Under the pieces are notes generated by a model that was not told where the DNA came from, made no database searches, and saw only the letters and a list, made by a program, of their open reading frames with translations. Made by a program: the position numbers and the translations under genes. A DNA stretch of 64,000 bases from an uncultured Bacteroidota bacterium (GTDB lineage: Bacteria > Bacteroidota > Bacteroidia > Chitinophagales > Chitinophagaceae). This document shows, piece by piece, positions 1 to 64,000 of the stretch. Numbering within the stretch: the first letter of the stretch is position 1; the number at the start of each line of letters is the position of its first letter. The DNA lies in the NCBI GenBank assembly GCA_903829015.1, contig CAIKOJ010000220.1, positions 1 through 64,000 on the forward strand, in the 5' to 3' direction.

Positions 1-272
1 TCAAACATGGTATGGTGGTAGGTATCTACACCCACTTCTTCAAGATCGTTATGCTTACCGCTTACGCGCAGGCACTTTTGCGTATCAGCCACTCTGGGAT
101 GCTCCGGGTTTCTGTTGCCCAGAAAGAAGTCTTTAAACTGGTTCATACCTGCGTTGGTAAAAAGCAGAGTAGGATCGTTTTTAACAACTATCGGTGCCGA
201 TGGCACAATTTGGTGCCCTTTGTTGCGGAAAAAATCTAAGTATTGCTGGCGTATTTCGTTTGCGGTAAGCAT
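1..272 (-). CDS. alaS: Alanyl-tRNA synthetase, N-terminal part (cut by window edge)
   Basis: The reverse strand reads in one open frame from an ATG at 272 to the window edge, about 90 codons. It begins [15 protein letters not shown] and continues through [31 protein letters not shown] and [15 protein letters not shown]. These are hallmark N-terminal motifs of the class II alanyl-tRNA synthetase, which charges tRNA-Ala in the cytoplasm; [11 protein letters not shown] belongs to the ATP-binding catalytic core. The rest of the enzyme (aminoacylation, editing and C-Ala domains) lies beyond the left edge. The ATG fits the usual alaS start and the histidine kinase stop lies 54 bases upstream. Identification is secure; only the truncation limits it. 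Confidence 0.95.
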
Positions 273-326
273 GTATCAATTAATAAGGGTGCAAAACTAA
301 GATAAACCCTATAAAATCAGGTAAAT

Positions 327-1439
327 TTATCTGTGCCTCACTGCCATTATTGTTTTGGCATTTCGCTTAACACTGGTCTTTTCCTGCGGCTTTTTTATTA
401 TTAGTCTGTATAATATGATCTTAAATGAAGCTCCCTTGTACTCCCCTTCACTTTCCGCTTCAAGTATACCGCCATGGTTTTCAATAATTTTCTTACTCAG
501 GTACAGACCAAGCCCCGTCGAGGCTTCGCCATGTGTGCCTTTTTTGCCGGCAGTGGTAAACCGCTCAAATATCTTCTTCATATCACTGGGCTTAAATCCT
601 AAACCCTGATCTTTCACGCACAGTTCAATACGATCTTCATCCTGCTTGGCCTGAATAGTTATTTTTTTCCCTTCAGGCGAGAATTTAATGGCGTTACCAA
701 TAATATTCCTGAGTGCCTGTTTGAATAGCTGTGGCTGAATGGGCATGTAAATATTTTCGTCAACAGAAACCTCCATCGCTAGCTTTTTATCCACAATCGA
801 AAACTGGAAGAACGCTAGCGTTTCGTCGATCAGCTGATGTAGGTTGACAAACTCCAATCTGAATTCCTGATTTTCCTCTTTCAGGATCATCAAAATATTC
901 TCAAGCATACTGAGCAATCCCGTACACTCATTCACAATGTAGTCGGCATACAGTTCCTTTTCTGCGCCCTCTTCGTCTTTAATCAGGTTACTCAATGCAA
1001 GTATCCTACCTACCGGACTTCGCAAATCATGCGATAGCAGATCAATCATATCACTTTTCTCAATGATCAATCGCTCAAGCTTAGTTATTGTTTCCTGAAC
1101 ACTAACCATAAGCAACCCTGCTTCATCTTCATATGTTCCGGGCAATACGGGTATGGTCCTGTTCTCAATGTATTGATCCATAGCATCGATGGCGACGTCT
1201 AATGGCTTTACAAGTCTGTTGAAAATAAATAAGGTCGTGAGTGCTGAAATAATAACCAGCAGTACGCCCAATGCAATCAAGGCGATAACAGGTACTTTAA
1301 TTCGGCCAGCTAGCTCCAGCCACAACAATACTATAACCCCTAAAGCAGCAAGTACTATCGGCAGTGTGGCAAGAAAAAATTTCAAAGCATAGCTTTTCTT
1401 CGAAATTGATATTCTTGAGAAAAAATCATAGACATTCAT
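327..1439 (-). CDS. Membrane sensor histidine kinase
   Basis: A 370-residue two-component sensor kinase. Two membrane segments (about residues 20-42 and 49-73) are separated by only a few residues, so there is almost no periplasmic sensor and the stimulus may be membrane-borne or internal. A HAMP-like linker follows (about 74-125). The HisKA motif LLSHDLRSPVG carries the phosphoacceptor at H137. The ATPase domain has an N box (RNIIGNAIKFSP), a G1 box (DQGLGF) and a G2 box (STGLGLYLSKKI). No response regulator lies beside it, so it is an orphan here; the alaS start is just downstream on the same strand. The protein ends in a basic tail after the ATPase domain. The signal it senses cannot be told from sequence. 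Confidence 0.9.
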   Translation of the reverse strand: MNVYDFFSRISISKKSYALKFFLATLPIVLAALGVIVLLWLELAGRIKVPVIALIALGVLLVIISALTTLFIFNRLVKPLDVAIDAMDQYIENRTIPVLPGTYEDEAGLLMVSVQETITKLERLIIEKSDMIDLLSHDLRSPVGRILALSNLIKDEEGAEKELYADYIVNECTGLLSMLENILMILKEENQEFRLEFVNLHQLIDETLAFFQFSIVDKKLAMEVSVDENIYMPIQPQLFKQALRNIIGNAIKFSPEGKKITIQAKQDEDRIELCVKDQGLGFKPSDMKKIFERFTTAGKKGTHGEASTGLGLYLSKKIIENHGGILEAESEGEYKGASFKIILYRLIIKKPQEKTSVKRNAKTIMAVRHR

Positions 1440-1586
1440 ATACGCACGATAAAACTAATGTATTTTTCCCGGCTTACGCTTTTGCTTTCAAACAATCTCC
1501 GAAAATGACATAATTACTTAGCCAAAAATTTATGATCTGCAGCGCTGGCTATTTTGTGTAATTTGCACACGAATAGTTTTAATACA

Positions 1587-2585
1587 ATGTCAGATAACCA
1601 CGGTCATACGCATAGTCATGACGGGCACCATCACCACCACCACCACGATCATACGCATGGTCATGGTGGGCATCATCATCATCACCACCATCATCATCAT
1701 CATGGAGTGAGTGCGGCCGATGTTGCTAACCGTGCGTTTATTATCGGCATCATGCTAAATGGCGCCTATGTTATTGTACAGGTTGTTGCCGGTATTCTTA
1801 CTCATTCTATGGCACTGCTGTCTGATGCAGGACACAATCTTGGAGATGTTGCTAGTTTAGCGCTTTCTCTTATGGCGTTTCGCCTTGCCAGGGTAAAGCC
1901 AACCCATTCTTTCACCTATGGGTACAAAAAGACAACAATACTTGCAGCACTTACTAATGCAGTTGTGCTGTTAATTACAATTGGCATATTGGGTTATGAG
2001 TCAGTTCACCGGGTTTTTCATCCCGAGGTGATACAGGGAGGTGTGGTTGCTTTAGTAGCAGGCATTGGTATCGTCATCAATCTGGCATCAGCTTTCCTGT
2101 TTTTCAGAAATAAAGATCATGATCTCAATACCAAAGGTGCCTACCTGCACTTGCTTACTGACGCCCTCGTATCTCTGGGCGTTGTAGCTGCGGGTTTGGT
2201 CATTAAGTTTACCAACTGGTATTGGCTCGATGGGGTTGTCAGTATTGTTGTACTTATTGTGATCCTGTTTGGCACATGGTCGCTATTAACAGCCAGTTTT
2301 CGGATGTCAATGGATGCTGTACCGGAAAATATTGATGCATCATTTATCGAGAGCCTCATCCTGAATATTGAGGGTGTCGAAAACATACACCATATGCATA
2401 TCTGGTCTATGAGCACTACCGAAAATGCACTTACTGCGCACCTGGTGCTCAGCGAACAGTTGAGCTTCGACGAGAAAATGAAACTGGTTCAACATATCAA
2501 ACACGAGTTGCTCCACCATAAAGTACACCACGCAACTATAGAACTTGAATCGGCATTGATACCCTGCGAGGACAATGACTGCTGA
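1587..2585 (+). CDS. Cation diffusion facilitator zinc exporter with His-rich N-terminus
   Basis: A CDF-family (CzcD/ZitB type) inner-membrane antiporter of 332 residues that exports Zn2+ or similar ions. Six membrane segments follow a hydrophilic N-terminus. Metal-site motifs are HNLGD in TM2 and HLLTD in TM5, the H/D pattern usual for zinc-selective members. A C-terminal cytoplasmic domain (HHMHIWSM and onward) fits the CDF dimerisation fold. The N-terminus is extreme: about 25 histidines in some 35 residues, with runs of 7 and 11. An in-frame TTG at 1554 would add 11 residues, but the ATG at 1587 starts the usual Met-Ser-Asp-Asn-His leader and is preferred. Single gene, followed by a shared bidirectional terminator. 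Confidence 0.92.
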   Translation: MSDNHGHTHSHDGHHHHHHHDHTHGHGGHHHHHHHHHHHGVSAADVANRAFIIGIMLNGAYVIVQVVAGILTHSMALLSDAGHNLGDVASLALSLMAFRLARVKPTHSFTYGYKKTTILAALTNAVVLLITIGILGYESVHRVFHPEVIQGGVVALVAGIGIVINLASAFLFFRNKDHDLNTKGAYLHLLTDALVSLGVVAAGLVIKFTNWYWLDGVVSIVVLIVILFGTWSLLTASFRMSMDAVPENIDASFIESLILNIEGVENIHHMHIWSMSTTENALTAHLVLSEQLSFDEKMKLVQHIKHELLHHKVHHATIELESALIPCEDNDC

Positions 2586-2606
2586 CCTTATTCTTGGTAG
2601 GCGCAT

Positions 2607-2633
2607 AAAAAAGCCCCGCATTAGCAGGGCTTT
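2607..2633 (-). terminator. Rho-independent terminator, possibly bidirectional
   Basis: AAAGCCC pairs with GGGCTTT around a short inner GC stem and a four-base loop. On the minus strand it is followed by six U, so it mainly serves the gene at 2657-3127. It may also stop the zinc exporter on the plus strand. Confidence 0.75.
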
Positions 2634-2656
2634 CTACAAAAAATTTATTGTTGCAA

Positions 2657-3127
2657 CTATGGAGCTATTGCATATGAGATATTGCATTTTTCCATTTCAT
2701 CAGTCCTGATCAAAGTAAGATGGTTGGCTTCTACAAACGGGACTATATAGGTTGCAGTACTTGTTGATTTACGTTTTTTCAAGGTAAGCAATACGTTGCC
2801 GTTTTCGTCAGTTGTTAACGTATAAGTACCTGTTTCTTTCGGATTGTCACTCATGTCGCGGTTAAACTTTACATAAGTACCATAATTGATATTATTGTTA
2901 TTACTTACTGTAAGTTTAAGTGTAGCAAAATAATGGATTTGGTGCGTTTCAGCACCTACCTTATCCGGACACTTCATAGCTACAAAATACCAGGTTTTGT
3001 CGAGCAGTTCGTACCTGTTGATCGGATTAACGTTATCGGGTACCCTCTGTTCCTGCTGTGCAAATACAGCCGCAGGCAACGCCATCAGGCAAACAAGTAA
3101 AATGTTTTTAAGCATAGTTCTATTCAT
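2657..3127 (-). CDS. Small secreted protein, lipocalin-like
   Basis: A 156-residue exported protein. The N-terminus is a clear signal peptide (MLKNILLVCLMALPAAVFAQ) ending at an AxA-type site before Gln. The mature part has a Trp in TWYFVAMKC and alternating polar/hydrophobic strands (YGTYVKF, ETGTYTLTTDENG, LTLIRTDEMEKC) that resemble lipocalin-like single-domain beta-barrel proteins common in Bacteroidota. Two or three Cys could form a disulfide. The start could also be the Met at codon 5. No neighbour gives a functional hint. The fold call is inference; the secreted nature is well supported. Confidence 0.7.
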   Translation of the reverse strand: MNRTMLKNILLVCLMALPAAVFAQQEQRVPDNVNPINRYELLDKTWYFVAMKCPDKVGAETHQIHYFATLKLTVSNNNNINYGTYVKFNRDMSDNPKETGTYTLTTDENGNVLLTLKKRKSTSTATYIVPFVEANHLTLIRTDEMEKCNISYAIAP

Positions 3128-3402
3128 AAAATATCAATTCTCCGGGAGTAAAAGTAATAAATACTGTGATTAATTTCCACACAGCATCGCAAAATAAACA
3201 TTATTATTTAAGTATGCTAATAACCAACTAAGAAAAAAGTGGATTTACAAAATTGCCATCAAAGCATCGAGGGTGAATCTCAATATTATATGAAATATAT
3301 TATAATGCTATTGGTTACTCAGGTTGTCTTGTTTAGTTCTGGCAATTACGAGGGGGGGGTGAATCTTAGTCTCTACGACTGCGAAACGTCTGTGCACACC
3401 TT

Positions 3403-4101
3403 TTAGTCTTCCTGATTGTCAAGCGTCTCTACTTTAGAACCAAAAAAATTAAGGAACAATACTATGAATGCAACTACCATTACTGCCTGAGTGCAAACAA
3501 ATATTTTCCCAAGATCATTTACCGGGTGAATATCCCCGAAACCAATTGTAGTGGAGGTAACAATACTGAAATAAAGGTAGTCTACATTAGAACTCACCTG
3601 ATTACCCAGCAGGCCAAGCCCTGCATAAATTACGGCAAAACAGAAAGATATCTCGAGATAGTTGAGAAACAACATTAGTACATTCCTTCGGTAGGAGCGC
3701 GGCTTCACAAACATATCAGCTACGAAAATCAAAGACGCAACGTACAATATAGTTTCAATCAGCAAATACACCGAAAGAACAATTGTGGCCTTGTAAACAT
3801 ATAGTCCGCTAAGTATAAAAAAGAGCGGTAGCATCGTCTTTATTAACACAAAGAACTCCACTGCCACATTCCTTCTTATTATTCCAAACCTTCCAAAGTA
3901 TTGCCTTACGTGTATGCCGGGAAACAAAAACTGGGTGCCTACCAGAAATAATCTGAGCATTTTCTCGAATCCTATGTCATGGTGTTTCTCATTGTTCCAT
4001 ATCTTCACAAGATTCCTGCGGTTGGAAACATAAGCCGATTCTTTGAGTGGCTTATTGTACTCGGGCTTGCCAAATAATAATTTAAACAAGAATTTTTTCA
4101 T
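3403..4101 (-). CDS. Potassium-channel-like membrane protein (Ion_trans_2 type)
   Basis: A 232-residue membrane protein with several hydrophobic segments and, near the C-terminus, a pore loop containing TTIGFGD, the K+ selectivity-filter signature of two-TM/voltage-type channels. The last helix (FVCTQAVMVVAFIVLFLNFFG) is the inner pore helix. Before the pore there are at least three further hydrophobic segments and an N-terminal cytosolic stretch of about 55 residues. A GTG at 4110 would add three residues; the ATG at 4101 is preferred. It lies back to back with another potassium-channel family gene (TMEM175-type at 4248). There is no RCK/TrkA-N ligand domain, so gating is not evident. Single gene. 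Confidence 0.85.
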   Translation of the reverse strand: MKKFLFKLLFGKPEYNKPLKESAYVSNRRNLVKIWNNEKHHDIGFEKMLRLFLVGTQFLFPGIHVRQYFGRFGIIRRNVAVEFFVLIKTMLPLFFILSGLYVYKATIVLSVYLLIETILYVASLIFVADMFVKPRSYRRNVLMLFLNYLEISFCFAVIYAGLGLLGNQVSSNVDYLYFSIVTSTTIGFGDIHPVNDLGKIFVCTQAVMVVAFIVLFLNFFGSKVETLDNQED

Positions 4102-4219
4102 ACCCCACACTTATTGGCACTGGTAAGGTACAGACTTTTTTACAACCGTTCTATGACGATGGAAAAATTATTGCAAACGGGAGCCTTTATGTGTCTAAAT
4201 TTAATATCCTGAAATTGAT

Positions 4220-4227
4220 TAAGTTTG
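4220..4227 (+). promoter_or_regulatory. Possible -7 element for the TMEM175-like gene
   Basis: TAAGTTTG matches the Bacteroidota -7 consensus TAnnTTTG, 20 bases before the ATG at 4248. No convincing -33 TTTG lies at 17-23 bases upstream. Confidence 0.3.
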
Positions 4228-4247
4228 TTTAATCTATCGCTACTGTT

Positions 4248-4832
4248 ATGAACAAATCAAGGCTGGAGACATTCAGTGACGGTGTATTTGCTATCATCAT
4301 CACCATTATGGTTTTGGAACTGAAAATTCCGGAGAGTACCGAATTTACAGTGATAAAGCCACTAATTCCTGTGTTCATTTCATATGTACTCAGTTTCCTG
4401 TTCGTTGGTATTTACTGGAACAACCACCACCACCTGATGCACACGGCAAAAAAAGTAAATGCTTCAATAATGTGGGCTAACATGCACCTGCTGTTTTGGC
4501 TTTCACTCGTTCCTTTCTGCAATGGTTGGATGGGTCGCACCAATTTCGACAAAGTGACGGTAGCCACTTATGGTGTGCTGCTGCTATTTTGCGGCATTGC
4601 ATATACTCTACTCAGTAAAGCCATTACAAAAACACATTCAGAGAAAACCAACCTCACCATGGCTCTCGAAAAGGGCAACATAAAGGGACGGATATCATTG
4701 TTCTTTTATGGCATTTCAGTTCCCGTTGCTTTGTACGTGCACCCATTGGTTGCTGCTGCTTTTTATGCAATAGTGGCTATAATGTGGTTGATACCCAGCA
4801 AAGCCATCGAAAAGGCACTTGATGGAGAATAA
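4248..4832 (+). CDS. TMEM175-family (DUF1211) potassium channel
   Basis: A 194-residue integral membrane protein. It opens with NKSRLETFSDGVFAI, which contains the RxxxFSDG signature that defines bacterial TMEM175/DUF1211 proteins. Bacterial members are K+ leak channels built from six-TM subunits. The second feature, a His-rich stretch NNHHHLMH after TM3, is also usual in this family. Length and the number of hydrophobic segments fit a single-repeat bacterial form. It is divergent from the ion-channel gene at 3403-4101, so two different K+-type channels share one intergenic region. The regulation of the pair is unknown. Confidence 0.88.
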   Translation: MNKSRLETFSDGVFAIIITIMVLELKIPESTEFTVIKPLIPVFISYVLSFLFVGIYWNNHHHLMHTAKKVNASIMWANMHLLFWLSLVPFCNGWMGRTNFDKVTVATYGVLLLFCGIAYTLLSKAITKTHSEKTNLTMALEKGNIKGRISLFFYGISVPVALYVHPLVAAAFYAIVAIMWLIPSKAIEKALDGE

Positions 4833-4929
4833 ACATCACAAAGCTGCATTCAAATTTTTCCCCAGAAGGTCTTATTGAGTTTTTCTGCTTAATTAGTTAA
4901 CTTTACTATATACACTTAAATCAGTTCAT

Positions 4930-5667
4930 ATGAAGTCTTGCCTTCTTCTGATTTTCTTTTGCGCGGTTTGTACGGCTACTGATGGTCAGGTGGCTATCCA
5001 AAACAATCAAATGAACTTGTTGCTGCTGGGACAGCCTAACCCCTTGACCATAGCTGTAGGTGGTTACAATTCCAAAGATGTTTCGGTGCTAACGAACAAC
5101 GGAAAAATTAAAGCAGGCAGTACGCCTGGTGCCTATATAATTACGCCAACTTTAGAAGGTGACGCTAAGGTGGAGGTTTATATAAAAACACCAAATGGTT
5201 CAAAACAGGTAGGATCACAAGTGTTTTCTGTGAATGCCATACCGTTGGCTGCCGTTCGTATTGACTCAAATCTGCGTCTGGCTCCGTCCATGCCGCTGGT
5301 TTCCATCTCTAACACACCAATGATCGGGCTTGACATTGTGTCAAATTGGACAATAACCAGATTTGAATGCTCCGTTTTCAGGGAAGGTGATCAGATATTC
5401 CAAAAAACGTTCAGCAACAGAGACGGAGTAAAACTCGACTACGATTCAAAACAATTCATGCGATCGCTGAAAAAGGGCGACATTATCTGGCTGGATAATA
5501 TTATGGCTCGTGACCCTAAAGATCATACCATCCGCAACTTAAGCCCGATGAAATATAGAATTGCGCAAAATGGCGGACTATATCAACAAAAAAACGATGA
5601 CCCCGATACTCAAGAGCTTGTAGACCCAATTACGGGCAAAACATTCACAAAACAGATCATTCATTGA
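4930..5667 (+). CDS. Secreted protein resembling the GldM C-terminal domain
   Basis: A 245-residue exported protein with a signal peptide (MKSCLLLIFFCAVCTATDGQ). The mature part starts with MNLLLLGQPNPLTIAVGGY, followed by SVLTNNGKIKAG, a beta-rich stretch and FSVNAIPLAAVRI. This order (a short strand, NPLTIAV.GY, then a FxVxxIPxP-like linker) resembles the C-terminal periplasmic domains of GldM, the shaft protein of the T9SS/gliding motor. The N-terminal membrane helix and the first GldM domains are missing, so this is not the core gldM. Other gld genes (gldK, gldL, gldN) are not next to it. The resemblance was judged by eye and would need a profile search. Monocistronic, with its own terminator. 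Confidence 0.6.
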   Translation: MKSCLLLIFFCAVCTATDGQVAIQNNQMNLLLLGQPNPLTIAVGGYNSKDVSVLTNNGKIKAGSTPGAYIITPTLEGDAKVEVYIKTPNGSKQVGSQVFSVNAIPLAAVRIDSNLRLAPSMPLVSISNTPMIGLDIVSNWTITRFECSVFREGDQIFQKTFSNRDGVKLDYDSKQFMRSLKKGDIIWLDNIMARDPKDHTIRNLSPMKYRIAQNGGLYQQKNDDPDTQELVDPITGKTFTKQIIH

Positions 5668-5674
5668 CATAAAA

Positions 5675-5700
5675 AAAACATCCGCCTGAGCGGATGTTTT
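5675..5700. terminator. Bidirectional terminator
   Basis: AAAACATCCGC and GCGGATGTTTT pair perfectly around the loop CTGA, with A/T runs on both sides. It lies between the convergent genes 4930-5667 and 5722-5916. Confidence 0.85.
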
Positions 5701-5721
5701 TCTTTAGATAAACTAAGTTAA

Positions 5722-5916
5722 TTAGTGCTTAGTAGTATCAGCTTTCTTAGTAGTATCAGCAGCTGGAGCTGGAGCTGGAGTTGGCTCTGGAGTTGGTGCT
5801 GGTGCTACTGTAGCTGCAGCTGAATCAGTTTTTGCTGCTTCACCGCTTCCGCTACCGCAAGATGTTGCGAAAAGAGCTAATGTCAATGCGAATACGCTTA
5901 CTTTTACAAATTTCAT
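5722..5916 (-). CDS. Small Pro/Ala-rich lipoprotein (paralogue 1)
   Basis: A 64-residue lipoprotein. The signal peptide MKFVKVSVFALTLALF ends in the lipobox ATSC, with CGSGSGE following. The mature chain is a disordered tether of Ala, Pro, Glu and Thr (PTPEPTPAPAP) ending KKADTTKH. The ATG at 5916 was chosen because it starts the signal peptide; the longer frame to 5976 would precede it with polar residues. It is a paralogue of the gene at 6087-6293, sharing MKFVK at the start, TSCGSGSGE at the lipobox and a KTDS stretch. No function is known; a surface or periplasmic stress role is only a guess. Confidence 0.75.
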   Translation of the reverse strand: MKFVKVSVFALTLALFATSCGSGSGEAAKTDSAAATVAPAPTPEPTPAPAPAADTTKKADTTKH

Positions 5917-5973
5917 AATTTTTTGTTTTTGTTGGTTATGCAGGTTTATACCCACTTTTAAAAAAGGTAACCC
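5917..5973 (-). promoter_or_regulatory. Conserved upstream region of lipoprotein paralogue 1
   Basis: On the minus strand the block GGGTTACCT (5965-5973) lies 48 bases before the ATG, and GCATAACCAnCAAAAACA lies just before it. Both blocks recur with identical spacing before the paralogue at 6293. No TAnnTTTG box is seen, which suggests a different sigma factor. Confidence 0.5.
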
Positions 5974-6086
5974 CACTTCTGAATATTTTTTTCGTATTTT
6001 TTATAATTTAATTTCAAATAGGGGTAAAGAAATTGAAAAAAGCAACCTGATATACTGGTAGCTCATTCGAATTTCTTTCTGAAAAA

Positions 6087-6293
6087 CTATTTTGCAGGTG
6101 TAGCAGGCTTTGTTGTATCTGCAGGTTTAGCAGGTGCAGCGTTCAAAGTATCTGGTTTAGCAGGCGCTTCTACAGGTGCTGCTGTCGTTGCCGATGTCGA
6201 GTCAGTCTTCGGTGTTTCACCACTACCGCTTCCACAAGACGTAACGAAAAGGCCTAATGTAATGGCGATAATGCTTAGTTTTACAAATTTCAT
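6087..6293 (-). CDS. Small Pro/Ala-rich lipoprotein (paralogue 2)
   Basis: A 68-residue lipoprotein. The signal peptide MKFVKLSIIAITLGLF is followed by the lipobox VTSC and then CGSGSGETPKTDS. The rest is low complexity, rich in Ala, Pro, Lys and Thr (APAKPADTTKPATPAK). The start at 6293 begins the signal peptide; an upstream frame to 6386 exists but would add unrelated polar residues. It is the tandem paralogue of 5722-5916. The pair shares its 5' region as well as its protein, which points to duplication of the whole transcription unit. Function unknown. Confidence 0.75.
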   Translation of the reverse strand: MKFVKLSIIAITLGLFVTSCGSGSGETPKTDSTSATTAAPVEAPAKPDTLNAAPAKPADTTKPATPAK

Positions 6294-6350
6294 AATATGC
6301 TGTTTTTGATGGTTATGCCCATTAATACTTAATTCACGGTTAGGTAACCC
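6294..6350 (-). promoter_or_regulatory. Conserved upstream region of lipoprotein paralogue 2
   Basis: GGGTTACCT at 6342-6350 (minus strand) lies exactly 48 bases before the ATG at 6293, with GCATAACCATC and CAAAAACA close to the start. This repeats the arrangement at 5917-5973. Confidence 0.5.
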
Positions 6351-6438
6351 ATACTTGAAATAATTTCTTACGTGGTCAATAAACACTCTATTTGTACGCC
6401 ACCACCTCGCTGCTTAATAGTGGTAGCAGTTTTTTTAC

Positions 6439-6446
6439 TACTTTTG
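6439..6446 (+). promoter_or_regulatory. -7 promoter element for the B12-binding subunit gene
   Basis: TACTTTTG fits TAnnTTTG and is followed by C, 15 bases before the ATG at 6462. The -33 element is not clear. It would give a very short 5' leader. Confidence 0.45.
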
Positions 6447-6461
6447 CGCTCCAATCTTAAT

Positions 6462-6887
6462 ATGGACAACAAACCAAGCCGGCCCATTCGGGTGCTGGTT
6501 GCAAAGGTAGGCCTCGACGGCCACGACAGGGGTGCGAAAGTAGTTGCTACTTCGCTTCGTGACGCCGGTATGGAAGTTATTTACACTGGCCTTCGCCAAA
6601 CGCCCGAAATGGTTGTGAATACCGCTCTACAGGAAGATGTGGATGCTATTGGCATCAGTATTTTGAGCGGCGCACACATGACCGTTTTTCCAAAAGTTAT
6701 GCAATTAATGAAGGATAAGGGCCTTAATGACGTGCTGCTCACTGGTGGCGGCATCATTCCTGATGAAGATATGCAACAGCTTCAGGGCACCGGAGTTGGG
6801 AAATTATTTGCCCCAAGTGCTCCTACTGCTGAGATTGCAGCTTATATCACCGGATGGGTGAACGAAAACAGAAAACATCTTTTATAA
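6462..6887 (+). CDS. Stand-alone cobalamin-binding subunit of a methylmalonyl-CoA-type mutase
   Basis: A 141-residue B12-binding domain. The motif [14 protein letters not shown] contains D19-x-H21-x-x-G24, where the His displaces the lower axial ligand of cobalamin (base-off/His-on). GISILSG and LLTGGGIIP supply the SxL and GG loops. This matches the small or C-terminal part of methylmalonyl-CoA and related acyl-CoA mutases, here without the TIM-barrel catalytic part. The large subunit must be encoded elsewhere. The ATG at 6462 is preferred; an ATG at 6372 would add a hydrophobic stretch not found in the family. It precedes the crotonase by 18 bases, probably as one operon. The B12 adenosyltransferase 2 kb away fits this role. 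Confidence 0.9.
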
Positions 6888-6905
6888 TAATTATCTGATC
6901 AAACA

Positions 6906-7709
6906 ATGGACGCAGCAGCAACTCAAACAATGTACAGTACTTTACTTACATCCTTAGAAAATGGCATTTATGTAATTACCATCAATCGCCCTGAAAAAAT
7001 GAACGCTCTTAATAAAGATGTGATTCAAGATCTTGGCGATGCGATTGACGAAGCCTATAATAACCCTGAAATCAAAACGGTTATCCTTACTGGCGCAGGC
7101 GAGAAAGCTTTCGTTGCAGGTGCCGATATCAGCGAATTTGTTTCCCTGGGAAAAAATGAGGGCTCAATGCTTGCCCGCAGAGGTCAGGAACACTTGTTCG
7201 ACAAAATTGAAAACTCACCAAAACCAGTTATTGCAGCGGTAAATGGCTTCTCTCTGGGTGGTGGATGCGAACTCGCAATGGCTTGCCATTTCAGAATTGC
7301 CTCTGCAAATGCCAAATTCGGTCAGCCGGAAGTAAATCTCGGACTTATTCCTGGCTACGGTGGCACACAGCGTCTTACACAGCTTATAGGCAAAGGAAAG
7401 GCCATGGAGTTGATGATGACAGCCGATATGATCGGCGCCGAAGAAGCGAAGACTCTGGGCCTGGTAAACTACGTTACCACTCTCGAAGAATTGCTGCCTA
7501 AAGCAAAAGAACTCTTAACAAAGATCCAGACAAAAGCTCCGCTGGCGGTAGCAAATGTGATCGCTTGTGTGAATGACGCTGCAAAAAGTGACCCTGAAGG
7601 CTTCGAAAAAGAGATAGCTCGTTTTGGCGACTGTTTTATCACAGAAGACATGAAAGAAGGAACTAATGCGTTCCTTGAAAAAAGAAAACCTGTTTTTAAA
7701 GGAAAATAA
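6906..7709 (+). CDS. Enoyl-CoA hydratase/isomerase (crotonase) family enzyme
   Basis: A 267-residue crotonase. The oxyanion-hole region KAFVAGADISEF, the Glu-bearing GGGCELAMACHF and the second Glu in FGQPEVNLGLIPGYGG match true enoyl-CoA hydratases, which add water to 2-enoyl-CoA. Both catalytic Glu positions are present. TQRLTQLIGKGKAMELM follows as usual. It acts in the cytoplasm in fatty-acid or butyryl/crotonyl-CoA metabolism; substrate chain length cannot be read. The gene follows the B12-binding mutase subunit closely and is probably cotranscribed with it. A second Met at codon 9 is an alternative start. Confidence 0.9.
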   Translation: MDAAATQTMYSTLLTSLENGIYVITINRPEKMNALNKDVIQDLGDAIDEAYNNPEIKTVILTGAGEKAFVAGADISEFVSLGKNEGSMLARRGQEHLFDKIENSPKPVIAAVNGFSLGGGCELAMACHFRIASANAKFGQPEVNLGLIPGYGGTQRLTQLIGKGKAMELMMTADMIGAEEAKTLGLVNYVTTLEELLPKAKELLTKIQTKAPLAVANVIACVNDAAKSDPEGFEKEIARFGDCFITEDMKEGTNAFLEKRKPVFKGK

Positions 7710-7739
7710 TTTTACCTTTAACCTTAAATTTTTCTATAC

Positions 7740-8687
7740 ATGCGACTCAGGTATATCCTTAGCTTGTTATTCTTATTGTTCTGTATGGGTTTTACCCGCA
7801 CCTCCAATGCGCAGGATGCATTCAGGGAATATGTGAATCAGGACGGGTGGTCGATTGGTATGCATGTGGGTTTGGCGGATCTTTGGGGTGACGTAGGTAC
7901 CAAATCCATGGTCACTCATTATACAAACAATAAGTATTTTGATAAAGTAGCCGTGATCGGTGGTCTATTCGGACGTTATTCTATCCACCCTTGTCTTGCA
8001 GTTAGGCTGCAGTTGGGTTACGGTACGCTTTATGCAACTGATAAATGGAATTCAGCCGAAGCTAATACTGTTACCTTGCAGGGCGATGATGCTTTCCAGC
8101 GTTATTCCCGCGCCCAGAATGTTAAAGACTACATTTTTGAAGGTACAGTGCTTTTCGAATTGAATTTCATGCGGTTCAATCCAGAATCTCGTAAAGCGGC
8201 GAAAAAAGGACAACCATTTTTAGCACTTGGTTTTTCTTACTTCCATTTTACTCCATACAGCACTGTTGGCAACACCAGCGCCTGGGTTGCTATCCATGAT
8301 CTGAACCTTGAAGGTCAGGGCTGGGGCAATGGTTACCCAAAACAATATAAACTATGGCAACCTGCTATTCCGATAGCTTTCGGCTATAAATGGGATTTAA
8401 GTCAGCACATCAATTTCGGAATTGAATACATGTATCGTTATACGTTTACAGACTATCTCGATGGTGTAAGCGGTAAATACGTAGACCCTGCCGAATACAA
8501 AAAGCACATGTCGGCATCAAATGCAGCTGTTGCTGAGCAAGTAGCAGACAAAGGATATTACATGGGTCTGGCTCCAAAAAATACTGCCGGCAATTTAAGA
8601 GGTAATGCGAGCAACAAAGATGCTTACTCTACTATTACTTTCACTCTGGCTTACAAGATCAATACCAACACCCGCAGGTGGTGGTAA
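7740..8687 (+). CDS. Outer-membrane beta-barrel protein
   Basis: A 315-residue exported protein. The N-terminus MRLRYILSLLFLLFCMGF ends near SNAQ, a Bacteroidota signal-peptide cleavage style. The mature protein has amphipathic strands (GWSIGMHVGLADLWGD, FGRYSIHPCLAVRLQLGYG, FLALGFSYFHF, IPIAFGYKWDL, NFGIEYMYRYTFTDYLDG, STITFTLAYKIN) and ends in NTRRWW, an aromatic C-terminus suitable for barrel insertion. It resembles PorT/DUF6089-type barrels that are often lipid- or T9SS-associated, but I do not recognise the specific family. It starts 30 bases after the crotonase and is followed by a bidirectional terminator. Confidence 0.7.
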   Translation: MRLRYILSLLFLLFCMGFTRTSNAQDAFREYVNQDGWSIGMHVGLADLWGDVGTKSMVTHYTNNKYFDKVAVIGGLFGRYSIHPCLAVRLQLGYGTLYATDKWNSAEANTVTLQGDDAFQRYSRAQNVKDYIFEGTVLFELNFMRFNPESRKAAKKGQPFLALGFSYFHFTPYSTVGNTSAWVAIHDLNLEGQGWGNGYPKQYKLWQPAIPIAFGYKWDLSQHINFGIEYMYRYTFTDYLDGVSGKYVDPAEYKKHMSASNAAVAEQVADKGYYMGLAPKNTAGNLRGNASNKDAYSTITFTLAYKINTNTRRWW

Positions 8688-8704
8688 TAAAAATATCGCT
8701 GAAT

Positions 8705-8732
8705 AAAAAAACCGCCAGTTGGCGGTTTTTTT
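8705..8732. terminator. Bidirectional terminator
   Basis: A-rich CCGCC pairs with GGCGG around AGTT, flanked by seven A and seven T. It separates the convergent barrel gene and the B12 adenosyltransferase gene. Confidence 0.9.
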
Positions 8733-8736
8733 ATTT

Positions 8737-9294
8737 CTATAGCCTTGCACGCCACGGTATCTCCGGCGCATTTTTTAAATGCCCGATGTACCTCGCCAGC
8801 ACAAACAAATAATCAGATAATCTGTTTAAATAAGTGATCACGAGCTGTGGCACGTCTTCACCTTGCTCCTGCATACCTACACAAATACGCTCAGCCCTGC
8901 GACACACACACCGTGCCACATGACAGGCCGATGATGCCGCATTGCCACCAGGCAGTATGAAAGAACGCATTTCAGGTAAGACTTCATTCATCGTATCTAT
9001 TCGCTGTTCCAACCAGATGATATCAGCATCATGCAGGTCGGGCAAACTAATCTTCACATCCTTGCCCGGATCCGTAGCCAGCACAGAGCCTATCGTAAAT
9101 AATCTGTCCTGCACTTCACGCAGCGCTTCAGCAATAGCAGCATTGCCGCAAATATCACTCACCATACCCAGGTAGGAGTTCAGCTCATCCACTGTGCCGT
9201 AGCTTTCTATACGTATATGGTTCTTTGATACACGAGTACCCCCTATAAGGCTGGTTGCCCCTTTATCCCCTGTCTTTGTATATATTTTGAACAT
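8737..9294 (-). CDS. Cob(I)alamin adenosyltransferase, PduO type
   Basis: A 185-residue enzyme that transfers the adenosyl group of ATP to cob(I)alamin, making adenosylcobalamin. The start MFKIYTKTGDKGATSLIGG contains the TKTGDKG nucleotide loop. YGTVDELNSYLG, FILPGG and the C-terminal RRAER motif (the arginine/ATP contacts) are all present, and the length is typical of PduO-type ATR. It belongs with the B12-binding mutase subunit at 6462, which needs this cofactor. It lies 45 bases after the ABC ATPase on the same strand and might share a transcript. No B12 riboswitch is visible upstream. Confidence 0.93.
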   Translation of the reverse strand: MFKIYTKTGDKGATSLIGGTRVSKNHIRIESYGTVDELNSYLGMVSDICGNAAIAEALREVQDRLFTIGSVLATDPGKDVKISLPDLHDADIIWLEQRIDTMNEVLPEMRSFILPGGNAASSACHVARCVCRRAERICVGMQEQGEDVPQLVITYLNRLSDYLFVLARYIGHLKNAPEIPWRARL

Positions 9295-9339
9295 AGTATT
9301 TTAAATAGCACCACAGAATTAATCGTGCGGTTTTGGAAA

Positions 9340-10047
9340 TTAAATAGCCGACGTCAGGATCGGCTGCTGCTTAGCATCAGTTTCCACCATACCATCCTTT
9401 ATGCGTATCACCCTGTGAGTATATCTGGCTATATCCTCTTCGTGCGTTACAAGAACTACTGTATTACCCTGGTCGTGTATCTTACTGAATAGGTCCATTA
9501 TCTCTACAGAAGTCTTACTATCCAGATTACCGGTAGGCTCATCGGCCAGTAGCAAAGATGGATTGTTGATCAGCGCTCTGGCTATCGCCACCCGCTGGCT
9601 CTGCCCACCTGAAAGTTCGTTTGGTTTATGGTGTGCCCGATCTGCAAGTCCCACCTTGTCTAGCATAGCCCTTGCGCGTTCTTCTCGCTCCTTCTTACTG
9701 GCCCCCGCATATATAAGTGGCAATGCTACATTCTCCCATGCTGTTAGCCTCGGCAGCAAGTTGAACTGCTGAAAAACAAACCCGATTTCTATGTTCCGCA
9801 CATCAGCCAGTTGGTCGTCCTCCATATTGCTCACATCCTTGTCGTTCAGAATATACTTGCCTCCGCTGGGTGTATCCAGGCACCCAAGTATATTCATCAG
9901 TGTAGATTTACCAGACCCAGACGGACCCATAAGTGCCACATATTCATTTTGGTTGATCACCAGATTGATACCCTTGAGCACAGGTAGTTCCTGTTTTCCC
10001 AGAAAGTAACTTTTCTTAATGTCATTGAGCCGGATAACCTCTTTCAT
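9340..10047 (-). CDS. ABC transporter ATP-binding protein (MacB/LolD type)
   Basis: A 235-residue ATPase. Walker [10 protein letters not shown] is at residues 41-49, the Q-loop Gln near 93, the signature LSGGQ at 145-149 and Walker B LLLADE at 165-170, followed by the D-loop PTGNLD. The 35-residue start, the [20 protein letters not shown] stretch and the DSKTS end of the D-loop are typical of the MacB/LolD/FtsE class, which works with a separate FtsX-like permease to extract or move lipoproteins or other molecules. No permease gene is adjacent, so the partner is encoded elsewhere. The cognate substrate cannot be told. Confidence 0.88.
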
Positions 10048-10132
10048 GCCTTGTTAAATCAGTAGTAAATAGGCCGCAATACATTATCATTGTAACCTGA
10101 TTTTCAAAATTACGCATAATTTCACCTTTTAT

Positions 10133-10945
10133 ATGCTTTGTTTTCCAAATTGTAAGATCAATATAGGGTTATACATCACCCATAAAAGGGCAGATGGTTA
10201 CCATGACATTGAAACAGTTTTCCTCCCGGTGCAGTTGCGCGATATACTCGAAATAGTACCGGCTGAAAAAGACCAGATGCATATGAGTGGACTCACTGTT
10301 GCGGGCAGCTTTAGCGATAATCTGGTTTGGAAAGCTTTGCAGCTACTTAGAGCATCGTACCCGGATAAAATACCTGCGATAGATATTTACCTGCACAAAG
10401 TGATACCTATGGGTGCGGGGCTTGGCGGTGGTTCTGCCGACGGTGCGTTTATGCTACAGTTGCTCAACAATTATTTCAAACTGCAGCTTAGCAATGAACA
10501 ACTGGCTCAATACGCCCTCCAGTTGGGCAGTGATTGTCCATTCTTTATTTATAACACGCCACAGCTTGCGAGCGGAAGGGGAGAAAAACTAAAGCCCATT
10601 GCGCTTGATCTCTCTGCATACAGCCTGCAGTTAATTTGCCCGGAAGTGCATGTATCTACCGCGCAGGCTTTTTCAATGATCAAACCACAGGCAGCGCCTA
10701 TAGATTTGAGTTCGTTGTCTTCAACTCCTGTTGAACAATGGAAAGAGAAGGTGAGTAATGATTTTGAATTGCCGGTTTTTGAAAAGCACCCTGCCCTGTC
10801 TGAAATCAAAAATCAATTGTATAATCAAGGTGCGGTCTATGCATCTATGAGTGGCAGTGGGTCTGCGCTTTACGGCATTTTCCCAAAAGGTAGCAGGGCA
10901 ACAGTTAAGTCAGATGTGGCTTTTAAAGAGTTTTTTGTAGCGTAG
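10133..10945 (+). CDS. ispE: 4-diphosphocytidyl-2-C-methyl-D-erythritol kinase
   Basis: A 270-residue GHMP kinase of the non-mevalonate isoprenoid pathway; it phosphorylates CDP-ME using ATP in the cytoplasm. The N-terminal PNCKINIGLYITHKRADGYHDIETVF is the classic IspE opening with the catalytic Lys near residue 8. The GHMP ATP-binding loop PMGAGLGGGSADGA sits at about residues 92-104. The C-terminal MSGSGSALYGIF is the third GHMP motif. The frame begins at an ATG directly at this motif. It is divergent from the ABC ATPase gene. Its presence means this organism makes isopentenyl diphosphate by the MEP pathway. Confidence 0.96.
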   Translation: MLCFPNCKINIGLYITHKRADGYHDIETVFLPVQLRDILEIVPAEKDQMHMSGLTVAGSFSDNLVWKALQLLRASYPDKIPAIDIYLHKVIPMGAGLGGGSADGAFMLQLLNNYFKLQLSNEQLAQYALQLGSDCPFFIYNTPQLASGRGEKLKPIALDLSAYSLQLICPEVHVSTAQAFSMIKPQAAPIDLSSLSSTPVEQWKEKVSNDFELPVFEKHPALSEIKNQLYNQGAVYASMSGSGSALYGIFPKGSRATVKSDVAFKEFFVA

Positions 10946-10976
10946 CATTTTAAGAAGAAATATTGAATCAGAATTT

Positions 10977-12014
10977 ATGGAATTAGGTTTAAGCACATTT
11001 GGAGAGATCCCAATAGAACATATATCGGGCAATGCAGTCAACTCGCACCGCCGCATCGATCAGTTGATGCAGGAAGCACAATTGGCAGACGAACTCGGGC
11101 TCGATGTCTTTGCACTCGGCGAACACCACCGCCCGGACTTTGTGATCTCCGCACCCGAAGTAGTGCTGGCTGGTATTGCCACAGTTACAAAGCGAATCAG
11201 GCTTTCCTCGGCAGTCACTGTACTCTCTTCAGCCGACCCTGTACGGGTATTTCAAAATTTCAGTTCCCTTGATCTTTTGTCTAAAGGAAGGGCGGAAATC
11301 ATGGCCGGCAGAGGCTCCTTCATTGAGTCATTCCCGCTGTTTGGGTATGAACTCGACGACTATGACGAACTTTTTACTGAGAAGTTAGACCTGTTGATGA
11401 AAATCAACGAAACCGAGCTCGTTACCTGGAGTGGCATGCATCGTGCGCCAATCAAAAACCTCGGTGTGTACCCTCGACCATATCAGGAAAAACTGCCGAT
11501 ATGGATAGCCGTAGGTGGCACCCCGGCATCGGTGATCAGAGCGGGCAAACTGAATCTACCACTCACCATTGCTATACTTGGCGGTCAGCCAGCGCACTTC
11601 CAGCCGTTGGTAAGGCTATACCGCGAATCGGCAGCTAAAGCTGGCCACGATGTGGCAAAACTGCAATTTGCAGTCAACCAGCATATGTACATCGCCGAAT
11701 CATCGCAGCAGGCATCAGATGAATTCTGGCCGGTATACAGCAAAATGATGAACCGGATAGGTAAAGAAAGGGGCTGGTCGCCAATTACCAGAGAGCAGTT
11801 TGAATACATGCGTATGCCCAATGGCTCACTTATGGTTGGCAGCCCTGAAGAAGTAGCTGAAAAGATCATTAGCGAATACGGGGTCTTTGGTAACACCCGT
11901 TTTCTTGCACAAATTATCGCAGGAGATATTCCACACGATAAAATCCTTAATTCAATCAGATTGTTTGCAACCAGAGTCGCTCCAATAGTAAGAAATGCTC
12001 TTGGCAAAGATTGA
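10977..12014 (+). CDS. Luciferase-like (LLM class) flavin-dependent oxidoreductase
   Basis: A 345-residue TIM-barrel FMN-dependent monooxygenase family member. MELGLSTFGEIP, DVFALGEHHRPDF (the conserved His-His), IRLSSAVTVLSSADPVR, GRAEIMAGRGSFIESFPLFGY and PIWIAVGGTPASVIRAGKL are family motifs. Such enzymes oxidise diverse organic substrates with reduced flavin supplied by a partner reductase. The natural substrate is unknown and no reductase lies beside it. It begins 31 bases after ispE, so readthrough or cotranscription is possible. Its end is followed by the Cys-rich protein and TonB receptor genes. Confidence 0.88.
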   Translation: MELGLSTFGEIPIEHISGNAVNSHRRIDQLMQEAQLADELGLDVFALGEHHRPDFVISAPEVVLAGIATVTKRIRLSSAVTVLSSADPVRVFQNFSSLDLLSKGRAEIMAGRGSFIESFPLFGYELDDYDELFTEKLDLLMKINETELVTWSGMHRAPIKNLGVYPRPYQEKLPIWIAVGGTPASVIRAGKLNLPLTIAILGGQPAHFQPLVRLYRESAAKAGHDVAKLQFAVNQHMYIAESSQQASDEFWPVYSKMMNRIGKERGWSPITREQFEYMRMPNGSLMVGSPEEVAEKIISEYGVFGNTRFLAQIIAGDIPHDKILNSIRLFATRVAPIVRNALGKD

Positions 12015-12113
12015 ACTAATCGCTGATCTTTTAGTTTACAACGCTATTTATTTGCGTAATAAATTTCAACTGAGCTAACCGTTTTATCAACCTTTAATAC
12101 CTAAATTCGTACA

Positions 12114-12434
12114 GTGAGATTGTTTACGTTCATATTTTCCATCTACATATTGCTCCTAACCGCAGTACCATGCTGTGCTTTCGACGATTGCGAGGATAAC
12201 CATGAAGTGACAAAACAAAGTGGTACGGAAAACAAAACACCCGAAAAAGATAAAGGCTGTAATAACTGCTCGCCGTTTTTTAGTTGTCACTGCTGTTCCG
12301 GTTTCATCATTCAGGATAGGCTTACTATAATTCAAATCCCGGCTGTCTACTCCGATAAAACATTCAGCCCACGGTGCACCAATTATCAACAGAACTACAT
12401 TGAATTATACTGGCATCCTCCCCGGATTTCCTGA
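12114..12434 (+). CDS. Small Cys-rich secreted protein (DUF6660-like)
   Basis: A 106-residue exported protein using a GTG start at 12114, the only start before the signal peptide MRLFTFIFSIYILLLTAVPCCA. The mature part is acidic/lysine rich and then has a Cys cluster (CNNCSPFFSCHCC, about residues 49-61) that could bind metal or form disulfides. The pattern matches the DUF6660-type small proteins that in Bacteroidota commonly precede a TonB-dependent receptor, often near copper or other heavy-metal genes. The receptor start lies 66 bases downstream, so the two are likely cotranscribed. A metal-related role is inferred, not shown. Confidence 0.7.
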   Translation: MRLFTFIFSIYILLLTAVPCCAFDDCEDNHEVTKQSGTENKTPEKDKGCNNCSPFFSCHCCSGFIIQDRLTIIQIPAVYSDKTFSPRCTNYQQNYIELYWHPPRIS

Positions 12435-12499
12435 TGTATTTTTCCAATTGTTTTTTTTTGAATCCACAATTTCCAATTAAGTTCATTAAATAAATAGTA

Positions 12500-14677
12500 A
12501 TGAGACTAATGATTATTTTGGCGTTGGCCTTTCTGGCCATGCCATCCCTATATGCGCAAAACAATTTTATTGCGAAGGTCAAAGACAAAACGTCGCGCGA
12601 ACCAATAGCTGGTGCAACTGCCAGCCTGCCCGGTACCGAAATCGGCAATGCTGCCGATGAAAACGGCTTGGTAATTCTACACAATGTTCCGCAAACAAAA
12701 CTACTGATCCGCTTTTCGGCATTAGGCTACATCCCAACTCAGGACAGTTTCTCTGCTTCTTCTGCCTTAACCGATACCCTTATCATCTACATGGAGGCCG
12801 ATGAAATGGAAGAGGTACATGTAAGCACCACACGCAGCACTCGTACTATACAGGATATTCCAACCCGTATAGAAATAATAGGTGGGGAAGAAGTGGAAGA
12901 AAAGGCCAATATGAAGCCAGGAGACATCAGAATGCTGCTAAGTGAAAGTACAGGCATTCAAATGCTGCAAACCTCGGCCACTACCGGCAATGCATCCATA
13001 CGCATTCAGGGTATGGATGGTCGCTATACACAGATTCTAAAAGACGGGTTCCCGCTGTACGCAGGTTTTTCATCCGGTCTCGGACTGTTACAAACTCCCC
13101 CACTTGACCTCAAACAAGTAGAAATTGTTAAAGGATCATCCTCAACATTGTATGGCGGAGGCGCCATTGCCGGACTAGTAAATCTGATATCAAAAACACC
13201 CGCAAAGGAACGAGAATTGCGCTTCCTAATAAACACCACATCAGCGGGTGGACTAGATCTGAATGGCTATTTCGGACAGAGGTTCGGAAAAACAGGCCTT
13301 ACTTTATATGCAGCCAGAAACAGCAATTCACCATACGACCCTGCCGGCACTGGTCTCACTGCTATTCCGGAATTTGAACGGTATACAATTAATCCCAGAC
13401 TGTTCTTTTATCTCAATGATAAGATCGATGTGGTACTTGGCTTCAATGCTTCCAGCGAGAACCGAACTGGTGGCGATATGCAGTATATCAAAGGGCATGA
13501 AGACAGCGTCCATGCTTATTTCGAAAGAAATATTTCTCAGCGTATCAGCAGTCAGGCCGAAATTAAGATCAGGGTAAAACCTAAAGGGCTGCTTTCAATT
13601 AAGAACAGCGTAGACCATTTCGACAGAGTGATTAAAACTCCGGGATACACGTTTGATGGCACTCAATTAGCTACATTTACTGAAGTAAACTTTTCAACAG
13701 AAAAAAGCGGCAGCGAATTCACCTTCGGTGCAAATCTTTTTACAGATCAATTTACCGAGAACAAAACCAGCTCCGTTACTGATCGAGACTACACACAAAC
13801 CACAGTAGGTGTTTTCGCTCAGAACACCTGGGACATCAGCAAATATTTTGCTTTAGAAAGTGGCCTGAGAGGCGACTATGTACTGGAATACGGGGCGGCG
13901 ATTTTGCCGCGTGCCTCTTTACTATATAAGGCCAGTAATAAGCTGTCTTCCAGACTGACCGCAGGCTTAGGCTACAAAACACCCTCTGTTTTCTCGGAAG
14001 AAAGTGAACGTATACAGTACCGGAATGTAGCCCCGGTGTCACCTGATTCAAACAAACTCGAAAAAAGCTATGGAGGCAATTGGGACATTAACTACAGAAC
14101 TTCTCTTGCAGATAACAAAATCACAATTTCTATTAACCAGTTATTCTTCTTTACACATCTGGATAACCCACTTCTGCTTTCCTCGTCTGCCCCCGGGCAG
14201 TTTCGCTTTCAGAATATAACTGGCCATATTGATGCACAAGGCTCTGAAACAAATATCAAGATCGGGTTGGGGCATTTTAAGCTTTTTCTGGGGTATACCT
14301 ACACCCATACTCATATACATACAGCAAATTCAATCCAGGAATCAACACTAACCCCTGCACACCACACGAACTCTGTGCTGATGTTTGAAGTGGAGGACAA
14401 ATGGAAACTCGGTCTTGAAGGTTATTATTACAGCAGCCAGAAACTCAGCGATGGGACAACCGGACGAGACTATTGGCTATGCGGTTTTATGGCTGAGAGG
14501 ATTTGGAAACGATTTTCGCTGTTTATAAATTTTGAGAATTTTCTGGATAACAGACAATCGAAATTTGGCAGTATATACACCGGAAGTATAACCTCACCCG
14601 TTTTCAAGGATATTTATGCACCACTAGATGGTTTTGTGATCAATGGCGGCTTAAAACTCAATCTCTCTGCAAAATAG
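12500..14677 (+). CDS. TonB-dependent outer-membrane receptor
   Basis: A 725-residue receptor. The signal peptide (MRLMIILALAFLAMPSLYAQ) is followed by a carboxypeptidase-like regulatory domain (FIAKVKDKTSREPIAGATA to about residue 95), a plug (EIIGGEEVEEKANMKPGDIRM to SSSTLYGGGAIAGLVNLISK) and a C-terminal beta barrel ending with a GGLKLNLSAK strand. The plug motif SSSTLYGGGAIAG is classic. TonB-ExbBD energy drives uptake of a metal complex, siderophore or vitamin across the outer membrane. The upstream Cys-rich DUF6660-like gene favours a metal substrate; cobalamin is possible given nearby B12 genes but there is no direct support. No SusD partner follows, so it is not a glycan-uptake pair. 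Confidence 0.9.
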   Translation: MRLMIILALAFLAMPSLYAQNNFIAKVKDKTSREPIAGATASLPGTEIGNAADENGLVILHNVPQTKLLIRFSALGYIPTQDSFSASSALTDTLIIYMEADEMEEVHVSTTRSTRTIQDIPTRIEIIGGEEVEEKANMKPGDIRMLLSESTGIQMLQTSATTGNASIRIQGMDGRYTQILKDGFPLYAGFSSGLGLLQTPPLDLKQVEIVKGSSSTLYGGGAIAGLVNLISKTPAKERELRFLINTTSAGGLDLNGYFGQRFGKTGLTLYAARNSNSPYDPAGTGLTAIPEFERYTINPRLFFYLNDKIDVVLGFNASSENRTGGDMQYIKGHEDSVHAYFERNISQRISSQAEIKIRVKPKGLLSIKNSVDHFDRVIKTPGYTFDGTQLATFTEVNFSTEKSGSEFTFGANLFTDQFTENKTSSVTDRDYTQTTVGVFAQNTWDISKYFALESGLRGDYVLEYGAAILPRASLLYKASNKLSSRLTAGLGYKTPSVFSEESERIQYRNVAPVSPDSNKLEKSYGGNWDINYRTSLADNKITISINQLFFFTHLDNPLLLSSSAPGQFRFQNITGHIDAQGSETNIKIGLGHFKLFLGYTYTHTHIHTANSIQESTLTPAHHTNSVLMFEVEDKWKLGLEGYYYSSQKLSDGTTGRDYWLCGFMAERIWKRFSLFINFENFLDNRQSKFGSIYTGSITSPVFKDIYAPLDGFVINGGLKLNLSAK

Positions 14678-14760
14678 TAAGGGTTTGGGTGTTTTTTGTT
14701 TGTCCCAATAGCTTGCTATTCGTTGTTGTTTTTATAATTTTATAATCTTCTAAAGAATCT

Positions 14761-17394
14761 ATGATGATCGATACACCACGTTACAAAGAGTTGTTGGCAC
14801 AGCTCGCTGAACAAACAGACGAAAAAGGCAGAATTAATATTCAGCTGAATATAGGCGAGGAGATAAAGAATTTCGACGTTGACGAAGCTGGCCAAATTGC
14901 TGAAGATATCATCCAGCGCTCCCGTTCTATTGGGTATCCGGCTGGTCTGGGAAGGGGTCTTTGCCTGAAAGGATTCTGTTACCGTTTAAAGGGCGAATAT
15001 GATGCCGGTATAGAAGTATTGAAAGAAGCGCTTGCCATATCCAAGAAAATTAACGAGCGCAATATCGAGGCCACCGTTTTATATTACTTAGGCAATATCT
15101 ACCGCGACCTTGGCGACCTGTCCAATGTTCAGTCGCACTATGAGAAAGCACTGGCAATAAATGAAGCATCGGGCGATGAATACTACCAGTCTGTGATTCT
15201 TTCCAGTATTTCTAATCTGTTGTATGATCTCAATGACTTCGACAGCGCGCTGGAATATGCACTCAAGTGTCTGCCTATTTTTGAGCGTGTAGAGAACGTA
15301 AACAGCCTGCTGAATATCTACAACACGCTGGGCAACATCTATTTTAAGAAAGAACAATTCTCAGATGCCCTTCACTATTTCGAAGAGAATATGAAGAGGT
15401 CTGAGCCTTCAACTGCAGCACACGTGATGGCCGAAAGCGGGCTTGGCAAGGTTTATTACAAAATGCACAACTTCAGCGATGCCCGCAAGTGCCTTACCAG
15501 TGCTCTGGGACAGTCTTCTGAGCAGGGCAATGCCGAAGTACAGATCATCTGCAACTTCTATCTAGGTCGGCTATACATGGACGAGAGCAGCTACAGGCAG
15601 GCACTTCAGTACCTGAACACTGCTTATGGCCTCGCGGGAGATTACAACCGTAAGCATGATGTGATGAGTATTCACGAAGCGCTTTCTGCACTGTATGATA
15701 AGATGGGCGACATTCCAAAAGCCTTTTTCCATCTAAAGTCATTTGAACAGCATAAGGAAGACATCTTCCAGCAGAAGATCATTAACGAACTTCGTAACCT
15801 GCAGGTAAGACAGCAGATAGAACTGGCTCAGAAAGAAAAAGAAGTTGCAGAGCGCACTGCTTTTCTCAAACACCAGTTCATGGCCAACATGAGCCATGAG
15901 ATCCGCACACCAATGAATGCCATTGTAGGTATGACCCGGCTGCTACTCTCTAAAGAGCCTCGGCCCGATCAGCTTCGGTACCTCAACGCCATTCAGCTTT
16001 CATCCAATAACCTGTTGGTGATAATTAACGATATTCTGGATCTCTCTAAAATAGAGGCTGGCAAGATCATTATAGAAAATACAGATTTCGAACTGCCTGA
16101 GATAGTACAGAGTGTGCGGGATATGCTGCTACTAAAGGTTGAAGAAAAAGGCATTGAATTGCGTATCACAATAGATCCGGCACTGCCGGTAAGAGTGACC
16201 GGAGACCCCACCCGCATCAATCAGGTTTTGATCAACCTTGCGGGCAATGCCGTTAAGTTCACTGAAAAAGGATATGTAGAAGTAAAGGTTACACTCATCA
16301 AAAAAGAAGGTCGCAAGCTCCACATGAAATTTGATGTGATCGATACCGGCATTGGTATTGCTGCTGAATATGTAGATACCATATTCGACAGCTTTACACA
16401 GGCAGGAGCCGATGTGACCAGAAAATTTGGCGGCACAGGTCTTGGGCTTACCATCTCCAAACAATTGGTAGGCCTGATGGGCGGAGAGATTTCTGTACAG
16501 AGTGAATTACACAAGGGTACCGTCTTTTCAGCTACCATTGTACTCGAAGAAGCCGAAAACCAGGAAGCAGCAAAAAAACCCGTAGTACTCGACAATAAAG
16601 GATTCGGAAGGCTCAATGAGTTGAAGTTGTTGCTCGTAGAAGACAATGAATTCAATCGAATGGTAGCAGAAGACACACTGAGAGAAATACTGCCTGATAT
16701 CCGGTTCCACGTCGCGGTAAATGGACAGGAGGCAGTTGACATGCTTCAGCGCGAAAAATTTGATATTGTGCTCATGGACATACAAATGCCGGTGATGGAT
16801 GGCCTCACAGCCACAAAAAAGATTCGTACCGAATTGCCTGAACCCGCACGTAGTGTAAAGATCATTGCAATGACGGCAAACGTGATGCAGGAAGATGTGC
16901 AGGGTTACTTTGACCTGGGCATGAACGCCTACGTTTCTAAGCCATTTAATACTGATGAACTATTGTTGAAAATGGATGCAGTAATGGGTGATGCCCAACC
17001 TGCTGACGCAAAACACGAAAAAATGGAAATTAAAAAAGAGAGAGAATTCCCGCCGCTCCCGGCAAAGGTTACTGACAGGCAGTTTTTGCAACAGTTTACA
17101 AATGGCAATACAGAGAAACAACAAAAATATATTGGTATGTTTTTAGAAAACGCACCAAAACTACTAGACAATATAGACCGGTCGCTTCCAATTAAAGACT
17201 ACCAGACCATCAAAATCGCCGCTCATTCACTCAAGCCACAATTGTCTTATATGGGCGTAAAAGAAGAGGTAAGCAACATATTTTTGATTGAGCAGGCATC
17301 CGGTGAAAGTGCACATTTCGATACATTACCTGATCTCATAAACAACCTGAAAAGAGTGTGCAGCAAGGCTTTTGAGGAATTACGATCCAATTAA
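14761..17394 (+). CDS. TPR-containing hybrid histidine kinase
   Basis: An 877-residue soluble hybrid kinase. About residues 20-330 form tetratricopeptide repeats (GRGLCLKGFCYRLKGEYDAG, LYYLGNIYRDLGDLSNVQSH, IYNTLGNIYFKKEQFSDALHY, LGKVYYKMHNFSDARK). A coiled coil (about 335-370) leads to HisKA with FMANMSHEIRTPMNA, phosphoacceptor H379. HATPase follows (NLAGNAVKF, DTGIGI, GGTGLGLTISKQLV), then a receiver with VLMDIQMPVMDG at D673 and a C-terminal HPt domain with AAHSLKPQLSYMG, H822. There is no membrane segment or signal peptide, so TPR-bound cytoplasmic proteins may be the input. It is followed 85 bases later by a receiver protein with a membrane tail, its likely partner. Met-2 at 14764 is an equally valid start. 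Confidence 0.9.
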   Translation: MMIDTPRYKELLAQLAEQTDEKGRINIQLNIGEEIKNFDVDEAGQIAEDIIQRSRSIGYPAGLGRGLCLKGFCYRLKGEYDAGIEVLKEALAISKKINERNIEATVLYYLGNIYRDLGDLSNVQSHYEKALAINEASGDEYYQSVILSSISNLLYDLNDFDSALEYALKCLPIFERVENVNSLLNIYNTLGNIYFKKEQFSDALHYFEENMKRSEPSTAAHVMAESGLGKVYYKMHNFSDARKCLTSALGQSSEQGNAEVQIICNFYLGRLYMDESSYRQALQYLNTAYGLAGDYNRKHDVMSIHEALSALYDKMGDIPKAFFHLKSFEQHKEDIFQQKIINELRNLQVRQQIELAQKEKEVAERTAFLKHQFMANMSHEIRTPMNAIVGMTRLLLSKEPRPDQLRYLNAIQLSSNNLLVIINDILDLSKIEAGKIIIENTDFELPEIVQSVRDMLLLKVEEKGIELRITIDPALPVRVTGDPTRINQVLINLAGNAVKFTEKGYVEVKVTLIKKEGRKLHMKFDVIDTGIGIAAEYVDTIFDSFTQAGADVTRKFGGTGLGLTISKQLVGLMGGEISVQSELHKGTVFSATIVLEEAENQEAAKKPVVLDNKGFGRLNELKLLLVEDNEFNRMVAEDTLREILPDIRFHVAVNGQEAVDMLQREKFDIVLMDIQMPVMDGLTATKKIRTELPEPARSVKIIAMTANVMQEDVQGYFDLGMNAYVSKPFNTDELLLKMDAVMGDAQPADAKHEKMEIKKEREFPPLPAKVTDRQFLQQFTNGNTEKQQKYIGMFLENAPKLLDNIDRSLPIKDYQTIKIAAHSLKPQLSYMGVKEEVSNIFLIEQASGESAHFDTLPDLINNLKRVCSKAFEELRSN

Positions 17395-17479
17395 TTAAGA
17401 AAATTAGCAGATTTTATGCCGGATATTTTACTTTATCCGGAATATTTTTACTACTTTTCAGTCCATTGAATAATTTTTT

Positions 17480-18001
17480 ATGGCTATAGAACACAGCGAA
17501 CAATACATTTTTCTGGTAGATGATGAGCCTATCCAGAATGAGATGCTCAAAGACCACATTTCTTCGTTATTTGAATACAAGCTCAAAACCTACGAAAGCG
17601 GTGAAGATGCTTTAAAGGATATGCACCTCAATCCTGCGATAGTTGTGCTGGATTTTCATCTCAATTCACATTTGCCCAATGCGCAAAATGGCGTTGAAGT
17701 GTTGAAAAAGATTAAAGATATCAGTCCGCATACAGAGGTGATCATGCTTTCAGGTCAGGACCAGATCAGTGTAGCTACCGATAGTATGAAGCATGGAGCT
17801 TACGACTACGTAGTTAAGGGTGAGACCGCTTTCCACCGTATTCAGAACATCGTTGATAACATTATTGAGCTACATAGCCTGAAAGATGCTAACAGCAGCT
17901 ACAAGAAAGTCATCGGATTTCTTTGGCTTGGTGTTGCCCTTATAGTGGCAGCATCAATAGCGCTGGCCATTTACATGACCAAGGTTATGCACTATAGCTA
18001 A
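17480..18001 (+). CDS. Receiver-domain protein with a C-terminal membrane anchor
   Basis: A 173-residue protein. Residues 9-125 are a receiver domain: DDEP near 14-17, phosphoacceptor D58 in VVLDFH, the conserved Ser/Thr-type MLSGQD and K113 in YVVKGE. There is no output domain. Residues 144-166 (GFLWLGVALIVAASIALAIYM) form a single hydrophobic helix with basic residues around it, so the receiver would be tail-anchored to the inner membrane from the cytoplasmic side. That is unusual. It follows the TPR hybrid kinase by 85 bases and is probably its phospho-target. A strong terminator follows. The membrane prediction is from hydrophobicity read by eye. Confidence 0.85.
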   Translation: MAIEHSEQYIFLVDDEPIQNEMLKDHISSLFEYKLKTYESGEDALKDMHLNPAIVVLDFHLNSHLPNAQNGVEVLKKIKDISPHTEVIMLSGQDQISVATDSMKHGAYDYVVKGETAFHRIQNIVDNIIELHSLKDANSSYKKVIGFLWLGVALIVAASIALAIYMTKVMHYS

Positions 18002-18025
18002 TCGAGTTGAAACCAAAAATATCCT

Positions 18026-18063
18026 GCGAGATAACTAATCAAATAGTTATCTCGCTTTTTTTT
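18026..18063 (+). terminator. Rho-independent terminator
   Basis: GCGAGATAACTA pairs with TAGTTATCTCGC around the loop ATCAAA, followed by eight T. It ends the kinase/receiver operon. Confidence 0.93.
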
Positions 18064-18114
18064 AGGCTTGCATATTGGTCGGTGTATCCCAATAATTTGC
18101 CCTTGTATATTTAC

Positions 18115-18122
18115 TACCTTTG
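18115..18122 (+). promoter_or_regulatory. -7 promoter element for the NHL-repeat gene
   Basis: TACCTTTG matches TAnnTTTG, 20 bases before the ATG at 18143. No -33 TTTG is found at a proper distance. Confidence 0.4.
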
Positions 18123-18142
18123 ACTTTCTTAAAGTATTTACA

Positions 18143-19786
18143 ATGAAAAGAGCATTTTATTTACTGATCCTGCTTATTCCGGTTGTGTTGAAAGGTCAAA
18201 TCATTACTACTATAGCCGGCACAGGAGTATCAGGATATACAGGTGATGCAGGCCCCGCAACAGTTGCTACTATACACAATCCATATGGTATAGCTGTTGA
18301 TCACTCAGGTAATACTTACTTTGTAGATTATGGCAATCATGTCGTAAGGAAAATAGACGCTTCTGGTGTGATCACTACAATAGCCGGCACCGGAGCCAAC
18401 GGTTATAACGGCGATGGTATAGCAGCCACATCGGCATTGCTTAATTATCCATTCGGTATTGCCACAGACCTCGTGGGGAATATATACGTAGCAGACGGAT
18501 CAAATAACCGTATCCGGAAAATAGACCCTTCTGGTATGATCTCAACAGTAGCCGGTACTGGGGTTGTGGGTTTCAGTGGTGACGGCGGCCCGGCTACTTT
18601 AGCCAAAATTAGCAACATGTATTGCATGGCTGTCGATGCTGGCGGCAATATCTTCTTCACCGGAAACGGCGCAGGACGTATTCGCAAAATTAATTCCGCC
18701 GGATACATTACCACTATAGCAGGGAATGGAATCAACGGTTTTGCCGGCGACGGCGGACCTGCAACTGCTGCCGAATTCAGCAATGAAATGGGCATAGCCA
18801 CAGATGCCTCAGGCAATGTTTTTGTTGCCGACAGGCAGAATCACCGTATCCGCAAGATCAATTCCTCCGGTATTATCTCAACATTTGCCGGAACCGGCAC
18901 TGCAGCATACAGCGGCGATGGCGGACAGGCAACCGCAGCCACATTATCGTTGCCGGGCTATGTAATCACCGACAGGCTGGGCAATGTGTATATTTCAGAA
19001 GTAAACAACAAAACTATCAGAAAGGTTAATACTTCCGGTACTATTAGTACTGTTGCGGGCATCGGCATCGCTGGTTTCAGTGGCGATGGATGCGCTGCAA
19101 TAGCAGCACAAATTAACAGTCCCGCCGGCATTGCTGTAGATAGCATGTTCAATTTATTTATCAGCGATAATGCCAATAACCGCATTCGCAAAGTGATTGC
19201 CAATACTGCACCTCATTTTAGCCTTGGCCCGGTCTACAGTTTAAATGCTTGTGCTGATTCCGATAATGTAATTGATGCCGCACTGCCTGCTGTTAACAAT
19301 TATACTGGCCTCACTGAAACGTGGAGCGTTGCAAAACCAGCTTTGCATGGTGTTGTTACAGGCACCTTCACCGCTACGTCAACCGGCACAGCAGTAACCC
19401 CTTCGGGGTTGATCTACACACCCTTTCCTATGTATGTTGGCAATGATACTTTTAAAATAAAAGTAACCGACTGCAGCAGCAAGCCAGATACAATTACAAT
19501 CATCGCTTCTATTACCGACTGCCGCCGGTTGAGCACACCAATTGTTAATCCAACCAGTGCGATAGTTGCTTTCCCCAATCCTGTCAAAGATATTCTCAAC
19601 GTAACATCAGGCAAAACCATCGAAAAGGTGCATATCACAAACATGATGGGCATGCAGGTTTTATCGCAGGTTTACCAATCAAACAAAGTACAGATTGATT
19701 TATCCTCACTACCCTCGGGTGTATATTTTGTTTGGGTAACAGAATCCGGCAACTATCCCGAAGTCAGGAGGATCATAAAAGAATAG
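18143..19786 (+). CDS. NHL-repeat protein with T9SS type A sorting domain
   Basis: A 547-residue secreted protein. After the signal peptide (MKRAFYLLILLIPVVLKGQ) come six NHL repeats, each with GTG...GY.GDGG.AT and an NNRIRKI-type end, building a beta propeller to about residue 350. A cadherin/Ig-like segment follows (to about 470). The C-terminus has FPNPVKDILNVTSG and then LPSGVYFVWV..., ending in KE, a T9SS type A sorting domain that is cut off as the protein is exported and attached to the surface. NHL propellers bind proteins or polymers; the ligand is unknown. Two further NHL proteins with the same layout occur in this window (29802-31119, frameshifted; 58674-60374). The ATG at 18143 starts the signal peptide. 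Confidence 0.88.
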   Translation: MKRAFYLLILLIPVVLKGQIITTIAGTGVSGYTGDAGPATVATIHNPYGIAVDHSGNTYFVDYGNHVVRKIDASGVITTIAGTGANGYNGDGIAATSALLNYPFGIATDLVGNIYVADGSNNRIRKIDPSGMISTVAGTGVVGFSGDGGPATLAKISNMYCMAVDAGGNIFFTGNGAGRIRKINSAGYITTIAGNGINGFAGDGGPATAAEFSNEMGIATDASGNVFVADRQNHRIRKINSSGIISTFAGTGTAAYSGDGGQATAATLSLPGYVITDRLGNVYISEVNNKTIRKVNTSGTISTVAGIGIAGFSGDGCAAIAAQINSPAGIAVDSMFNLFISDNANNRIRKVIANTAPHFSLGPVYSLNACADSDNVIDAALPAVNNYTGLTETWSVAKPALHGVVTGTFTATSTGTAVTPSGLIYTPFPMYVGNDTFKIKVTDCSSKPDTITIIASITDCRRLSTPIVNPTSAIVAFPNPVKDILNVTSGKTIEKVHITNMMGMQVLSQVYQSNKVQIDLSSLPSGVYFVWVTESGNYPEVRRIIKE

Positions 19787-19814
19787 TTACTTTAGTAACA
19801 CTATACCAGTACGG

Positions 19815-21335
19815 CTATTTACTGTCTGCATTCCAAATCAGATTTTCCAGTTCTTTGCGGCTGCCTAAAAAATGTGCCCTGTAGCCCGTAGTGGGCAGCC
19901 ATTTGTTTTCTTTCTTGCTGTATGTTTCCGGCAGGGCACTCCATTGTACCCCTTTGTTCTTGTCTATGATCAGCAGTTTACTGTAGTTACCGCCAAGACA
20001 TGCAAAAATAGAATTGTCCGGCAGTGCGGTAATGTTGCCACCTGATTCCCAGGAGAAAACAAAATTGTTAGCTGTCACTCCATCATTATGGTCACAGTCA
20101 TATTCCCATACCTTTTCGAGGTTGTCAGCTAAACCCTGATGTTCTTTAAACTCAATGATCTGTGGAGCAGAACCGGTATGGCAGGAATTGTTGTTGTATA
20201 TCAACAGATGCCCTTTCTGTAATGGAACACAATAATGTTGGGCACAAAACAAACTGTACTTATTTAGTTTCTGCCCGTTCATGTCATATTTATCGCCATA
20301 AACTGCAATAACTTTCCCTTCGGGATAGCTGATTTTCAGTATCCTATTGAGCTTCTTAAAACTTACGTAAATAACGTGTTCATCCTCGTCGAAATGAAAC
20401 GCATTTTCATGTACGTCAATATTATTATTGTCGTTGGCTACGGTATTGCGGTAATACTCAATATCCGAACCAATAAAATAATTCGATGACTTCCACGACC
20501 AAACAACATTACCTTGTTCGTCATATTCAATCAGCGTACCCAGATGTATCTTCTTATAGGCACCACTTCCTTTTTCATAGGTCGCCTGGTCATATTTCAG
20601 TACATGCAGATTAGTATCATTGACTGATGGCAATTTGCACAGTGCCGGTTCGTTACCCAGGATCATATAATGTCCGTTTTCGAAACGTGTCATTTGATGA
20701 TGGTAGTACTCAATATCGTCTCCGCTCACCTTTCCGTTATTAGGTGGTGTCCAAATCACTTCGCCGTTATAGTTAATCTCAAATGCTGCAGAGCCGGATA
20801 AAAAAGTAATGGTGTTTTTTGGAGTGTTCCTGAGATTGCGAATCGATTCAGGCTTTAGTCCTTCAATTTTCATATTCGGAAACCAAACTGCATTTCCATT
20901 CATATCGTACAAAGCACAGTTACCATCAACAAAAACGTAACCGTTAGAATATTTATCGGTTGGTTTCAGAATGAGCAGTCTTGTATTGGAATCCGGAAAA
21001 GAAAGCGTACTGAAATGGTGGAGAACCATACCCTGCGCACTGGATTTGCCTGTACTTGTGACCGTCCAGGTGTACTTTGCGCCAAAACGTGGAACTTCAA
21101 TGACAGCCTTACCGTTACTAAATACGTCTTGCTTTATGATCTTTACCCTAAACGAGTCCATATCATAAATTTCACCCTCTGCAATTTCTATGGTACAGGA
21201 AGCTGATTTTAGCTCTGGAATTGAAAATCCAATAATTCTATAATTGAGGGTGCTACCTTCTCTAGGTAAGCACTGAGCATTTGCAGCAAGATAAAAAGGG
21301 AATATTGATACTATAAAAAATAATATCCTTGACAT
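19815..21335 (-). CDS. Arylsulfotransferase-like (ASST family) exported protein
   Basis: A 506-residue exported protein with a signal peptide (MSRILFFIVSIFPFYLAANAQ). After an N-terminal Ig-like region come propeller-type blades with lines such as YDMNGNAVWFPNM, INYNGEVIWTPPN, YYHHQMTRFENGHYMIL, IDVHENAFHFDEDEHVIYVSFKKLNRILKISYPEGKVIAVYGD and FSWESGGNITALPDN. This HH-Q-M...G-HYMIL pattern with repeated DxxGxVVW is the arylsulfate sulfotransferase (PF05935/PF14269) fold, which moves sulfate between phenolic compounds in the periplasm. I could not verify the catalytic His exactly, so an inactive relative is possible. It is convergent with the NHL gene. Confidence 0.75.
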   Translation of the reverse strand: MSRILFFIVSIFPFYLAANAQCLPREGSTLNYRIIGFSIPELKSASCTIEIAEGEIYDMDSFRVKIIKQDVFSNGKAVIEVPRFGAKYTWTVTSTGKSSAQGMVLHHFSTLSFPDSNTRLLILKPTDKYSNGYVFVDGNCALYDMNGNAVWFPNMKIEGLKPESIRNLRNTPKNTITFLSGSAAFEINYNGEVIWTPPNNGKVSGDDIEYYHHQMTRFENGHYMILGNEPALCKLPSVNDTNLHVLKYDQATYEKGSGAYKKIHLGTLIEYDEQGNVVWSWKSSNYFIGSDIEYYRNTVANDNNNIDVHENAFHFDEDEHVIYVSFKKLNRILKISYPEGKVIAVYGDKYDMNGQKLNKYSLFCAQHYCVPLQKGHLLIYNNNSCHTGSAPQIIEFKEHQGLADNLEKVWEYDCDHNDGVTANNFVFSWESGGNITALPDNSIFACLGGNYSKLLIIDKNKGVQWSALPETYSKKENKWLPTTGYRAHFLGSRKELENLIWNADSK

Positions 21336-21515
21336 TCAAAATTGGTTAACTTATCAACAATAGAAACTTCAAATAATCGAATAAATACTCCAACGATTTG
21401 ATAACAAATCGTTTGCAAATATCGTTAATAAAATCCGGATTGAAACATCGCAAAATAAAAATAATGCATGTACAAACACTTAATTTAGTGATAATTGATG
21501 TGTTTTAGCAGGAAG

Positions 21516-23027
21516 TTAGAACAGACGTTTATCTTTCCTAATTGTGGCAATATATTCCTGCAGATCATTTGATGGTTTGAGCCAGAGTAACATTAAGGCA
21601 TAAACTATAACCACTATTAGGCTGCGAAGCGCAGCATCCATGAAACTGCGGATATAAACATGATGCCCCTGATCGAAGAAATGAGGGAAAAAGTAACCTG
21701 CGGCCAATGCAGGTATTGCGGCAATCAGAACCAAAATAGTTTTGGAAGAAAAAGGCTGCATCGCCAGTTTTTTCCACACAAACAGAAACTTGGCAATATT
21801 GAAAAAAACCAGAGTGATAGTGGTACTCCAGGCCGCACCGTAAATACCATATTGCGGCACCAGAAAACGGATCATCAGGAAAAGGAAAACAATCAAAATA
21901 AGCGAGAGATAAAAATTAAATTTATAGTACTTGGCAATCGATAGCACCTGATCATTCATCCCCGTGGCCAGATCAAAAAGGCGTCCTATAAACAGGATCA
22001 GAAAAATCGGTACGATCTCACCATATCCATTCTTGATCACTGCCACAGCATTATCTAGATTACAAATAAGTATAAGTGCCATTGCCACACTTGGTATGAA
22101 TATATTTATAGAGGCTCTCACAAAAATATCCCTGGCCTTATCCATATCGTTATCATTAAAGGCTTTGGCCAGTACCGTAAAACTAGCAGGTACCAATGCC
22201 TTGGAAGGCAGCTGCATGAAGGATATCAGGAACACGGCAACACCATAAACCGCCAGCGAACTGAAACCGCTGTGATCATAAAACGGCAGGGTCAAAGCAT
22301 CCATGTAGCTCATCATCAGAAAAGATATACTCAATAAGAAATGGTACCACGAGAAGTGTACGATTTCTTTGTATTCTTCCCTTGAAAAACTCTTAAGATC
22401 AAATGAAAAACCAAATTCTTTGATCCGGAATGATAAGATCAGGAATAAAGTAACCGGTAACATATAAATAAGCACAGTGCCAACAACCAGCACATCAAAA
22501 TCTACATATCCAAAACCAAACAACAGCAACAAAATAATGTTCGCTACCCTCAGTACCACTTCACGCATAAATGCCGAAACCGCAACCTTCATTTGAGAGC
22601 CCAGGTATTGCTCGAAAACCAGCATATACACGAATAACAAAGTAAATACCGGCAACCACATAAAATACCGTTCCATGAATGGTATATCTGCGGGCTGGAA
22701 GTGTTTAAGTATCCAGGTCTTGCAAAATGCGTATCCAACGGTGAACACTGCAGCGACAAGCGTCGGTATAAAAACCGCCAGCGAAATCAGCAATTTGCGT
22801 TTACGTTCGTTATCTGCATACTTGTGAATGAACACCACCAGAGTACTGTGCAGACCCAAAAGTAGTAACTGAGATACAGTAAGCGCATAGTTAACCAGGT
22901 TACGTGTAAAACCAAGTTGCTGTTTTGTATTGTATGCCGTAGAGAGCCAGATAATAAGTGCTCCAAGCAGCGCACCCATGGCTACTACAATTGTACTCTT
23001 CGCAGATTGCCGGAAAACAATACCCAT
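21516..23027 (-). CDS. Polysaccharide flippase (Wzx/MOP superfamily)
   Basis: A 503-residue membrane protein with about 14 hydrophobic segments over its whole length, starting MGIVFRQSAKSTIVVAMGALLG, which is typical of the oligosaccharide flippase group. Other family-style patches are TLPFYDHSGFSSLAVYGVAVFLISFMQLPSKAL and GYGEIVPIFLILFIGRLFDLATG. Such proteins flip lipid-linked glycans across the inner membrane for O-antigen, capsule or exopolysaccharide assembly. It sits at one end of a run of methyltransferase and glycosyltransferase genes, which supports that role. The specific glycan is unknown. Confidence 0.85.
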   Translation of the reverse strand: MGIVFRQSAKSTIVVAMGALLGALIIWLSTAYNTKQQLGFTRNLVNYALTVSQLLLLGLHSTLVVFIHKYADNERKRKLLISLAVFIPTLVAAVFTVGYAFCKTWILKHFQPADIPFMERYFMWLPVFTLLFVYMLVFEQYLGSQMKVAVSAFMREVVLRVANIILLLLFGFGYVDFDVLVVGTVLIYMLPVTLFLILSFRIKEFGFSFDLKSFSREEYKEIVHFSWYHFLLSISFLMMSYMDALTLPFYDHSGFSSLAVYGVAVFLISFMQLPSKALVPASFTVLAKAFNDNDMDKARDIFVRASINIFIPSVAMALILICNLDNAVAVIKNGYGEIVPIFLILFIGRLFDLATGMNDQVLSIAKYYKFNFYLSLILIVFLFLMIRFLVPQYGIYGAAWSTTITLVFFNIAKFLFVWKKLAMQPFSSKTILVLIAAIPALAAGYFFPHFFDQGHHVYIRSFMDAALRSLIVVIVYALMLLWLKPSNDLQEYIATIRKDKRLF

Positions 23028-23188
23028 TAATAAGTAAAATAGTTCTGTAATAAAACTATTGAGGACAAAAATAGCTTTTTTTCCTGCCGATTTTTGGTAG
23101 CAGGCTCAGACTGCTGTTAATTGAAGTTAAAACCCTTTTTCAAAATATTATTGAAATGCATCCCAATTGTGCCTATAATTTCCGCTGC

Positions 23189-23890
23189 CTACTTCTTCAA
23201 TATGTAGCAGATATTGTTGTTCCACTGCATGATCCTGTCGGGTAGGTTGCGTCTGCTTAGAAAATCGTGTACAGCCCGGGCGCATCCGTCCCATGCGTAG
23301 TAGTCGTCCATAATGATCACCCCACCCGGCACTACATTGTCGTAAAGATTGGTCAGGCAGTCCATAGTAGACTCATACCAATCGCCGTCCAGTCGCAGTA
23401 TAGCTATCTTTTTACTTTTGTCAAAATGAGGCAGTGTTTCAGAAAACCAGCCTTTTTTGATAAAATAGTTTTGCGCACCTGAGAGTTTCATTGCTTTTTC
23501 GGCAAAGCCCATTTCTGCACTGCAGTTATCAAAGTAGCCAGGTGAGTTCTTATCGTTCTGCCAGGCTATTGCCGCAGCTCCATCTACCTCCTTCGCCTCA
23601 GGTAGCCCTTCAAAACTATCAAACAGGTGATATTCTCTGTTACCCAGTAATTGCGCTACTCCGCCTATCATACCACCCCTCCAGGTACCGCATTCTACCA
23701 CGCAGCCATCTATATCTCCAAAATGCTCTGCAAGCTTCAGATTCTCAATGTATGTTACACCTGGTATCATAGTAAATTCCTTAAACTTCCGGAATATGAG
23801 ATAATACTTCAACTGCACCAGCTTGGTGAAAGTATTATTTATCTTGTACGATATTGATCCAGGTTGCATGTTACGCTGATATTGGCACAT
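23189..23890 (-). CDS. TylF/MycF-family O-methyltransferase
   Basis: A 233-residue SAM-dependent methyltransferase. Family motifs are VVECGTWRGGM (SAM binding), YHLFDSFEGLPE, LRLDGDWYEST (metal-binding Asp) and IIMDDYYAWDGCARAV. TylF and MycF methylate sugar hydroxyls on macrolides; members in glycan clusters are thought to methylate sugars of polysaccharides. That fits its place between a flippase and further methyltransferase/glycosyltransferase genes. The start could also be Met-8 at 23869. It is divergent from the methyltransferase at 24005. The exact sugar and position are unknown. Confidence 0.88.
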   Translation of the reverse strand: MCQYQRNMQPGSISYKINNTFTKLVQLKYYLIFRKFKEFTMIPGVTYIENLKLAEHFGDIDGCVVECGTWRGGMIGGVAQLLGNREYHLFDSFEGLPEAKEVDGAAAIAWQNDKNSPGYFDNCSAEMGFAEKAMKLSGAQNYFIKKGWFSETLPHFDKSKKIAILRLDGDWYESTMDCLTNLYDNVVPGGVIIMDDYYAWDGCARAVHDFLSRRNLPDRIMQWNNNICYILKK

Positions 23891-24004
23891 CGGATATTAG
23901 TGCGCAGTATGAACAAATGTACATTCAGGCGTTATACTTTCCAAAAACACTGAATTTTACCGAAAATTGCTGTGGGAGCCTGTTTTTCTTAATTTAGCAA
24001 CCAA

Positions 24005-24724
24005 ATGGCAGAAACTCGGGAAGAAAATATTCAGCGGCTTAAGTTTTTTAAGGCGGGTATCAATGACCCAAACTACCTTATTTACAAAAACTTGTTTGCC
24101 GATCTCGAAAATGCCATTTCCCGATTCGCAGCAGGTAATGTGCTGGATATTGGCTGCGGTAATAAACCATACGAGAGCCTTTTCAAAAATATTACGAAGT
24201 ACGTTGGCTGCGATATCGTCCAGTCATCAGACAAGAAGGTCGATGTTATCTGTCCGGCAACCGAAATCCCGTTAGAGGATGGAACTTTCCAAACAGTTTT
24301 TTCCAGTCAGGTACTGGAACATGTCGCCGACCATCAGAAAATGCTCAACGAAGCAAGTAGAATTCTGAAGAAAGGTGGAATGATCATTTTATCTGCTCCA
24401 ATGGTATGGGAGCATCACGAGATGCCTTATGACTTTTTCAGGTTCACGCACTATGGTATGCAGTATATTTTTGAAAAAGCCGGTTTTGAAATTGTTGAGA
24501 TCAAAGCAAACGGTGGCAAGTGGGCCATGCTGGGGCAAATGACGCAGAATATTATTTTGAGCAGTACACAACGCAGAAAAGGAATATTCAGAAAACTGTT
24601 CAGGTTAATGCATCTTGCCTTTCTGAAACTGCTGATCAATCTATTTTACAGTATGCTCGAAAAACTGGATAAAGATGATCAGTTCTTTACTACAAATTTT
24701 GTGGTGGTTGCAAAAAAAATGTAA
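24005..24724 (+). CDS. Class I SAM-dependent methyltransferase
   Basis: A 239-residue Rossmann-type methyltransferase. Motif I is NVLDIGCGNKPYESLF at about residues 45-60, with motif II region YVGCDIV and later SSQVLEHVAD and RILKKGGMIILSAPMVW, as in Methyltransf_11 enzymes. EHHEMPYDFFRFTHYGMQYIFEKAGFEI resembles glycan-cluster methyltransferases. A Lys-rich C-terminal part contains a long hydrophobic/aromatic stretch, possibly membrane-attached. It is divergent from the TylF-like gene and 65 bases before the next methyltransferase gene, likely one operon. Substrate unknown. Confidence 0.85.
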   Translation: MAETREENIQRLKFFKAGINDPNYLIYKNLFADLENAISRFAAGNVLDIGCGNKPYESLFKNITKYVGCDIVQSSDKKVDVICPATEIPLEDGTFQTVFSSQVLEHVADHQKMLNEASRILKKGGMIILSAPMVWEHHEMPYDFFRFTHYGMQYIFEKAGFEIVEIKANGGKWAMLGQMTQNIILSSTQRRKGIFRKLFRLMHLAFLKLLINLFYSMLEKLDKDDQFFTTNFVVVAKKM

Positions 24725-24789
24725 TTTTATCGCTCCATAATTTTTAAAAAATTAGGCATTGAAAACCGCCTAAATTACCAGATATAGAT

Positions 24790-25551
24790 ATGCCGGTTCA
24801 TTACGATCAGAATTTTTATAAAGCCCGCACAAATGGATCGCAGATTTCAGCAGAGAATGTGTTACCAATTGTAATAGATATCTGCAATCCTAAAAGCGTC
24901 ATAGACCTCGGTTGTGGAATTGGCAACTGGCTCAGTGTGTTCAAGAATAAATTTGGCGTAACTGATATCCTCGGTGTAGATGGCAACTACGTAGATATCA
25001 ACATGCTCAAAATTGCACGAAGTGAATTTGCGCCTCACAATTTAGAGCAGTTCTACATTGCTTCGAAAAAATATGATCTTGCTATGAGCGTAGAGGTGGG
25101 CGAACACCTCCCCGATAGCAGTGCTGATAATTTGGTCAGGTCATTAACTGATGCCTCAGATATAGTGATGTTTTCAGCGGCATTACCAGGGCAAACCGGC
25201 ACTTTTCATATCAACGAGCAGCCGCCAGAGTACTGGGCTAAAAAATTCATTAACCGTGGTTATGTATGCATCGACTGTATCAGAAAACAAATATGGAATA
25301 ACCCTTCAATAGATGTTTGGTACAGGCAAAATATACTGCTGTTTATAAAGGCAGATGTGTATGAAACGAAATACAAAGAAAAGCTGGGCGCATTTAAGGA
25401 TAAAACCGATCCGGAATTCCTCACCAGAGCACATCCCGACCTGCTTATTTATTTTAAGGACAAGTATTATCAGACACGCAGCATGATCGGATTCTTAAAG
25501 TACCATTTGGCACCTCTGAAGAAAATGATTACCGGGGAAAACAGGAAGTAA
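24790..25551 (+). CDS. Class I SAM-dependent methyltransferase
   Basis: A 253-residue methyltransferase with motif I SVIDLGCGIGNWLSVF (about residues 36-51) and the acidic ILGVDGNYVD, then AMSVEVGEHLPDSSADNLV and MFSAALPGQTGTFHINEQPPEYWAKKF. This second half, with FHINEQPPxYW, is often seen in methyltransferases found beside surface-sugar genes. It is in tandem after another methyltransferase and converges with a glycosyltransferase whose stop is four bases away. It probably acts on a sugar or glycan intermediate in the cytoplasm; substrate unknown. Confidence 0.82.
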   Translation: MPVHYDQNFYKARTNGSQISAENVLPIVIDICNPKSVIDLGCGIGNWLSVFKNKFGVTDILGVDGNYVDINMLKIARSEFAPHNLEQFYIASKKYDLAMSVEVGEHLPDSSADNLVRSLTDASDIVMFSAALPGQTGTFHINEQPPEYWAKKFINRGYVCIDCIRKQIWNNPSIDVWYRQNILLFIKADVYETKYKEKLGAFKDKTDPEFLTRAHPDLLIYFKDKYYQTRSMIGFLKYHLAPLKKMITGENRK

Positions 25552-25555
25552 AAGA

Positions 25556-26389
25556 CTAGATGTACTTCCTAAGTTTACCCTCTGCTACCATCTTTTCGAA
25601 CTTTTGGGGGAAATATTTTTTAAGTATCAGCTTACCTATAAAACCCATTGGGCTGGTGCTGAATTTCGCCATAATATCCTCATCAATAAACTGAGGTCCG
25701 TAATACTCTTTGTGTTTGGCAATCATGTACGCCACGTTGGCGTCACTCTTAATTTTGCTGGCGTGCAGCTGCCTGATCATAGAGTTATGCAGCACCCTAT
25801 AGTCAAACAAAATTTCATCAACGTAGCAAAACTTATACCCTTTGAAAGATGACCCCAGCCACAGATCCCAGTCTTCAATACCAGCATATGCCATGTTGCT
25901 ATCATATCCCCCATTAGCTTCCCAAACTTCTCGCCTATACATAGCACAGGCGTCAATATAATTGTGCAGCAGTAATTTCTGCAGGTTGTAGGGTCCTTGC
26001 TTCATCTCGCCCTGCTGGTCTCCAAAGTAAGCGGCATTTCCATACACGATCGAAATGTCCTTCTCCCTGTCCAGTATCTCTATTCCTTTATACACATACT
26101 CCGGTCTGATCTTGTTATCAGAGTCAAGCGGTAGTATATACTTACCGGTAGAGAGTTTAATGGCGTTGTTGCGGGTTTTGGCCAGTCCCTGATTTTGCTG
26201 GAAAATCACGTTATAACCCTTCGCCTGCAGCTCCCGGCACTGTTGGTTAGTAAACTCATCTGTTGACCCGTCGTTGATAATGATCAGTTCATACAGGCTC
26301 TTATCCTTTATCAGCTCCACGCTGTTCACGGTATCCATTATGTACTTCCCATGATTGTAACAGGGCACTATAATTGATACTGCTGGCAT
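25556..26389 (-). CDS. Glycosyltransferase family 2
   Basis: A 277-residue GT-A glycosyltransferase. The start VSIIVPCYNHGKYI with IIINDGSTDE and the DxD-like DSD (residues 89-91, in LPLDSDNK) are the nucleotide-sugar/metal contacts. GGYDSNMAYAGIEDWDLWLGSSFKGY supplies the ED catalytic region. It transfers a sugar from a nucleotide donor during polysaccharide building at the inner face of the inner membrane. It is in tandem with the next glycosyltransferase (65 bases apart) and convergent with the methyltransferase. Donor and acceptor cannot be named. Confidence 0.9.
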   Translation of the reverse strand: MPAVSIIVPCYNHGKYIMDTVNSVELIKDKSLYELIIINDGSTDEFTNQQCRELQAKGYNVIFQQNQGLAKTRNNAIKLSTGKYILPLDSDNKIRPEYVYKGIEILDREKDISIVYGNAAYFGDQQGEMKQGPYNLQKLLLHNYIDACAMYRREVWEANGGYDSNMAYAGIEDWDLWLGSSFKGYKFCYVDEILFDYRVLHNSMIRQLHASKIKSDANVAYMIAKHKEYYGPQFIDEDIMAKFSTSPMGFIGKLILKKYFPQKFEKMVAEGKLRKYI

Positions 26390-26454
26390 AAATGTGTGTG
26401 TTTAACTGATATCGTTTTCGCTTACAAATATGATGAATTTCCGGCTAACTGGTG

Positions 26455-27339
26455 CTATCTGATCCGGTATTTGAACAACTTTAAGACCAGTATCTTTACA
26501 TAGTACCTCAGATTCTCTTTAATGGTCAGTATCAGACTGAATATATAGTAATACAGACCCTTTCCTTTTCTGTACTCCATGATCTTCAATTCCAGCTCCA
26601 GAAATTTCTTCAATAACTGTAGTTGCTTCGATGGTTCTGTGCTGGCATTGTGTATATGTATCACCGTAGTGTCGGCCAGATAATAACTTCTGAAACCCAG
26701 CTCATGAAACTGGTAACACCATAGCTGGTCTTCGCCATACATAAAAAACCGCTCATCCAGTATCTGCCCCGGCCTTTTCTCCAGCAGCTCTTTTCTAAAC
26801 ATCATGAATGCACCACTCACCCAGTCGGTAAACGTGCTGTAATCTCCATGAAAATACTGGTTCATCATCAACCCCGACCTCTTCTTGTAAGACAATAGCA
26901 TCAGCAGCGGCCGCAACAGATCCAGCACCTCATTCCTTATGCTTCTGAACATCCTCCCTGTATGCTGCAGCTTGCCGTCGGTATATACCAACCGCACACT
27001 CAGTGCGCCTGCTCCGGGCAATTCCTGCAGCTTTTTTGCCGCGATACTTATACTGTCTTCGGTGAGTATGGTATCAGAGTTCAGCAGCAAAATAATATCC
27101 CCTTTTGCCGCTTTAATACCCAAATTGTTCCCTTTAGCAAATCCTCCGTTCTCTTTGCTTTTTATCAATGTTATATGTGGAAATCGCAACAGAAAATCAT
27201 CTGGATTATCTTTTGGAGATGCATTATCAACCAGTATGATCTCATAGGGCACATTTTTCGTCAGTCGCAGCACGCTCTCAATACAGTCACACGTGATCTG
27301 AAAAGTGTTATAATTAACGATAATGACTGATACAAGCAT
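26455..27339 (-). CDS. Glycosyltransferase family 2, rhamnosyltransferase-like
   Basis: A 294-residue GT2 with VSVIIVNYNTFQITCDCIESVL, IILVDNASPKDN, KENGGFAKGNNLGI and LLLNSDT (NSD at 87-89). These are typical of WbbL/rhamnosyltransferase-like enzymes. FFMYGEDQLWCYQFHELGFRSYYL contains the GED/WC catalytic base region. The C-terminus has a hydrophobic/basic tail that may rest on the membrane. It starts the minus-strand operon with the GT2 at 25556-26389. The sugar is not certain; rhamnose is only a family-based guess. Confidence 0.88.
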   Translation of the reverse strand: MLVSVIIVNYNTFQITCDCIESVLRLTKNVPYEIILVDNASPKDNPDDFLLRFPHITLIKSKENGGFAKGNNLGIKAAKGDIILLLNSDTILTEDSISIAAKKLQELPGAGALSVRLVYTDGKLQHTGRMFRSIRNEVLDLLRPLLMLLSYKKRSGLMMNQYFHGDYSTFTDWVSGAFMMFRKELLEKRPGQILDERFFMYGEDQLWCYQFHELGFRSYYLADTTVIHIHNASTEPSKQLQLLKKFLELELKIMEYRKGKGLYYYIFSLILTIKENLRYYVKILVLKLFKYRIR

Positions 27340-27703
27340 CTAAACTAGCTTAATTCAAAATAAAAAGTACCCGAAGCACCAAATTTTTGGTAAATATAGT
27401 CGAACTACGAATTACTCTTATTACCGATAATAGTTCCGTATGTTTTTCGACAATATGTTCGCCGTGTTTATTGCATCCGGCGGCTCTGGTTGGGCAGGGT
27501 ATTACAGTCTTTCTGCTTGCGGTAATAAATATTTAACTGCCCTTCCGCAAAAAAGCCTTGTGTTTTAGCACCGCTTTGTAGAAATAATGGTAATTTTGCC
27601 CGCCCGTATACACAACCTTGCTGCTTACGGGCAACGGCAGATATTAACGCACCTCGTATTTAAAGGTGTATTTTTAATCAAAACAAACAATTGATGGGAG
27701 ACA
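27340..27703. other. Intergenic region between glycan block and mgtE
   Basis: This 364-base gap separates the divergent glycosyltransferase and mgtE genes. It contains TAATTTTG at 27591-27598, a possible -7 element for mgtE that would leave a leader of about 100 bases. CACCT and AGGTG around 27652-27671 form only a weak hairpin. No ORF or RNA gene is recognised. Confidence 0.4.
27591..27598 (+). promoter_or_regulatory. Possible -7 element for mgtE
   Basis: TAATTTTG followed by CC matches TAnnTTTG. The ATG is 105 bases downstream and no clear -33 box is seen. Confidence 0.35.
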
Positions 27704-29071
27704 ATGCCGGTTCTGGATCTAAGGGAGAAAATTCTGGAAGGCGACCTGAGCGAGTTGCTGAACCACAGCAAGGATGAAGACTATCCGGCTGAGGTAGGCA
27801 AGCTATTGGGTACACTTCCCACTGAGCATGCAATCAATACTTTCCTTTCATTACCCGAAAAAGTTCAGATACAGATATTTGGTTTCCTGGATCATGTTCT
27901 GCAGATAGGCATCATTGAAGAACTGCCCCGACCCAAAATTTCCAATATCCTTAATACCCTTGAATCTAACGACCGTATTGCTTTTTTCGATACCCTCGAT
28001 GGCATACAGGTTACTGAATACCTCAACCTCCTCAACGACAAGAACCGCCTTGCTACATACGATCTGCTCGGCTATCCCGAGAACAGTGTGGCCAGGCTCA
28101 TCAATACCACGTTTACTACCGTGCGCAAAGAGTGGACTATTGGCCAGGCTATTGAGCATCTACGTCGTTTTTATTCCGATACACCTGCGGCCAATGTAAT
28201 ATTCGTAGTAGACAGCGGCGGCAAACTGATTGACGATATTCCGATAAGGAGGCTGGTACTCAACGAGCACAGCAAAAAAATTGAAGACATTATGGACGGC
28301 TTCTACGTGAAGCTGGAGATTCAGGACAGCATTGAAGATGCTATCCAGAAATTCAAGGAGTACGACCGTGTGGCACTCCCTGTTACCAACAGCAACAACG
28401 TGGTAATGGGAGTTGTGACAGTAGATGACGTGATCGATGAGGCGGAAGAAAAAGACACCAAAGAAATGCAGCAATTCGGTGGTCTGGAATCACTGGATCT
28501 GCCCTACGTAAAAACTTCCTTCTTCACACTTGTGCAGAAACGTGCCGGCTGGCTCATCATCCTCTTCCTTAGTGAGATGCTCACAGCTACGGCTATGGCA
28601 CATTTCCAGGTAGAACTGGAAAAAGCAGTGGCGCTGATGATATTTCTACCGCTCATCATATCCAGCGGCGGCAACAGCGGATCACAGGCAGCAACGCTCA
28701 TCATCCGCGCTATGGCGCTAAAGGAATTATCGCCGCGCGACTGGTGGTATGTAATGCGTAGAGAGGTGCTTTCCGGACTTACGCTCGGTATCATACTCGG
28801 TGCCGTTGGCTTTTTGCGGATTGCGCTATGGCATGAAGTAGGTTGGGGTACCTATGGCCAGTTCCCCTGGTGGATGGTCGGTCTTACTGTATCTTTTTCA
28901 CTGATTGGTGTAGTTATGTGGGGTACCCTCAGCGGTTCTATGATACCTATGGTACTCAAAAGGCTGAAACTGGATCCTGCCACTTCTTCCGCGCCCTTTG
29001 TAGCCACACTAGTCGATGTAACAGGCCTCATCATATACTTTACTGTGGCAGCTATGTTGTTGCATTTATAA
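27704..29071 (+). CDS. mgtE: Magnesium transporter MgtE
   Basis: A 455-residue Mg2+ channel/transporter. Residues 1-130 are the MgtE N-domain (superhelix: LLGTLPTEHAINTFLSLPEKVQIQIFGFL), followed by two CBS domains (about 140-265; VIFVVDSGGKLID, VVMGVVTVDDVID) that sense Mg2+ and gate the pore. The C-terminal membrane part has five helices with the signature SSGGNSGSQAATLIIRAMAL and conserved acidic residues. It sits in the inner membrane as a dimer. Single gene with a leader of about 100 bases. The next gene is on the opposite strand. Confidence 0.93.
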   Translation: MPVLDLREKILEGDLSELLNHSKDEDYPAEVGKLLGTLPTEHAINTFLSLPEKVQIQIFGFLDHVLQIGIIEELPRPKISNILNTLESNDRIAFFDTLDGIQVTEYLNLLNDKNRLATYDLLGYPENSVARLINTTFTTVRKEWTIGQAIEHLRRFYSDTPAANVIFVVDSGGKLIDDIPIRRLVLNEHSKKIEDIMDGFYVKLEIQDSIEDAIQKFKEYDRVALPVTNSNNVVMGVVTVDDVIDEAEEKDTKEMQQFGGLESLDLPYVKTSFFTLVQKRAGWLIILFLSEMLTATAMAHFQVELEKAVALMIFLPLIISSGGNSGSQAATLIIRAMALKELSPRDWWYVMRREVLSGLTLGIILGAVGFLRIALWHEVGWGTYGQFPWWMVGLTVSFSLIGVVMWGTLSGSMIPMVLKRLKLDPATSSAPFVATLVDVTGLIIYFTVAAMLLHL

Positions 29072-29086
29072 CATAGCCCTGTAGGT

Positions 29087-29425
29087 TTAATGAATAGCAG
29101 TAATCGCGGAAACATTATACATTTCCGGCCCAATCTCAGCGTGATAGTGTGTATTGATGGCGGTGATTGTCACTCGGTTACCCACAAACGGGTCCAGGTT
29201 CAAAGTAGTACTTTCCAGTACGAACCATTTGCCGGCATCAGCCTTTAAGATATGTGTGCCGTACATATAGGTTGTGAATCCCTGTTGCTCCAGCATCCCT
29301 GTAGCTGTCAGACTGTCACCACTGATAACCAGAATTGCCGGTGATGGCTTAGAATCGCTTTTCTTTTGGCATGACACAACCTGCAGGGTACAGGCCAATA
29401 TCAGCATCAGAAATAAAGTCCGCAT
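29087..29425 (-). CDS. Small lipoprotein of unknown function
   Basis: A 112-residue lipoprotein. The signal peptide MRTLFLMLILACTLQV ends in the lipobox VVSC followed by QKKSDSKPS. The mature part reads like a small all-beta domain (ILVISGDSLTATGMLEQQGFTTYMYGTHILKA, NRVTITAINTH) with few charged patches. I do not recognise the family. It converges with mgtE, 15 bases from its stop. Single gene by layout. Confidence 0.65.
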   Translation of the reverse strand: MRTLFLMLILACTLQVVSCQKKSDSKPSPAILVISGDSLTATGMLEQQGFTTYMYGTHILKADAGKWFVLESTTLNLDPFVGNRVTITAINTHYHAEIGPEMYNVSAITAIH

Positions 29426-29532
29426 AAATTAGGTTTTGGGTATGCGAAAATATCTATATTTCACATGCTACAGCGTGAATTTCAACAATTTGTTGTCCCC
29501 CTTATAGAAACCCCAACAATTTACTGATCAGA

Positions 29533-29565
29533 TTTGCAACTTTTCAACAATAAACCTTACTTTTG
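29533..29565 (+). promoter_or_regulatory. Promoter of tRNA-Leu
   Basis: TTTG at 29533-29536 and TACTTTTG at 29558-29565 are spaced by 21 bases, matching the Bacteroidota -33/-7 promoter. The tRNA starts about 43 bases further on. Confidence 0.65.
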
Positions 29566-29607
29566 CGCCCCTGTCTTTACAGTTTACCATAAAGGCAGTA
29601 ATACAAT

Positions 29608-29689
29608 GCGGGCGTGGTGAAATTGGTAGACACGCTAGACTTAGGATCTAGTGCTGCGAGGCTTGGGGGTTCGAGTCCCTCCGCCCGCA
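29608..29689 (+). tRNA. trnL: tRNA-Leu, anticodon UAG
   Basis: The acceptor stem GCGGGCG pairs with CGCCCGC, followed by discriminator A. The anticodon stem CTAGA/TCTAG encloses the loop CTTAGGA with anticodon TAG. The variable arm is long (TGCTGCGAGGCTTG), as for class II tRNA-Leu, and the T arm has GGGGG TTCGAGT CCCTC. The D arm region GGTGAAATTGGTAGACACG fits. CCA is not encoded. Confidence 0.96.
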
Positions 29690-29696
29690 CTGAATG

Positions 29697-29747
29697 AGAA
29701 CGGAGAGTTGCAGAGCGTTAAGCGATGTTCTCTCCGTTCTTATTTTA
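29697..29747 (+). terminator. Putative terminator of tRNA-Leu
   Basis: AGAACGGAGAG pairs perfectly with CTCTCCGTTCT (29730-29740) around a 22-base loop, followed by TATTTTA. The long loop is unusual but the 11-bp arms are exact. Confidence 0.55.
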
Positions 29748-29801
29748 CCTCTCCCGCTCTGTTTCTTCTCTTTGAAATTGCAGTGCACCAATTGAAATAG
29801 T

Positions 29802-31119
29802 CTACTCCTTCACAAACCTCCTCACCTCAGTACCATTGATCCTAATAAAGTAAACACCTGTCGACAGGTCAGCAATATCTATTTGCACCAGTTTAGAGTT
29901 AAACTTTTGGGTGTAGATTGCTCGCCCGATGAGGTCAGTTATAGCTATAATGCTGATGGTATAATGAGCCATGATGTTTAGTTCAGCGGTTGCGGGAATA
30001 GGATATATCCGCAAGTCTTGACCAGTGTTAGCATCTTCGACTAAAAGGGAAGGATTGCACATAGGGTTGAACGCTACTTTACGAATGCGCTTATTAACCA
30101 TGTCCGCAATAAATAAGTTGCCACAGGCATCTGTCGTTAAACCTTCCGGCCAATAAATCTTGGCAGTTGTTGCTGGCCCACCATCTCCGCTAAATCCCGC
30201 CGTACCAGTACCAGCAACGGTATATATGAGATGTGCTGTATTTATTACACGCACTCGTTGATTGCTATAATCTGCAATATATAATTGCCCCGTTGTGTCA
30301 ATACATATTGCAAACGGACAAGTAAACCCTGCAGAATCTGCATATACCCCCTCTCCATTATAACCTCCGACCCCATTTCCAGCAAACGTTGTGATAATGC
30401 CAGTAATTAAATTGACCTTCCGAATTCTATTCACACAGCCGAAATACAAGTCCCCCGTCTTGGAATAACATAAAAGAAATGTCAGGTCGGAGCGATGCTG
30501 CAGTCGCGGGACCGCCATCACCCGCATATCCAACTGTACCGTTTCCCGCTATACGAGTAATTATCCCTGCCGTGTTTATTTTACGAATGGTAGCACTCCC
30601 TATATCAATAACATACAGGTTACCAGTTATATCGAGGGCAAGTCCGCCTGGAACTATCTCAGCAGCGGTAGCTGGTCCTCCATCACCTGAGGAAGCGTTT
30701 GCGCCAGTACCTGCAATAGTATGAATGATATTTGTTGAAACATCGACCTTGCGGACTCGGAAATTTCCGTAATCAGAAATATAAATATTCCCAGCTGGGT
30801 CAACAATGGTTGCATTTAATTGATGGAGTTGCGCATTAGTTGCTGGTCCGCCGTCTCCACTAAAGCCTGTAGTCCCATTACCTGCAACTCTGTGAATGAT
30901 TCCGGAATTATCGAGCATTCGCACTCGCTCATTTCCAAGGGCTTCAGCAAAATAAAAGTTCCCCATAACATCAAATGAAGCAAACGCCACAGTGCTTAAG
31001 CTAGCAGAAGTCGCTACAATACCGTCGGCTAATGAAGTACCTCCTCCTGCAACAGTAGTAATGATCTGCCCTTCAGAAAAAACAGGTGACAAAAGCATTA
31101 TGAACCAAAACCTTTTCAT
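29802..31119 (-). pseudogene. NHL-repeat T9SS protein, frameshifted
   Basis: Two overlapping minus-strand frames together make one NHL/T9SS protein. The first starts at the ATG 31119 (signal peptide MKRFWFIMLLSPVFSEGQ) and holds five NHL repeats, ending with a stop near 30427. The second frame carries on from about 30500 with CYSKTGDLYFGCVNRIRKVN, more NHL repeats, and ends with a type A sorting domain (IYPIPATAELNIM to VYFIRINGTEVRRFVKE). Reading in the first frame past about 30490 loses the NHL pattern while the second frame has it, so a one-base shift (one extra base or two missing) lies near 30470-30510. It may be a real mutation or a sequencing error. If intact it would be about 440 residues, like the two other NHL proteins here. 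Confidence 0.75.
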
Positions 31120-31289
31120 AAGCACATCTTATATCCTAAAGATACCAATTTATTCCTTCCCCGCTTTACCTACTCCTCCACAAACTGCCTCACTACTCAC
31201 AACCAAACAAATAAAATAGACACTTTCTGGTGTCGGAACATTCACCACAATTTCTACTCACTACAATCATAACATTCGAAAAACAACAA

Positions 31290-31312
31290 AGGCTGCCTTT
31301 TTAAGACAGCCT
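31290..31312 (-). terminator. Terminator of the 31352-35218 gene
   Basis: On the minus strand AGGCTGTC and GGCAGCCT pair around a seven-base loop and are followed by TTTGTTGTTTTT. Confidence 0.65.
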
Positions 31313-31351
31313 CTGTTACTTTTATCAACCGGGCTTTTCTGCCCTTCAAAC

Positions 31352-34300
31352 TTATCTGATCAGTGTTACATCACCTTTCTGCTCAAGTGATTTACCACCG
31401 CAGTCATACTTCAATATGTAGTAGTACACACCCATTTCCTGTGGCACACCATTGAATTTACCATCCCATCCCATTACAGAGCTGTTCGCAGATTCAAATA
31501 TGGTCTGACCCCAACGATTCAAGATGCGGAACATATGGAACCTGTGGTAACCGGCAACATATGGCTTGAACACATTATTCTCTTCAGGTCCTGAACCGTT
31601 AGGAGTAAATGCATTAGGGAATGCAATCAGGCAGCATGATCCGGCATCTACATCCAACTTCGCAGTTGCATAGCAGCCATAAGGATCAGTTACTTTTAGT
31701 GTTATTACATTCTTCACTTCCTCCATTTTACCCCAGGCAATGCTCTGGTTCAGATTATTAAAGTCGTGCTCAGGTCCCCAAACGTAAGAGTAGTTCAGGT
31801 TGTTGATAGTAGCACTAAACTCAACGCTGTCCTCAAGGCATATTCCGTGGTCATGATGTGAAGTTATCTTGAAGGTTGCATCCGGACCGGTGTGAACCAA
31901 TACCGTATCGTAAGTTGGCATAGACTTACAACCCTCTACCGATGAGCTGGTGATCTTGATCACGTGACGACCGCTGTCTACCCATGATATTGAGAATGGA
32001 CCACCGGTATTAGAATTGCTTGTTAAAACATTCAATGCTGTTGATGCATCCATGATCACGTTGTCAATAAACCATTTATAAGTATAAGCATCATCTGCCC
32101 TTGTAGCCAATGATAATGCTACAGTATCACCCAAACAAACATCAGGTTTTGTGTACGCTATCATTGTAGGCTGTGGTACAACCTTTATGCGGATCTGAGC
32201 ATCAGAGTAGCAGAAACCACTGTCATTGCTTGCACGAAGTGTGATATAATTATTCTGATGAGTAGAATCAAATCTAACCGTAATCATTGAATCTCCGGCA
32301 TTTGAATTGTTCGCGAAGTAAGCTCCCACAGGTAATGTCCAGTTATATCCTGGCTCAAACAGAGCCGGACCTTTGTAAGCCATGTGTAAAGAATCAAACT
32401 GGCATACCCATGGCTTCTCTGATTCAATAATGAAGTCAGGTTTATAAACCACTTCCACTTTCAATGCAGCGCTATCACTTTCACAACCGGTAGCATCATT
32501 TGGTACAGTTTGGCTTACCCAATATGTTGTGAAGCCCGGAACAGTATCTGTATATGGTTTCGGTGTTGGTGGCAATGGAATACTATTGAAATACCAGTTT
32601 AAGTGTGAATGGAATTCACTATCCACACGCTCATTCATCGGACGCGCAAAGTCGTGCTGGCAATACCTGATGTCATGTGTTACAGGTGGTTGCGGCTTAA
32701 CTTTGATCACTACCTTGTCTATAGCGCTGTCACTGATACAGCCCCATGGCACCGTAGTCTCTGTGATGTAATAGAAGATTGTATCAGGAGCTACTGAAGA
32801 ACTTGGAGTAGGAGCTGTTGAATATCCACCAGTTACACCTGGTCCATAGTATGTAAGCACATCACCTGCACCACTTGGAGCTACCTGAATAGGTCCTGGC
32901 GTACGATACTGACACCATGGTGTTTGCGTAACTACCGGCGGTGCTGGTTTAGCATGGATAGTGTATGATGTTGGCGTGCGTGGTCCTTCACAACCTGAAT
33001 CGATACGGCTGACCCAGAAGTTGGTTGTGCCGGGCACATTTATGTTTGGTATTGGCGCAATATACGCAGGCGCTCCGCCTATCGATGCAGTATACCATTT
33101 GGCCGAATCAGAAGGTGTTACTGTTAATGGAACGATTGGTCCGATGTACTGGCAATAATCCTGTACTCCGGTAACAACAGGTGCAAGCGGAGTTGTTACT
33201 ACTCTCACCGTGTCTATATCTCTCAAGCTTTCGCAGTTACCATCTTTCTGGCTTGCCCATATTACATATGTGCCAGGAACTGCTGTAGTAAATACCGGAG
33301 GCACCAATGAGCTGGTTCCACCAACAGCAACCGACCACCAAAATACTGTAGCTCCCGGATTTACTCCAGTAACGGTGTACGGTGCATAAACTTCACCCTG
33401 ACAGTAGAAATCACGATTAATGATATTTGGTGGCGAAGGCCTGATAATGACACGGGCCCGTGTTACTCCAGTGTCCTTACAACCATAAGGGCTTGTAACT
33501 ATCACTCTGTAATTGCCCGTATCGACATCGACAAACGGAGAGATTGTTGGGTTTTGCAACGATGATGTAAATGCCGGTGGCCCGTTCCACGCATAGGTCA
33601 TGCCCAGCATACCGGGTCCGCAAGTTAGTCTCATCGTGTCAGTTCCTCCCTGGCAAAGTGGTCCGTTATTTGAAACTGTAATAACTGGCGTATGATGCAC
33701 TACAGCAGCTATACTATCAGTGTCGTGCAAACCGGCAAGCGTTCTGACAACAAAGAACTTAGTTGAATCCGCATAAGTTGCAGGATAGATAAATGGATTT
33801 TGCTGTGTGCTGGTGTATCCTGCTGGTCCGTACCAGAAATAAGTACAACCAGTTGAGTCACCAACACGCCTCAGGAACAATGTATCTCCATAACATGGCT
33901 CGTTTGCACGCACGTTGTTACAGCTAACAATAGTAAGTAACATTGTCCTTGTCTGACAAGTTGCAGCATCAACACCTGTAATTGTATAGGTAATTGACGG
34001 TGGCAAAACTGTTGTGTAAATAATATTATGTACGCCTGTTGTTGAAGCAAGACCTAATGATGGTGACCATGTCCATGTACTCCATGTCCACGCTTTTTCA
34101 TCACCATAAAGTACATCTACCGGTACAGCTGTTAAACCAGGGTGAGCACATGCGTTGTAAGTGTCGATCACCACATTTGGATATGGAGCAGGAGCTACTG
34201 CTATCGATCCGCCAATAGCAAGTGCTGGCTCAGGGAAAGCACCAACGCTATCTAATCCCGTAGACCCATTAAATACGTAAGCGCATGAAACTACAGAGCT

Positions 34301-35218
34301 ATCACCAACAGCAATGTTACCCACTTTGAAAATGATACCAATACCAATATCACCCGGATGGTTTACACCAACATTATAATAAGATGTTCCACCAAAAGTT
34401 GTGTTCATTGCCCAACCCAAAGCCAAATCAGTGCCAACCGACAGACCCCATGAGTTATATATACAAGCTACTGCACGGCAATCTTTAGTACATAACGACA
34501 TTGGAGGAAGAGTTGAGCTACTGCCAGTTGCTGTAACCTGCACCCTGTGAGCAATGTCATTCTGATAATTGATCACATTGTTAGTAGGGAACCCGCCACC
34601 AGGCCATGTTTGATCATTATCAGGATCACATGATCTCCAGTAGTAAACGTTATTAATAATGCCGGCACCGGTATTATAGAACTTAGTTGTAAAAACTACA
34701 GCATTGGCATTCGTATCAACGCGTGATTCTTGTTTGATTAAAAGACTTGCACCACCCGGATTATATGTTCCTGTCTGGAATCCTTTGATAACACCACCTA
34801 CGTTTGAGTATGAACTCATGGTGCCTCCGGTCATTGTCCCTGGTCCCGAATAAGAAAAACCAGATCCTGTACCTTGGTAAGCCTGACATCTAGAACCATT
34901 CGCCTGTACCTCCCACCCCTCAAAAGGACTTCCAGGGTAAGTGTAATCTCCCATAAATGGCGGTGAGCCAACAGTCCAGCCATCATGTCCGTAGTCATAA
35001 ACTTCAGCTAATGGGGCACCAGGTGTAACTCCGGGACCACCGTTGTGCGGATGATAACCAACTGGTGGTGCCGGAGCACCCAGAGCGCCATTACCAACGA
35101 TACCGATTTCCAACCAGTGCCCTTGAAGATAACAATTTGCGCCAACTAATTGCGCATAGGATACACGGCTGCAAAGTATCAGCGTAATAAAAACTAAAAA
35201 GAGGTATTGCTTTTTCAT
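31352..35218 (-). CDS. Giant secreted Ig-like protein with T9SS type B sorting domain
   Basis: A 1288-residue surface or secreted protein. A signal peptide (MKKQYLFLVFITLILCSRVSYAQ) is followed by an N-terminal globular region of some 380 residues and then many Ig-like repeats (for example GPLCQGGTDTMRLTC, CGPGMLGMTYAW, CQYIGPIVPLTVTPSDSAKWY), several with paired Cys. The last about 90 residues, from FPNAFTPNG through RILNRWGQTIFES to VYYYILKYDCGG and VTLIR, are the gliding motility-associated (CHU_C) type B T9SS sorting domain. Family knowledge places it on the cell surface, for adhesion or biofilm. It is the first of two type B proteins on this strand. The N-terminal domain resembles none I can name with certainty. 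Confidence 0.9.
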   Translation of the reverse strand: MKKQYLFLVFITLILCSRVSYAQLVGANCYLQGHWLEIGIVGNGALGAPAPPVGYHPHNGGPGVTPGAPLAEVYDYGHDGWTVGSPPFMGDYTYPGSPFEGWEVQANGSRCQAYQGTGSGFSYSGPGTMTGGTMSSYSNVGGVIKGFQTGTYNPGGASLLIKQESRVDTNANAVVFTTKFYNTGAGIINNVYYWRSCDPDNDQTWPGGGFPTNNVINYQNDIAHRVQVTATGSSSTLPPMSLCTKDCRAVACIYNSWGLSVGTDLALGWAMNTTFGGTSYYNVGVNHPGDIGIGIIFKVGNIAVGDSSVVSCAYVFNGSTGLDSVGAFPEPALAIGGSIAVAPAPYPNVVIDTYNACAHPGLTAVPVDVLYGDEKAWTWSTWTWSPSLGLASTTGVHNIIYTTVLPPSITYTITGVDAATCQTRTMLLTIVSCNNVRANEPCYGDTLFLRRVGDSTGCTYFWYGPAGYTSTQQNPFIYPATYADSTKFFVVRTLAGLHDTDSIAAVVHHTPVITVSNNGPLCQGGTDTMRLTCGPGMLGMTYAWNGPPAFTSSLQNPTISPFVDVDTGNYRVIVTSPYGCKDTGVTRARVIIRPSPPNIINRDFYCQGEVYAPYTVTGVNPGATVFWWSVAVGGTSSLVPPVFTTAVPGTYVIWASQKDGNCESLRDIDTVRVVTTPLAPVVTGVQDYCQYIGPIVPLTVTPSDSAKWYTASIGGAPAYIAPIPNINVPGTTNFWVSRIDSGCEGPRTPTSYTIHAKPAPPVVTQTPWCQYRTPGPIQVAPSGAGDVLTYYGPGVTGGYSTAPTPSSSVAPDTIFYYITETTVPWGCISDSAIDKVVIKVKPQPPVTHDIRYCQHDFARPMNERVDSEFHSHLNWYFNSIPLPPTPKPYTDTVPGFTTYWVSQTVPNDATGCESDSAALKVEVVYKPDFIIESEKPWVCQFDSLHMAYKGPALFEPGYNWTLPVGAYFANNSNAGDSMITVRFDSTHQNNYITLRASNDSGFCYSDAQIRIKVVPQPTMIAYTKPDVCLGDTVALSLATRADDAYTYKWFIDNVIMDASTALNVLTSNSNTGGPFSISWVDSGRHVIKITSSSVEGCKSMPTYDTVLVHTGPDATFKITSHHDHGICLEDSVEFSATINNLNYSYVWGPEHDFNNLNQSIAWGKMEEVKNVITLKVTDPYGCYATAKLDVDAGSCCLIAFPNAFTPNGSGPEENNVFKPYVAGYHRFHMFRILNRWGQTIFESANSSVMGWDGKFNGVPQEMGVYYYILKYDCGGKSLEQKGDVTLIR

Positions 35219-35452
35219 AATCGTATTGTTAATGTAATAGCGAAATCTAAAAATTTTGACTCAATATTTAAATAAATCGGGTTATAAATTTACTCGATTT
35301 TCTGTAAAATACTAATTTTTCCTTAGGTACAAATAAAAATAATTTCTTTTATTAATTACTGGTTATAAATAATGCCCATATAAGCCTTTAACATTACCTT
35401 AGATATTAATAGACAGCTTTATAGTAGATAAGGTTGGCATCAATATATATAT
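35219..35452. other. Intergenic region between two type B surface-protein genes
   Basis: This AT-rich gap of 234 bases lies between two tandem minus-strand genes. I see no ORF, clear promoter or strong hairpin in it. Confidence 0.4.
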
Positions 35453-38400
35453 TTATCTTAGCAATGTCACGTTCCCCTGATGGGTTTCTTTCTGCCCATC
35501 CTTAAAAGTAGCATCCATCTTATATACATATACTCCTACTGGCTGGTCTTTATCGTTAAACTTACCGTCCCAACCTGCTCCATTAAGCGTGGTTGTTTCA
35601 AAAACCAACTGACCCCAACGATTATAAATCTCCATTTTAAAGCTGGTTAGGCCCTTTGTCAGGTACTGCCGCGGAAAGAAATAATCATTCGATCCGTCTC
35701 CATTGGGTGTAAATACATTAGGTATGTTCATATAGCAATCATTGATAACCCATATGGAGTCCGACGATTCACATCCATCAACAATAACTTTAAGTCCGTA
35801 ACGACCTGGAGCTACAACGGAAATAAAAGGTGTGGTTTGCCCCGTGGTCCATTTCCATCTTGCAGCACTGTTTCCTGCATTGATATTGTCACCAATTTTC
35901 AATGCAGTGCTGCCAGGGCAAATTGATGTATCTCCCCCCAGATAAACATTAGGTGAAGCGAATAAATTGATCACTCTGGAAGTTCCAACGTCTTTGCAAA
36001 CTCTATAGTGAGCAATTACTGAAACTGTGAATTGACCTGCAGCATCGTAGGAATGAATTACTGGATTGATATTGACTATGCTATCACCATCTCCAAAGAA
36101 CCACGATACACCGGTATTCCCGATGCCTGTGTAAACGCCTTTAAATGTTACCGACGTACTACGGCATAATACACTGTCAGAAACCTGTATACTTACCGGA
36201 CTTAGAGAGTCTACTTGCACTAATGCTGTTGCCGTATCGTAGCACGGTACAAAATCTGTTGCAATTAACTGAACCTTGTACACACCTGAATTATTGTATG
36301 TGTAAGTAGGGTTCAGCAAATTAGATGTGGCTCCGTTCCCAAATGACCATGCATATGAAGTACCGGTACCAAAAGAGTAATTTGAAAAACTAACCGGATC
36401 ATTCTGACAAACGATCGAAGGTGTATCTGTAAACTGAGCACTCAAAGGGTGTAATAGTGAGTCTTTCAGTTTAAAGCTATCCAGACAATAAAGGTTGGTT
36501 GCAATCAGCGTAACCGTGTAGACCCCCTGAGCAAAAATATGACTTGGATTAGTTGCAGTATCTGTATAACCATCACCGAAATGCCATACGTAATACAACG
36601 GACCAGTTGACATTGATGAGTTGAAATAAAATACAGTATCTCCTTTGCAACCATAATGCACCGCATCGCTGAAACCCGCTGTTAGCGGAGGATCTACCAG
36701 AACTGCACCTCCCACAACTGGAGAAAGACAGGGTCCTATTTTATTTGTGAATGAAGTATAGTTTCCGCTACACAAGCCGTCCATATGCAATGTACTATCT
36801 GGATAACCTACCAATATCATCGGAGGTTGCACTACACCATTACGAGTGTAGAAAATTGAATCTATGGAACCTGGTGGAACGCCATGAATAATAATGGAGC
36901 CATCGCAATATCCACATTGGGTGGGATTGGTAAATGAAGTAATAAAAAACGTTGGCGGAGCAGGTGCTATTAGCGTATATGGCCCAACTGGCGGAGTAAC
37001 GCAGCTTCCAAAAGAGGCAACAATGTTATCATACACGCCTTCGCAAAGACCGGTGAGTGTTACTGTGCCTGTACCACTACTTATGGTTGATACAGGTGCC
37101 TGTGCCACTCCATTAAAATTGTAATTTATGGTAAATGCATGACTGCTGTACAACCCGTGTAGCACCAGGATTCCGTCGCATACGCCACAGGCAGTAGGAT
37201 TGGTAGGTGTAACACTACTGATTGAAATCGGCGGATCTAACAATGTGTACGGCCCTACAGGTGGTGTAATGCACGACCCGTAAGACGCCACAATATTGTC
37301 GTAGATGCCTGCACACAAACCGGTTAACGTAATAGTACCTGAAGGTGATGTAGATGTAGATATCGGAGGCTGCGGTGTACCATTGTAATAATAATTTATA
37401 GTAAATGCATGGCTGGGATACAAACCATGGATAACAAGAATTCCGTCGCATAACCCACACTTTGTTGGGTTAGCTGTCGTAACACTTGCAATCGAAATTG
37501 GTGGATCCGTCAATGTTACAGCATGCGGCAGCGAGAGGCACCCGCCCTGCCTGGCTGTAATGTTGGTATAAGATCCTGCGCAAAGTCCGGTAATTGTAAT
37601 AGTGCCACCACCCGAAACAGTTCTTATCAGCTGAGGTTGTGGAATACCGCCATAATCGTAATTGATAGTATCTATGCGCCCCGGTGTTAGGCCATTGATA
37701 GTAATTGTGCCATCACATGCGCCACATATCGTAGGGTTAGTGGATGAAGTGGTGATCACAATTGAACCAGTTGGGTTTACAGTATAATATCCAAATGAAG
37801 TATCTGCACAACCAAGAGCCCCGGCTTTGTAGGTGGTTCTTGTAGTTGGGCACACAACAATAGAAGTTCCTGTTCCGAGGTAAGCTCCTGTAGACGCATT
37901 ATACCAGTAAACAGCAGATGACTGATATGGAATGGGCGCATACGGAATCGACGCAACCGTATAAGTAACCCCTCCTCCAACTATTGGGATCGGCGTAAAA
38001 CGCCATGCCTCCGTAGGTGGTATAGTCCATACCGACGGAAAATCTCTTCCCGGTGCAGTTACTGCATCTGTTCCGGCGGCATTCTGTACGCCTACTATCG
38101 CATAACCTCCGTTCCAGGTAGAGCATACTGGCTTTTGAGCTATGTGTACCTCAATTATATTGGTTGTTTCATACAGAATAATTTGCGTAGTAGTAATTTG
38201 CGTACCACATGAAAACATGCTGCATCCACACCAAGACACCACAAATTTTCTGAATGGAGCAGCACCATCTGTTGAATATTTCTCTGAGCCAACTGGGATG
38301 CCGGTAAAAAAGATATCAATGTCGCACCATGGGCCGCAGATATTGTTCAATTTACTGGGGTTGCCCAGCAATGGTGCTGTAATAGGCCACGGATCACCAG

Positions 38401-38692
38401 CTCCGGCATCACCAACGTTAAAGTCAAGCGTGCCGTTAGCACCAAGCACAACCTGTGTATAATTGACACCGTAAAAATTAAAAGGAAACCCAATTGAGTG
38501 CAGTCCGGAATAAATATCGTCAGATGTTACACCGGCATCTATTGGTGTATCACCTACTACAACTGCATTCAAAGTTGTGCACAATACCGTGCAGCTTAAA
38601 GTATCACTGCTGTAAACAGTAACCTGCGAAAACGATTTATGCGACAACAACAACAGCGTTATTATCAGCACCCTTATAAAATATCTGCTCAT
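35453..38692 (-). CDS. Large surface protein with SprB-like and PKD repeats, T9SS type B
   Basis: A 1079-residue exported protein. The ATG at 38692 starts the signal peptide (MSRYFIRVLIITLLLLSHKSFSQ); the TTG at 38701 would add three residues. Residues about 24-250 are a globular domain. About residues 315-690 hold four tandem repeats of about 90 residues, each opening with NPTxCGxCDG and ending GLCxGxYxNI...CxxPPVGPYTL; they resemble SprB-type surface-adhesin repeats. Three PKD domains follow (WHFGDGYTD, WSFGNGATS, WFFGDGDSI). The C-terminus with PNVFTPNGDGSNDYFFP, IYNRWGQLVFETT and VGVYVYKMDATF is the type B sorting domain. Probable adhesin. Confidence 0.9.
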   Translation of the reverse strand: MSRYFIRVLIITLLLLSHKSFSQVTVYSSDTLSCTVLCTTLNAVVVGDTPIDAGVTSDDIYSGLHSIGFPFNFYGVNYTQVVLGANGTLDFNVGDAGAGDPWPITAPLLGNPSKLNNICGPWCDIDIFFTGIPVGSEKYSTDGAAPFRKFVVSWCGCSMFSCGTQITTTQIILYETTNIIEVHIAQKPVCSTWNGGYAIVGVQNAAGTDAVTAPGRDFPSVWTIPPTEAWRFTPIPIVGGGVTYTVASIPYAPIPYQSSAVYWYNASTGAYLGTGTSIVVCPTTRTTYKAGALGCADTSFGYYTVNPTGSIVITTSSTNPTICGACDGTITINGLTPGRIDTINYDYGGIPQPQLIRTVSGGGTITITGLCAGSYTNITARQGGCLSLPHAVTLTDPPISIASVTTANPTKCGLCDGILVIHGLYPSHAFTINYYYNGTPQPPISTSTSPSGTITLTGLCAGIYDNIVASYGSCITPPVGPYTLLDPPISISSVTPTNPTACGVCDGILVLHGLYSSHAFTINYNFNGVAQAPVSTISSGTGTVTLTGLCEGVYDNIVASFGSCVTPPVGPYTLIAPAPPTFFITSFTNPTQCGYCDGSIIIHGVPPGSIDSIFYTRNGVVQPPMILVGYPDSTLHMDGLCSGNYTSFTNKIGPCLSPVVGGAVLVDPPLTAGFSDAVHYGCKGDTVFYFNSSMSTGPLYYVWHFGDGYTDTATNPSHIFAQGVYTVTLIATNLYCLDSFKLKDSLLHPLSAQFTDTPSIVCQNDPVSFSNYSFGTGTSYAWSFGNGATSNLLNPTYTYNNSGVYKVQLIATDFVPCYDTATALVQVDSLSPVSIQVSDSVLCRSTSVTFKGVYTGIGNTGVSWFFGDGDSIVNINPVIHSYDAAGQFTVSVIAHYRVCKDVGTSRVINLFASPNVYLGGDTSICPGSTALKIGDNINAGNSAARWKWTTGQTTPFISVVAPGRYGLKVIVDGCESSDSIWVINDCYMNIPNVFTPNGDGSNDYFFPRQYLTKGLTSFKMEIYNRWGQLVFETTTLNGAGWDGKFNDKDQPVGVYVYKMDATFKDGQKETHQGNVTLLR

Positions 38693-38834
38693 AAAATTCA
38701 ACTTACTTCCTATAATAGACGGACTTTTTGTCCAAAAGGTTTGTAATATTACTAAAATTTAGCGAATATTCAAAAGCCGTATCTGGAAAAATTGCAGGGT
38801 AATAATATTACTATAACATTTGTTTGTGTTGCAG

Positions 38835-39338
38835 TTATTTCCTTTTGTATATCGGCACGGTAGAGCAAGGCTCTCCGTACATCAGCGATTTTACCACCGG
38901 CAACAGGTGTTGAGATGCGGCTACATAAGCTGCCTCTGGTATTTCTGTGTCGCCACATCCTTTCAGTACCACTCTCTTATCAGCATATTCGGTCGTATCT
39001 ATGGCTGCGATCTGTTTTTCTATTATCAATTTCTGCAACTCAGCAGGCGTGCCGAAATAAACCGACGCTGCAGTATTTTGCAAATAAGACACCGCCAGCA
39101 TATACGCCCAAACCGGCACTATAGCATCAGCTGTACAGCATATAGCTACATGTTTACCCAAAAACTGCTGCCAGTCAAATTCAGGTAATGCTGCCCTGTA
39201 ATCTTTTTCTTTTAGAATCATTTCACGAAACAGGAACGGCTTCAGATCAAAAGTAGCAATTGAATCCACCGGGATGAAAGGAGCCAGATCAAGCGTCACA
39301 ATTCCGCTTTCGGCAACTTTATTAACTATGGTTTCCAT
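38835..39338 (-). CDS. DUF2480 family protein
   Basis: A 167-residue cytoplasmic protein with ESGIVTLDLAPFIP, LKPFLFREMILKEKDYRAAL, FDWQQFLGKHVAICCTADAIVPVWAYML and VVLKGCGDTEIPEAAYVAASQHLLPVVKSLMYGEPCSTVPIYK. This fits the DUF2480 family, nearly confined to Bacteroidota and of unknown function. Several conserved Cys (in CCTAD, KGCGD and EPCS) might be functional. It has no signal peptide. A -7 box (TATTTTTG, 39346-39353) lies eight bases before the start, so transcription could begin almost at the start codon. Confidence 0.88.
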   Translation of the reverse strand: METIVNKVAESGIVTLDLAPFIPVDSIATFDLKPFLFREMILKEKDYRAALPEFDWQQFLGKHVAICCTADAIVPVWAYMLAVSYLQNTAASVYFGTPAELQKLIIEKQIAAIDTTEYADKRVVLKGCGDTEIPEAAYVAASQHLLPVVKSLMYGEPCSTVPIYKRK

Positions 39339-39345
39339 ATTTATG

Positions 39346-39353
39346 CAAAAATA
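39346..39353 (-). promoter_or_regulatory. -7 element for the DUF2480 gene
   Basis: On the minus strand TATTTTTG matches TAnnTTTG, followed by C, very close to the ATG at 39338. This suggests a nearly leaderless mRNA. Confidence 0.4.
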
Positions 39354-39454
39354 CGATAATTAGAGTTCTGCATAAAAATCATCATTTAAATATCATGATT
39401 GGGAATATTGATAATCAGAAAGAGAATCCATGTAGCAATCTAATAATTCCAATA

Positions 39455-39482
39455 AAAAAAAGAGCCGCTTTCAGCGGCTCTT
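39455..39482 (-). terminator. Terminator of the 39505-40584 gene
   Basis: AGAGCCGCT and AGCGGCTCT pair around TTC. On the minus strand the stem is followed by eight U, ending the lipoprotein gene. Confidence 0.85.
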
Positions 39483-39504
39483 CATTCCTTGAATTGAATT
39501 TTTA

Positions 39505-40584
39505 TCAATGATATTCGTACTGAAACTTAATGTTTTGGGTCACAGTGTTTTTTAAAGTGCTGTCTTTAACAATAACCGTTTCATTTGTCACTTTGCTGTC
39601 GGCATCTATTGTGTAAGAGATGTTGGTCTTATTGTACGACGAAGTGATAGATGCAATCATATGCTTGTTCTGATAAATATTCACACCATATGTAGTAAAC
39701 GAACCTAATTGCAAATAATCGCAAGGTCTGTCGGCTAAATAATCGTAAAAATCATAGAACTGCTTTGCAGAATATCCGGCTGGCCAATATCCGGTACGGA
39801 AAATATTTCCGTCAAAATCTACTGCATTTACTGTTATCTTATCTTCAAAGAATCCACCTATCTGGTCATTGTATCCGTTTACAACTTTTGTGGTACTGGT
39901 TGGCACCAACCCCGGTGTTGTTACGCCATAAGTAACAGTGATAGGCAGGATAACACCAGTGTCGCGGTATTTGTATGGTGGCGGCGCAATATATGGTACT
40001 ACAGCACTATCCGGAAATTTAACGGCAATGTTTCCGTCGAAAAACCGGTAATGCAGGTCGGCAGCGTCCGAAGTATATGTAAGCCTTCCTGTGAGTGTAG
40101 TATTCGTGTCGCGATAGGTTACAATTTCAGAGCCCAGCAGAGCACCGAAATAAGTAAAATTGTGTACTTCATTGGGGAAATAAGCATCCTTTATTTGTCC
40201 GTAAATATTCAGAATAAAAGTGTCTTTTTCCATTACCTGATTGGTACTCAGGTCGGTAGTTTTTTTAAAGATCGAATCAGCAACATATGAAAAATCCATT
40301 CTCGTCAAAGCCCTTCCTGCTTTTACTTTGTTCGAATCATTGGAGGTAAAGTATATCCTTGAAACCCTTTTATTACCATCATATTCAAATCTATAATTCT
40401 CTGTAACCAACTGTACCGGAACGGCAGGAGCTACCATGTTAGTAGTAATGACAGTCGTGTAAGCAAGTAGCCTGTAATTTTCAGATGTGGGATTAGTAGG
40501 GTGAATTTCCTTCTTGCACGATGTGTAAGTCACCAGGAACGCTCCCGTCACAACAGCAAGTAAAAGCAAAAACGATCTTTTCAT
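39505..40584 (-). CDS. Lipoprotein of unknown function
   Basis: A 359-residue lipoprotein. From the ATG at 40584 it starts MKRSFLLLLAVVTGAFL with the lipobox TYTSC and then KKEIHP. The rest is beta-rich with YRFEYDGNKRVSRIYF, LTRMDFSYVADSIFKKT, HNFTYFGALLGSEIVTYRDT and repeated dyads of strands that resemble small YD-type/DUF4595-like structures of Bacteroidota outer proteins, though I cannot assign a family. It ends KFQYEYH. Monocistronic by layout, with its own terminator. Confidence 0.65.
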   Translation of the reverse strand: MKRSFLLLLAVVTGAFLVTYTSCKKEIHPTNPTSENYRLLAYTTVITTNMVAPAVPVQLVTENYRFEYDGNKRVSRIYFTSNDSNKVKAGRALTRMDFSYVADSIFKKTTDLSTNQVMEKDTFILNIYGQIKDAYFPNEVHNFTYFGALLGSEIVTYRDTNTTLTGRLTYTSDAADLHYRFFDGNIAVKFPDSAVVPYIAPPPYKYRDTGVILPITVTYGVTTPGLVPTSTTKVVNGYNDQIGGFFEDKITVNAVDFDGNIFRTGYWPAGYSAKQFYDFYDYLADRPCDYLQLGSFTTYGVNIYQNKHMIASITSSYNKTNISYTIDADSKVTNETVIVKDSTLKNTVTQNIKFQYEYH

Positions 40585-40721
40585 ACAGGCAATTTTAATC
40601 ATTATCTGGTCAAAAATAGTAAATAGAAATCAATATTCAATGGTTATGTTAGCGCCCAAAGCCTTAAAAACAGGAAAAAACACCCTTAAATATGCCTACC
40701 GGAGAAAATCGAATCTCAATG

Positions 40722-42161
40722 TTACTTTATCAGCTTTACAAATTCAATCATCATTTTCGCAAAGTCATCCACATGGTTTAAAGATAACTCTCTCGACCTG
40801 TCCAGAACATCGTGGTAATAACCCGGTCCACCATTTGAATAATAAAAGAAAGATGGAACCCCGGCCTGCGAAAAATAATAATGATCACTATTCGCAGCAG
40901 CACCCCTGCTTTTTATTTCCGGAAGGTATTTGTCCCTGTTGTTCAATTGCTGCAGCAAGTCAAATTGCTGCGGATATACGGTAGCATTTACAACGGTTAC
41001 TCCATTTGTTGCATCTCCCATTATATCTATGTTATTCAGAAATTTTATCTTTTTCAACGGCACCATCGGATGTGCCACAAAGAATTCCGACCCCATCAAT
41101 GAGGCTTCTTCGCCCGCAAATGCAATGAAAAGCATACTATAGTGTTGAGGATGTTTGGCAAAATATGCCGCCAGATATATCAAAACTGCCACACCACTGG
41201 CATTATCACTGGCCCCCGGGAAATAAGTGGTATCGCCCATCATTCCAAGGTGATCGTAGTGAGCAGAGAAAACAATATATGAGTCAGCTACCTCACCTGG
41301 CACGGTTGCAACAATATTTTCACTTCTTACACGTGGCTGAAATACGGCATCTGCCATAACAGTCATTTTCCTGATCTTCCTGGGCATTATTTCCCGGTCC
41401 ATGTAAAACACAGTAGCAGCAATGGTTTCACGGCTCACAGACCATGTCAGCTTGCCATCTTCTGGTATTATAAAACAGCCTTTTGGTAATGTTGCTGCAA
41501 ACTGGCTTTTGCGTATTTGTAGCACCTGTTTGCAAAAAGAATCCAAATGTTCAAAAAGGTATACCTGCCCTTCGGTAAAGGTGAGCATTTGTTGTTTCCA
41601 TACCATTGAGTCCTTTACATAATTCAGGTCAACTACTTTAACCTGCAAATTCTCGCCGGAATAAGACGGGCTGGCCGGATCGATCAGAAAATCTACACCA
41701 GCAGCTAGTGAGTCACCATTTACACTGATAAACATCTTACCGGGGAATGTATTTACAGGAAAAGCAAACGCTTGCGCCCACGGCCCATCTGGTTTCACCG
41801 GTTTGAGTTTGTATTGCCTGAATTGTCGCACTATGTATCTGGCAGCTGAGTCTCTTCCTCCTAATACATAACCTCTGCCATGCATATAGTGAGATGACAA
41901 GACTTCGATCTGTTTTTTGATCCACCTTTTCTGCACTTCAGCTTTCTCCCTTGCTTTCTTTAGCTCATCATTGAGTTCATGATGCGTTGTATCCTGAACG
42001 ATGTGGTGTACAGTATCTACAAAAGTATTCGCAGGTAGCGTTGTATCGTAAGAAGTGTAGTCTTTTACTGTACTGTCTGGTCGGTTCTCGACCTGTGCGC
42101 TGGCATCTGAGCAAACCAGTAAAAATACCAAAACCAAAAAAACTGATAACCTGTACATCAT
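40722..42161 (-). CDS. Exported M28-family zinc aminopeptidase
   Basis: A 479-residue exported metallopeptidase. After the signal peptide (MYRLSVFLVLVFLLVCSDASAQ) and a region with a PA-like insert come the M28 motifs: FSAHYDHLGM (zinc His), FPGASDNASGVA (bridging Asp), FAGEEASLMGS (catalytic and metal Glu), NNIDIMGDATNG (Asp) and YYHDVLDR (zinc His). The set is complete for two-zinc aminopeptidases that remove N-terminal residues from peptides. It probably acts in the periplasm or outside. The ATG at 42161 (or 42158) begins the signal peptide; a GTG at 42182 is less likely. Single gene, divergent from gyrB. Confidence 0.9.
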   Translation of the reverse strand: MMYRLSVFLVLVFLLVCSDASAQVENRPDSTVKDYTSYDTTLPANTFVDTVHHIVQDTTHHELNDELKKAREKAEVQKRWIKKQIEVLSSHYMHGRGYVLGGRDSAARYIVRQFRQYKLKPVKPDGPWAQAFAFPVNTFPGKMFISVNGDSLAAGVDFLIDPASPSYSGENLQVKVVDLNYVKDSMVWKQQMLTFTEGQVYLFEHLDSFCKQVLQIRKSQFAATLPKGCFIIPEDGKLTWSVSRETIAATVFYMDREIMPRKIRKMTVMADAVFQPRVRSENIVATVPGEVADSYIVFSAHYDHLGMMGDTTYFPGASDNASGVAVLIYLAAYFAKHPQHYSMLFIAFAGEEASLMGSEFFVAHPMVPLKKIKFLNNIDIMGDATNGVTVVNATVYPQQFDLLQQLNNRDKYLPEIKSRGAAANSDHYYFSQAGVPSFFYYSNGGPGYYHDVLDRSRELSLNHVDDFAKMMIEFVKLIK

Positions 42162-42182
42162 GTGAGCAGTAAAATTAAACAC

Positions 42183-44481
<2,299 letters not shown>

Positions 44482-44501
44482 AAACATAATATTTTTTTCA
44501 C

Positions 44502-44540
44502 AAAAGCGATGCACCGTATTAAACGGTGCATCGCTTTTTT
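44502..44540 (+). terminator. gyrB terminator
   Basis: AAAAGCGATGCACCGT pairs perfectly with ACGGTGCATCGCTTTT around ATTAA, with a T run. Confidence 0.95.
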
Positions 44541-44703
44541 ATTATCTTTTTATTAATTTATTTGCTCTAGTTGCATATTCTTAACAATTGTAAAAAATGT
44601 ATTGACTTTGCTTGTTACGTTTCATGATTAAAATAATATATTCCCCTATGTTATTAAAATCCGGAACGTGCTTAATTTAGTGGAATCTAAATCTATTCTC
44701 AAA

Positions 44704-46701
44704 ATGAAAGGCAGTGTTTTTAACGACAACGAAAATGATCGTATCGCTGCACTTTATCAACTGCATATCCTTGATACGCCACCTGAGGAAGATTTTGATG
44801 ATATTGCAGAACTAGCCGCACATATCTGCGACACCCCAATTGCTACAATTGCATTTGAAGATAACAACCGGTATTGGTTTAAAGCACGGTATAGTATTAA
44901 CATTTCAGAATCTGTAAAGAAAGATGCCCTATGCTGCGGCAATATCCATAAAAATGAAGTCTACGTTATTGATGACTGCCAGAAAGATGCAAAGTACGCC
45001 GATAACATATTCGTCTCCGGACCCACAAAAATTCGATTTTTTGCCGGAATTGCACTTGTAAATGACGAAGGCTTTTTACTTGGGTATTTGTGTGTTATGG
45101 ACAATAAACCCAGGCACCTGACTGAGAAGCAGATTTCAGGATTAAAAAAACTATCCAGACAGGTTGTTAACCTACTGGAGTTGCGTTTACAGATTCTTCA
45201 GTTAAAAAAAACAAAAGAAATTGCCAGGCAGAACGAAGATTTGATGAACTCGATCTTCAACAACTCCATTGATGCGGTTATTGTAACCGGCGGCGATGGC
45301 ATTATTACCCAGTGGAACCCAATGGCCAAAAAAATGTTTGGCTTTGAGCCTTACGAAGTCATTGGTAAAGACCTTTACAAAACAATCATTCCTGAGTCCG
45401 ACTATCTGGAGTTTCTCGATAGAATGAAGAACGTAGAGTTCAATGATCCCAATGCTTTTAGTAATAAAACTATTGAGGTCACTGCCATCAAAAAAGATTA
45501 CTCAAGATTCGAAATTGCTTTAGGTATTTCACCTGTACTGATCAAAGGTGAGAGACTATTTATCAATTTTGCAAACGACATCACCGATCGTTTGCATGCC
45601 GTTGATAAGTTGGATAAACAAAAAGAATTTTACGAGAAGATATTGAATGCATTACCCACAGATATTGTAGTATTTGATCCAGAGCATCATTATCTCTTTG
45701 TGAATCCTGTAGCCATAAAAGATGAAACGCTGAGAAAATTTATCATCGGCAAAGACGACTTCGAATATGCCGCTTTCAGGCAGCGGAGTCCGGAAACAGC
45801 ACAGAAAAGAAGAGAGCAGTTTCTTGAAGTAAAAAGATCGGGAAAAGAAATGAGATGGGAGGATACAACTCTTGACCCCAATGGCTCTCCGATTACCAGT
45901 TTGCGCAGGCTCTTCCCTGTTCTCAATGAAAATAATGAGCTGATTATGGTAATAGGTTTTGGTATTGACATTACAGACAGAAAAGTAATGGAGGATACAC
46001 AAAACGCTTTGTTTAAGCAACTATCGGTGCAAAATACCCAGCTCATCGATTTCTGTAATATTGTCTCTCATAATTTACGTGCTCCGTTGGTTAACATGTC
46101 GATGATTGTGAATTTTCTGGAGGAAACAAACAATCCGGAAGAACAGAATTTAATGATAGCCAACCTGAGACCTGTAATTACAAATTTGCACACCACATTT
46201 AATGAATTGGTGGAGTCAATACAGATCAGGCAGAACCTGGAAATTACGTCAGAAAGGATTAAGTTAAAGAATTGCCTGCAGAGAACACTGGTTGGTCTCA
46301 AAATGGAAATTAAAAGCTCAGGTGCCCGTATCGACTACAACTTCGATGACGCACCTACAGTACACTTCCCTTCAAAATATCTATACAGCATTTTTCATAA
46401 TCTGGTTAGTAATGCACTAAAATATAAATCACCAAAACGCTCACCCGAGATCCAACTGAAAACAACAATATCTGATGGGAACATACTCTTAACAGTAAAA
46501 GACAACGGTTTGGGAATTAATCTTTTAAAACACAAAGACAACGTCTTTAAGATCGGCAAAGTTTTTCATAGACATCCGGATGCCAAAGGTTTCGGGCTGT
46601 TTATGACAAAGACTCAGGTCGAGGCTATGGACGGACGTATTTGGGTGGAAAGCACTCCCGATGAAGGCTCTGTTTTTTTTATAGAATTTAAACACCAATA
46701 A
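44704..46701 (+). CDS. GAF/PAS sensor histidine kinase (soluble)
   Basis: A 665-residue cytoplasmic kinase from the ATG at 44704 (a GTG at 44668 could add 12 residues). Order: GAF-type domain (about 10-165, with ILDTPPEEDFDDIAELAAHIC and GFLLGYLCVMD), coiled linker, PAS 1 (about 185-300; NSIDAVIVTGGDGIITQWNPMAKKMFGFEPYEVIG), PAS 2 (about 315-430; GFGIDITDRK), then a kinase core with IVSHNLRAPLVNMSM (phosphoacceptor His) and ATPase motifs HNLVSNALKYKSPK, VKDNGLGI and GFGLFMTKTQVEAM. No membrane segment. The receiver gene follows two bases later, so the pair is surely one operon. The CHASE-free GAF/PAS input suggests a diffusible or redox ligand. Confidence 0.9.
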   Translation: MKGSVFNDNENDRIAALYQLHILDTPPEEDFDDIAELAAHICDTPIATIAFEDNNRYWFKARYSINISESVKKDALCCGNIHKNEVYVIDDCQKDAKYADNIFVSGPTKIRFFAGIALVNDEGFLLGYLCVMDNKPRHLTEKQISGLKKLSRQVVNLLELRLQILQLKKTKEIARQNEDLMNSIFNNSIDAVIVTGGDGIITQWNPMAKKMFGFEPYEVIGKDLYKTIIPESDYLEFLDRMKNVEFNDPNAFSNKTIEVTAIKKDYSRFEIALGISPVLIKGERLFINFANDITDRLHAVDKLDKQKEFYEKILNALPTDIVVFDPEHHYLFVNPVAIKDETLRKFIIGKDDFEYAAFRQRSPETAQKRREQFLEVKRSGKEMRWEDTTLDPNGSPITSLRRLFPVLNENNELIMVIGFGIDITDRKVMEDTQNALFKQLSVQNTQLIDFCNIVSHNLRAPLVNMSMIVNFLEETNNPEEQNLMIANLRPVITNLHTTFNELVESIQIRQNLEITSERIKLKNCLQRTLVGLKMEIKSSGARIDYNFDDAPTVHFPSKYLYSIFHNLVSNALKYKSPKRSPEIQLKTTISDGNILLTVKDNGLGINLLKHKDNVFKIGKVFHRHPDAKGFGLFMTKTQVEAMDGRIWVESTPDEGSVFFIEFKHQ

Positions 46702-46703
46702 AC

Positions 46704-47099
46704 ATGAAGAGAGCAACTATCATTCACATTATTGACGACGACCGCCTCTTTGTTTTTCTTACAAAGAAATGCATCGAAAGCACTAAAATACCCACGTCAG
46801 TTAAAGATTTCGGAGATGGGCAACTGGCTCTGGATTATCTGGCAAACATTCAAAGCGATTCCGAACTGTTACCTGATATAATTCTGCTTGACCTCAGTAT
46901 GCCGGTAATGGATGGTTGGGATTTCCTCAATGATTATACTTTGCTCGAACCAAAAATCAACAAAAAAATAAAACTATACATTCTCTCGTCATCCATTTCT
47001 CCTCATGATGTGGAACGGGCTAAGAACATTAATTCAGTAACCGACTTTATTGTTAAACCATTGTCAGGAGAAAAATTTGCCGCCCTGATCGGCTCATGA
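46704..47099 (+). CDS. Single-domain response regulator
   Basis: A 131-residue receiver only. DDD (11-13), the phosphoacceptor D63 in ILLDLSMPVMDG and the conserved Lys in FIVKPLSG are present. It resembles Rcp1/CheY-like receivers paired with GAF/PAS kinases, which pass phosphate onward rather than bind DNA. Its start is two bases after the kinase stop. 49 bases separate its end from the aminotransferase start, so readthrough is possible. Confidence 0.9.
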   Translation: MKRATIIHIIDDDRLFVFLTKKCIESTKIPTSVKDFGDGQLALDYLANIQSDSELLPDIILLDLSMPVMDGWDFLNDYTLLEPKINKKIKLYILSSSISPHDVERAKNINSVTDFIVKPLSGEKFAALIGS

Positions 47100-47148
47100 A
47101 CTTTCTTTAAAATCAGGTCTACCATTATACACACACTTGCAGCATAAA

Positions 47149-48312
47149 ATGTTTGATAACAATACAGTTAACTTAGAAATACTTAAAAAACGCGCTTTCA
47201 ACCTGCGGTGGGCTGCAGTTCCAGACGGAGTAATACCATTAACTGCTGCCGATCCCGATTTTCCCTGTGCGCCTGAAATTGCTGAGGAGATTTGCCGATT
47301 TAGCCGCGAAAGATACTTTTGCTATGGTCCGCCAGAGGGACTACCCGAATTCAAAAACAGTATTGCGGATTATTTTTCCACCAAACGAAACATCGTTACT
47401 TCACCTGCTCAGGTATTTCCGGTCGACAGTGCCGCATTTGGCATTTACATCACTTGTAAGGCATTTTTGTCTCCCGGCGACGAAGCTATTATTTTCGATC
47501 CGGTAGATTTTTTATTCCGTTATTCAATCGAGACAGTCGGTGCAGTTGCAGTGCCTTTCCAAATACCTCCTGGTCCGGCAGCCATTGATTTCGAAAGACT
47601 AACGACATTGATAAATAAAAATACAAAACTGATCTGCCTTTGTAACCCACTAAACCCTACAGGTAAAGTCTTTACCAAAGAAGAATTGACACTCCTAAGT
47701 GACATCGCAATAAAGAATAATTTAGTAATTTTATCTGATGAGATTTGGAGCGACACAACGTTTACCCCATACAAGTACACAAGCGTTGCCTCATTAAGTG
47801 AAGAAGTAAATAGCAGAACAGTTACAATTACCGGATTCAGTAAAGCCTACGGATTGGCAGGCCTTAGAATTGGCGCGGTAATGGCAAATAATAAAGAACT
47901 CTTCAGCAAATTGATAGCAGCTTCATTGCATGGTTCAACAGTGCATGGCGCCAATGTGATCTCGCAAATTGCAGCTACAACTGCATTAACTAAATGCGAA
48001 TATTGGCTGGCAGACTTTCTGAAACACCTGCAGTCAATGAGGGATATTTGCGTAGATGGTCTTAATGAAGTAAATGGATTTAATTGCATTTCCCCCCAGG
48101 GCTGCTATGTAGCCTTTGCCGATATTAAAGGAACAGGAAAAACCAGCAGTGAAATTCACGAGTTAATAATGAATCAGGCAAAAGTGGCAGTCGTACCTGG
48201 TTTGAAACAATGGTTCGGTGAGGGTGCCGAAGGTTATATCAGACTAAGTTTTGCAACTTCCAAAGAAATTTTGCAAGAAGCCCTTTCGAGAATAAAAAGT
48301 GTAATTAACTAA
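47149..48312 (+). CDS. PLP-dependent class I/II aminotransferase
   Basis: A 387-residue fold-type I enzyme. The ATG at 47149 is used (a TTG at 47137 would add four residues). TAADPDFPCAPEIAEEI and YFCYGPPEGLPEFKNSIADYF are N-terminal substrate-site regions. CLCNPLNPTGKVFTKEEL holds the Asn, VILSDEIWSDTTF the Asp that binds the pyridine nitrogen, and TGFSKAYGLAGLRIG the Schiff-base Lys (K232). C-terminal RLSFA carries the carboxylate-binding Arg. It transfers amino groups between amino and keto acids. Unusually, an FAD/DsbA fusion begins only three bases downstream, which suggests the two work on one pathway. Substrate unknown. Confidence 0.9.
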   Translation: MFDNNTVNLEILKKRAFNLRWAAVPDGVIPLTAADPDFPCAPEIAEEICRFSRERYFCYGPPEGLPEFKNSIADYFSTKRNIVTSPAQVFPVDSAAFGIYITCKAFLSPGDEAIIFDPVDFLFRYSIETVGAVAVPFQIPPGPAAIDFERLTTLINKNTKLICLCNPLNPTGKVFTKEELTLLSDIAIKNNLVILSDEIWSDTTFTPYKYTSVASLSEEVNSRTVTITGFSKAYGLAGLRIGAVMANNKELFSKLIAASLHGSTVHGANVISQIAATTALTKCEYWLADFLKHLQSMRDICVDGLNEVNGFNCISPQGCYVAFADIKGTGKTSSEIHELIMNQAKVAVVPGLKQWFGEGAEGYIRLSFATSKEILQEALSRIKSVIN

Positions 48313-48315
48313 ATT

Positions 48316-50250
48316 ATGAAGGTTGTAATTATTGGTGGCGGTATTGCAGGATTAACGTTGGGAATTTTGCTGCGCAGAAAAAATATAGACGTTGTTGTTA
48401 ATGAACGTTCTGTAGGCATACCCGCCAGAGGTCATGCATTCTTAATGCATAAAGATGGTCTGTCTATTTTGAACGAACACAATCATGACCCGAAGATTCA
48501 ACTCCCCGGTCAGAATATCACTGCATTCAGTTTAAGACGGCCCGACGGACAGGAAATTAAACATTTGTTGCTCAACTCATGGCAATGTATCAAAAGGGTA
48601 GATTTACTTAAATATTTGTACGCATCGCTCCCTCCGGAAGTGATTAAAGAAGGACGAACATTCTCCCATTTTATTACAGAAAATGGCGTTGCCAAAGCTG
48701 CCGTATTTACAAACGGCGATGTCGAATACGGCGATATTTTTGTTGGCGCAGATGGCGGTAATTCAAAAGTCAGAGAGTTCACTTATGGAAAGGTAAAATT
48801 TACGCCTGTGCAGGTAAAGGAAGTTGTTGGTGTCACTTCAAACACGAAAAAGAAAACCAAAAACATTCAGAACATCTTTGTAAAGTACCAGAATAAAAAT
48901 AACGGACTAGCATTTGGCGCTATTCCAGCTTCCGGCAATTCATCTGTTTGGTTCATGCAGTACGATCCTTCAATATCAGATGTAATGCACAGCACTCCTG
49001 AAGAGTTGAAATCATTCTGCTTCAAACTGATGAAGACTTTCCCTGACCAGGTAACTGACATTTTGGAAGGAAACGATTTTTCAACAACCTATATCTGGAA
49101 TACCCGGGATTTCGACCTGTTGCCTGCTTTTCATAAAGAAAATGTGGTACTGATTGGCGATGCAGCACATTTGGCGTTACCTTTCACTAGTGCGGGCACT
49201 ACCAATGCGATTCTCGATGCCGACATTCTTTCCCGCTGCCTTGTATATTTTAGTAGTCACGAGGATGCGTTTAATAATTACTATAAAATCAGAGCAGCTG
49301 ATATTGCAAATCATGTGAACCTGGGTAGGGAACTAAAAGCACTGTTCCTCAACCCTAAAGAGTTGAATGACGACGACATACCGGTACCATTGATCCCAAG
49401 TCACAAAAAAACTGGCATTTTACCAGATAAAAAACCAATACAGGTTTTATATTTCACCGACCCTATTTGCTCTACTTGCTGGATCATCCAGCCACTGCTA
49501 CGCAAACTATCACTTGAGTACGAACCGTATATCAATATCGAATACCGCATGGGTGGTTTGCTGCCTTCCTGGGAAAACTACAGCAAAGGAGCCATCAAAC
49601 AACCGTCTGACGCAGCCAAGCATTGGGAACAGGTTTGTGTATCTCACGAAATGCCGCTCGACGGAGACATCTGGGAAGAAGATCCGCCGCCATCATCATA
49701 TCCGCCTTCTATAGCTTTTAAAGCCGCACAGATGCAGGATACAGACAGGGCGGTTCTTTTCTTACGGAGGATCAAAGAGATGGTTTTCGTTGAGAAGAAG
49801 AATATTATAAAATGGCAGTACCTCGAAAAAGCAGCGTTAGAAGTAGGCCTGGATGCGGCGAGGCTATTACGTGACTTTGAAGGAAAAGCTAGAGACTTGT
49901 TTAAAGAAGATCTGGCATTGGCTGAAAAAATGGGTATAAGAAGTTTCCCTACTCTTTTCTTCAAAAATGGATCTGATAACCATTTTACGATCAGAGGTTA
50001 CCAAACTTACCAGAACTTTGAAGAGATAATTTATAAATTGGTGCCCAGTGCACAAAAGGAAATTATTAATTCAGACCCGGAATACCTTTTTTCAAAATTC
50101 AACACAATGACCAACAAGGAATTTTCTTTGTTGAGTAACATTCCTATCGAAGATGCAGCGAGAATTCTGAACGACCTATTCCGTCAAGGGAAAATTACCA
50201 AATACGAAAGCAAGAACGGTGTGATATGGATGAATAAATTCGACTACTAA
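48316..50250 (+). CDS. FAD-dependent monooxygenase fused to a DsbA-like thioredoxin-fold domain
   Basis: A 644-residue fusion. Residues 1-370 are a PHBH-type FAD monooxygenase: GGGIAG (7-12) binds the ADP part, a DG motif region lies in FVGADGGNSKVRE, and the GD motif in VLIGDAAHLALPFTSAGTTNAILDA binds FAD and NADPH. Residues about 375-590 are a DsbA/FrnE-like domain: YFTDPICSTCW with C385 and C388 (CxxC) and a cis-Pro at P545 in RSFPTLFF; EYRMGGLLPSWENY and SSYPPSIAFKAAQMQD match that family. The last 50 residues look winged-helix-like. No stop interrupts the frame, so the fusion is real in this sequence. Role unknown: maybe a redox-coupled oxidation with the aminotransferase upstream. Confidence 0.88.
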   Translation: MKVVIIGGGIAGLTLGILLRRKNIDVVVNERSVGIPARGHAFLMHKDGLSILNEHNHDPKIQLPGQNITAFSLRRPDGQEIKHLLLNSWQCIKRVDLLKYLYASLPPEVIKEGRTFSHFITENGVAKAAVFTNGDVEYGDIFVGADGGNSKVREFTYGKVKFTPVQVKEVVGVTSNTKKKTKNIQNIFVKYQNKNNGLAFGAIPASGNSSVWFMQYDPSISDVMHSTPEELKSFCFKLMKTFPDQVTDILEGNDFSTTYIWNTRDFDLLPAFHKENVVLIGDAAHLALPFTSAGTTNAILDADILSRCLVYFSSHEDAFNNYYKIRAADIANHVNLGRELKALFLNPKELNDDDIPVPLIPSHKKTGILPDKKPIQVLYFTDPICSTCWIIQPLLRKLSLEYEPYINIEYRMGGLLPSWENYSKGAIKQPSDAAKHWEQVCVSHEMPLDGDIWEEDPPPSSYPPSIAFKAAQMQDTDRAVLFLRRIKEMVFVEKKNIIKWQYLEKAALEVGLDAARLLRDFEGKARDLFKEDLALAEKMGIRSFPTLFFKNGSDNHFTIRGYQTYQNFEEIIYKLVPSAQKEIINSDPEYLFSKFNTMTNKEFSLLSNIPIEDAARILNDLFRQGKITKYESKNGVIWMNKFDY

Positions 50251-50271
50251 TTTTAGGCACAATTACTAAAT

Positions 50272-50305
50272 AAGAAAGGAGGCAGGGTTACCTGCCTCCT
50301 TTCTT
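50272..50305. terminator. Bidirectional terminator
   Basis: AAGAAAGGAGGCAGG and CCTGCCTCCTTTCTT pair perfectly around GTTA. It serves the fusion gene and the lipoprotein on the other strand. Confidence 0.9.
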
Positions 50306-50325
50306 ATTATTCATTTCATTGTAGC

Positions 50326-50907
50326 TTATAACGAAACGTGAATGCTGTATTTAGCAACCACTTTAACAGTCATTGGTGCTGTTACAGGAGCCCTCAGTGC
50401 ACCCTTCACATCATACATGATTACTACTGGTCCTGAGGACGGCAAATAGTTTTTGTAATTAGTTGTTGTATTTACAGGCAGAGTAAGTGTTGTAGCAAAT
50501 TGGTTTGGGTTATTTGTTACTTCCCCTACAACAGTTGTTGTTGTATTTGCATTGGTTGCCAGAGACGCCTTGGCACTCTTGAAATTTGCAAAGTTGTTTG
50601 CCGAACTTGATCCACTTACAATTGTAAGGGTGCATGATTTCAGTTTAAATTCATCAACATTGTTTATTCCATATGTATTCGCTGTCTTAGATTTGATGAT
50701 GCTGTCTACATCTACATTCACTGTTGCAGTACCTAAAGCCGAATAGGTCATCGAGTCAGTTACCGCTGTTACAGGCACGTCTACAGTTACTTCAATACCG
50801 TCAAGATCTATATTCTGTAAGATCGTGTTTGCAACCTTGTTGCACGAACTCAACACAAGACCACCGAGGGCAATAAAACCCGCCAAAAATAATATTCGTT
50901 TTTTCAT
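50326..50907 (-). CDS. Lipoprotein of unknown function
   Basis: A 193-residue lipoprotein starting at ATG 50907 (a TTG at 50916 is unlikely). MKKRILFLAGFIALGG ends in the lipobox LSSC followed by NKVANTIL. The mature chain has DGIEVTVDVPVTAVTDSMTYSALGTATVNVDVDSI and is rich in Thr, Val and Asn, consistent with an extended beta-sandwich. No family recognised. It has a well-spaced promoter and its own terminator. Confidence 0.65.
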   Translation of the reverse strand: MKKRILFLAGFIALGGLVLSSCNKVANTILQNIDLDGIEVTVDVPVTAVTDSMTYSALGTATVNVDVDSIIKSKTANTYGINNVDEFKLKSCTLTIVSGSSSANNFANFKSAKASLATNANTTTTVVGEVTNNPNQFATTLTLPVNTTTNYKNYLPSSGPVVIMYDVKGALRAPVTAPMTVKVVAKYSIHVSL

Positions 50908-50927
50908 GTTTGTCAATTTTTATACGC

Positions 50928-50959
50928 CAAAAGTAGTTGTTTTACGTCTAATAGTCAAA
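50928..50959 (-). promoter_or_regulatory. Promoter of the lipoprotein at 50907
   Basis: On the minus strand TTTG (50959-50956) and TACTTTTG (50935-50928) are 20 bases apart, fitting the Bacteroidota consensus. The ATG is 20 bases further. Confidence 0.6.
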
Positions 50960-51169
50960 ATAACTATTATTAAAAAATAATTATTAATCTTTTAAAGCTG
51001 AAATTTTCCACAAACACTGTTCAAAGCTTTATCCCCCGAATATTCCCTATTTTTGAAGATTAAATTTTCATTAAAGTTAGGGAGAGAAATAGATAAAAAC
51101 TATTGCACTCAATGCAGTAGTTACATTTCTGGTTTTATTCCAAAATAACGATTTCACCATACCTCTTTT

Positions 51170-53137
51170 ATGCATATAAAAATCCGTTGGATACTTCTGG
51201 TTTCGCTTACCTTTTTCATTGTAATGAGCATCGACAGGATTTACCTGCTTGCAATTACCGGATACCTCACCAACATGAACACAGTCGTTCTAAACACACT
51301 TTGGCTGGGGGGGCGGTACGATCTGCGCGAAACCGGCATACTTGCTTTGTTTATGATGCTCTTGTCGTTCATTCCTCTTTTCAATCCTTTCAGGTCGGGT
51401 TTCGGGAAAAAATTCTGGTTGGGGTTATTGTCCATTTTAACCGTTTTGGTCGTTGTTATCTATGTTGCAGACACCCTGCATTACGACTATCTCGCTCAAA
51501 GGCTCAATGCAAGTGTTCTTAATTTTGTGCCGGAGGGCAACACCTCGCTCCAAATGGTTTGGCAGACCTACCCCGTTATTAAACTAACCATATTTATTGT
51601 ACTTGTCAGTGCCGTTATCATTTTCTTCATTCGCAAGGCAATCTCCATTAAGTCAGCAAGCACAACACCCATCCCAAGGGCGCGTAATATTGTCAGCTTT
51701 ATCGCATTGTTCCTGCTTTGTGCATTTTGTATTTTCGGCAGGCTGGATCAGTATCCCTTGCGCTGGAGTGATGCCTTTGCGCTCAGAGACAGCCAACTGT
51801 CTCAACTTGCGTTAAATCCCTTTCAGAGCTTCTTCAGTTCATTAAGATTTGCCAATGTATCATACAATGAAAAAGCCAGCAGGCAGTACTATCCCCTTAT
51901 GGCACAATACCTCGGTGTAGATTCATCAAAAATGAGCAGCACCAGATTTTTGCGCAATATAAGCGGCGAAAATGTTCCAAAAACGAACATCGTATTGGTT
52001 ATCTGTGAAAGCTTCAGTGCCTATAAAAGTTCTATGTGGGGCAATCCGCTGAATACAACCCCTTTTTTCAATTCCATGTGTCAGGATGGCATTTTTTTCG
52101 ACCATTGTTTCACACCACATTTTGGCACAGCCCGCGGTGTCTGGGCAACTATTACCGGCATCCCTGACGTATTACTGGATAAAACTGCCAGCAGAAATCC
52201 GTTAATAGTTGATCAGCATTCTGTTTTCAACGACTTTAAAGGGTACGAGAAAGATTACTTCATTGGCGGCAGTACCAGTTGGGCTAATATAAAAGGAGTG
52301 CTTGAAAATAACATTGAGGGTATCACCATTCACGAGCAGGGCAGCTATGATGCCAAAAAAATAGACGTATGGGGTATCAGCGACAAAAATCTGTTTTTAC
52401 AGGCCAACAAGGTGTTGAGCAAAAAGACCGCTCCGTTCTTTGCCATTATCCAGACTTCCGATAACCACAGGCCATACACCATCCCGGCCGAGGACAAGGA
52501 AGCATTCAAAACAGTTTCCTTTCCATCAGATTCACTCAATATGTATGGCTTCCAAAGCAATGAAGAGCTGAACGCCTTTAGGTACACAGATTTTAGTTAT
52601 CAGGTGTTTATTGAAGCTGCAAAAAAGGAAAAGTACTTTGCCAATACGATCTTCATTTTTATCGGAGATCACGGTATCAGAGGCAATGCCGGCAAAATGT
52701 TCCCAAAAGCCTGGACAGAAAATGCCCTTACTTGTTTTCATGTACCATTGCTGTTCTATGCACCGGGTAGATTGAAAGCGGAAAGACACTCGATGCTGAG
52801 CTCGCAGGTAGATGTTATGCCCACAATAGCTGGTCTGGCGGGCATACCGTACACTAATACAACCATGGGCCGCGACTTACTGCACCTTAAAGACACCACT
52901 TCAAATACTGTATTTCTGATAGATCACGACGTACGTAATATTGCAATACTGCACGGCAAATATTTGTTTCAGCGGCATTTAGAAACCAGTCAGGAAACAC
53001 TGGTGTCTATAAATGACAACGAAACAATTCCTAAAGAGACTAGCGATGCATTGACCACCTATATGCGCGACCTGACAATTGGCTTCTACGAGAATGCCAG
53101 GTACATGCTCTTCAACAATGCGAAAGCAAAGAAATGA
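51170..53137 (+). CDS. LTA synthase-like membrane sulfatase/phosphoglycerol transferase
   Basis: A 655-residue protein with about five N-terminal membrane segments and a large periplasmic alkaline phosphatase-fold domain. Key sites are VLVICESFSAY (metal Glu), HFGTARGVWATITGIP with the nucleophile Thr, FIIQTSDNHRPY-like NHRPY and FIFIGDHGIRGN (metal Asp/His). This is the LTA synthase/phosphoglycerol transferase layout. In Gram-negative bacteria such enzymes add phosphoglycerol or similar groups to glycans or lipids. Promoter and substrate are not clear. Single gene with its own terminator. Confidence 0.85.
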   Translation: MHIKIRWILLVSLTFFIVMSIDRIYLLAITGYLTNMNTVVLNTLWLGGRYDLRETGILALFMMLLSFIPLFNPFRSGFGKKFWLGLLSILTVLVVVIYVADTLHYDYLAQRLNASVLNFVPEGNTSLQMVWQTYPVIKLTIFIVLVSAVIIFFIRKAISIKSASTTPIPRARNIVSFIALFLLCAFCIFGRLDQYPLRWSDAFALRDSQLSQLALNPFQSFFSSLRFANVSYNEKASRQYYPLMAQYLGVDSSKMSSTRFLRNISGENVPKTNIVLVICESFSAYKSSMWGNPLNTTPFFNSMCQDGIFFDHCFTPHFGTARGVWATITGIPDVLLDKTASRNPLIVDQHSVFNDFKGYEKDYFIGGSTSWANIKGVLENNIEGITIHEQGSYDAKKIDVWGISDKNLFLQANKVLSKKTAPFFAIIQTSDNHRPYTIPAEDKEAFKTVSFPSDSLNMYGFQSNEELNAFRYTDFSYQVFIEAAKKEKYFANTIFIFIGDHGIRGNAGKMFPKAWTENALTCFHVPLLFYAPGRLKAERHSMLSSQVDVMPTIAGLAGIPYTNTTMGRDLLHLKDTTSNTVFLIDHDVRNIAILHGKYLFQRHLETSQETLVSINDNETIPKETSDALTTYMRDLTIGFYENARYMLFNNAKAKK

Positions 53138-53261
53138 TCTAACACGTGGTAAAGCTCTGGTTGGGTCAAAGCAGCTTTGTTATTTGATGGGAATTAACGA
53201 TCAAAATGACCAAAGCAACCTTAGGTTCATAAAGCAATAAAAGCACTAACGACAGTTTTTT

Positions 53262-53297
53262 AAAAGAAAGGGCATCCGGTTGGATGCCCTTTCTTTT
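53262..53297 (+). terminator. Terminator of the LTA synthase-like gene
   Basis: AAAAGAAAGGGCATCC pairs with GGATGCCCTTTCTTTT around GGTT. Confidence 0.85.
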
Positions 53298-53393
53298 GGT
53301 CAACATAATCTGCATAACTCAGGTCTGTCATAATTTTCTCTGAATTTATACCTCATCTAACCGATTTGAATTATCTTACCATTCTAAATTCAT

Positions 53394-54140
53394 ATGCTTA
53401 TGTCTGAAAAGAAAATAGTTCTCGTAACCGGAGCAACCGGCGGACTCGGTACTGCAATGTGTAAAAAACTGTACGACGATGGCTTTATTGTAGTAGCCAA
53501 TTACCGCAATGAAGAAAAGGCCAAAGAATGGAAAGAAAAGCTGCATAACGAAGGTTACGACATAGCGATATACTACGCTGATGTTGCTGACTACCACTCT
53601 TGCGGGAAAATGATTGAACAGATCACTAAAGATCTGGGTAACGTAGATATCCTGGTGAACAACGCAGGTATTACTAAAGACGGTGCTTTCCGTAAAATGA
53701 CTCCTGAAAACTGGAAAGCAGTTATTTCCACCAACCTCGATAGTGTATTCAATTGCACTCGTCACGTCATCAACCCGATGATCGAAAAAGGATTTGGACG
53801 AATTATCAACATTTCGTCAGTTAACGGACAGAGAGGGCAGTTCGGACAAGCCAATTATTCCGCGGCAAAGGCTGGTATGCATGGCTTTTCAAAAACCCTG
53901 GCTATGGAAGTTGCCAATAAAGGCATTACGGTAAATACCATTTCTCCGGGCTACATAGGCACAGATATGGTAATGGCTGTAAAGGAAGAAATTCGTAACC
54001 AGATCATTGCACAGATACCAATGGGCAGATTGGGTGGCACTGAAGAGGTGGCATACCTTGTTTCGTTCCTGGCGTCGTCGCATGCTTCGTTTATTACCGG
54101 TGCCAACCTGAGCATTAACGGTGGACAGCACGTTTATTAA
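53394..54140 (+). CDS. Acetoacetyl-CoA reductase/3-oxoacyl reductase (SDR)
   Basis: A 248-residue short-chain dehydrogenase. TGATGGLG (12-19) binds NAD(P)H, NNAGITKDGAFRKMTPENWKAVISTNL is the substrate loop and the catalytic set is Ser in INISSVNG with Y155 and K159 in ANYSAAKAG. QRGQFGQANYSAAKAGMHGF and VNTISPGYIGTDMV are nearly diagnostic of PhaB/PhbB acetoacetyl-CoA reductases, which make (R)-3-hydroxybutyryl-CoA for polyhydroxybutyrate. No PHB synthase is in this window; FabG activity is also possible. The start could be Met-3 at 53400. Confidence 0.85.
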   Translation: MLMSEKKIVLVTGATGGLGTAMCKKLYDDGFIVVANYRNEEKAKEWKEKLHNEGYDIAIYYADVADYHSCGKMIEQITKDLGNVDILVNNAGITKDGAFRKMTPENWKAVISTNLDSVFNCTRHVINPMIEKGFGRIINISSVNGQRGQFGQANYSAAKAGMHGFSKTLAMEVANKGITVNTISPGYIGTDMVMAVKEEIRNQIIAQIPMGRLGGTEEVAYLVSFLASSHASFITGANLSINGGQHVY

Positions 54141-54171
54141 TTTCATAACGGTAAAACAGCCAAAACATTCT

Positions 54172-54179
54172 TAATTTTG
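54172..54179 (+). promoter_or_regulatory. -7 element for the thioredoxin gene, almost leaderless
   Basis: TAATTTTG followed by C matches TAnnTTTG. It ends only four bases before the ATG at 54184, so transcription would start at or next to the start codon. Confidence 0.4.
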
Positions 54180-54183
54180 CATC

Positions 54184-54621
54184 ATGAAGCGAATTGCGTT
54201 GTTGGTGGCTTTGGCAGCTGTTACGTTCATCGCCTACAGAGTAATTTCCGGCGAAGCGGGCGACAGTAAAGATGGAATAAAATTTTACGAAGGATCATGG
54301 GATTCTGTTTTGGCGAAAGCAAAGTCAGAGCAGAAACCCATCTTCCTTGATATTTATGCAAGTTGGTGCGGCCCATGTAAAATGCTGAAAAAGAAAAGTT
54401 TTTCAGACAAAGAAGTGGGCACTTTTTTTAATGCCAATTTTGTCAATGTTTCTTTTGACGGAGAAAATGGTGATGGCGGTATGCTCGCTGCCAAATACCA
54501 TATTTCCGGGTATCCTACCCTTATCATTCTCGACAAAGACGGAAACTTTGTCAGCACCCACGTCGGATTTTTGCCCCCTGATGAGTTACTCATTCTGGGT
54601 AAACAGTCTGTTAAAAATTAG
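54184..54621 (+). CDS. Periplasmic thioredoxin-like protein
   Basis: A 145-residue thioredoxin-fold protein. MKRIALLVALAAVTFIAYRV is an uncleaved membrane anchor or signal peptide. The active site YASWCGPCKMLKK has C62 and C65, with the cis-Pro in SGYPTLIILD. It resembles periplasmic DUF953/TlpA-like reductants that reduce disulfides or support cytochrome maturation. It lies between the PhaB-like gene and a NarL-type regulator, without tight overlap. Partner proteins are unknown; the cytochrome c and sulfite dehydrogenase genes 2-4 kb downstream are possible clients. Confidence 0.87.
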   Translation: MKRIALLVALAAVTFIAYRVISGEAGDSKDGIKFYEGSWDSVLAKAKSEQKPIFLDIYASWCGPCKMLKKKSFSDKEVGTFFNANFVNVSFDGENGDGGMLAAKYHISGYPTLIILDKDGNFVSTHVGFLPPDELLILGKQSVKN

Positions 54622-54659
54622 AAGTAGTATATTTAGTCTCTCTTATAGGTTGGTGAACT

Positions 54660-55313
54660 ATGGCAAGTGGCAAAGTAACAAGATTAGCGATAATTGACGA
54701 TCACCCGATCGTCATCGACGGTATACGGTCTTTGCTCGAAGGCGACCCTGGTATTGCCGTGGTTACGACTACCACTTCTGCTGCAACTCTGCTGCAGGAA
54801 TTGGAGCGCATTGAAACCGACATTCTGCTCACAGATATTGTGATGCCGGAAATGAACGGAAATGAACTGGCCAAACTGGTAAGAAAGAAGTTCCCTCATA
54901 TCAAGATCCTCGCGCTCAGCATGAGTGGGCAGGGAGATATTGTCAACGAAATGATCAATGATTCCGATATCTGCGGCTACATTCTTAAGAATGTGAGCCG
55001 GGAGGAATTACTGCTTGCCATTCACAAAATAGCAGCAGGAGGTATCTATTTCAGCGAAGAGGTGCTTGCAGAACTGGAGAAATATAAAGCACCGGATACT
55101 TCTAACCAGCCTACATTAACTAACCGTGAAATCGAAATTATCCGGCTCATGGAAAAAGAAATGGGCAACAAAGAGATCGCAGACCTTTTGTTTATCAGCG
55201 AGCGCACTGTTGAAACCCATCGCAAAAACATCTTCAGAAAACTAGGCAAGAATACCCTTATCGGTGTTATAAAATATGCCTACGATCACAAGATCATTTC
55301 TCATGCTCACTAA
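54660..55313 (+). CDS. NarL/FixJ-type response regulator
   Basis: A 217-residue regulator. The receiver has DD (13-14), phosphoacceptor D59 in LLTDIVMPEMNG and the Lys in YILKNVS. A LuxR-type HTH follows (about 150-210): LTNREIEIIRLMEKEMGNKEIADLLFISERTVETHRKNIF. It controls transcription after phosphorylation by an unlinked histidine kinase. It is 38 bases after the thioredoxin gene and nine bases before the BNR protein gene, so the three may be one operon. Confidence 0.92.
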   Translation: MASGKVTRLAIIDDHPIVIDGIRSLLEGDPGIAVVTTTTSAATLLQELERIETDILLTDIVMPEMNGNELAKLVRKKFPHIKILALSMSGQGDIVNEMINDSDICGYILKNVSREELLLAIHKIAAGGIYFSEEVLAELEKYKAPDTSNQPTLTNREIEIIRLMEKEMGNKEIADLLFISERTVETHRKNIFRKLGKNTLIGVIKYAYDHKIISHAH

Positions 55314-55322
55314 TCCAGCCTG

Positions 55323-56345
55323 ATGAAATCCTACTGTTTCAGTTTAATCATCACTCTACTATCATTTACAGCCATTGGTCAGGAATTACACTGGCAACCA
55401 ATAATCACTAACACTGGCGCTTCTTTCCGAGGGCTTTCAGTAGTAGACGACCATACTGCATGGGTAAGCGGCAGCAAAGGCTGGGTAGGACATAGCACCG
55501 ATGGCGGCAACCACTGGCATTTTGCGCAGGTAAAGGGTTTCGAAAAATGTGACTTCCGATCATTGTATGCTTTCGATCAGAACAATGCAATAATAGCCAG
55601 CGCTGGTGTGCCCGCCGTAGTATTACGTACAAATGATGGCGGCCGAAATTGGAAAGTTGTTTACTCAAGCGACGACACAGCCGTGTTTTTTGACGGCATT
55701 GATTTTTTCAATAAAAATGAAGGTATCCTTTACGGCGACCCTATTCGTGGTAGCCTGCTCATACTGCGTACCGAAAATGGTGGTGACAGCTGGCACGAAG
55801 CTCCTTTAGCCAATCGCCCGAAACTGCAGGAAGGTGAAGCCTCTTTTGCGGCCAGCGGCACTACCATCCGCTGTTACGACAACAACAGGATCGTCATAGC
55901 AACAGGTGGTAAATATTCACGGCTGTTCATATCGTATGATAAAGGCACCCACTGGCGCATCGTTAGTCCTCCGGTGATCCACGGCGAAAACTCCACCGGT
56001 ATTTTTTCAACTGCGTTTTTCAACGAGCGCACCGGCGTTATTGTGGGTGGCAACTACAAGCAGGAACAGGTGAAAGTGAATCACGTTTTTTGTACAACCG
56101 ACGGCGGCAGCACTTGGAAGGCACCGGCTTTCCCAACAAGAGGCTACCGCGAATGTGTAGAATACCTCAACAAAAATACGCTGATCGCTACAGGCCCATC
56201 AGGAACCGATGTTTCGTCTGACGGGGGCATTAACTGGAAGCCGGTTTCAGACGAAAAAGGTTTTCACGTTGTACGTAAAAGCAGAACTGGCTCCCTCATT
56301 ATTATGGCAGGTGCCGAAGGCAAAATAAGCCTCGTGAAGCTGTAA
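55323..56345 (+). CDS. Ycf48-like BNR-repeat exported protein
   Basis: A 340-residue exported protein. The signal peptide (MKSYCFSLIITLLSFTAIGQ) is followed by a BNR/Asp-box propeller with VGHSTDGGNHWHF, LRTNDGGRNWKVV, LRTENGGDSWHEA, ISYDKGTHWRIV, CTTDGGSTWKAP and VSSDGGINWKPV. The fold is related to Ycf48/HCF136 and sialidase-type propellers. Most bacterial members bind proteins; it is not a glycosidase since no catalytic set is seen. It is nine bases after the response regulator and probably in its operon. The ligand is unknown. Confidence 0.8.
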   Translation: MKSYCFSLIITLLSFTAIGQELHWQPIITNTGASFRGLSVVDDHTAWVSGSKGWVGHSTDGGNHWHFAQVKGFEKCDFRSLYAFDQNNAIIASAGVPAVVLRTNDGGRNWKVVYSSDDTAVFFDGIDFFNKNEGILYGDPIRGSLLILRTENGGDSWHEAPLANRPKLQEGEASFAASGTTIRCYDNNRIVIATGGKYSRLFISYDKGTHWRIVSPPVIHGENSTGIFSTAFFNERTGVIVGGNYKQEQVKVNHVFCTTDGGSTWKAPAFPTRGYRECVEYLNKNTLIATGPSGTDVSSDGGINWKPVSDEKGFHVVRKSRTGSLIIMAGAEGKISLVKL

Positions 56346-56346
56346 C

Positions 56347-56778
56347 CTATTGTTTGGCGCGCTCCTGCTTCACCTCATCAGGAGTTACAGTTCCACCGCT
56401 GTTTCCAAAATTCGAATACACATAGGTAAGCACAGTTGCTATCTCCTCGTCATTGAGTGCCTGAGGCGGCATTACGCCATTATAGGTCACGCCATTCACA
56501 ACAATATCACCGGAACTGCCTTTCAGCACTTGTTTGATCACCAGATCCTTATGAGCCAGATAATCAGACTTTGCAAGAGGCGGAAAGGTACCAGGTACTC
56601 CTTGCCCGGTGGCCTGATGGCAGGCAACACAGGTTTTCTTATAAATATCTTCACCGGTTGGTTTCGGGGTGGCTATGCTTGCTGGCGCGCTCGTTTGCCC
56701 ATTCTGATTAGATGATCCACCACATGCCATTAAAAAAGAAACCAGAACAACAACAATCGACAATTGAATACGTTTCAT
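56347..56778 (-). CDS. Lipid-anchored class I cytochrome c
   Basis: A 143-residue lipoprotein (lipobox LMAC, C19) with a flexible Ser/Pro linker and one heme c site CVACH (C50, C53, H54). The distal Met is in GVMPPQALND. The C-terminal helix has VLTYVYSNFG as usual for cytochrome c of the CXXCH single-heme type. It faces the periplasm and carries electrons. It converges with the BNR gene and is divergent from the sulfite dehydrogenase, whose electrons it could accept. Confidence 0.9.
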   Translation of the reverse strand: MKRIQLSIVVVLVSFLMACGGSSNQNGQTSAPASIATPKPTGEDIYKKTCVACHQATGQGVPGTFPPLAKSDYLAHKDLVIKQVLKGSSGDIVVNGVTYNGVMPPQALNDEEIATVLTYVYSNFGNSGGTVTPDEVKQERAKQ

Positions 56779-56884
56779 TACAGATTTTTATACGCTTTTT
56801 CGAAAGCTCTAAAATAAAACAAAATAAACAACTAAATTTAAACAAAATTATACTTGGGTAATCTGATCAAAATCAATCTGCATT

Positions 56885-58069
56885 TTGAAAAATATTCTTT
56901 TCTGGTCGATAGCTTTTACTATTTGTGGTGCAGCTTTTATTTCATGCGGAGATAAACAGGAGGACCGTTCTGCTGCTGTTAAGGATGAAATGGTCAGGTA
57001 TCCTGAGAAAAAGGACATGTACCTACTTACCGACAGGCCTCCTCAACTCGAGACCCCCCTTAAAATTTTTAAAGAAGATTTTACACCAAATGAGTATTTT
57101 TTCGTGCGCTGGCATATGTCCCAGATACTTACAAAAATCGACATTGATACTTTTAAACTCTATATCGATGGTGCTGTAACGAAGCCACTTGCACTCTCTA
57201 TGACAGATCTGAAGACCAAATTTCCAGTTGATTCTATTGTGGCTTTATGTATCTGTGCCGGAAATTCACGATCCACATTTACTCCAAAAGTACCGGGCAG
57301 CCAATGGCGCAGCGGCGGCATGGGCAATGCGAAATGGAAGGGTGTTAAACTAAAGTATCTGCTAGAATCGGCAGGTATAAAAAAGAACGCATTCGATGTT
57401 GCATTTCGCGGCATGGATAAAGCACCTCTGCCCGAAACGCCCGCGTTTACAAAATCTTTGTCTGCTAGTCACGCAATGGACGGAGAGGTGCTGGTTGCCT
57501 ATGAAATGAACGGCGAGCCCATTCCCATGCTCAATGGCTATCCACTGAAACTAGTTGTGCCGGGATGGTACGCAACGTTCTGGATAGGGGCCCTCAACGA
57601 CATCAAAGTGCTTACTGATACCTTCCACGGATTCTGGATGGACAAAGCATACCAGGTACCCGCTGATGGTAGCTTCAATGAATCTAAAGACAGCCTTGCC
57701 AGGAAAACTGTCCCTATTACAAAGGTCAACCTGCATTCCATCTTTGTGGCACCTGAGCCTTCCGATGCATTATCCGCCAATAAGCTGTGCGTAGTAGAAG
57801 GTCTGGCATTTGACGATGGCACAGGCATTAAGAAAGTAGAACTTTCTTTCGATGAAGGTAAAACATGGACGGAGACAAAACTAAATCCTGTCCTCGGCAA
57901 ATATTCATGGAGAAGATGGAAGTACGACTGGACGCCCACACAGAAAGGCGCCTACCATTTATGGGTTAAGGCAACAGATGTTAATGGACGTACCGAAGTA
58001 AACACACAATGGAACCGCAGCGGATATGCCCGTGGATTTATTGAACACCTTGACCTAAATGTGAACTGA
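56885..58069 (+). CDS. Molybdopterin sulfite dehydrogenase, lipid-anchored
   Basis: A 394-residue sulfite oxidase-family protein. The start is a TTG at 56885 directly before the signal MKNILFWSIAFTICGAAF; the lipobox FISC places lipidation at C21. The Moco-binding Cys C124 is in LCICAGNSRSTF, and WRSGGMGNAKWKGVKLKYLL follows. PLKLVVPGWYATFWIGALNDIKVL is the second Moco region, and the C-terminal WTETKLNPVL with YSWRRWKYDW is the Ig-like dimerisation domain. It oxidises sulfite to sulfate in the periplasm. The cytochrome subunit starts three bases after its stop, as in SorAB. No Tat signal is seen; a lipoprotein path is odd for a Moco enzyme. Confidence 0.9.
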   Translation: MKNILFWSIAFTICGAAFISCGDKQEDRSAAVKDEMVRYPEKKDMYLLTDRPPQLETPLKIFKEDFTPNEYFFVRWHMSQILTKIDIDTFKLYIDGAVTKPLALSMTDLKTKFPVDSIVALCICAGNSRSTFTPKVPGSQWRSGGMGNAKWKGVKLKYLLESAGIKKNAFDVAFRGMDKAPLPETPAFTKSLSASHAMDGEVLVAYEMNGEPIPMLNGYPLKLVVPGWYATFWIGALNDIKVLTDTFHGFWMDKAYQVPADGSFNESKDSLARKTVPITKVNLHSIFVAPEPSDALSANKLCVVEGLAFDDGTGIKKVELSFDEGKTWTETKLNPVLGKYSWRRWKYDWTPTQKGAYHLWVKATDVNGRTEVNTQWNRSGYARGFIEHLDLNVN

Positions 58070-58072
58070 TTT

Positions 58073-58450
58073 ATGAAGAGCAGATCTTTGGTTTTGTATA
58101 TCACTGCAGGCTGTTGCTTTGCTTACTTCCTTTCAGGTTGTCACGAACAACCTGCGCCGGCACCTGCACCTAAAAAACCGGAAAATACATTCACGGTAAA
58201 CGGCAGTGTGCGCGAAATAAAAATTAACCCCGAAACACCTGATTTCCCTGAGCACGAAGGCAAGGCTGAATTCGTTTCGTATTGCTCCATGTGCCACTCC
58301 TTAAAATACATCTCTATGCAGCCCGATTTCCCCCGCAAAACATGGGAGGCTGAGGTGACAAAAATGGTTGCAAAATACAAAGCACCAATAGATTCTATAG
58401 TTAGCAGTAAGATTGTCGATTATCTGGTTGCAATAAAATCAAAATCTTAG
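58073..58450 (+). CDS. Cytochrome c subunit of sulfite dehydrogenase (SorB-like)
   Basis: A 125-residue lipoprotein (lipobox LSGC, C23) with an Ala/Pro-rich linker and one heme c site CSMCH (C71, C74, H75). The Met ligand is M82 in YISMQPDFPRKTWEAEV. Its sequence layout resembles the SorB subunit of sulfite dehydrogenase, and its gene begins three bases after the SorA-like gene, so both are one operon and probably one complex. It passes electrons from the Moco centre to a further acceptor, perhaps the cytochrome at 56347. Confidence 0.87.
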   Translation: MKSRSLVLYITAGCCFAYFLSGCHEQPAPAPAPKKPENTFTVNGSVREIKINPETPDFPEHEGKAEFVSYCSMCHSLKYISMQPDFPRKTWEAEVTKMVAKYKAPIDSIVSSKIVDYLVAIKSKS

Positions 58451-58468
58451 CCGAATCCAGTGTTAGCC

Positions 58469-58512
58469 GTGAGAAAATTGGTTATGTATTTTCTCACAAA
58501 TACTTTTTTTTG
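58469..58512 (+). terminator. Terminator of the sulfite dehydrogenase operon
   Basis: GTGAGAAAAT (58469-58478) and ATTTTCTCAC (58488-58497) pair perfectly around a nine-base loop, followed by AAATAC and a T run. A related imperfect motif recurs at 61936-61966. Confidence 0.7.
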
Positions 58513-58673
58513 CTAGAGGCTGGCACATAAGTCGTTGGTAAATTATAATTAATAATATTTGTTGCGTTCGACAAAAAAGGCATCCATTCCCTATCTTTTT
58601 CCAGAAAAATTCCGTCTCTTTATGTAGAGACTGATAATGATTATTTTTTATAACAATTCTAAAATCCAACTGT

Positions 58674-60374
58674 ATGCAAAAATTTACAAAAATTCTCATC
58701 GGATCTGCATTACTGGTTGCGGCAGCAAGCACTAATTTATTTGCTCAAAGAATTACGGTAACAGTTGCCGGCACAGGCATAGCTGGCTGTTCCGGCGACG
58801 GCGGTTCATCTAAACAGGCTCAGATCAGCGGGCCGAAAGATATTTGCCTGGATGCTGCTCAGAATATATATTTCGTTGACCGCGGCAATGGTCGCATCCG
58901 TAAAATATCTGCCATAAAAGGTATCATTACTACTGTAGCGGGCGGGGGTGCCTCTACCGCCGACGGCGTTCCTGCAACGAATGCGTCTCTCACAATGAAT
59001 TACATGTGCATAAGTGCCAGCGGCAACATTTATTTTACAACCGATGACAACCGGATCAGAAAAATAAGTTCAGGTATCGTCACTACTGTTGCCGGCACAG
59101 GTGCCGCAGGGTATTCCGGCGATGGTGGTCTGGCTTTAGCAGCAACGCTAAACAACCCACAGGGTATCTGCATCGACGCGGCTAACAATATTTATTTTGT
59201 CGACAGGAACAACAACTGCATCAGAACGATCACTGCATCTACCGGCAACATCTCCACTATTGCAGGTAATGGTACTCCTGGTTTAGCCGGAGACGGCGGT
59301 CCTGCCGTTTCAGCATTGCTAAATGCTCCTGTTTGTATTTGCGTGAGCCCTATCGGAGATATTTACTTCTCAGATCAGAATCCTAACTACCCAAGCTATG
59401 ACAATTCCATCATCAGAAAAATTGAAGCTTCAACCGGATTAGTCACTCACATTATCGGCTCTCTATCCGGTACCTACACTCACGACGTTCCCTCTCTCAC
59501 AGCTATTATGGGTACCACTACTGGCCTGTGTTTCAGCCCATCGGGTAAAATATACTGTAATGAAATGAGCTGCTCAAACAGGGAACATGATTTTGCCACA
59601 GACAGCTTGTACCTCGTAGCAGGCGACTTCTCAATACAGGGATATTCTGATGATATTCGTTCTCCTTTGGCCAATATGAACATTCCTTACGGCTTGTGTG
59701 TAGACTTGCATGAAACCGTTTATGTTGCCGACAGTAATAACCAACGTATCCGCAAGATCATTAAACTTACCAATACCCCAACATTTGCATTTGGCCGCGG
59801 TCAGTTCATGGAACCGGTTATCGGCACGCCTTTTTCGCTTGACTCTATGTTGTGGATCACAGACCTCGATCTGGGTCAAAATGAAACATGGACAGTTGTA
59901 ACTCCGCCTGCACATGGTGTCCTATCCGGTTTCCCGGCAACTAACACTTCTAATGGCGACAACACCACTACCAAGCCTTCAGGTCTTACTTACTCTGCAT
60001 CTTCGGGTTATTCCGGTTCCGACCTGTTCCGCATCCGTGTATCTGACGATGGTGGTTTGTCTGATACAGTTACCGTTTATGTAGGTCCAAACAGCACTGG
60101 TGTAACACTGGAGGCTAACAGCATGGTTGTCGCAACTGCAATCAATATTTTCCCTAATCCAGCTTCAAACGTGTTAAATGTAGAATGGACCAACCTGAAA
60201 AATGGTGCAACTGATGTTGTGATTGCCGATATTACCGATAAGGTATTTTTTACCACTAAAATCGCTGCAGGTCGCACTACAGGCTCCACTCAATTTGACA
60301 TCTCTGCAATTCCGGCCGGAGTTTATTTCGTGAAGATGAATGGTGTTGAAATGAAAAAGTTTGTAAAAGAATAG
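58674..60374 (+). CDS. NHL-repeat protein with T9SS type A sorting domain
   Basis: A 566-residue exported protein. After the signal peptide (MQKFTKILIGSALLVAAASTNLFAQ) it has at least five NHL-type repeats (GTGIAGCSGDGGSSKQA, GYSGDGGLALAATLNNPQGICIDAANNIYFVD, PGLAGDGGPAVSALLNAP and others), then a Ig-like domain near 380-475 and a C-terminal FPNPASNVLNVEWTN to VYFVKMNGVEMKKFVKE type A sorting domain. It is a paralogue of 18143-19786. The T9SS would export it to the surface. Ligand unknown. Its own terminator follows. Confidence 0.88.
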   Translation: MQKFTKILIGSALLVAAASTNLFAQRITVTVAGTGIAGCSGDGGSSKQAQISGPKDICLDAAQNIYFVDRGNGRIRKISAIKGIITTVAGGGASTADGVPATNASLTMNYMCISASGNIYFTTDDNRIRKISSGIVTTVAGTGAAGYSGDGGLALAATLNNPQGICIDAANNIYFVDRNNNCIRTITASTGNISTIAGNGTPGLAGDGGPAVSALLNAPVCICVSPIGDIYFSDQNPNYPSYDNSIIRKIEASTGLVTHIIGSLSGTYTHDVPSLTAIMGTTTGLCFSPSGKIYCNEMSCSNREHDFATDSLYLVAGDFSIQGYSDDIRSPLANMNIPYGLCVDLHETVYVADSNNQRIRKIIKLTNTPTFAFGRGQFMEPVIGTPFSLDSMLWITDLDLGQNETWTVVTPPAHGVLSGFPATNTSNGDNTTTKPSGLTYSASSGYSGSDLFRIRVSDDGGLSDTVTVYVGPNSTGVTLEANSMVVATAINIFPNPASNVLNVEWTNLKNGATDVVIADITDKVFFTTKIAAGRTTGSTQFDISAIPAGVYFVKMNGVEMKKFVKE

Positions 60375-60395
60375 ACCATACAAAAATTGAATACA

Positions 60396-60430
60396 AAAAA
60401 AGGAGTTACGGTTTGTAACTCCTTTTTTTG
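60396..60430 (+). terminator. Terminator of the NHL gene at 58674
   Basis: AAAAAAAGGAGTTAC pairs perfectly with GTAACTCCTTTTTTT around GGTTT. Confidence 0.92.
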
Positions 60431-60503
60431 TTTTGCATCATATCACGCTCCATATTCGCCATAAACTTCAAAAATTACTATCTTGCCTTTCCAAAATTGA
60501 ACT

Positions 60504-61571
60504 ATGAAATATTTGCTCACTTTTCTATTGTTTCTGCTCATTTCAGTTAGCGGCGGAAAACTTCTTGCGCAAAACGAAAGCAATGACCTTGTAGATTCTT
60601 TAAAAACGGAATTACAAAAAATAAAAACAAAGAACAGTAAAGCCGCCGCACTGTACGTCGAACTGGGCATGGCTTATTATGTACAGAAAGACTATCCCGA
60701 TGCAAAACAGAACTTTAAAGAAGCTTACGATTACTATCAGAATGTTGGCGACAGAAAGGGTATGTACTGGGTATCAGAGTGGAATAAGCAAATCGAATTG
60801 AAACAGGCCGATGAGGATAGAGCTACCTACCAGACCATGATCATTGCCGGCATCATCGTCGTCTTGATCGGCGTAATACTGGTAATGGTGTGGGAGCACA
60901 AAAAACAAAAATCAGCCAATGCCCAGCTATCTGTTGAGAAGAAAAAATCTGAAGAGCTCATTTTGAATATCCTTCCGGAGCAGGTGGCAAAAGAACTGAA
61001 AGAAAAAGGCATGTCCTTTGCCAATCAATACGATCCGGTTACTGTCATCCTTACAGATTTTGTCAGCTTCACTACCGTTGCAGAAAAATTTTCGCCTAAT
61101 CAGCTTGTTGGTGAGCTCAACGCCTGCTTCAAGGCATTCGACGATATGCTGGACAAATACCACATCGAAAAAATTAAAACCGTTGGTGATGCATATTTAT
61201 GTGTTGCCGGCCTGCCCGGAAAAAATAAAAACCACGCCATAGATGCCGTAAATTTCGCTATCCACATGAGGGATTTTATGCTCCGCCGCCGCAACCAGCT
61301 CGGCGACGCTACTTTCCAAATGAGAATTGGCATTCACACCGGCGGAGTAATTGCTGGTATAGTAGGCACCAGAAAGTATGCCTATGATATTTGGGGCGAT
61401 ACAGTAAATACTGCCGCCCGTATGGAACAAAACAGCGAACCCGGAAAGATCAATATTTCCCATTCTACTTATGAAATGGTTAAAGACAGATTCGCCTGCA
61501 GCTATCGTGGCGAGATCGAGGCCAAAAGAAAAGGGAAGTTGCAAATGTACTTTGTCGAAGATCCTCTATGA
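60504..61571 (+). CDS. Membrane-anchored class III adenylate cyclase
   Basis: A 355-residue cyclase. A signal peptide or anchor (1-22) is followed by a periplasmic TPR-like segment (AALYVELGMAYYVQKDYPDAKQNFKEAY, about 48-76), one membrane helix (112-130), a signalling coiled coil (about 131-160, with LNILPEQVAKEL) and a class III cyclase domain. Metal-binding Asp are D185 (LTDFVSFT) and D229 (KTVGDAYLC). The purine-specificity residues are K225 and D295 (YDIWGDTVNTAAR), the adenylate pattern; N302 and R306 complete the site. It makes cAMP in the cytoplasm in response to an unknown periplasmic cue. Preceded by TATCTTGC, a near -7 box. Confidence 0.9.
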   Translation: MKYLLTFLLFLLISVSGGKLLAQNESNDLVDSLKTELQKIKTKNSKAAALYVELGMAYYVQKDYPDAKQNFKEAYDYYQNVGDRKGMYWVSEWNKQIELKQADEDRATYQTMIIAGIIVVLIGVILVMVWEHKKQKSANAQLSVEKKKSEELILNILPEQVAKELKEKGMSFANQYDPVTVILTDFVSFTTVAEKFSPNQLVGELNACFKAFDDMLDKYHIEKIKTVGDAYLCVAGLPGKNKNHAIDAVNFAIHMRDFMLRRRNQLGDATFQMRIGIHTGGVIAGIVGTRKYAYDIWGDTVNTAARMEQNSEPGKINISHSTYEMVKDRFACSYRGEIEAKRKGKLQMYFVEDPL

Positions 61572-62087
61572 TTTTTTTGTTCGCTGGCTACAATACAATC
61601 AATGGTCTAATTCGCCATGTAGCCAAATGTGAAACTTCACAAATATTAAAACAACCCCGGTCAATACTTCGTTCCGCTTTGTTAGCCTGATTGAATAATC
61701 AGGCACTTATTCGTTTTCAAAAAATATACCGAATCCAACAACTCAGTTATGCTTTTGTTAATCCGGCTTAAACAAACAACTGTATCATCATACATCGGCA
61801 AAAAATGTTACTGGTCCGTTATTTCTCCAGGTTGTCCGCTGCCCTATCCCTGCTTATAAACATATTTTTATTAAATTTCGTTAACCGTTGTTATTCATAG
61901 TATAAGATGTCTATTTTGCACAGTGTGTAGGACACTGAGAAAGTCGCTTATGTGTACATTTTCTCACCTAAGACCCTAATCTTTCAGCCTATTCGCACCG
62001 TTTTAGTTTTTTAATTTTAATTTTGATTTTTACATTCCTAAACGGGTTACTTTTTCCCAATTCAAGTATTAACTGGTGCATAGCCCA
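61572..62087. other. Long intergenic region before the ECF sigma factor gene
   Basis: 516 bases without a recognised gene. Seen here: GCCTGATT/AATCAGGC around GAAT, an eight-bp perfect hairpin near 61687-61706 without a long T run; the imperfect inverted repeat TGAGAA...TTCTCA at 61936-61966, similar to the terminator at 58469; and TATTTTGC near 61913-61920, a near -7 element. GGGTTAC at 62044-62050 is shared with the lipoprotein upstream blocks. No ORF with coding character is seen. Confidence 0.4.
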
Positions 62088-62657
62088 ATGAACAGCGAGC
62101 AGCATGTATTAGCTGAAATTGCAGCAGGCGACAGAACGGCTACCGAACAAATATATCGGCAACATTATCATATAATTGATGGCTGGTTAAAAAAGAACGG
62201 TGGCGATTCAGCTGATGCGGCCGATCTGTTTCAGGAGGCGATGGTGGTGTTATTTGGCAAGGCGCAGGATCCTGATTTTAATCTCACCTGTAGTATCGGC
62301 ACTTATTTGTTTGCAGTGTGCAAGCATTTGTGGTACAAAAAACTACAGCAGCAGGGCAGAGGACCGAAGATACTGCACAGCAACATTGGCACCGAGGACG
62401 ATGATATAGGGATTGCGTACGAAGACGATGTTAAAGTGCACCATGAGCGCGAGGTGCATTACGAATTGCTGAATACCGCGCTCGAACAAATTGGTGAACC
62501 TTGCAGATCATTGTTGAAGGCATATTACAACGACGACAAGAACATGCAGGAAATAGCGGCAGCCTTTGGATATACTAATCCGGACAATGCCAAAAACCAA
62601 AAATACAAATGCCTCACAAGGCTGAGAAAGATCTTTTACAGTGAGCAGGCAAAGTAA
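62088..62657 (+). CDS. ECF-type RNA polymerase sigma factor
   Basis: A 189-residue sigma-70 family protein from the ATG at 62088 (a GTG at 62076 would add four residues). Region 2 has EQIYRQHYHIIDGWLKKNGG, ADLFQEAMVVLF and GTYLFAVCKHLWYKKL. An acidic insert (EDDDIGIAYEDDVKVHHER) precedes region 4, which has EPCRSLLKAYYNDDKNMQEIAAAFGYTNPDNAKNQKYKCLTRLRKIF. This is the ECF layout used to switch on stress or surface genes. The next gene encodes a membrane protein with an anti-sigma-like N-terminus 80 bases downstream, its likely regulator. Confidence 0.9.
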   Translation: MNSEQHVLAEIAAGDRTATEQIYRQHYHIIDGWLKKNGGDSADAADLFQEAMVVLFGKAQDPDFNLTCSIGTYLFAVCKHLWYKKLQQQGRGPKILHSNIGTEDDDIGIAYEDDVKVHHEREVHYELLNTALEQIGEPCRSLLKAYYNDDKNMQEIAAAFGYTNPDNAKNQKYKCLTRLRKIFYSEQAK

Positions 62658-62737
62658 GATACTTACCTGCGGGGTTGATAAGTGAAGTCCCAAAACATAC
62701 TTGGGAATAATTTTAATGAACACAGATTTTAGAGAGC

Positions 62738-63829
62738 ATGTCTATAAACAACAATATCTGGGAAGTAGCTGAGGCGTATCTGAATGGAAGTCTACCAGAG
62801 CAGGATATACTGGCATTAAAACACAGACTGGAAACAGACAGCGTTTTTGCGGCAGAGTTTCACGAAAGCACTAATCTCATCAGGTCTTTTGAAAGCAGCG
62901 GTAAGCAAAAACGCTTCCGCACTATGTTGCAGGATATTCACCAGCAGCAAACCACCACACAGCCTGCCAGGAAATCAAAACTCATTCAATTACCGGCCAA
63001 TTTCTGGCGCACCGCAGCAGTTGCCGCTGGTGTAGCATTACTTACATCTACCGTTACCTATACAATACTTAATCCTTCCCTTAAGAAATCTAACTCGCAG
63101 TACAATATGATTCGCCGCGAAGTAGATAACATCAAAGAATCACAGAACCAGCTAAAAAGGTCACAGAACCAACTGGAGAAAGACATTAAGAAGATCAACA
63201 CCCCTACAGCTACCGTTAAGTACACCGGCACAGGTTTTGCCATCACCAACGATGGGTTCTTTGTTACCAGCTACCACGTTACCAAGGGTGCAGACTCTGT
63301 GTACATTCAAGACTACAACGGCGATTACTACAAAGCCAATGTAACCACATTTGATGAGGCAAACGATCTTGCGATACTGAAGGTTGAAAAGAAAAATTTC
63401 CATTTTGGAAAAGGTGAAGTGCCTTACTCCTTCTCAACTACCAGGTCCGGTCTCGGTAAGCATATTTTCACACTCGGTTTTCCTAAAGATCAAATGCTCT
63501 TCTGCGAGGGCTACATCAGCGGTCGACTCGGCTTCGATGGCAACGATAATCAGTACACACTGGTATTGCCTGCTGGCCACGGACAGAGTGGCTCACCTGT
63601 TATCGACGAGAATGGTAATATCCTGGGCGTAGTAACCGCCATCAGCGGCGAGGCAGAGGCAAGCACCTATGCTGTTACTTCCAAAGCACTGGTAGAACTG
63701 GTGCATAAGAAACTGCCACCAAACACCCTGCATCTGCCAAAATCTACAAAGCTTGGTCACATGAACCGCGAAGAGCAGATCAAAAAAATGGAAGCTTACA
63801 CATTCTCAGTAAAAGTTTATAAAAAATAG
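62738..63829 (+). CDS. Anti-sigma-like membrane protein with periplasmic trypsin-like protease
   Basis: A 363-residue protein. Residues 1-85 (WEVAEAYLNGSLPEQDILALKHRLETDSVFAAEF and on) look like the cytoplasmic N-terminus of Bacteroidota anti-sigma factors. A membrane helix lies at 91-111. A coiled coil (115-153) leads to a trypsin/DegP-like domain with GFAITNDGFFVTSYHV (H180), ANDLAILKV (D210) and AGHGQSGSPVID (S284, the GxSGxP motif), so the catalytic triad looks complete. No PDZ domain is present. The protease faces the periplasm, where it could cut other proteins or itself to free the sigma factor. It follows the ECF sigma gene by 80 bases. Rare fusion; the anti-sigma call is by resemblance. 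Confidence 0.82.
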   Translation: MSINNNIWEVAEAYLNGSLPEQDILALKHRLETDSVFAAEFHESTNLIRSFESSGKQKRFRTMLQDIHQQQTTTQPARKSKLIQLPANFWRTAAVAAGVALLTSTVTYTILNPSLKKSNSQYNMIRREVDNIKESQNQLKRSQNQLEKDIKKINTPTATVKYTGTGFAITNDGFFVTSYHVTKGADSVYIQDYNGDYYKANVTTFDEANDLAILKVEKKNFHFGKGEVPYSFSTTRSGLGKHIFTLGFPKDQMLFCEGYISGRLGFDGNDNQYTLVLPAGHGQSGSPVIDENGNILGVVTAISGEAEASTYAVTSKALVELVHKKLPPNTLHLPKSTKLGHMNREEQIKKMEAYTFSVKVYKK

Positions 63830-63861
63830 TCCACACTCACACATCAATCCAAAACCTGAAT

Positions 63862-63898
63862 AAAGGGATGCAGTTCAACTTGCATCCTTTTATTTTTT
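63862..63898 (+). terminator. Terminator after the protease gene
   Basis: AAAGGGATGCA and TGCATCCTTTT pair with one wobble around an eight-base loop, followed by ATTTTTT. Confidence 0.8.
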
Positions 63899-63900
63899 AG

Positions 63901-64000
63901 AATCGGGACGATAGTACATTTCGTTTGCTTTAGTAACAGCTAATTTTCTCTCATTTATACCGAATCGAATTGATTATTATCTATTTTTGTAAAAAGGATT
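63901..64000. other. Right window edge, no gene recognised
   Basis: The last 100 bases contain TATTTTTG at 63982-63989, which fits the -7 consensus and could be the promoter of a gene beyond the window. Nothing else is recognised. Confidence 0.3.

Follow-up and report, generated by a model that had tools for sequence, protein, structure and literature searches.

A putative anti-sigma factor fused to a DegS-like protease domain is encoded next to an ECF sigma factor gene throughout the Chitinophagaceae

In the RpoE/RseA/DegS/RseP system of Escherichia coli, the anti-sigma factor RseA and the site-1 protease DegS are two separate proteins, and the PDZ domain of DegS reads the C-termini of outer membrane proteins. 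RseA carries an XAA motif in its membrane helix, which is cut by RseP before ClpXP takes over at the XAA end. The same logic is described for RsgI of Clostridium thermocellum, where RseP cuts the membrane helix and ClpXP then reads the exposed XAA end (PMC12203970). In that paper, signalling by most RsgI proteins is described as beginning with self-cleavage in the periplasmic domain, after which RseP and then ClpXP, at XAA, act; autocleavage appears there as a property of the shared periplasmic domain and is not ascribed to a trypsin triad. For RsgI9, the same source reports an S1C protease-like, polysaccharide-binding periplasmic domain that undergoes autocleavage, a beta-barrel-like cytoplasmic domain and an orphan status without known SigI. 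Hence, the view of the initial annotation that anti-sigma factor and site-1 protease are separate in known systems does not hold universally, because RsgI cuts itself and RsgI9 has a protease-like domain. Self-cleaving anti-sigma factors are thus already known, working by a different device.

Two further groups are relevant for comparison. In the anti-sigma protein Dma of the Dma/Das (ECF21) system of Bacteroides, a long tether leads to a terminal beta barrel, according to the accounts of its domain build in PMC13088901 and PMC9308784. Class I anti-sigma domains (ASDI) are found near only 6% of the Bacteroidetes ECF genes, as stated in the part of PMC7406223 covering these genes. In the literature on protease-fused anti-sigma factors, on the Chitinophaga ECF regulon and on ECF factors, lipoproteins and envelope stress in Bacteroidetes, viewed as titles and beginnings of abstracts with few subscription journals included, and for the last topic among 15 of 54 papers, the present protein was not found described; the Chitinophaga ECF regulon gave no paper at all.

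The window, i.e. the whole stretch of 64,000 nucleotides that was analysed, contains an ECF sigma factor gene followed after 80 bases by the gene of a 363-residue protein (Table 1). The ATG at 62088 gives a sigma factor of 189 residues, while the mechanically called open reading frame begins at a GTG 12 bases further 5'. The sigma factor matches the Pfam family Sigma70_r2 and reaches 67.5 bits with the NCBIfam model sigma70-ECF, above the cut-off of 42.9. An AlphaFold model of the 363-residue protein, based on an alignment of 86 sequences, has a mean pLDDT of 87.0 and displays N-terminal helices at residues 7-16, 21-33 and 35-74, a hydrophobic helix, a helical linker modelled at low confidence and a trypsin-like beta barrel that starts at residue 162 and is closed by a helix ending at 325. 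Our data hence confirm what had been proposed from the letters alone, namely an ECF sigma gene followed by a protein in which a membrane helix precedes a trypsin-like domain containing H180, D210 and S284; the N-terminus of this protein is helical in the model.

Table 1. Positions of the features discussed in the text, numbered within the window.
Feature	Positions	Strand	Basis
ECF sigma factor gene, 189 aa	62088..62657	+	Sigma70_r2 2.9e-7; sigma70-ECF 1e-18
Putative anti-sigma/protease membrane protein, 363 aa	62738..63829	+	ORF, Pfam, triad conservation, AlphaFold
Helical anti-sigma-like cytoplasmic domain (predicted), residues 1-86	62738..62995	+	profile scans, AlphaFold
Single membrane helix, residues 92-111	63011..63070	+	AlphaFold (hydrophobic helix 87-114), conservation
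VAA, residues 95-97, candidate ClpXP tag after RseP cleavage	63020..63028	+	XAA 95/95
Helical linker, residues 121-152, candidate site-1 cleavage region	63098..63193	+	AlphaFold (low confidence)
DegS/HtrA-like serine protease domain, residues 160-326	63215..63715	+	Pfam, PDB comparisons
Putative catalytic H180	63275..63277	+	95/95 homologues
Putative catalytic D210	63365..63367	+	95/95 homologues
Putative catalytic S284	63587..63589	+	95/95 homologues
Conserved C-terminal helix and strand, residues 344-361	63767..63820	+	position of PDZ domain in HtrA proteins
Promoter GGGTTAC-N15-GTATTAA before sigma gene (predicted autoregulation)	62044..62072	+	motif shared across loci
Second promoter copy, GGGTTAC-N15-GTATAAA	5945..5973	-	motif match
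Small lipoprotein, 64 aa, predicted target	5722..5916	-	downstream of second promoter copy
Third promoter copy, GGGTTAC-N15-GTATTAA	6322..6350	-	motif match
Small lipoprotein, 68 aa, predicted target	6087..6293	-	downstream of third promoter copy

The locus resembles the E. coli system in its ECF sigma factor, a single-pass putative anti-sigma factor, the DegS-type fold, the presence of RseP and an XAA motif in the membrane helix. However, inhibitor and protease would here be one chain lacking a PDZ domain, whereas RseA and DegS are separate. With RsgI9 of C. thermocellum, as portrayed in the sections of PMC12203970 mentioned above, it has in common one membrane helix, the build of an anti-sigma protein and a related S1C-type periplasmic domain; in contrast to the cytoplasmic beta barrel of RsgI, the N-terminus is all helical in our model. 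Membership in the RsgI family was rejected, since the Pfam matches at E 1 include no RsgI model, the N-terminus is helical and the partner is of the sigma70-ECF and not of the SigI type. As in Dma/Das, a Bacteroidota ECF sigma factor stands beside an unusual putative anti-sigma protein composed of a cytoplasmic domain, a membrane helix and a large extracytoplasmic part, the latter being a DegS-like protease here and a beta barrel in Dma (domain descriptions in PMC13088901, PMC9308784). The Dma family was rejected as well, because the protein ends in an HtrA-like domain and not in a tethered outer-membrane beta barrel. ASDI proteins are similar in their helical N-terminal domain and in forming an operon with an ECF gene, as found in all 94 testable homologues; they differ in that the profile match is weak here and that the N-terminus of the window protein, which has zero cysteines, therefore lacks a zinc motif.

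For the comparative analyses, 95 full-length homologues from fetched loci were chosen for covering nearly the whole profile, a selection that favours intact fusions and does not include broken or partial copies; near-identical pairs such as L010 and L014 are among them. Alignments A1 and A4, of 86 rows each, derive from the 95 after removal of every row that shared 75% identity or more with a retained one, while alignment A2 also has 86 rows, without L089 and with L003. Loci L103-L132 were left out of the counts, and L085 out of the sigma counts due to its contig end.

In all 94 homologues whose contig reaches that far, the gene is immediately preceded by a homologous sigma gene in the same orientation, the 95th being the one at the contig end. 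With start codons chosen by script, the spacing in these loci extends from an overlap of 17 bases to a gap of 172; the two genes overlap in 17 of the 94, and the spacing is below 30 bases in 77 of the 94. Relatives sharing only the protease domain have no such sigma gene within about 3 kb of flank (0/11), so the arrangement of sigma factor and protease protein is not due to chance. By eye, several of these 11 relatives begin with a signal peptide or a lipoprotein start, and one (L199) has a broken frame. The same unusual HtrA-like protease was also seen at the end of other proteins (L100, L101, L102 and L192-L198), in several cases with its C-terminal extension; by eye, the carriers are mostly secreted or lipoproteins, and neither an anti-sigma part nor a sigma neighbour was present in the flank examined.

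The fusion, which had been suggested for a search in other Chitinophagaceae, is widespread in this family. Among 394 family genomes, 388 match at 1e-5, ordinary HtrA proteins included; the best match is 1e-25 or stronger in 369 of the 394 and weaker in 19 of the 388, according to our reading of the listing. The separate HtrA-like protein of the window's genome (L002), of which there is at least one, scored 1.8e-9. Among 296 genomes sampled across the class, 71 match at 1e-20, several of them via the protease domain only. Across the phylum 384 of 392 genomes match the profile at 1e-15; among the matches listed, nearly all are HtrA-like proteins of other build, and full-length ones occur only in Chitinophagaceae and some other families of the class. 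One near relative is Flavipsychrobacter, a genus assigned to the Chitinophagaceae.

In the 363-residue protein, Pfam Trypsin_2 matches residues 164-298 with 3.5e-18, and the assignment of H180, D210 and S284 as a trypsin triad held in every one of the 95 full-length homologues, in which the GxSGxP loop is likewise invariant. In a Foldseek search of the PDB, the best match of the model was the DegS protease domain (E 6e-12), and the VIA alignments gave Z 21.0 over 165 residues (rmsd 2.6) with HtrA1 and Z 20.4 over 164 residues (rmsd 2.0) with DegS. No PDZ domain was found by Pfam at E 1 in the 363-residue protein, and in the AlphaFold model only about 38 residues remain after the last barrel helix. 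The protein scored 47.5 bits with the NCBIfam DegS equivalog, whose cut-off is 422.95, and membership in the DegS or MarP family was rejected since it is far below the NCBIfam cut-offs of both. Hence, the domain resembles DegS in its fold, yet it is not a DegS by these cut-offs. Catalysis by this domain is probable from the conserved triad.

A Pfam search with the single protein gave no anti-sigma family on the N-terminus of the window protein. When the N-terminal part including the membrane helix was scanned singly for 86 homologues, the NCBIfam anti-sigma factor model NF052375 matched 47 of them (best 1.5e-8), PRK13920 (putative anti-sigma-E) nine and an LIMLP_03685-type anti-sigma model seven; the window protein itself reached 0.0081 and 16.2 bits with NF052375, for which the cut-off is 100. 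With the first 86 positions alone, NF052375 was still the most-matched NCBIfam family (19/86, best 2.1e-4) and PRK13920 matched five, so the match to NF052375 is owed partly to the membrane helix. On the similarity of the first 85 residues to anti-sigma proteins, on which the initial annotation had staked its proposal, the outcome is mixed: 19 of the 86 homologues match NF052375 in this helix-free scan, but the first 86 positions of the window protein match no anti-sigma model at E 0.05 and only SoxR. In either scan, eight of the 86 matched this unrelated SoxR model, and the window protein was one of the eight. The zinc-type anti-sigma model zf-HC2 was the most-matched Pfam family (6/86 and 7/86 in the two scans), and further unrelated families occurred at similar E-values in one or two of the homologues. 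Searches of the PDB with the N-terminal profile listed unrelated proteins first; RsiW appeared only at E 0.35 in one search and was absent among the best 60 listed in another, and others gave nothing useful.

Class I anti-sigma factors bind their sigma factor by contacting sigma-2 and sigma-4, and sigma binding was here approached by modelling. In loci with both genes in one frame, the stop codon of the sigma gene was read as Gln, and the joined chain of L008 (314 residues) was folded with 117 aligned rows, ten of them joined chains. The AlphaFold model had a mean pLDDT of 90.9 (89.8-90.9 among five models) and a pTM of 0.81. This result is what a bound pair of sigma factor and N-terminus would be expected to give, but it comes from a single artificial chain without interface score or control. 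The best Foldseek match of this model was RpoE from the RseA complex (E 7e-3, rmsd 13.2), and its neighbours were ECF sigma chains of anti-sigma complexes (RpoE/RseA, AlgU/MucA, BldN/RsbN) and of transcription complexes, all at E 7e-3 or weaker with an rmsd of about 10 or more. VIA returned mainly sigma domains with Z up to 8.2 and no prominent anti-sigma chain for the N-terminal part of the model, which says little because the matches listed cover mainly the sigma part (residues 4-197). A distance test with 92 pairs, from which L074 and L089 were left out, gave a partial r of 0.55 between sigma factor and protease domain and of 0.41 between sigma factor and N-terminus; hence, coevolution does not mark the N-terminus as the partner of the sigma factor. 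Taken together, weak profile matches, the operon structure and the confident model of an artificial single chain point to a possible anti-sigma role.

Two features typical for substrates of regulated intramembrane proteolysis are present: the membrane helix carries an XAA motif, and the genome encodes RseP. Ala96-Ala97 represent the sole invariant columns within residues 1-160 in the 95 homologues, and the preceding residue is V in 53, I in 32, A in seven and M in three of them. Lys and Arg together average 4.05 over the 15 residues leading into the membrane helix and 2.85 after it, being commoner before the helix in 71 of the 95 homologues and equal in 18. This points to an N-terminus in the cytoplasm and a protease in the periplasm. 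The linker has a mean identity of 26%, and no invariant residue marking a cleavage site was found in it among the 95 homologues; such poor conservation would be expected of a region that is cut, yet it is no proof. An RseP family member is encoded in the window's genome (220 bits, cut-off 147.55). This presence gives no special support, because RseP also occurs in 14 of 14 control genomes.

The upstream regions of the operons share a promoter-like motif. Loci with less than 250 bases upstream were left out, which kept 92 of the 94, and in these the best shared dyad, GTTAC-17-ATTAA, was present in 69, compared to at most six for any dyad in five shuffles; GGTTAC occurs upstream of the sigma gene in 85 of the 92. 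In 69 of the 94 loci, a pattern is present in which one of five -10 hexamers follows GGTTAC after 14-19 bases, and several of the 25 loci without it carry GGGTTAC with another -10. On the opposite strand, the same pattern occurs within about 300 bases in 43 of the 94 loci. After widening the search to 500 bases, 45 loci had a downstream ORF there, all of them small lipoprotein-like with 60-105 residues; by pattern 44 of these 45 proteins have a lipobox, and the 45 end in K in 25 cases and in H in 16. In many loci (L010, L017, L043 and 42 others), a small lipoprotein gene diverges from the sigma operon and has this promoter on its own strand. In the window, the two predicted lipoprotein genes are arranged in tandem on the minus strand, each preceded by the promoter of the sigma operon, and the products have low-complexity tails rich in Ala, Pro and Thr. 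A Pfam search with three of the small lipoproteins, including these two, found nothing over the cut-off.

At genome scale, the pattern GGGTTACN{15,18}TATWAA has seven matches in the window's genome and one in the reversed control; three of the seven are in the window, before the sigma gene and the two small lipoprotein genes, and the other four are not before such genes. The stricter pattern GGGTTACN{15,16}GTATWAA gave 40 matches (reversed control one) in 16 genomes with the system, compared to two (control three) in 16 genomes that belong to the class but lack the full-length protein; both sets were picked from earlier listings mainly for completeness, and the first includes the window's genome. 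Genome G113, one of the 16 with the system, has no strict match. Of the 40 sites, 13 stand before sigma operons and 17 before genes for small lipoproteins, of which one has 129 residues and the rest fewer than 90; at the remaining 10, the downstream gene is of another kind or not clear. We infer that this sigma factor uses the GGGTTAC/GTATWAA promoter, and the sigma/inhibitor pair appears to switch on its own operon and small lipoproteins. The latter may serve as ligands of the sensor, as substrates or for protection. Larger lipoprotein-like proteins, with 129 and 302 residues, also follow promoter matches (L151/L184 and L169/L180) and may extend the regulon.

We consider it fairly probable that the protein combines an anti-sigma factor and a DegS-like site-1 protease in one chain, feeding RseP and ClpXP and regulating its own operon and the small lipoproteins. 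The gene pair, the triad, the one hydrophobic helix, the XAA motif, RseP and the shared promoter-like motif of this reading are taken from the sequence, while binding of the sigma factor by the N-terminus and the DegS fold come from structural models. According to it, the cytoplasmic helices would hold the ECF sigma factor inactive. Upon an envelope signal, the periplasmic protease would cleave the linker that joins it to the membrane helix, either on the same chain or on an adjacent copy of the protein. RseP would next cut the membrane helix, and ClpXP might then degrade the resulting fragment ending in VAA and set the sigma factor free. The free sigma factor would transcribe its own operon, by which the inhibitor is reset, as well as the small lipoprotein genes. 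The missing PDZ domain speaks against this reading, since there is none to receive a signal as in DegS. The earlier suggestion that anti-sigma function and cleavage are joined in one polypeptide is borne out to the extent that an anti-sigma-like N-terminus is connected to a DegS-like protease beside an ECF gene family-wide, while cutting of the own chain, and self-cleavage as the switch, are hypothetical. A more far-reaching version, to be regarded as tentative, is a self-contained envelope switch. Inhibitor, site-1 protease and sensor would be united in a protein that cleaves itself or the adjacent subunit of an oligomer, and the regulon would be tiny, consisting of the switch's own operon and small disordered lipoproteins, these being perhaps signal, substrate or repair product.

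HtrA-type proteases often do quality control. It is conceivable, if rather unlikely, that the protein is an anti-sigma factor whose protease acts on other periplasmic proteins, with another protease making the first cut and the fusion tying repair capacity to sigma control. The HtrA kind of the domain and the lack of a conserved cleavage site in the linker would fit such a role, as would the separate HtrA-like protein L002 of the same genome. However, fusion and triad are kept in all 95 homologues; this suggests that they take part in the switch proper, with the caveat that the selection favours intact fusions; moreover, the protease sits on the very chain needing the cut, and the membrane helix keeps its XAA motif. 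Very improbable, in our opinion, is a trypsin-like domain that binds a ligand as a non-cutting sensor, as described for Clostridium RsgI9, with signalling via another protease or another kind of self-cleavage. The RsgI9 domain is indeed related (PDB 7sjy, E 9.8e-7) and is reported to bind polysaccharide in the passages of PMC12203970 on this protein, but the invariance of the full triad and the GxSGxP loop is hard to account for without catalysis.

One may also ask whether the N-terminus is an inhibitor at all. The protein might instead be a co-activator or an unrelated membrane protease co-transcribed for the same stress, as could be argued from the weak direct profile evidence for the window's own N-terminus and from the distance test, which failed to mark it out. 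This explanation is improbable in view of the strict pairing with the sigma gene versus none among the protease-only relatives, of anti-sigma models being the most-matched families in the N-terminal scans and of the confident model of the artificial sigma/N-terminus chain.

If the one-protein reading of anti-sigma factor and DegS-like site-1 protease is true, the first step of regulated intramembrane proteolysis would be built into an anti-sigma factor as a true protease, and one protein would do the work of the RseA/DegS pair in a defined system conserved throughout the window's family. The promoter motif and the predicted lipoprotein targets make this hypothesis directly testable with reporters. 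Two observations by eye concern other genes of the window. Just upstream of the sigma operon, the plus-strand gene at 60504-61571 seems to encode an adenylate/guanylate cyclase of the membrane that begins with a region of helical repeats. Furthermore, a molybdopterin oxidoreductase-like protein is encoded between two small cytochrome c-like proteins at 56347-58450, which suggests a sulfite oxidase-type unit.
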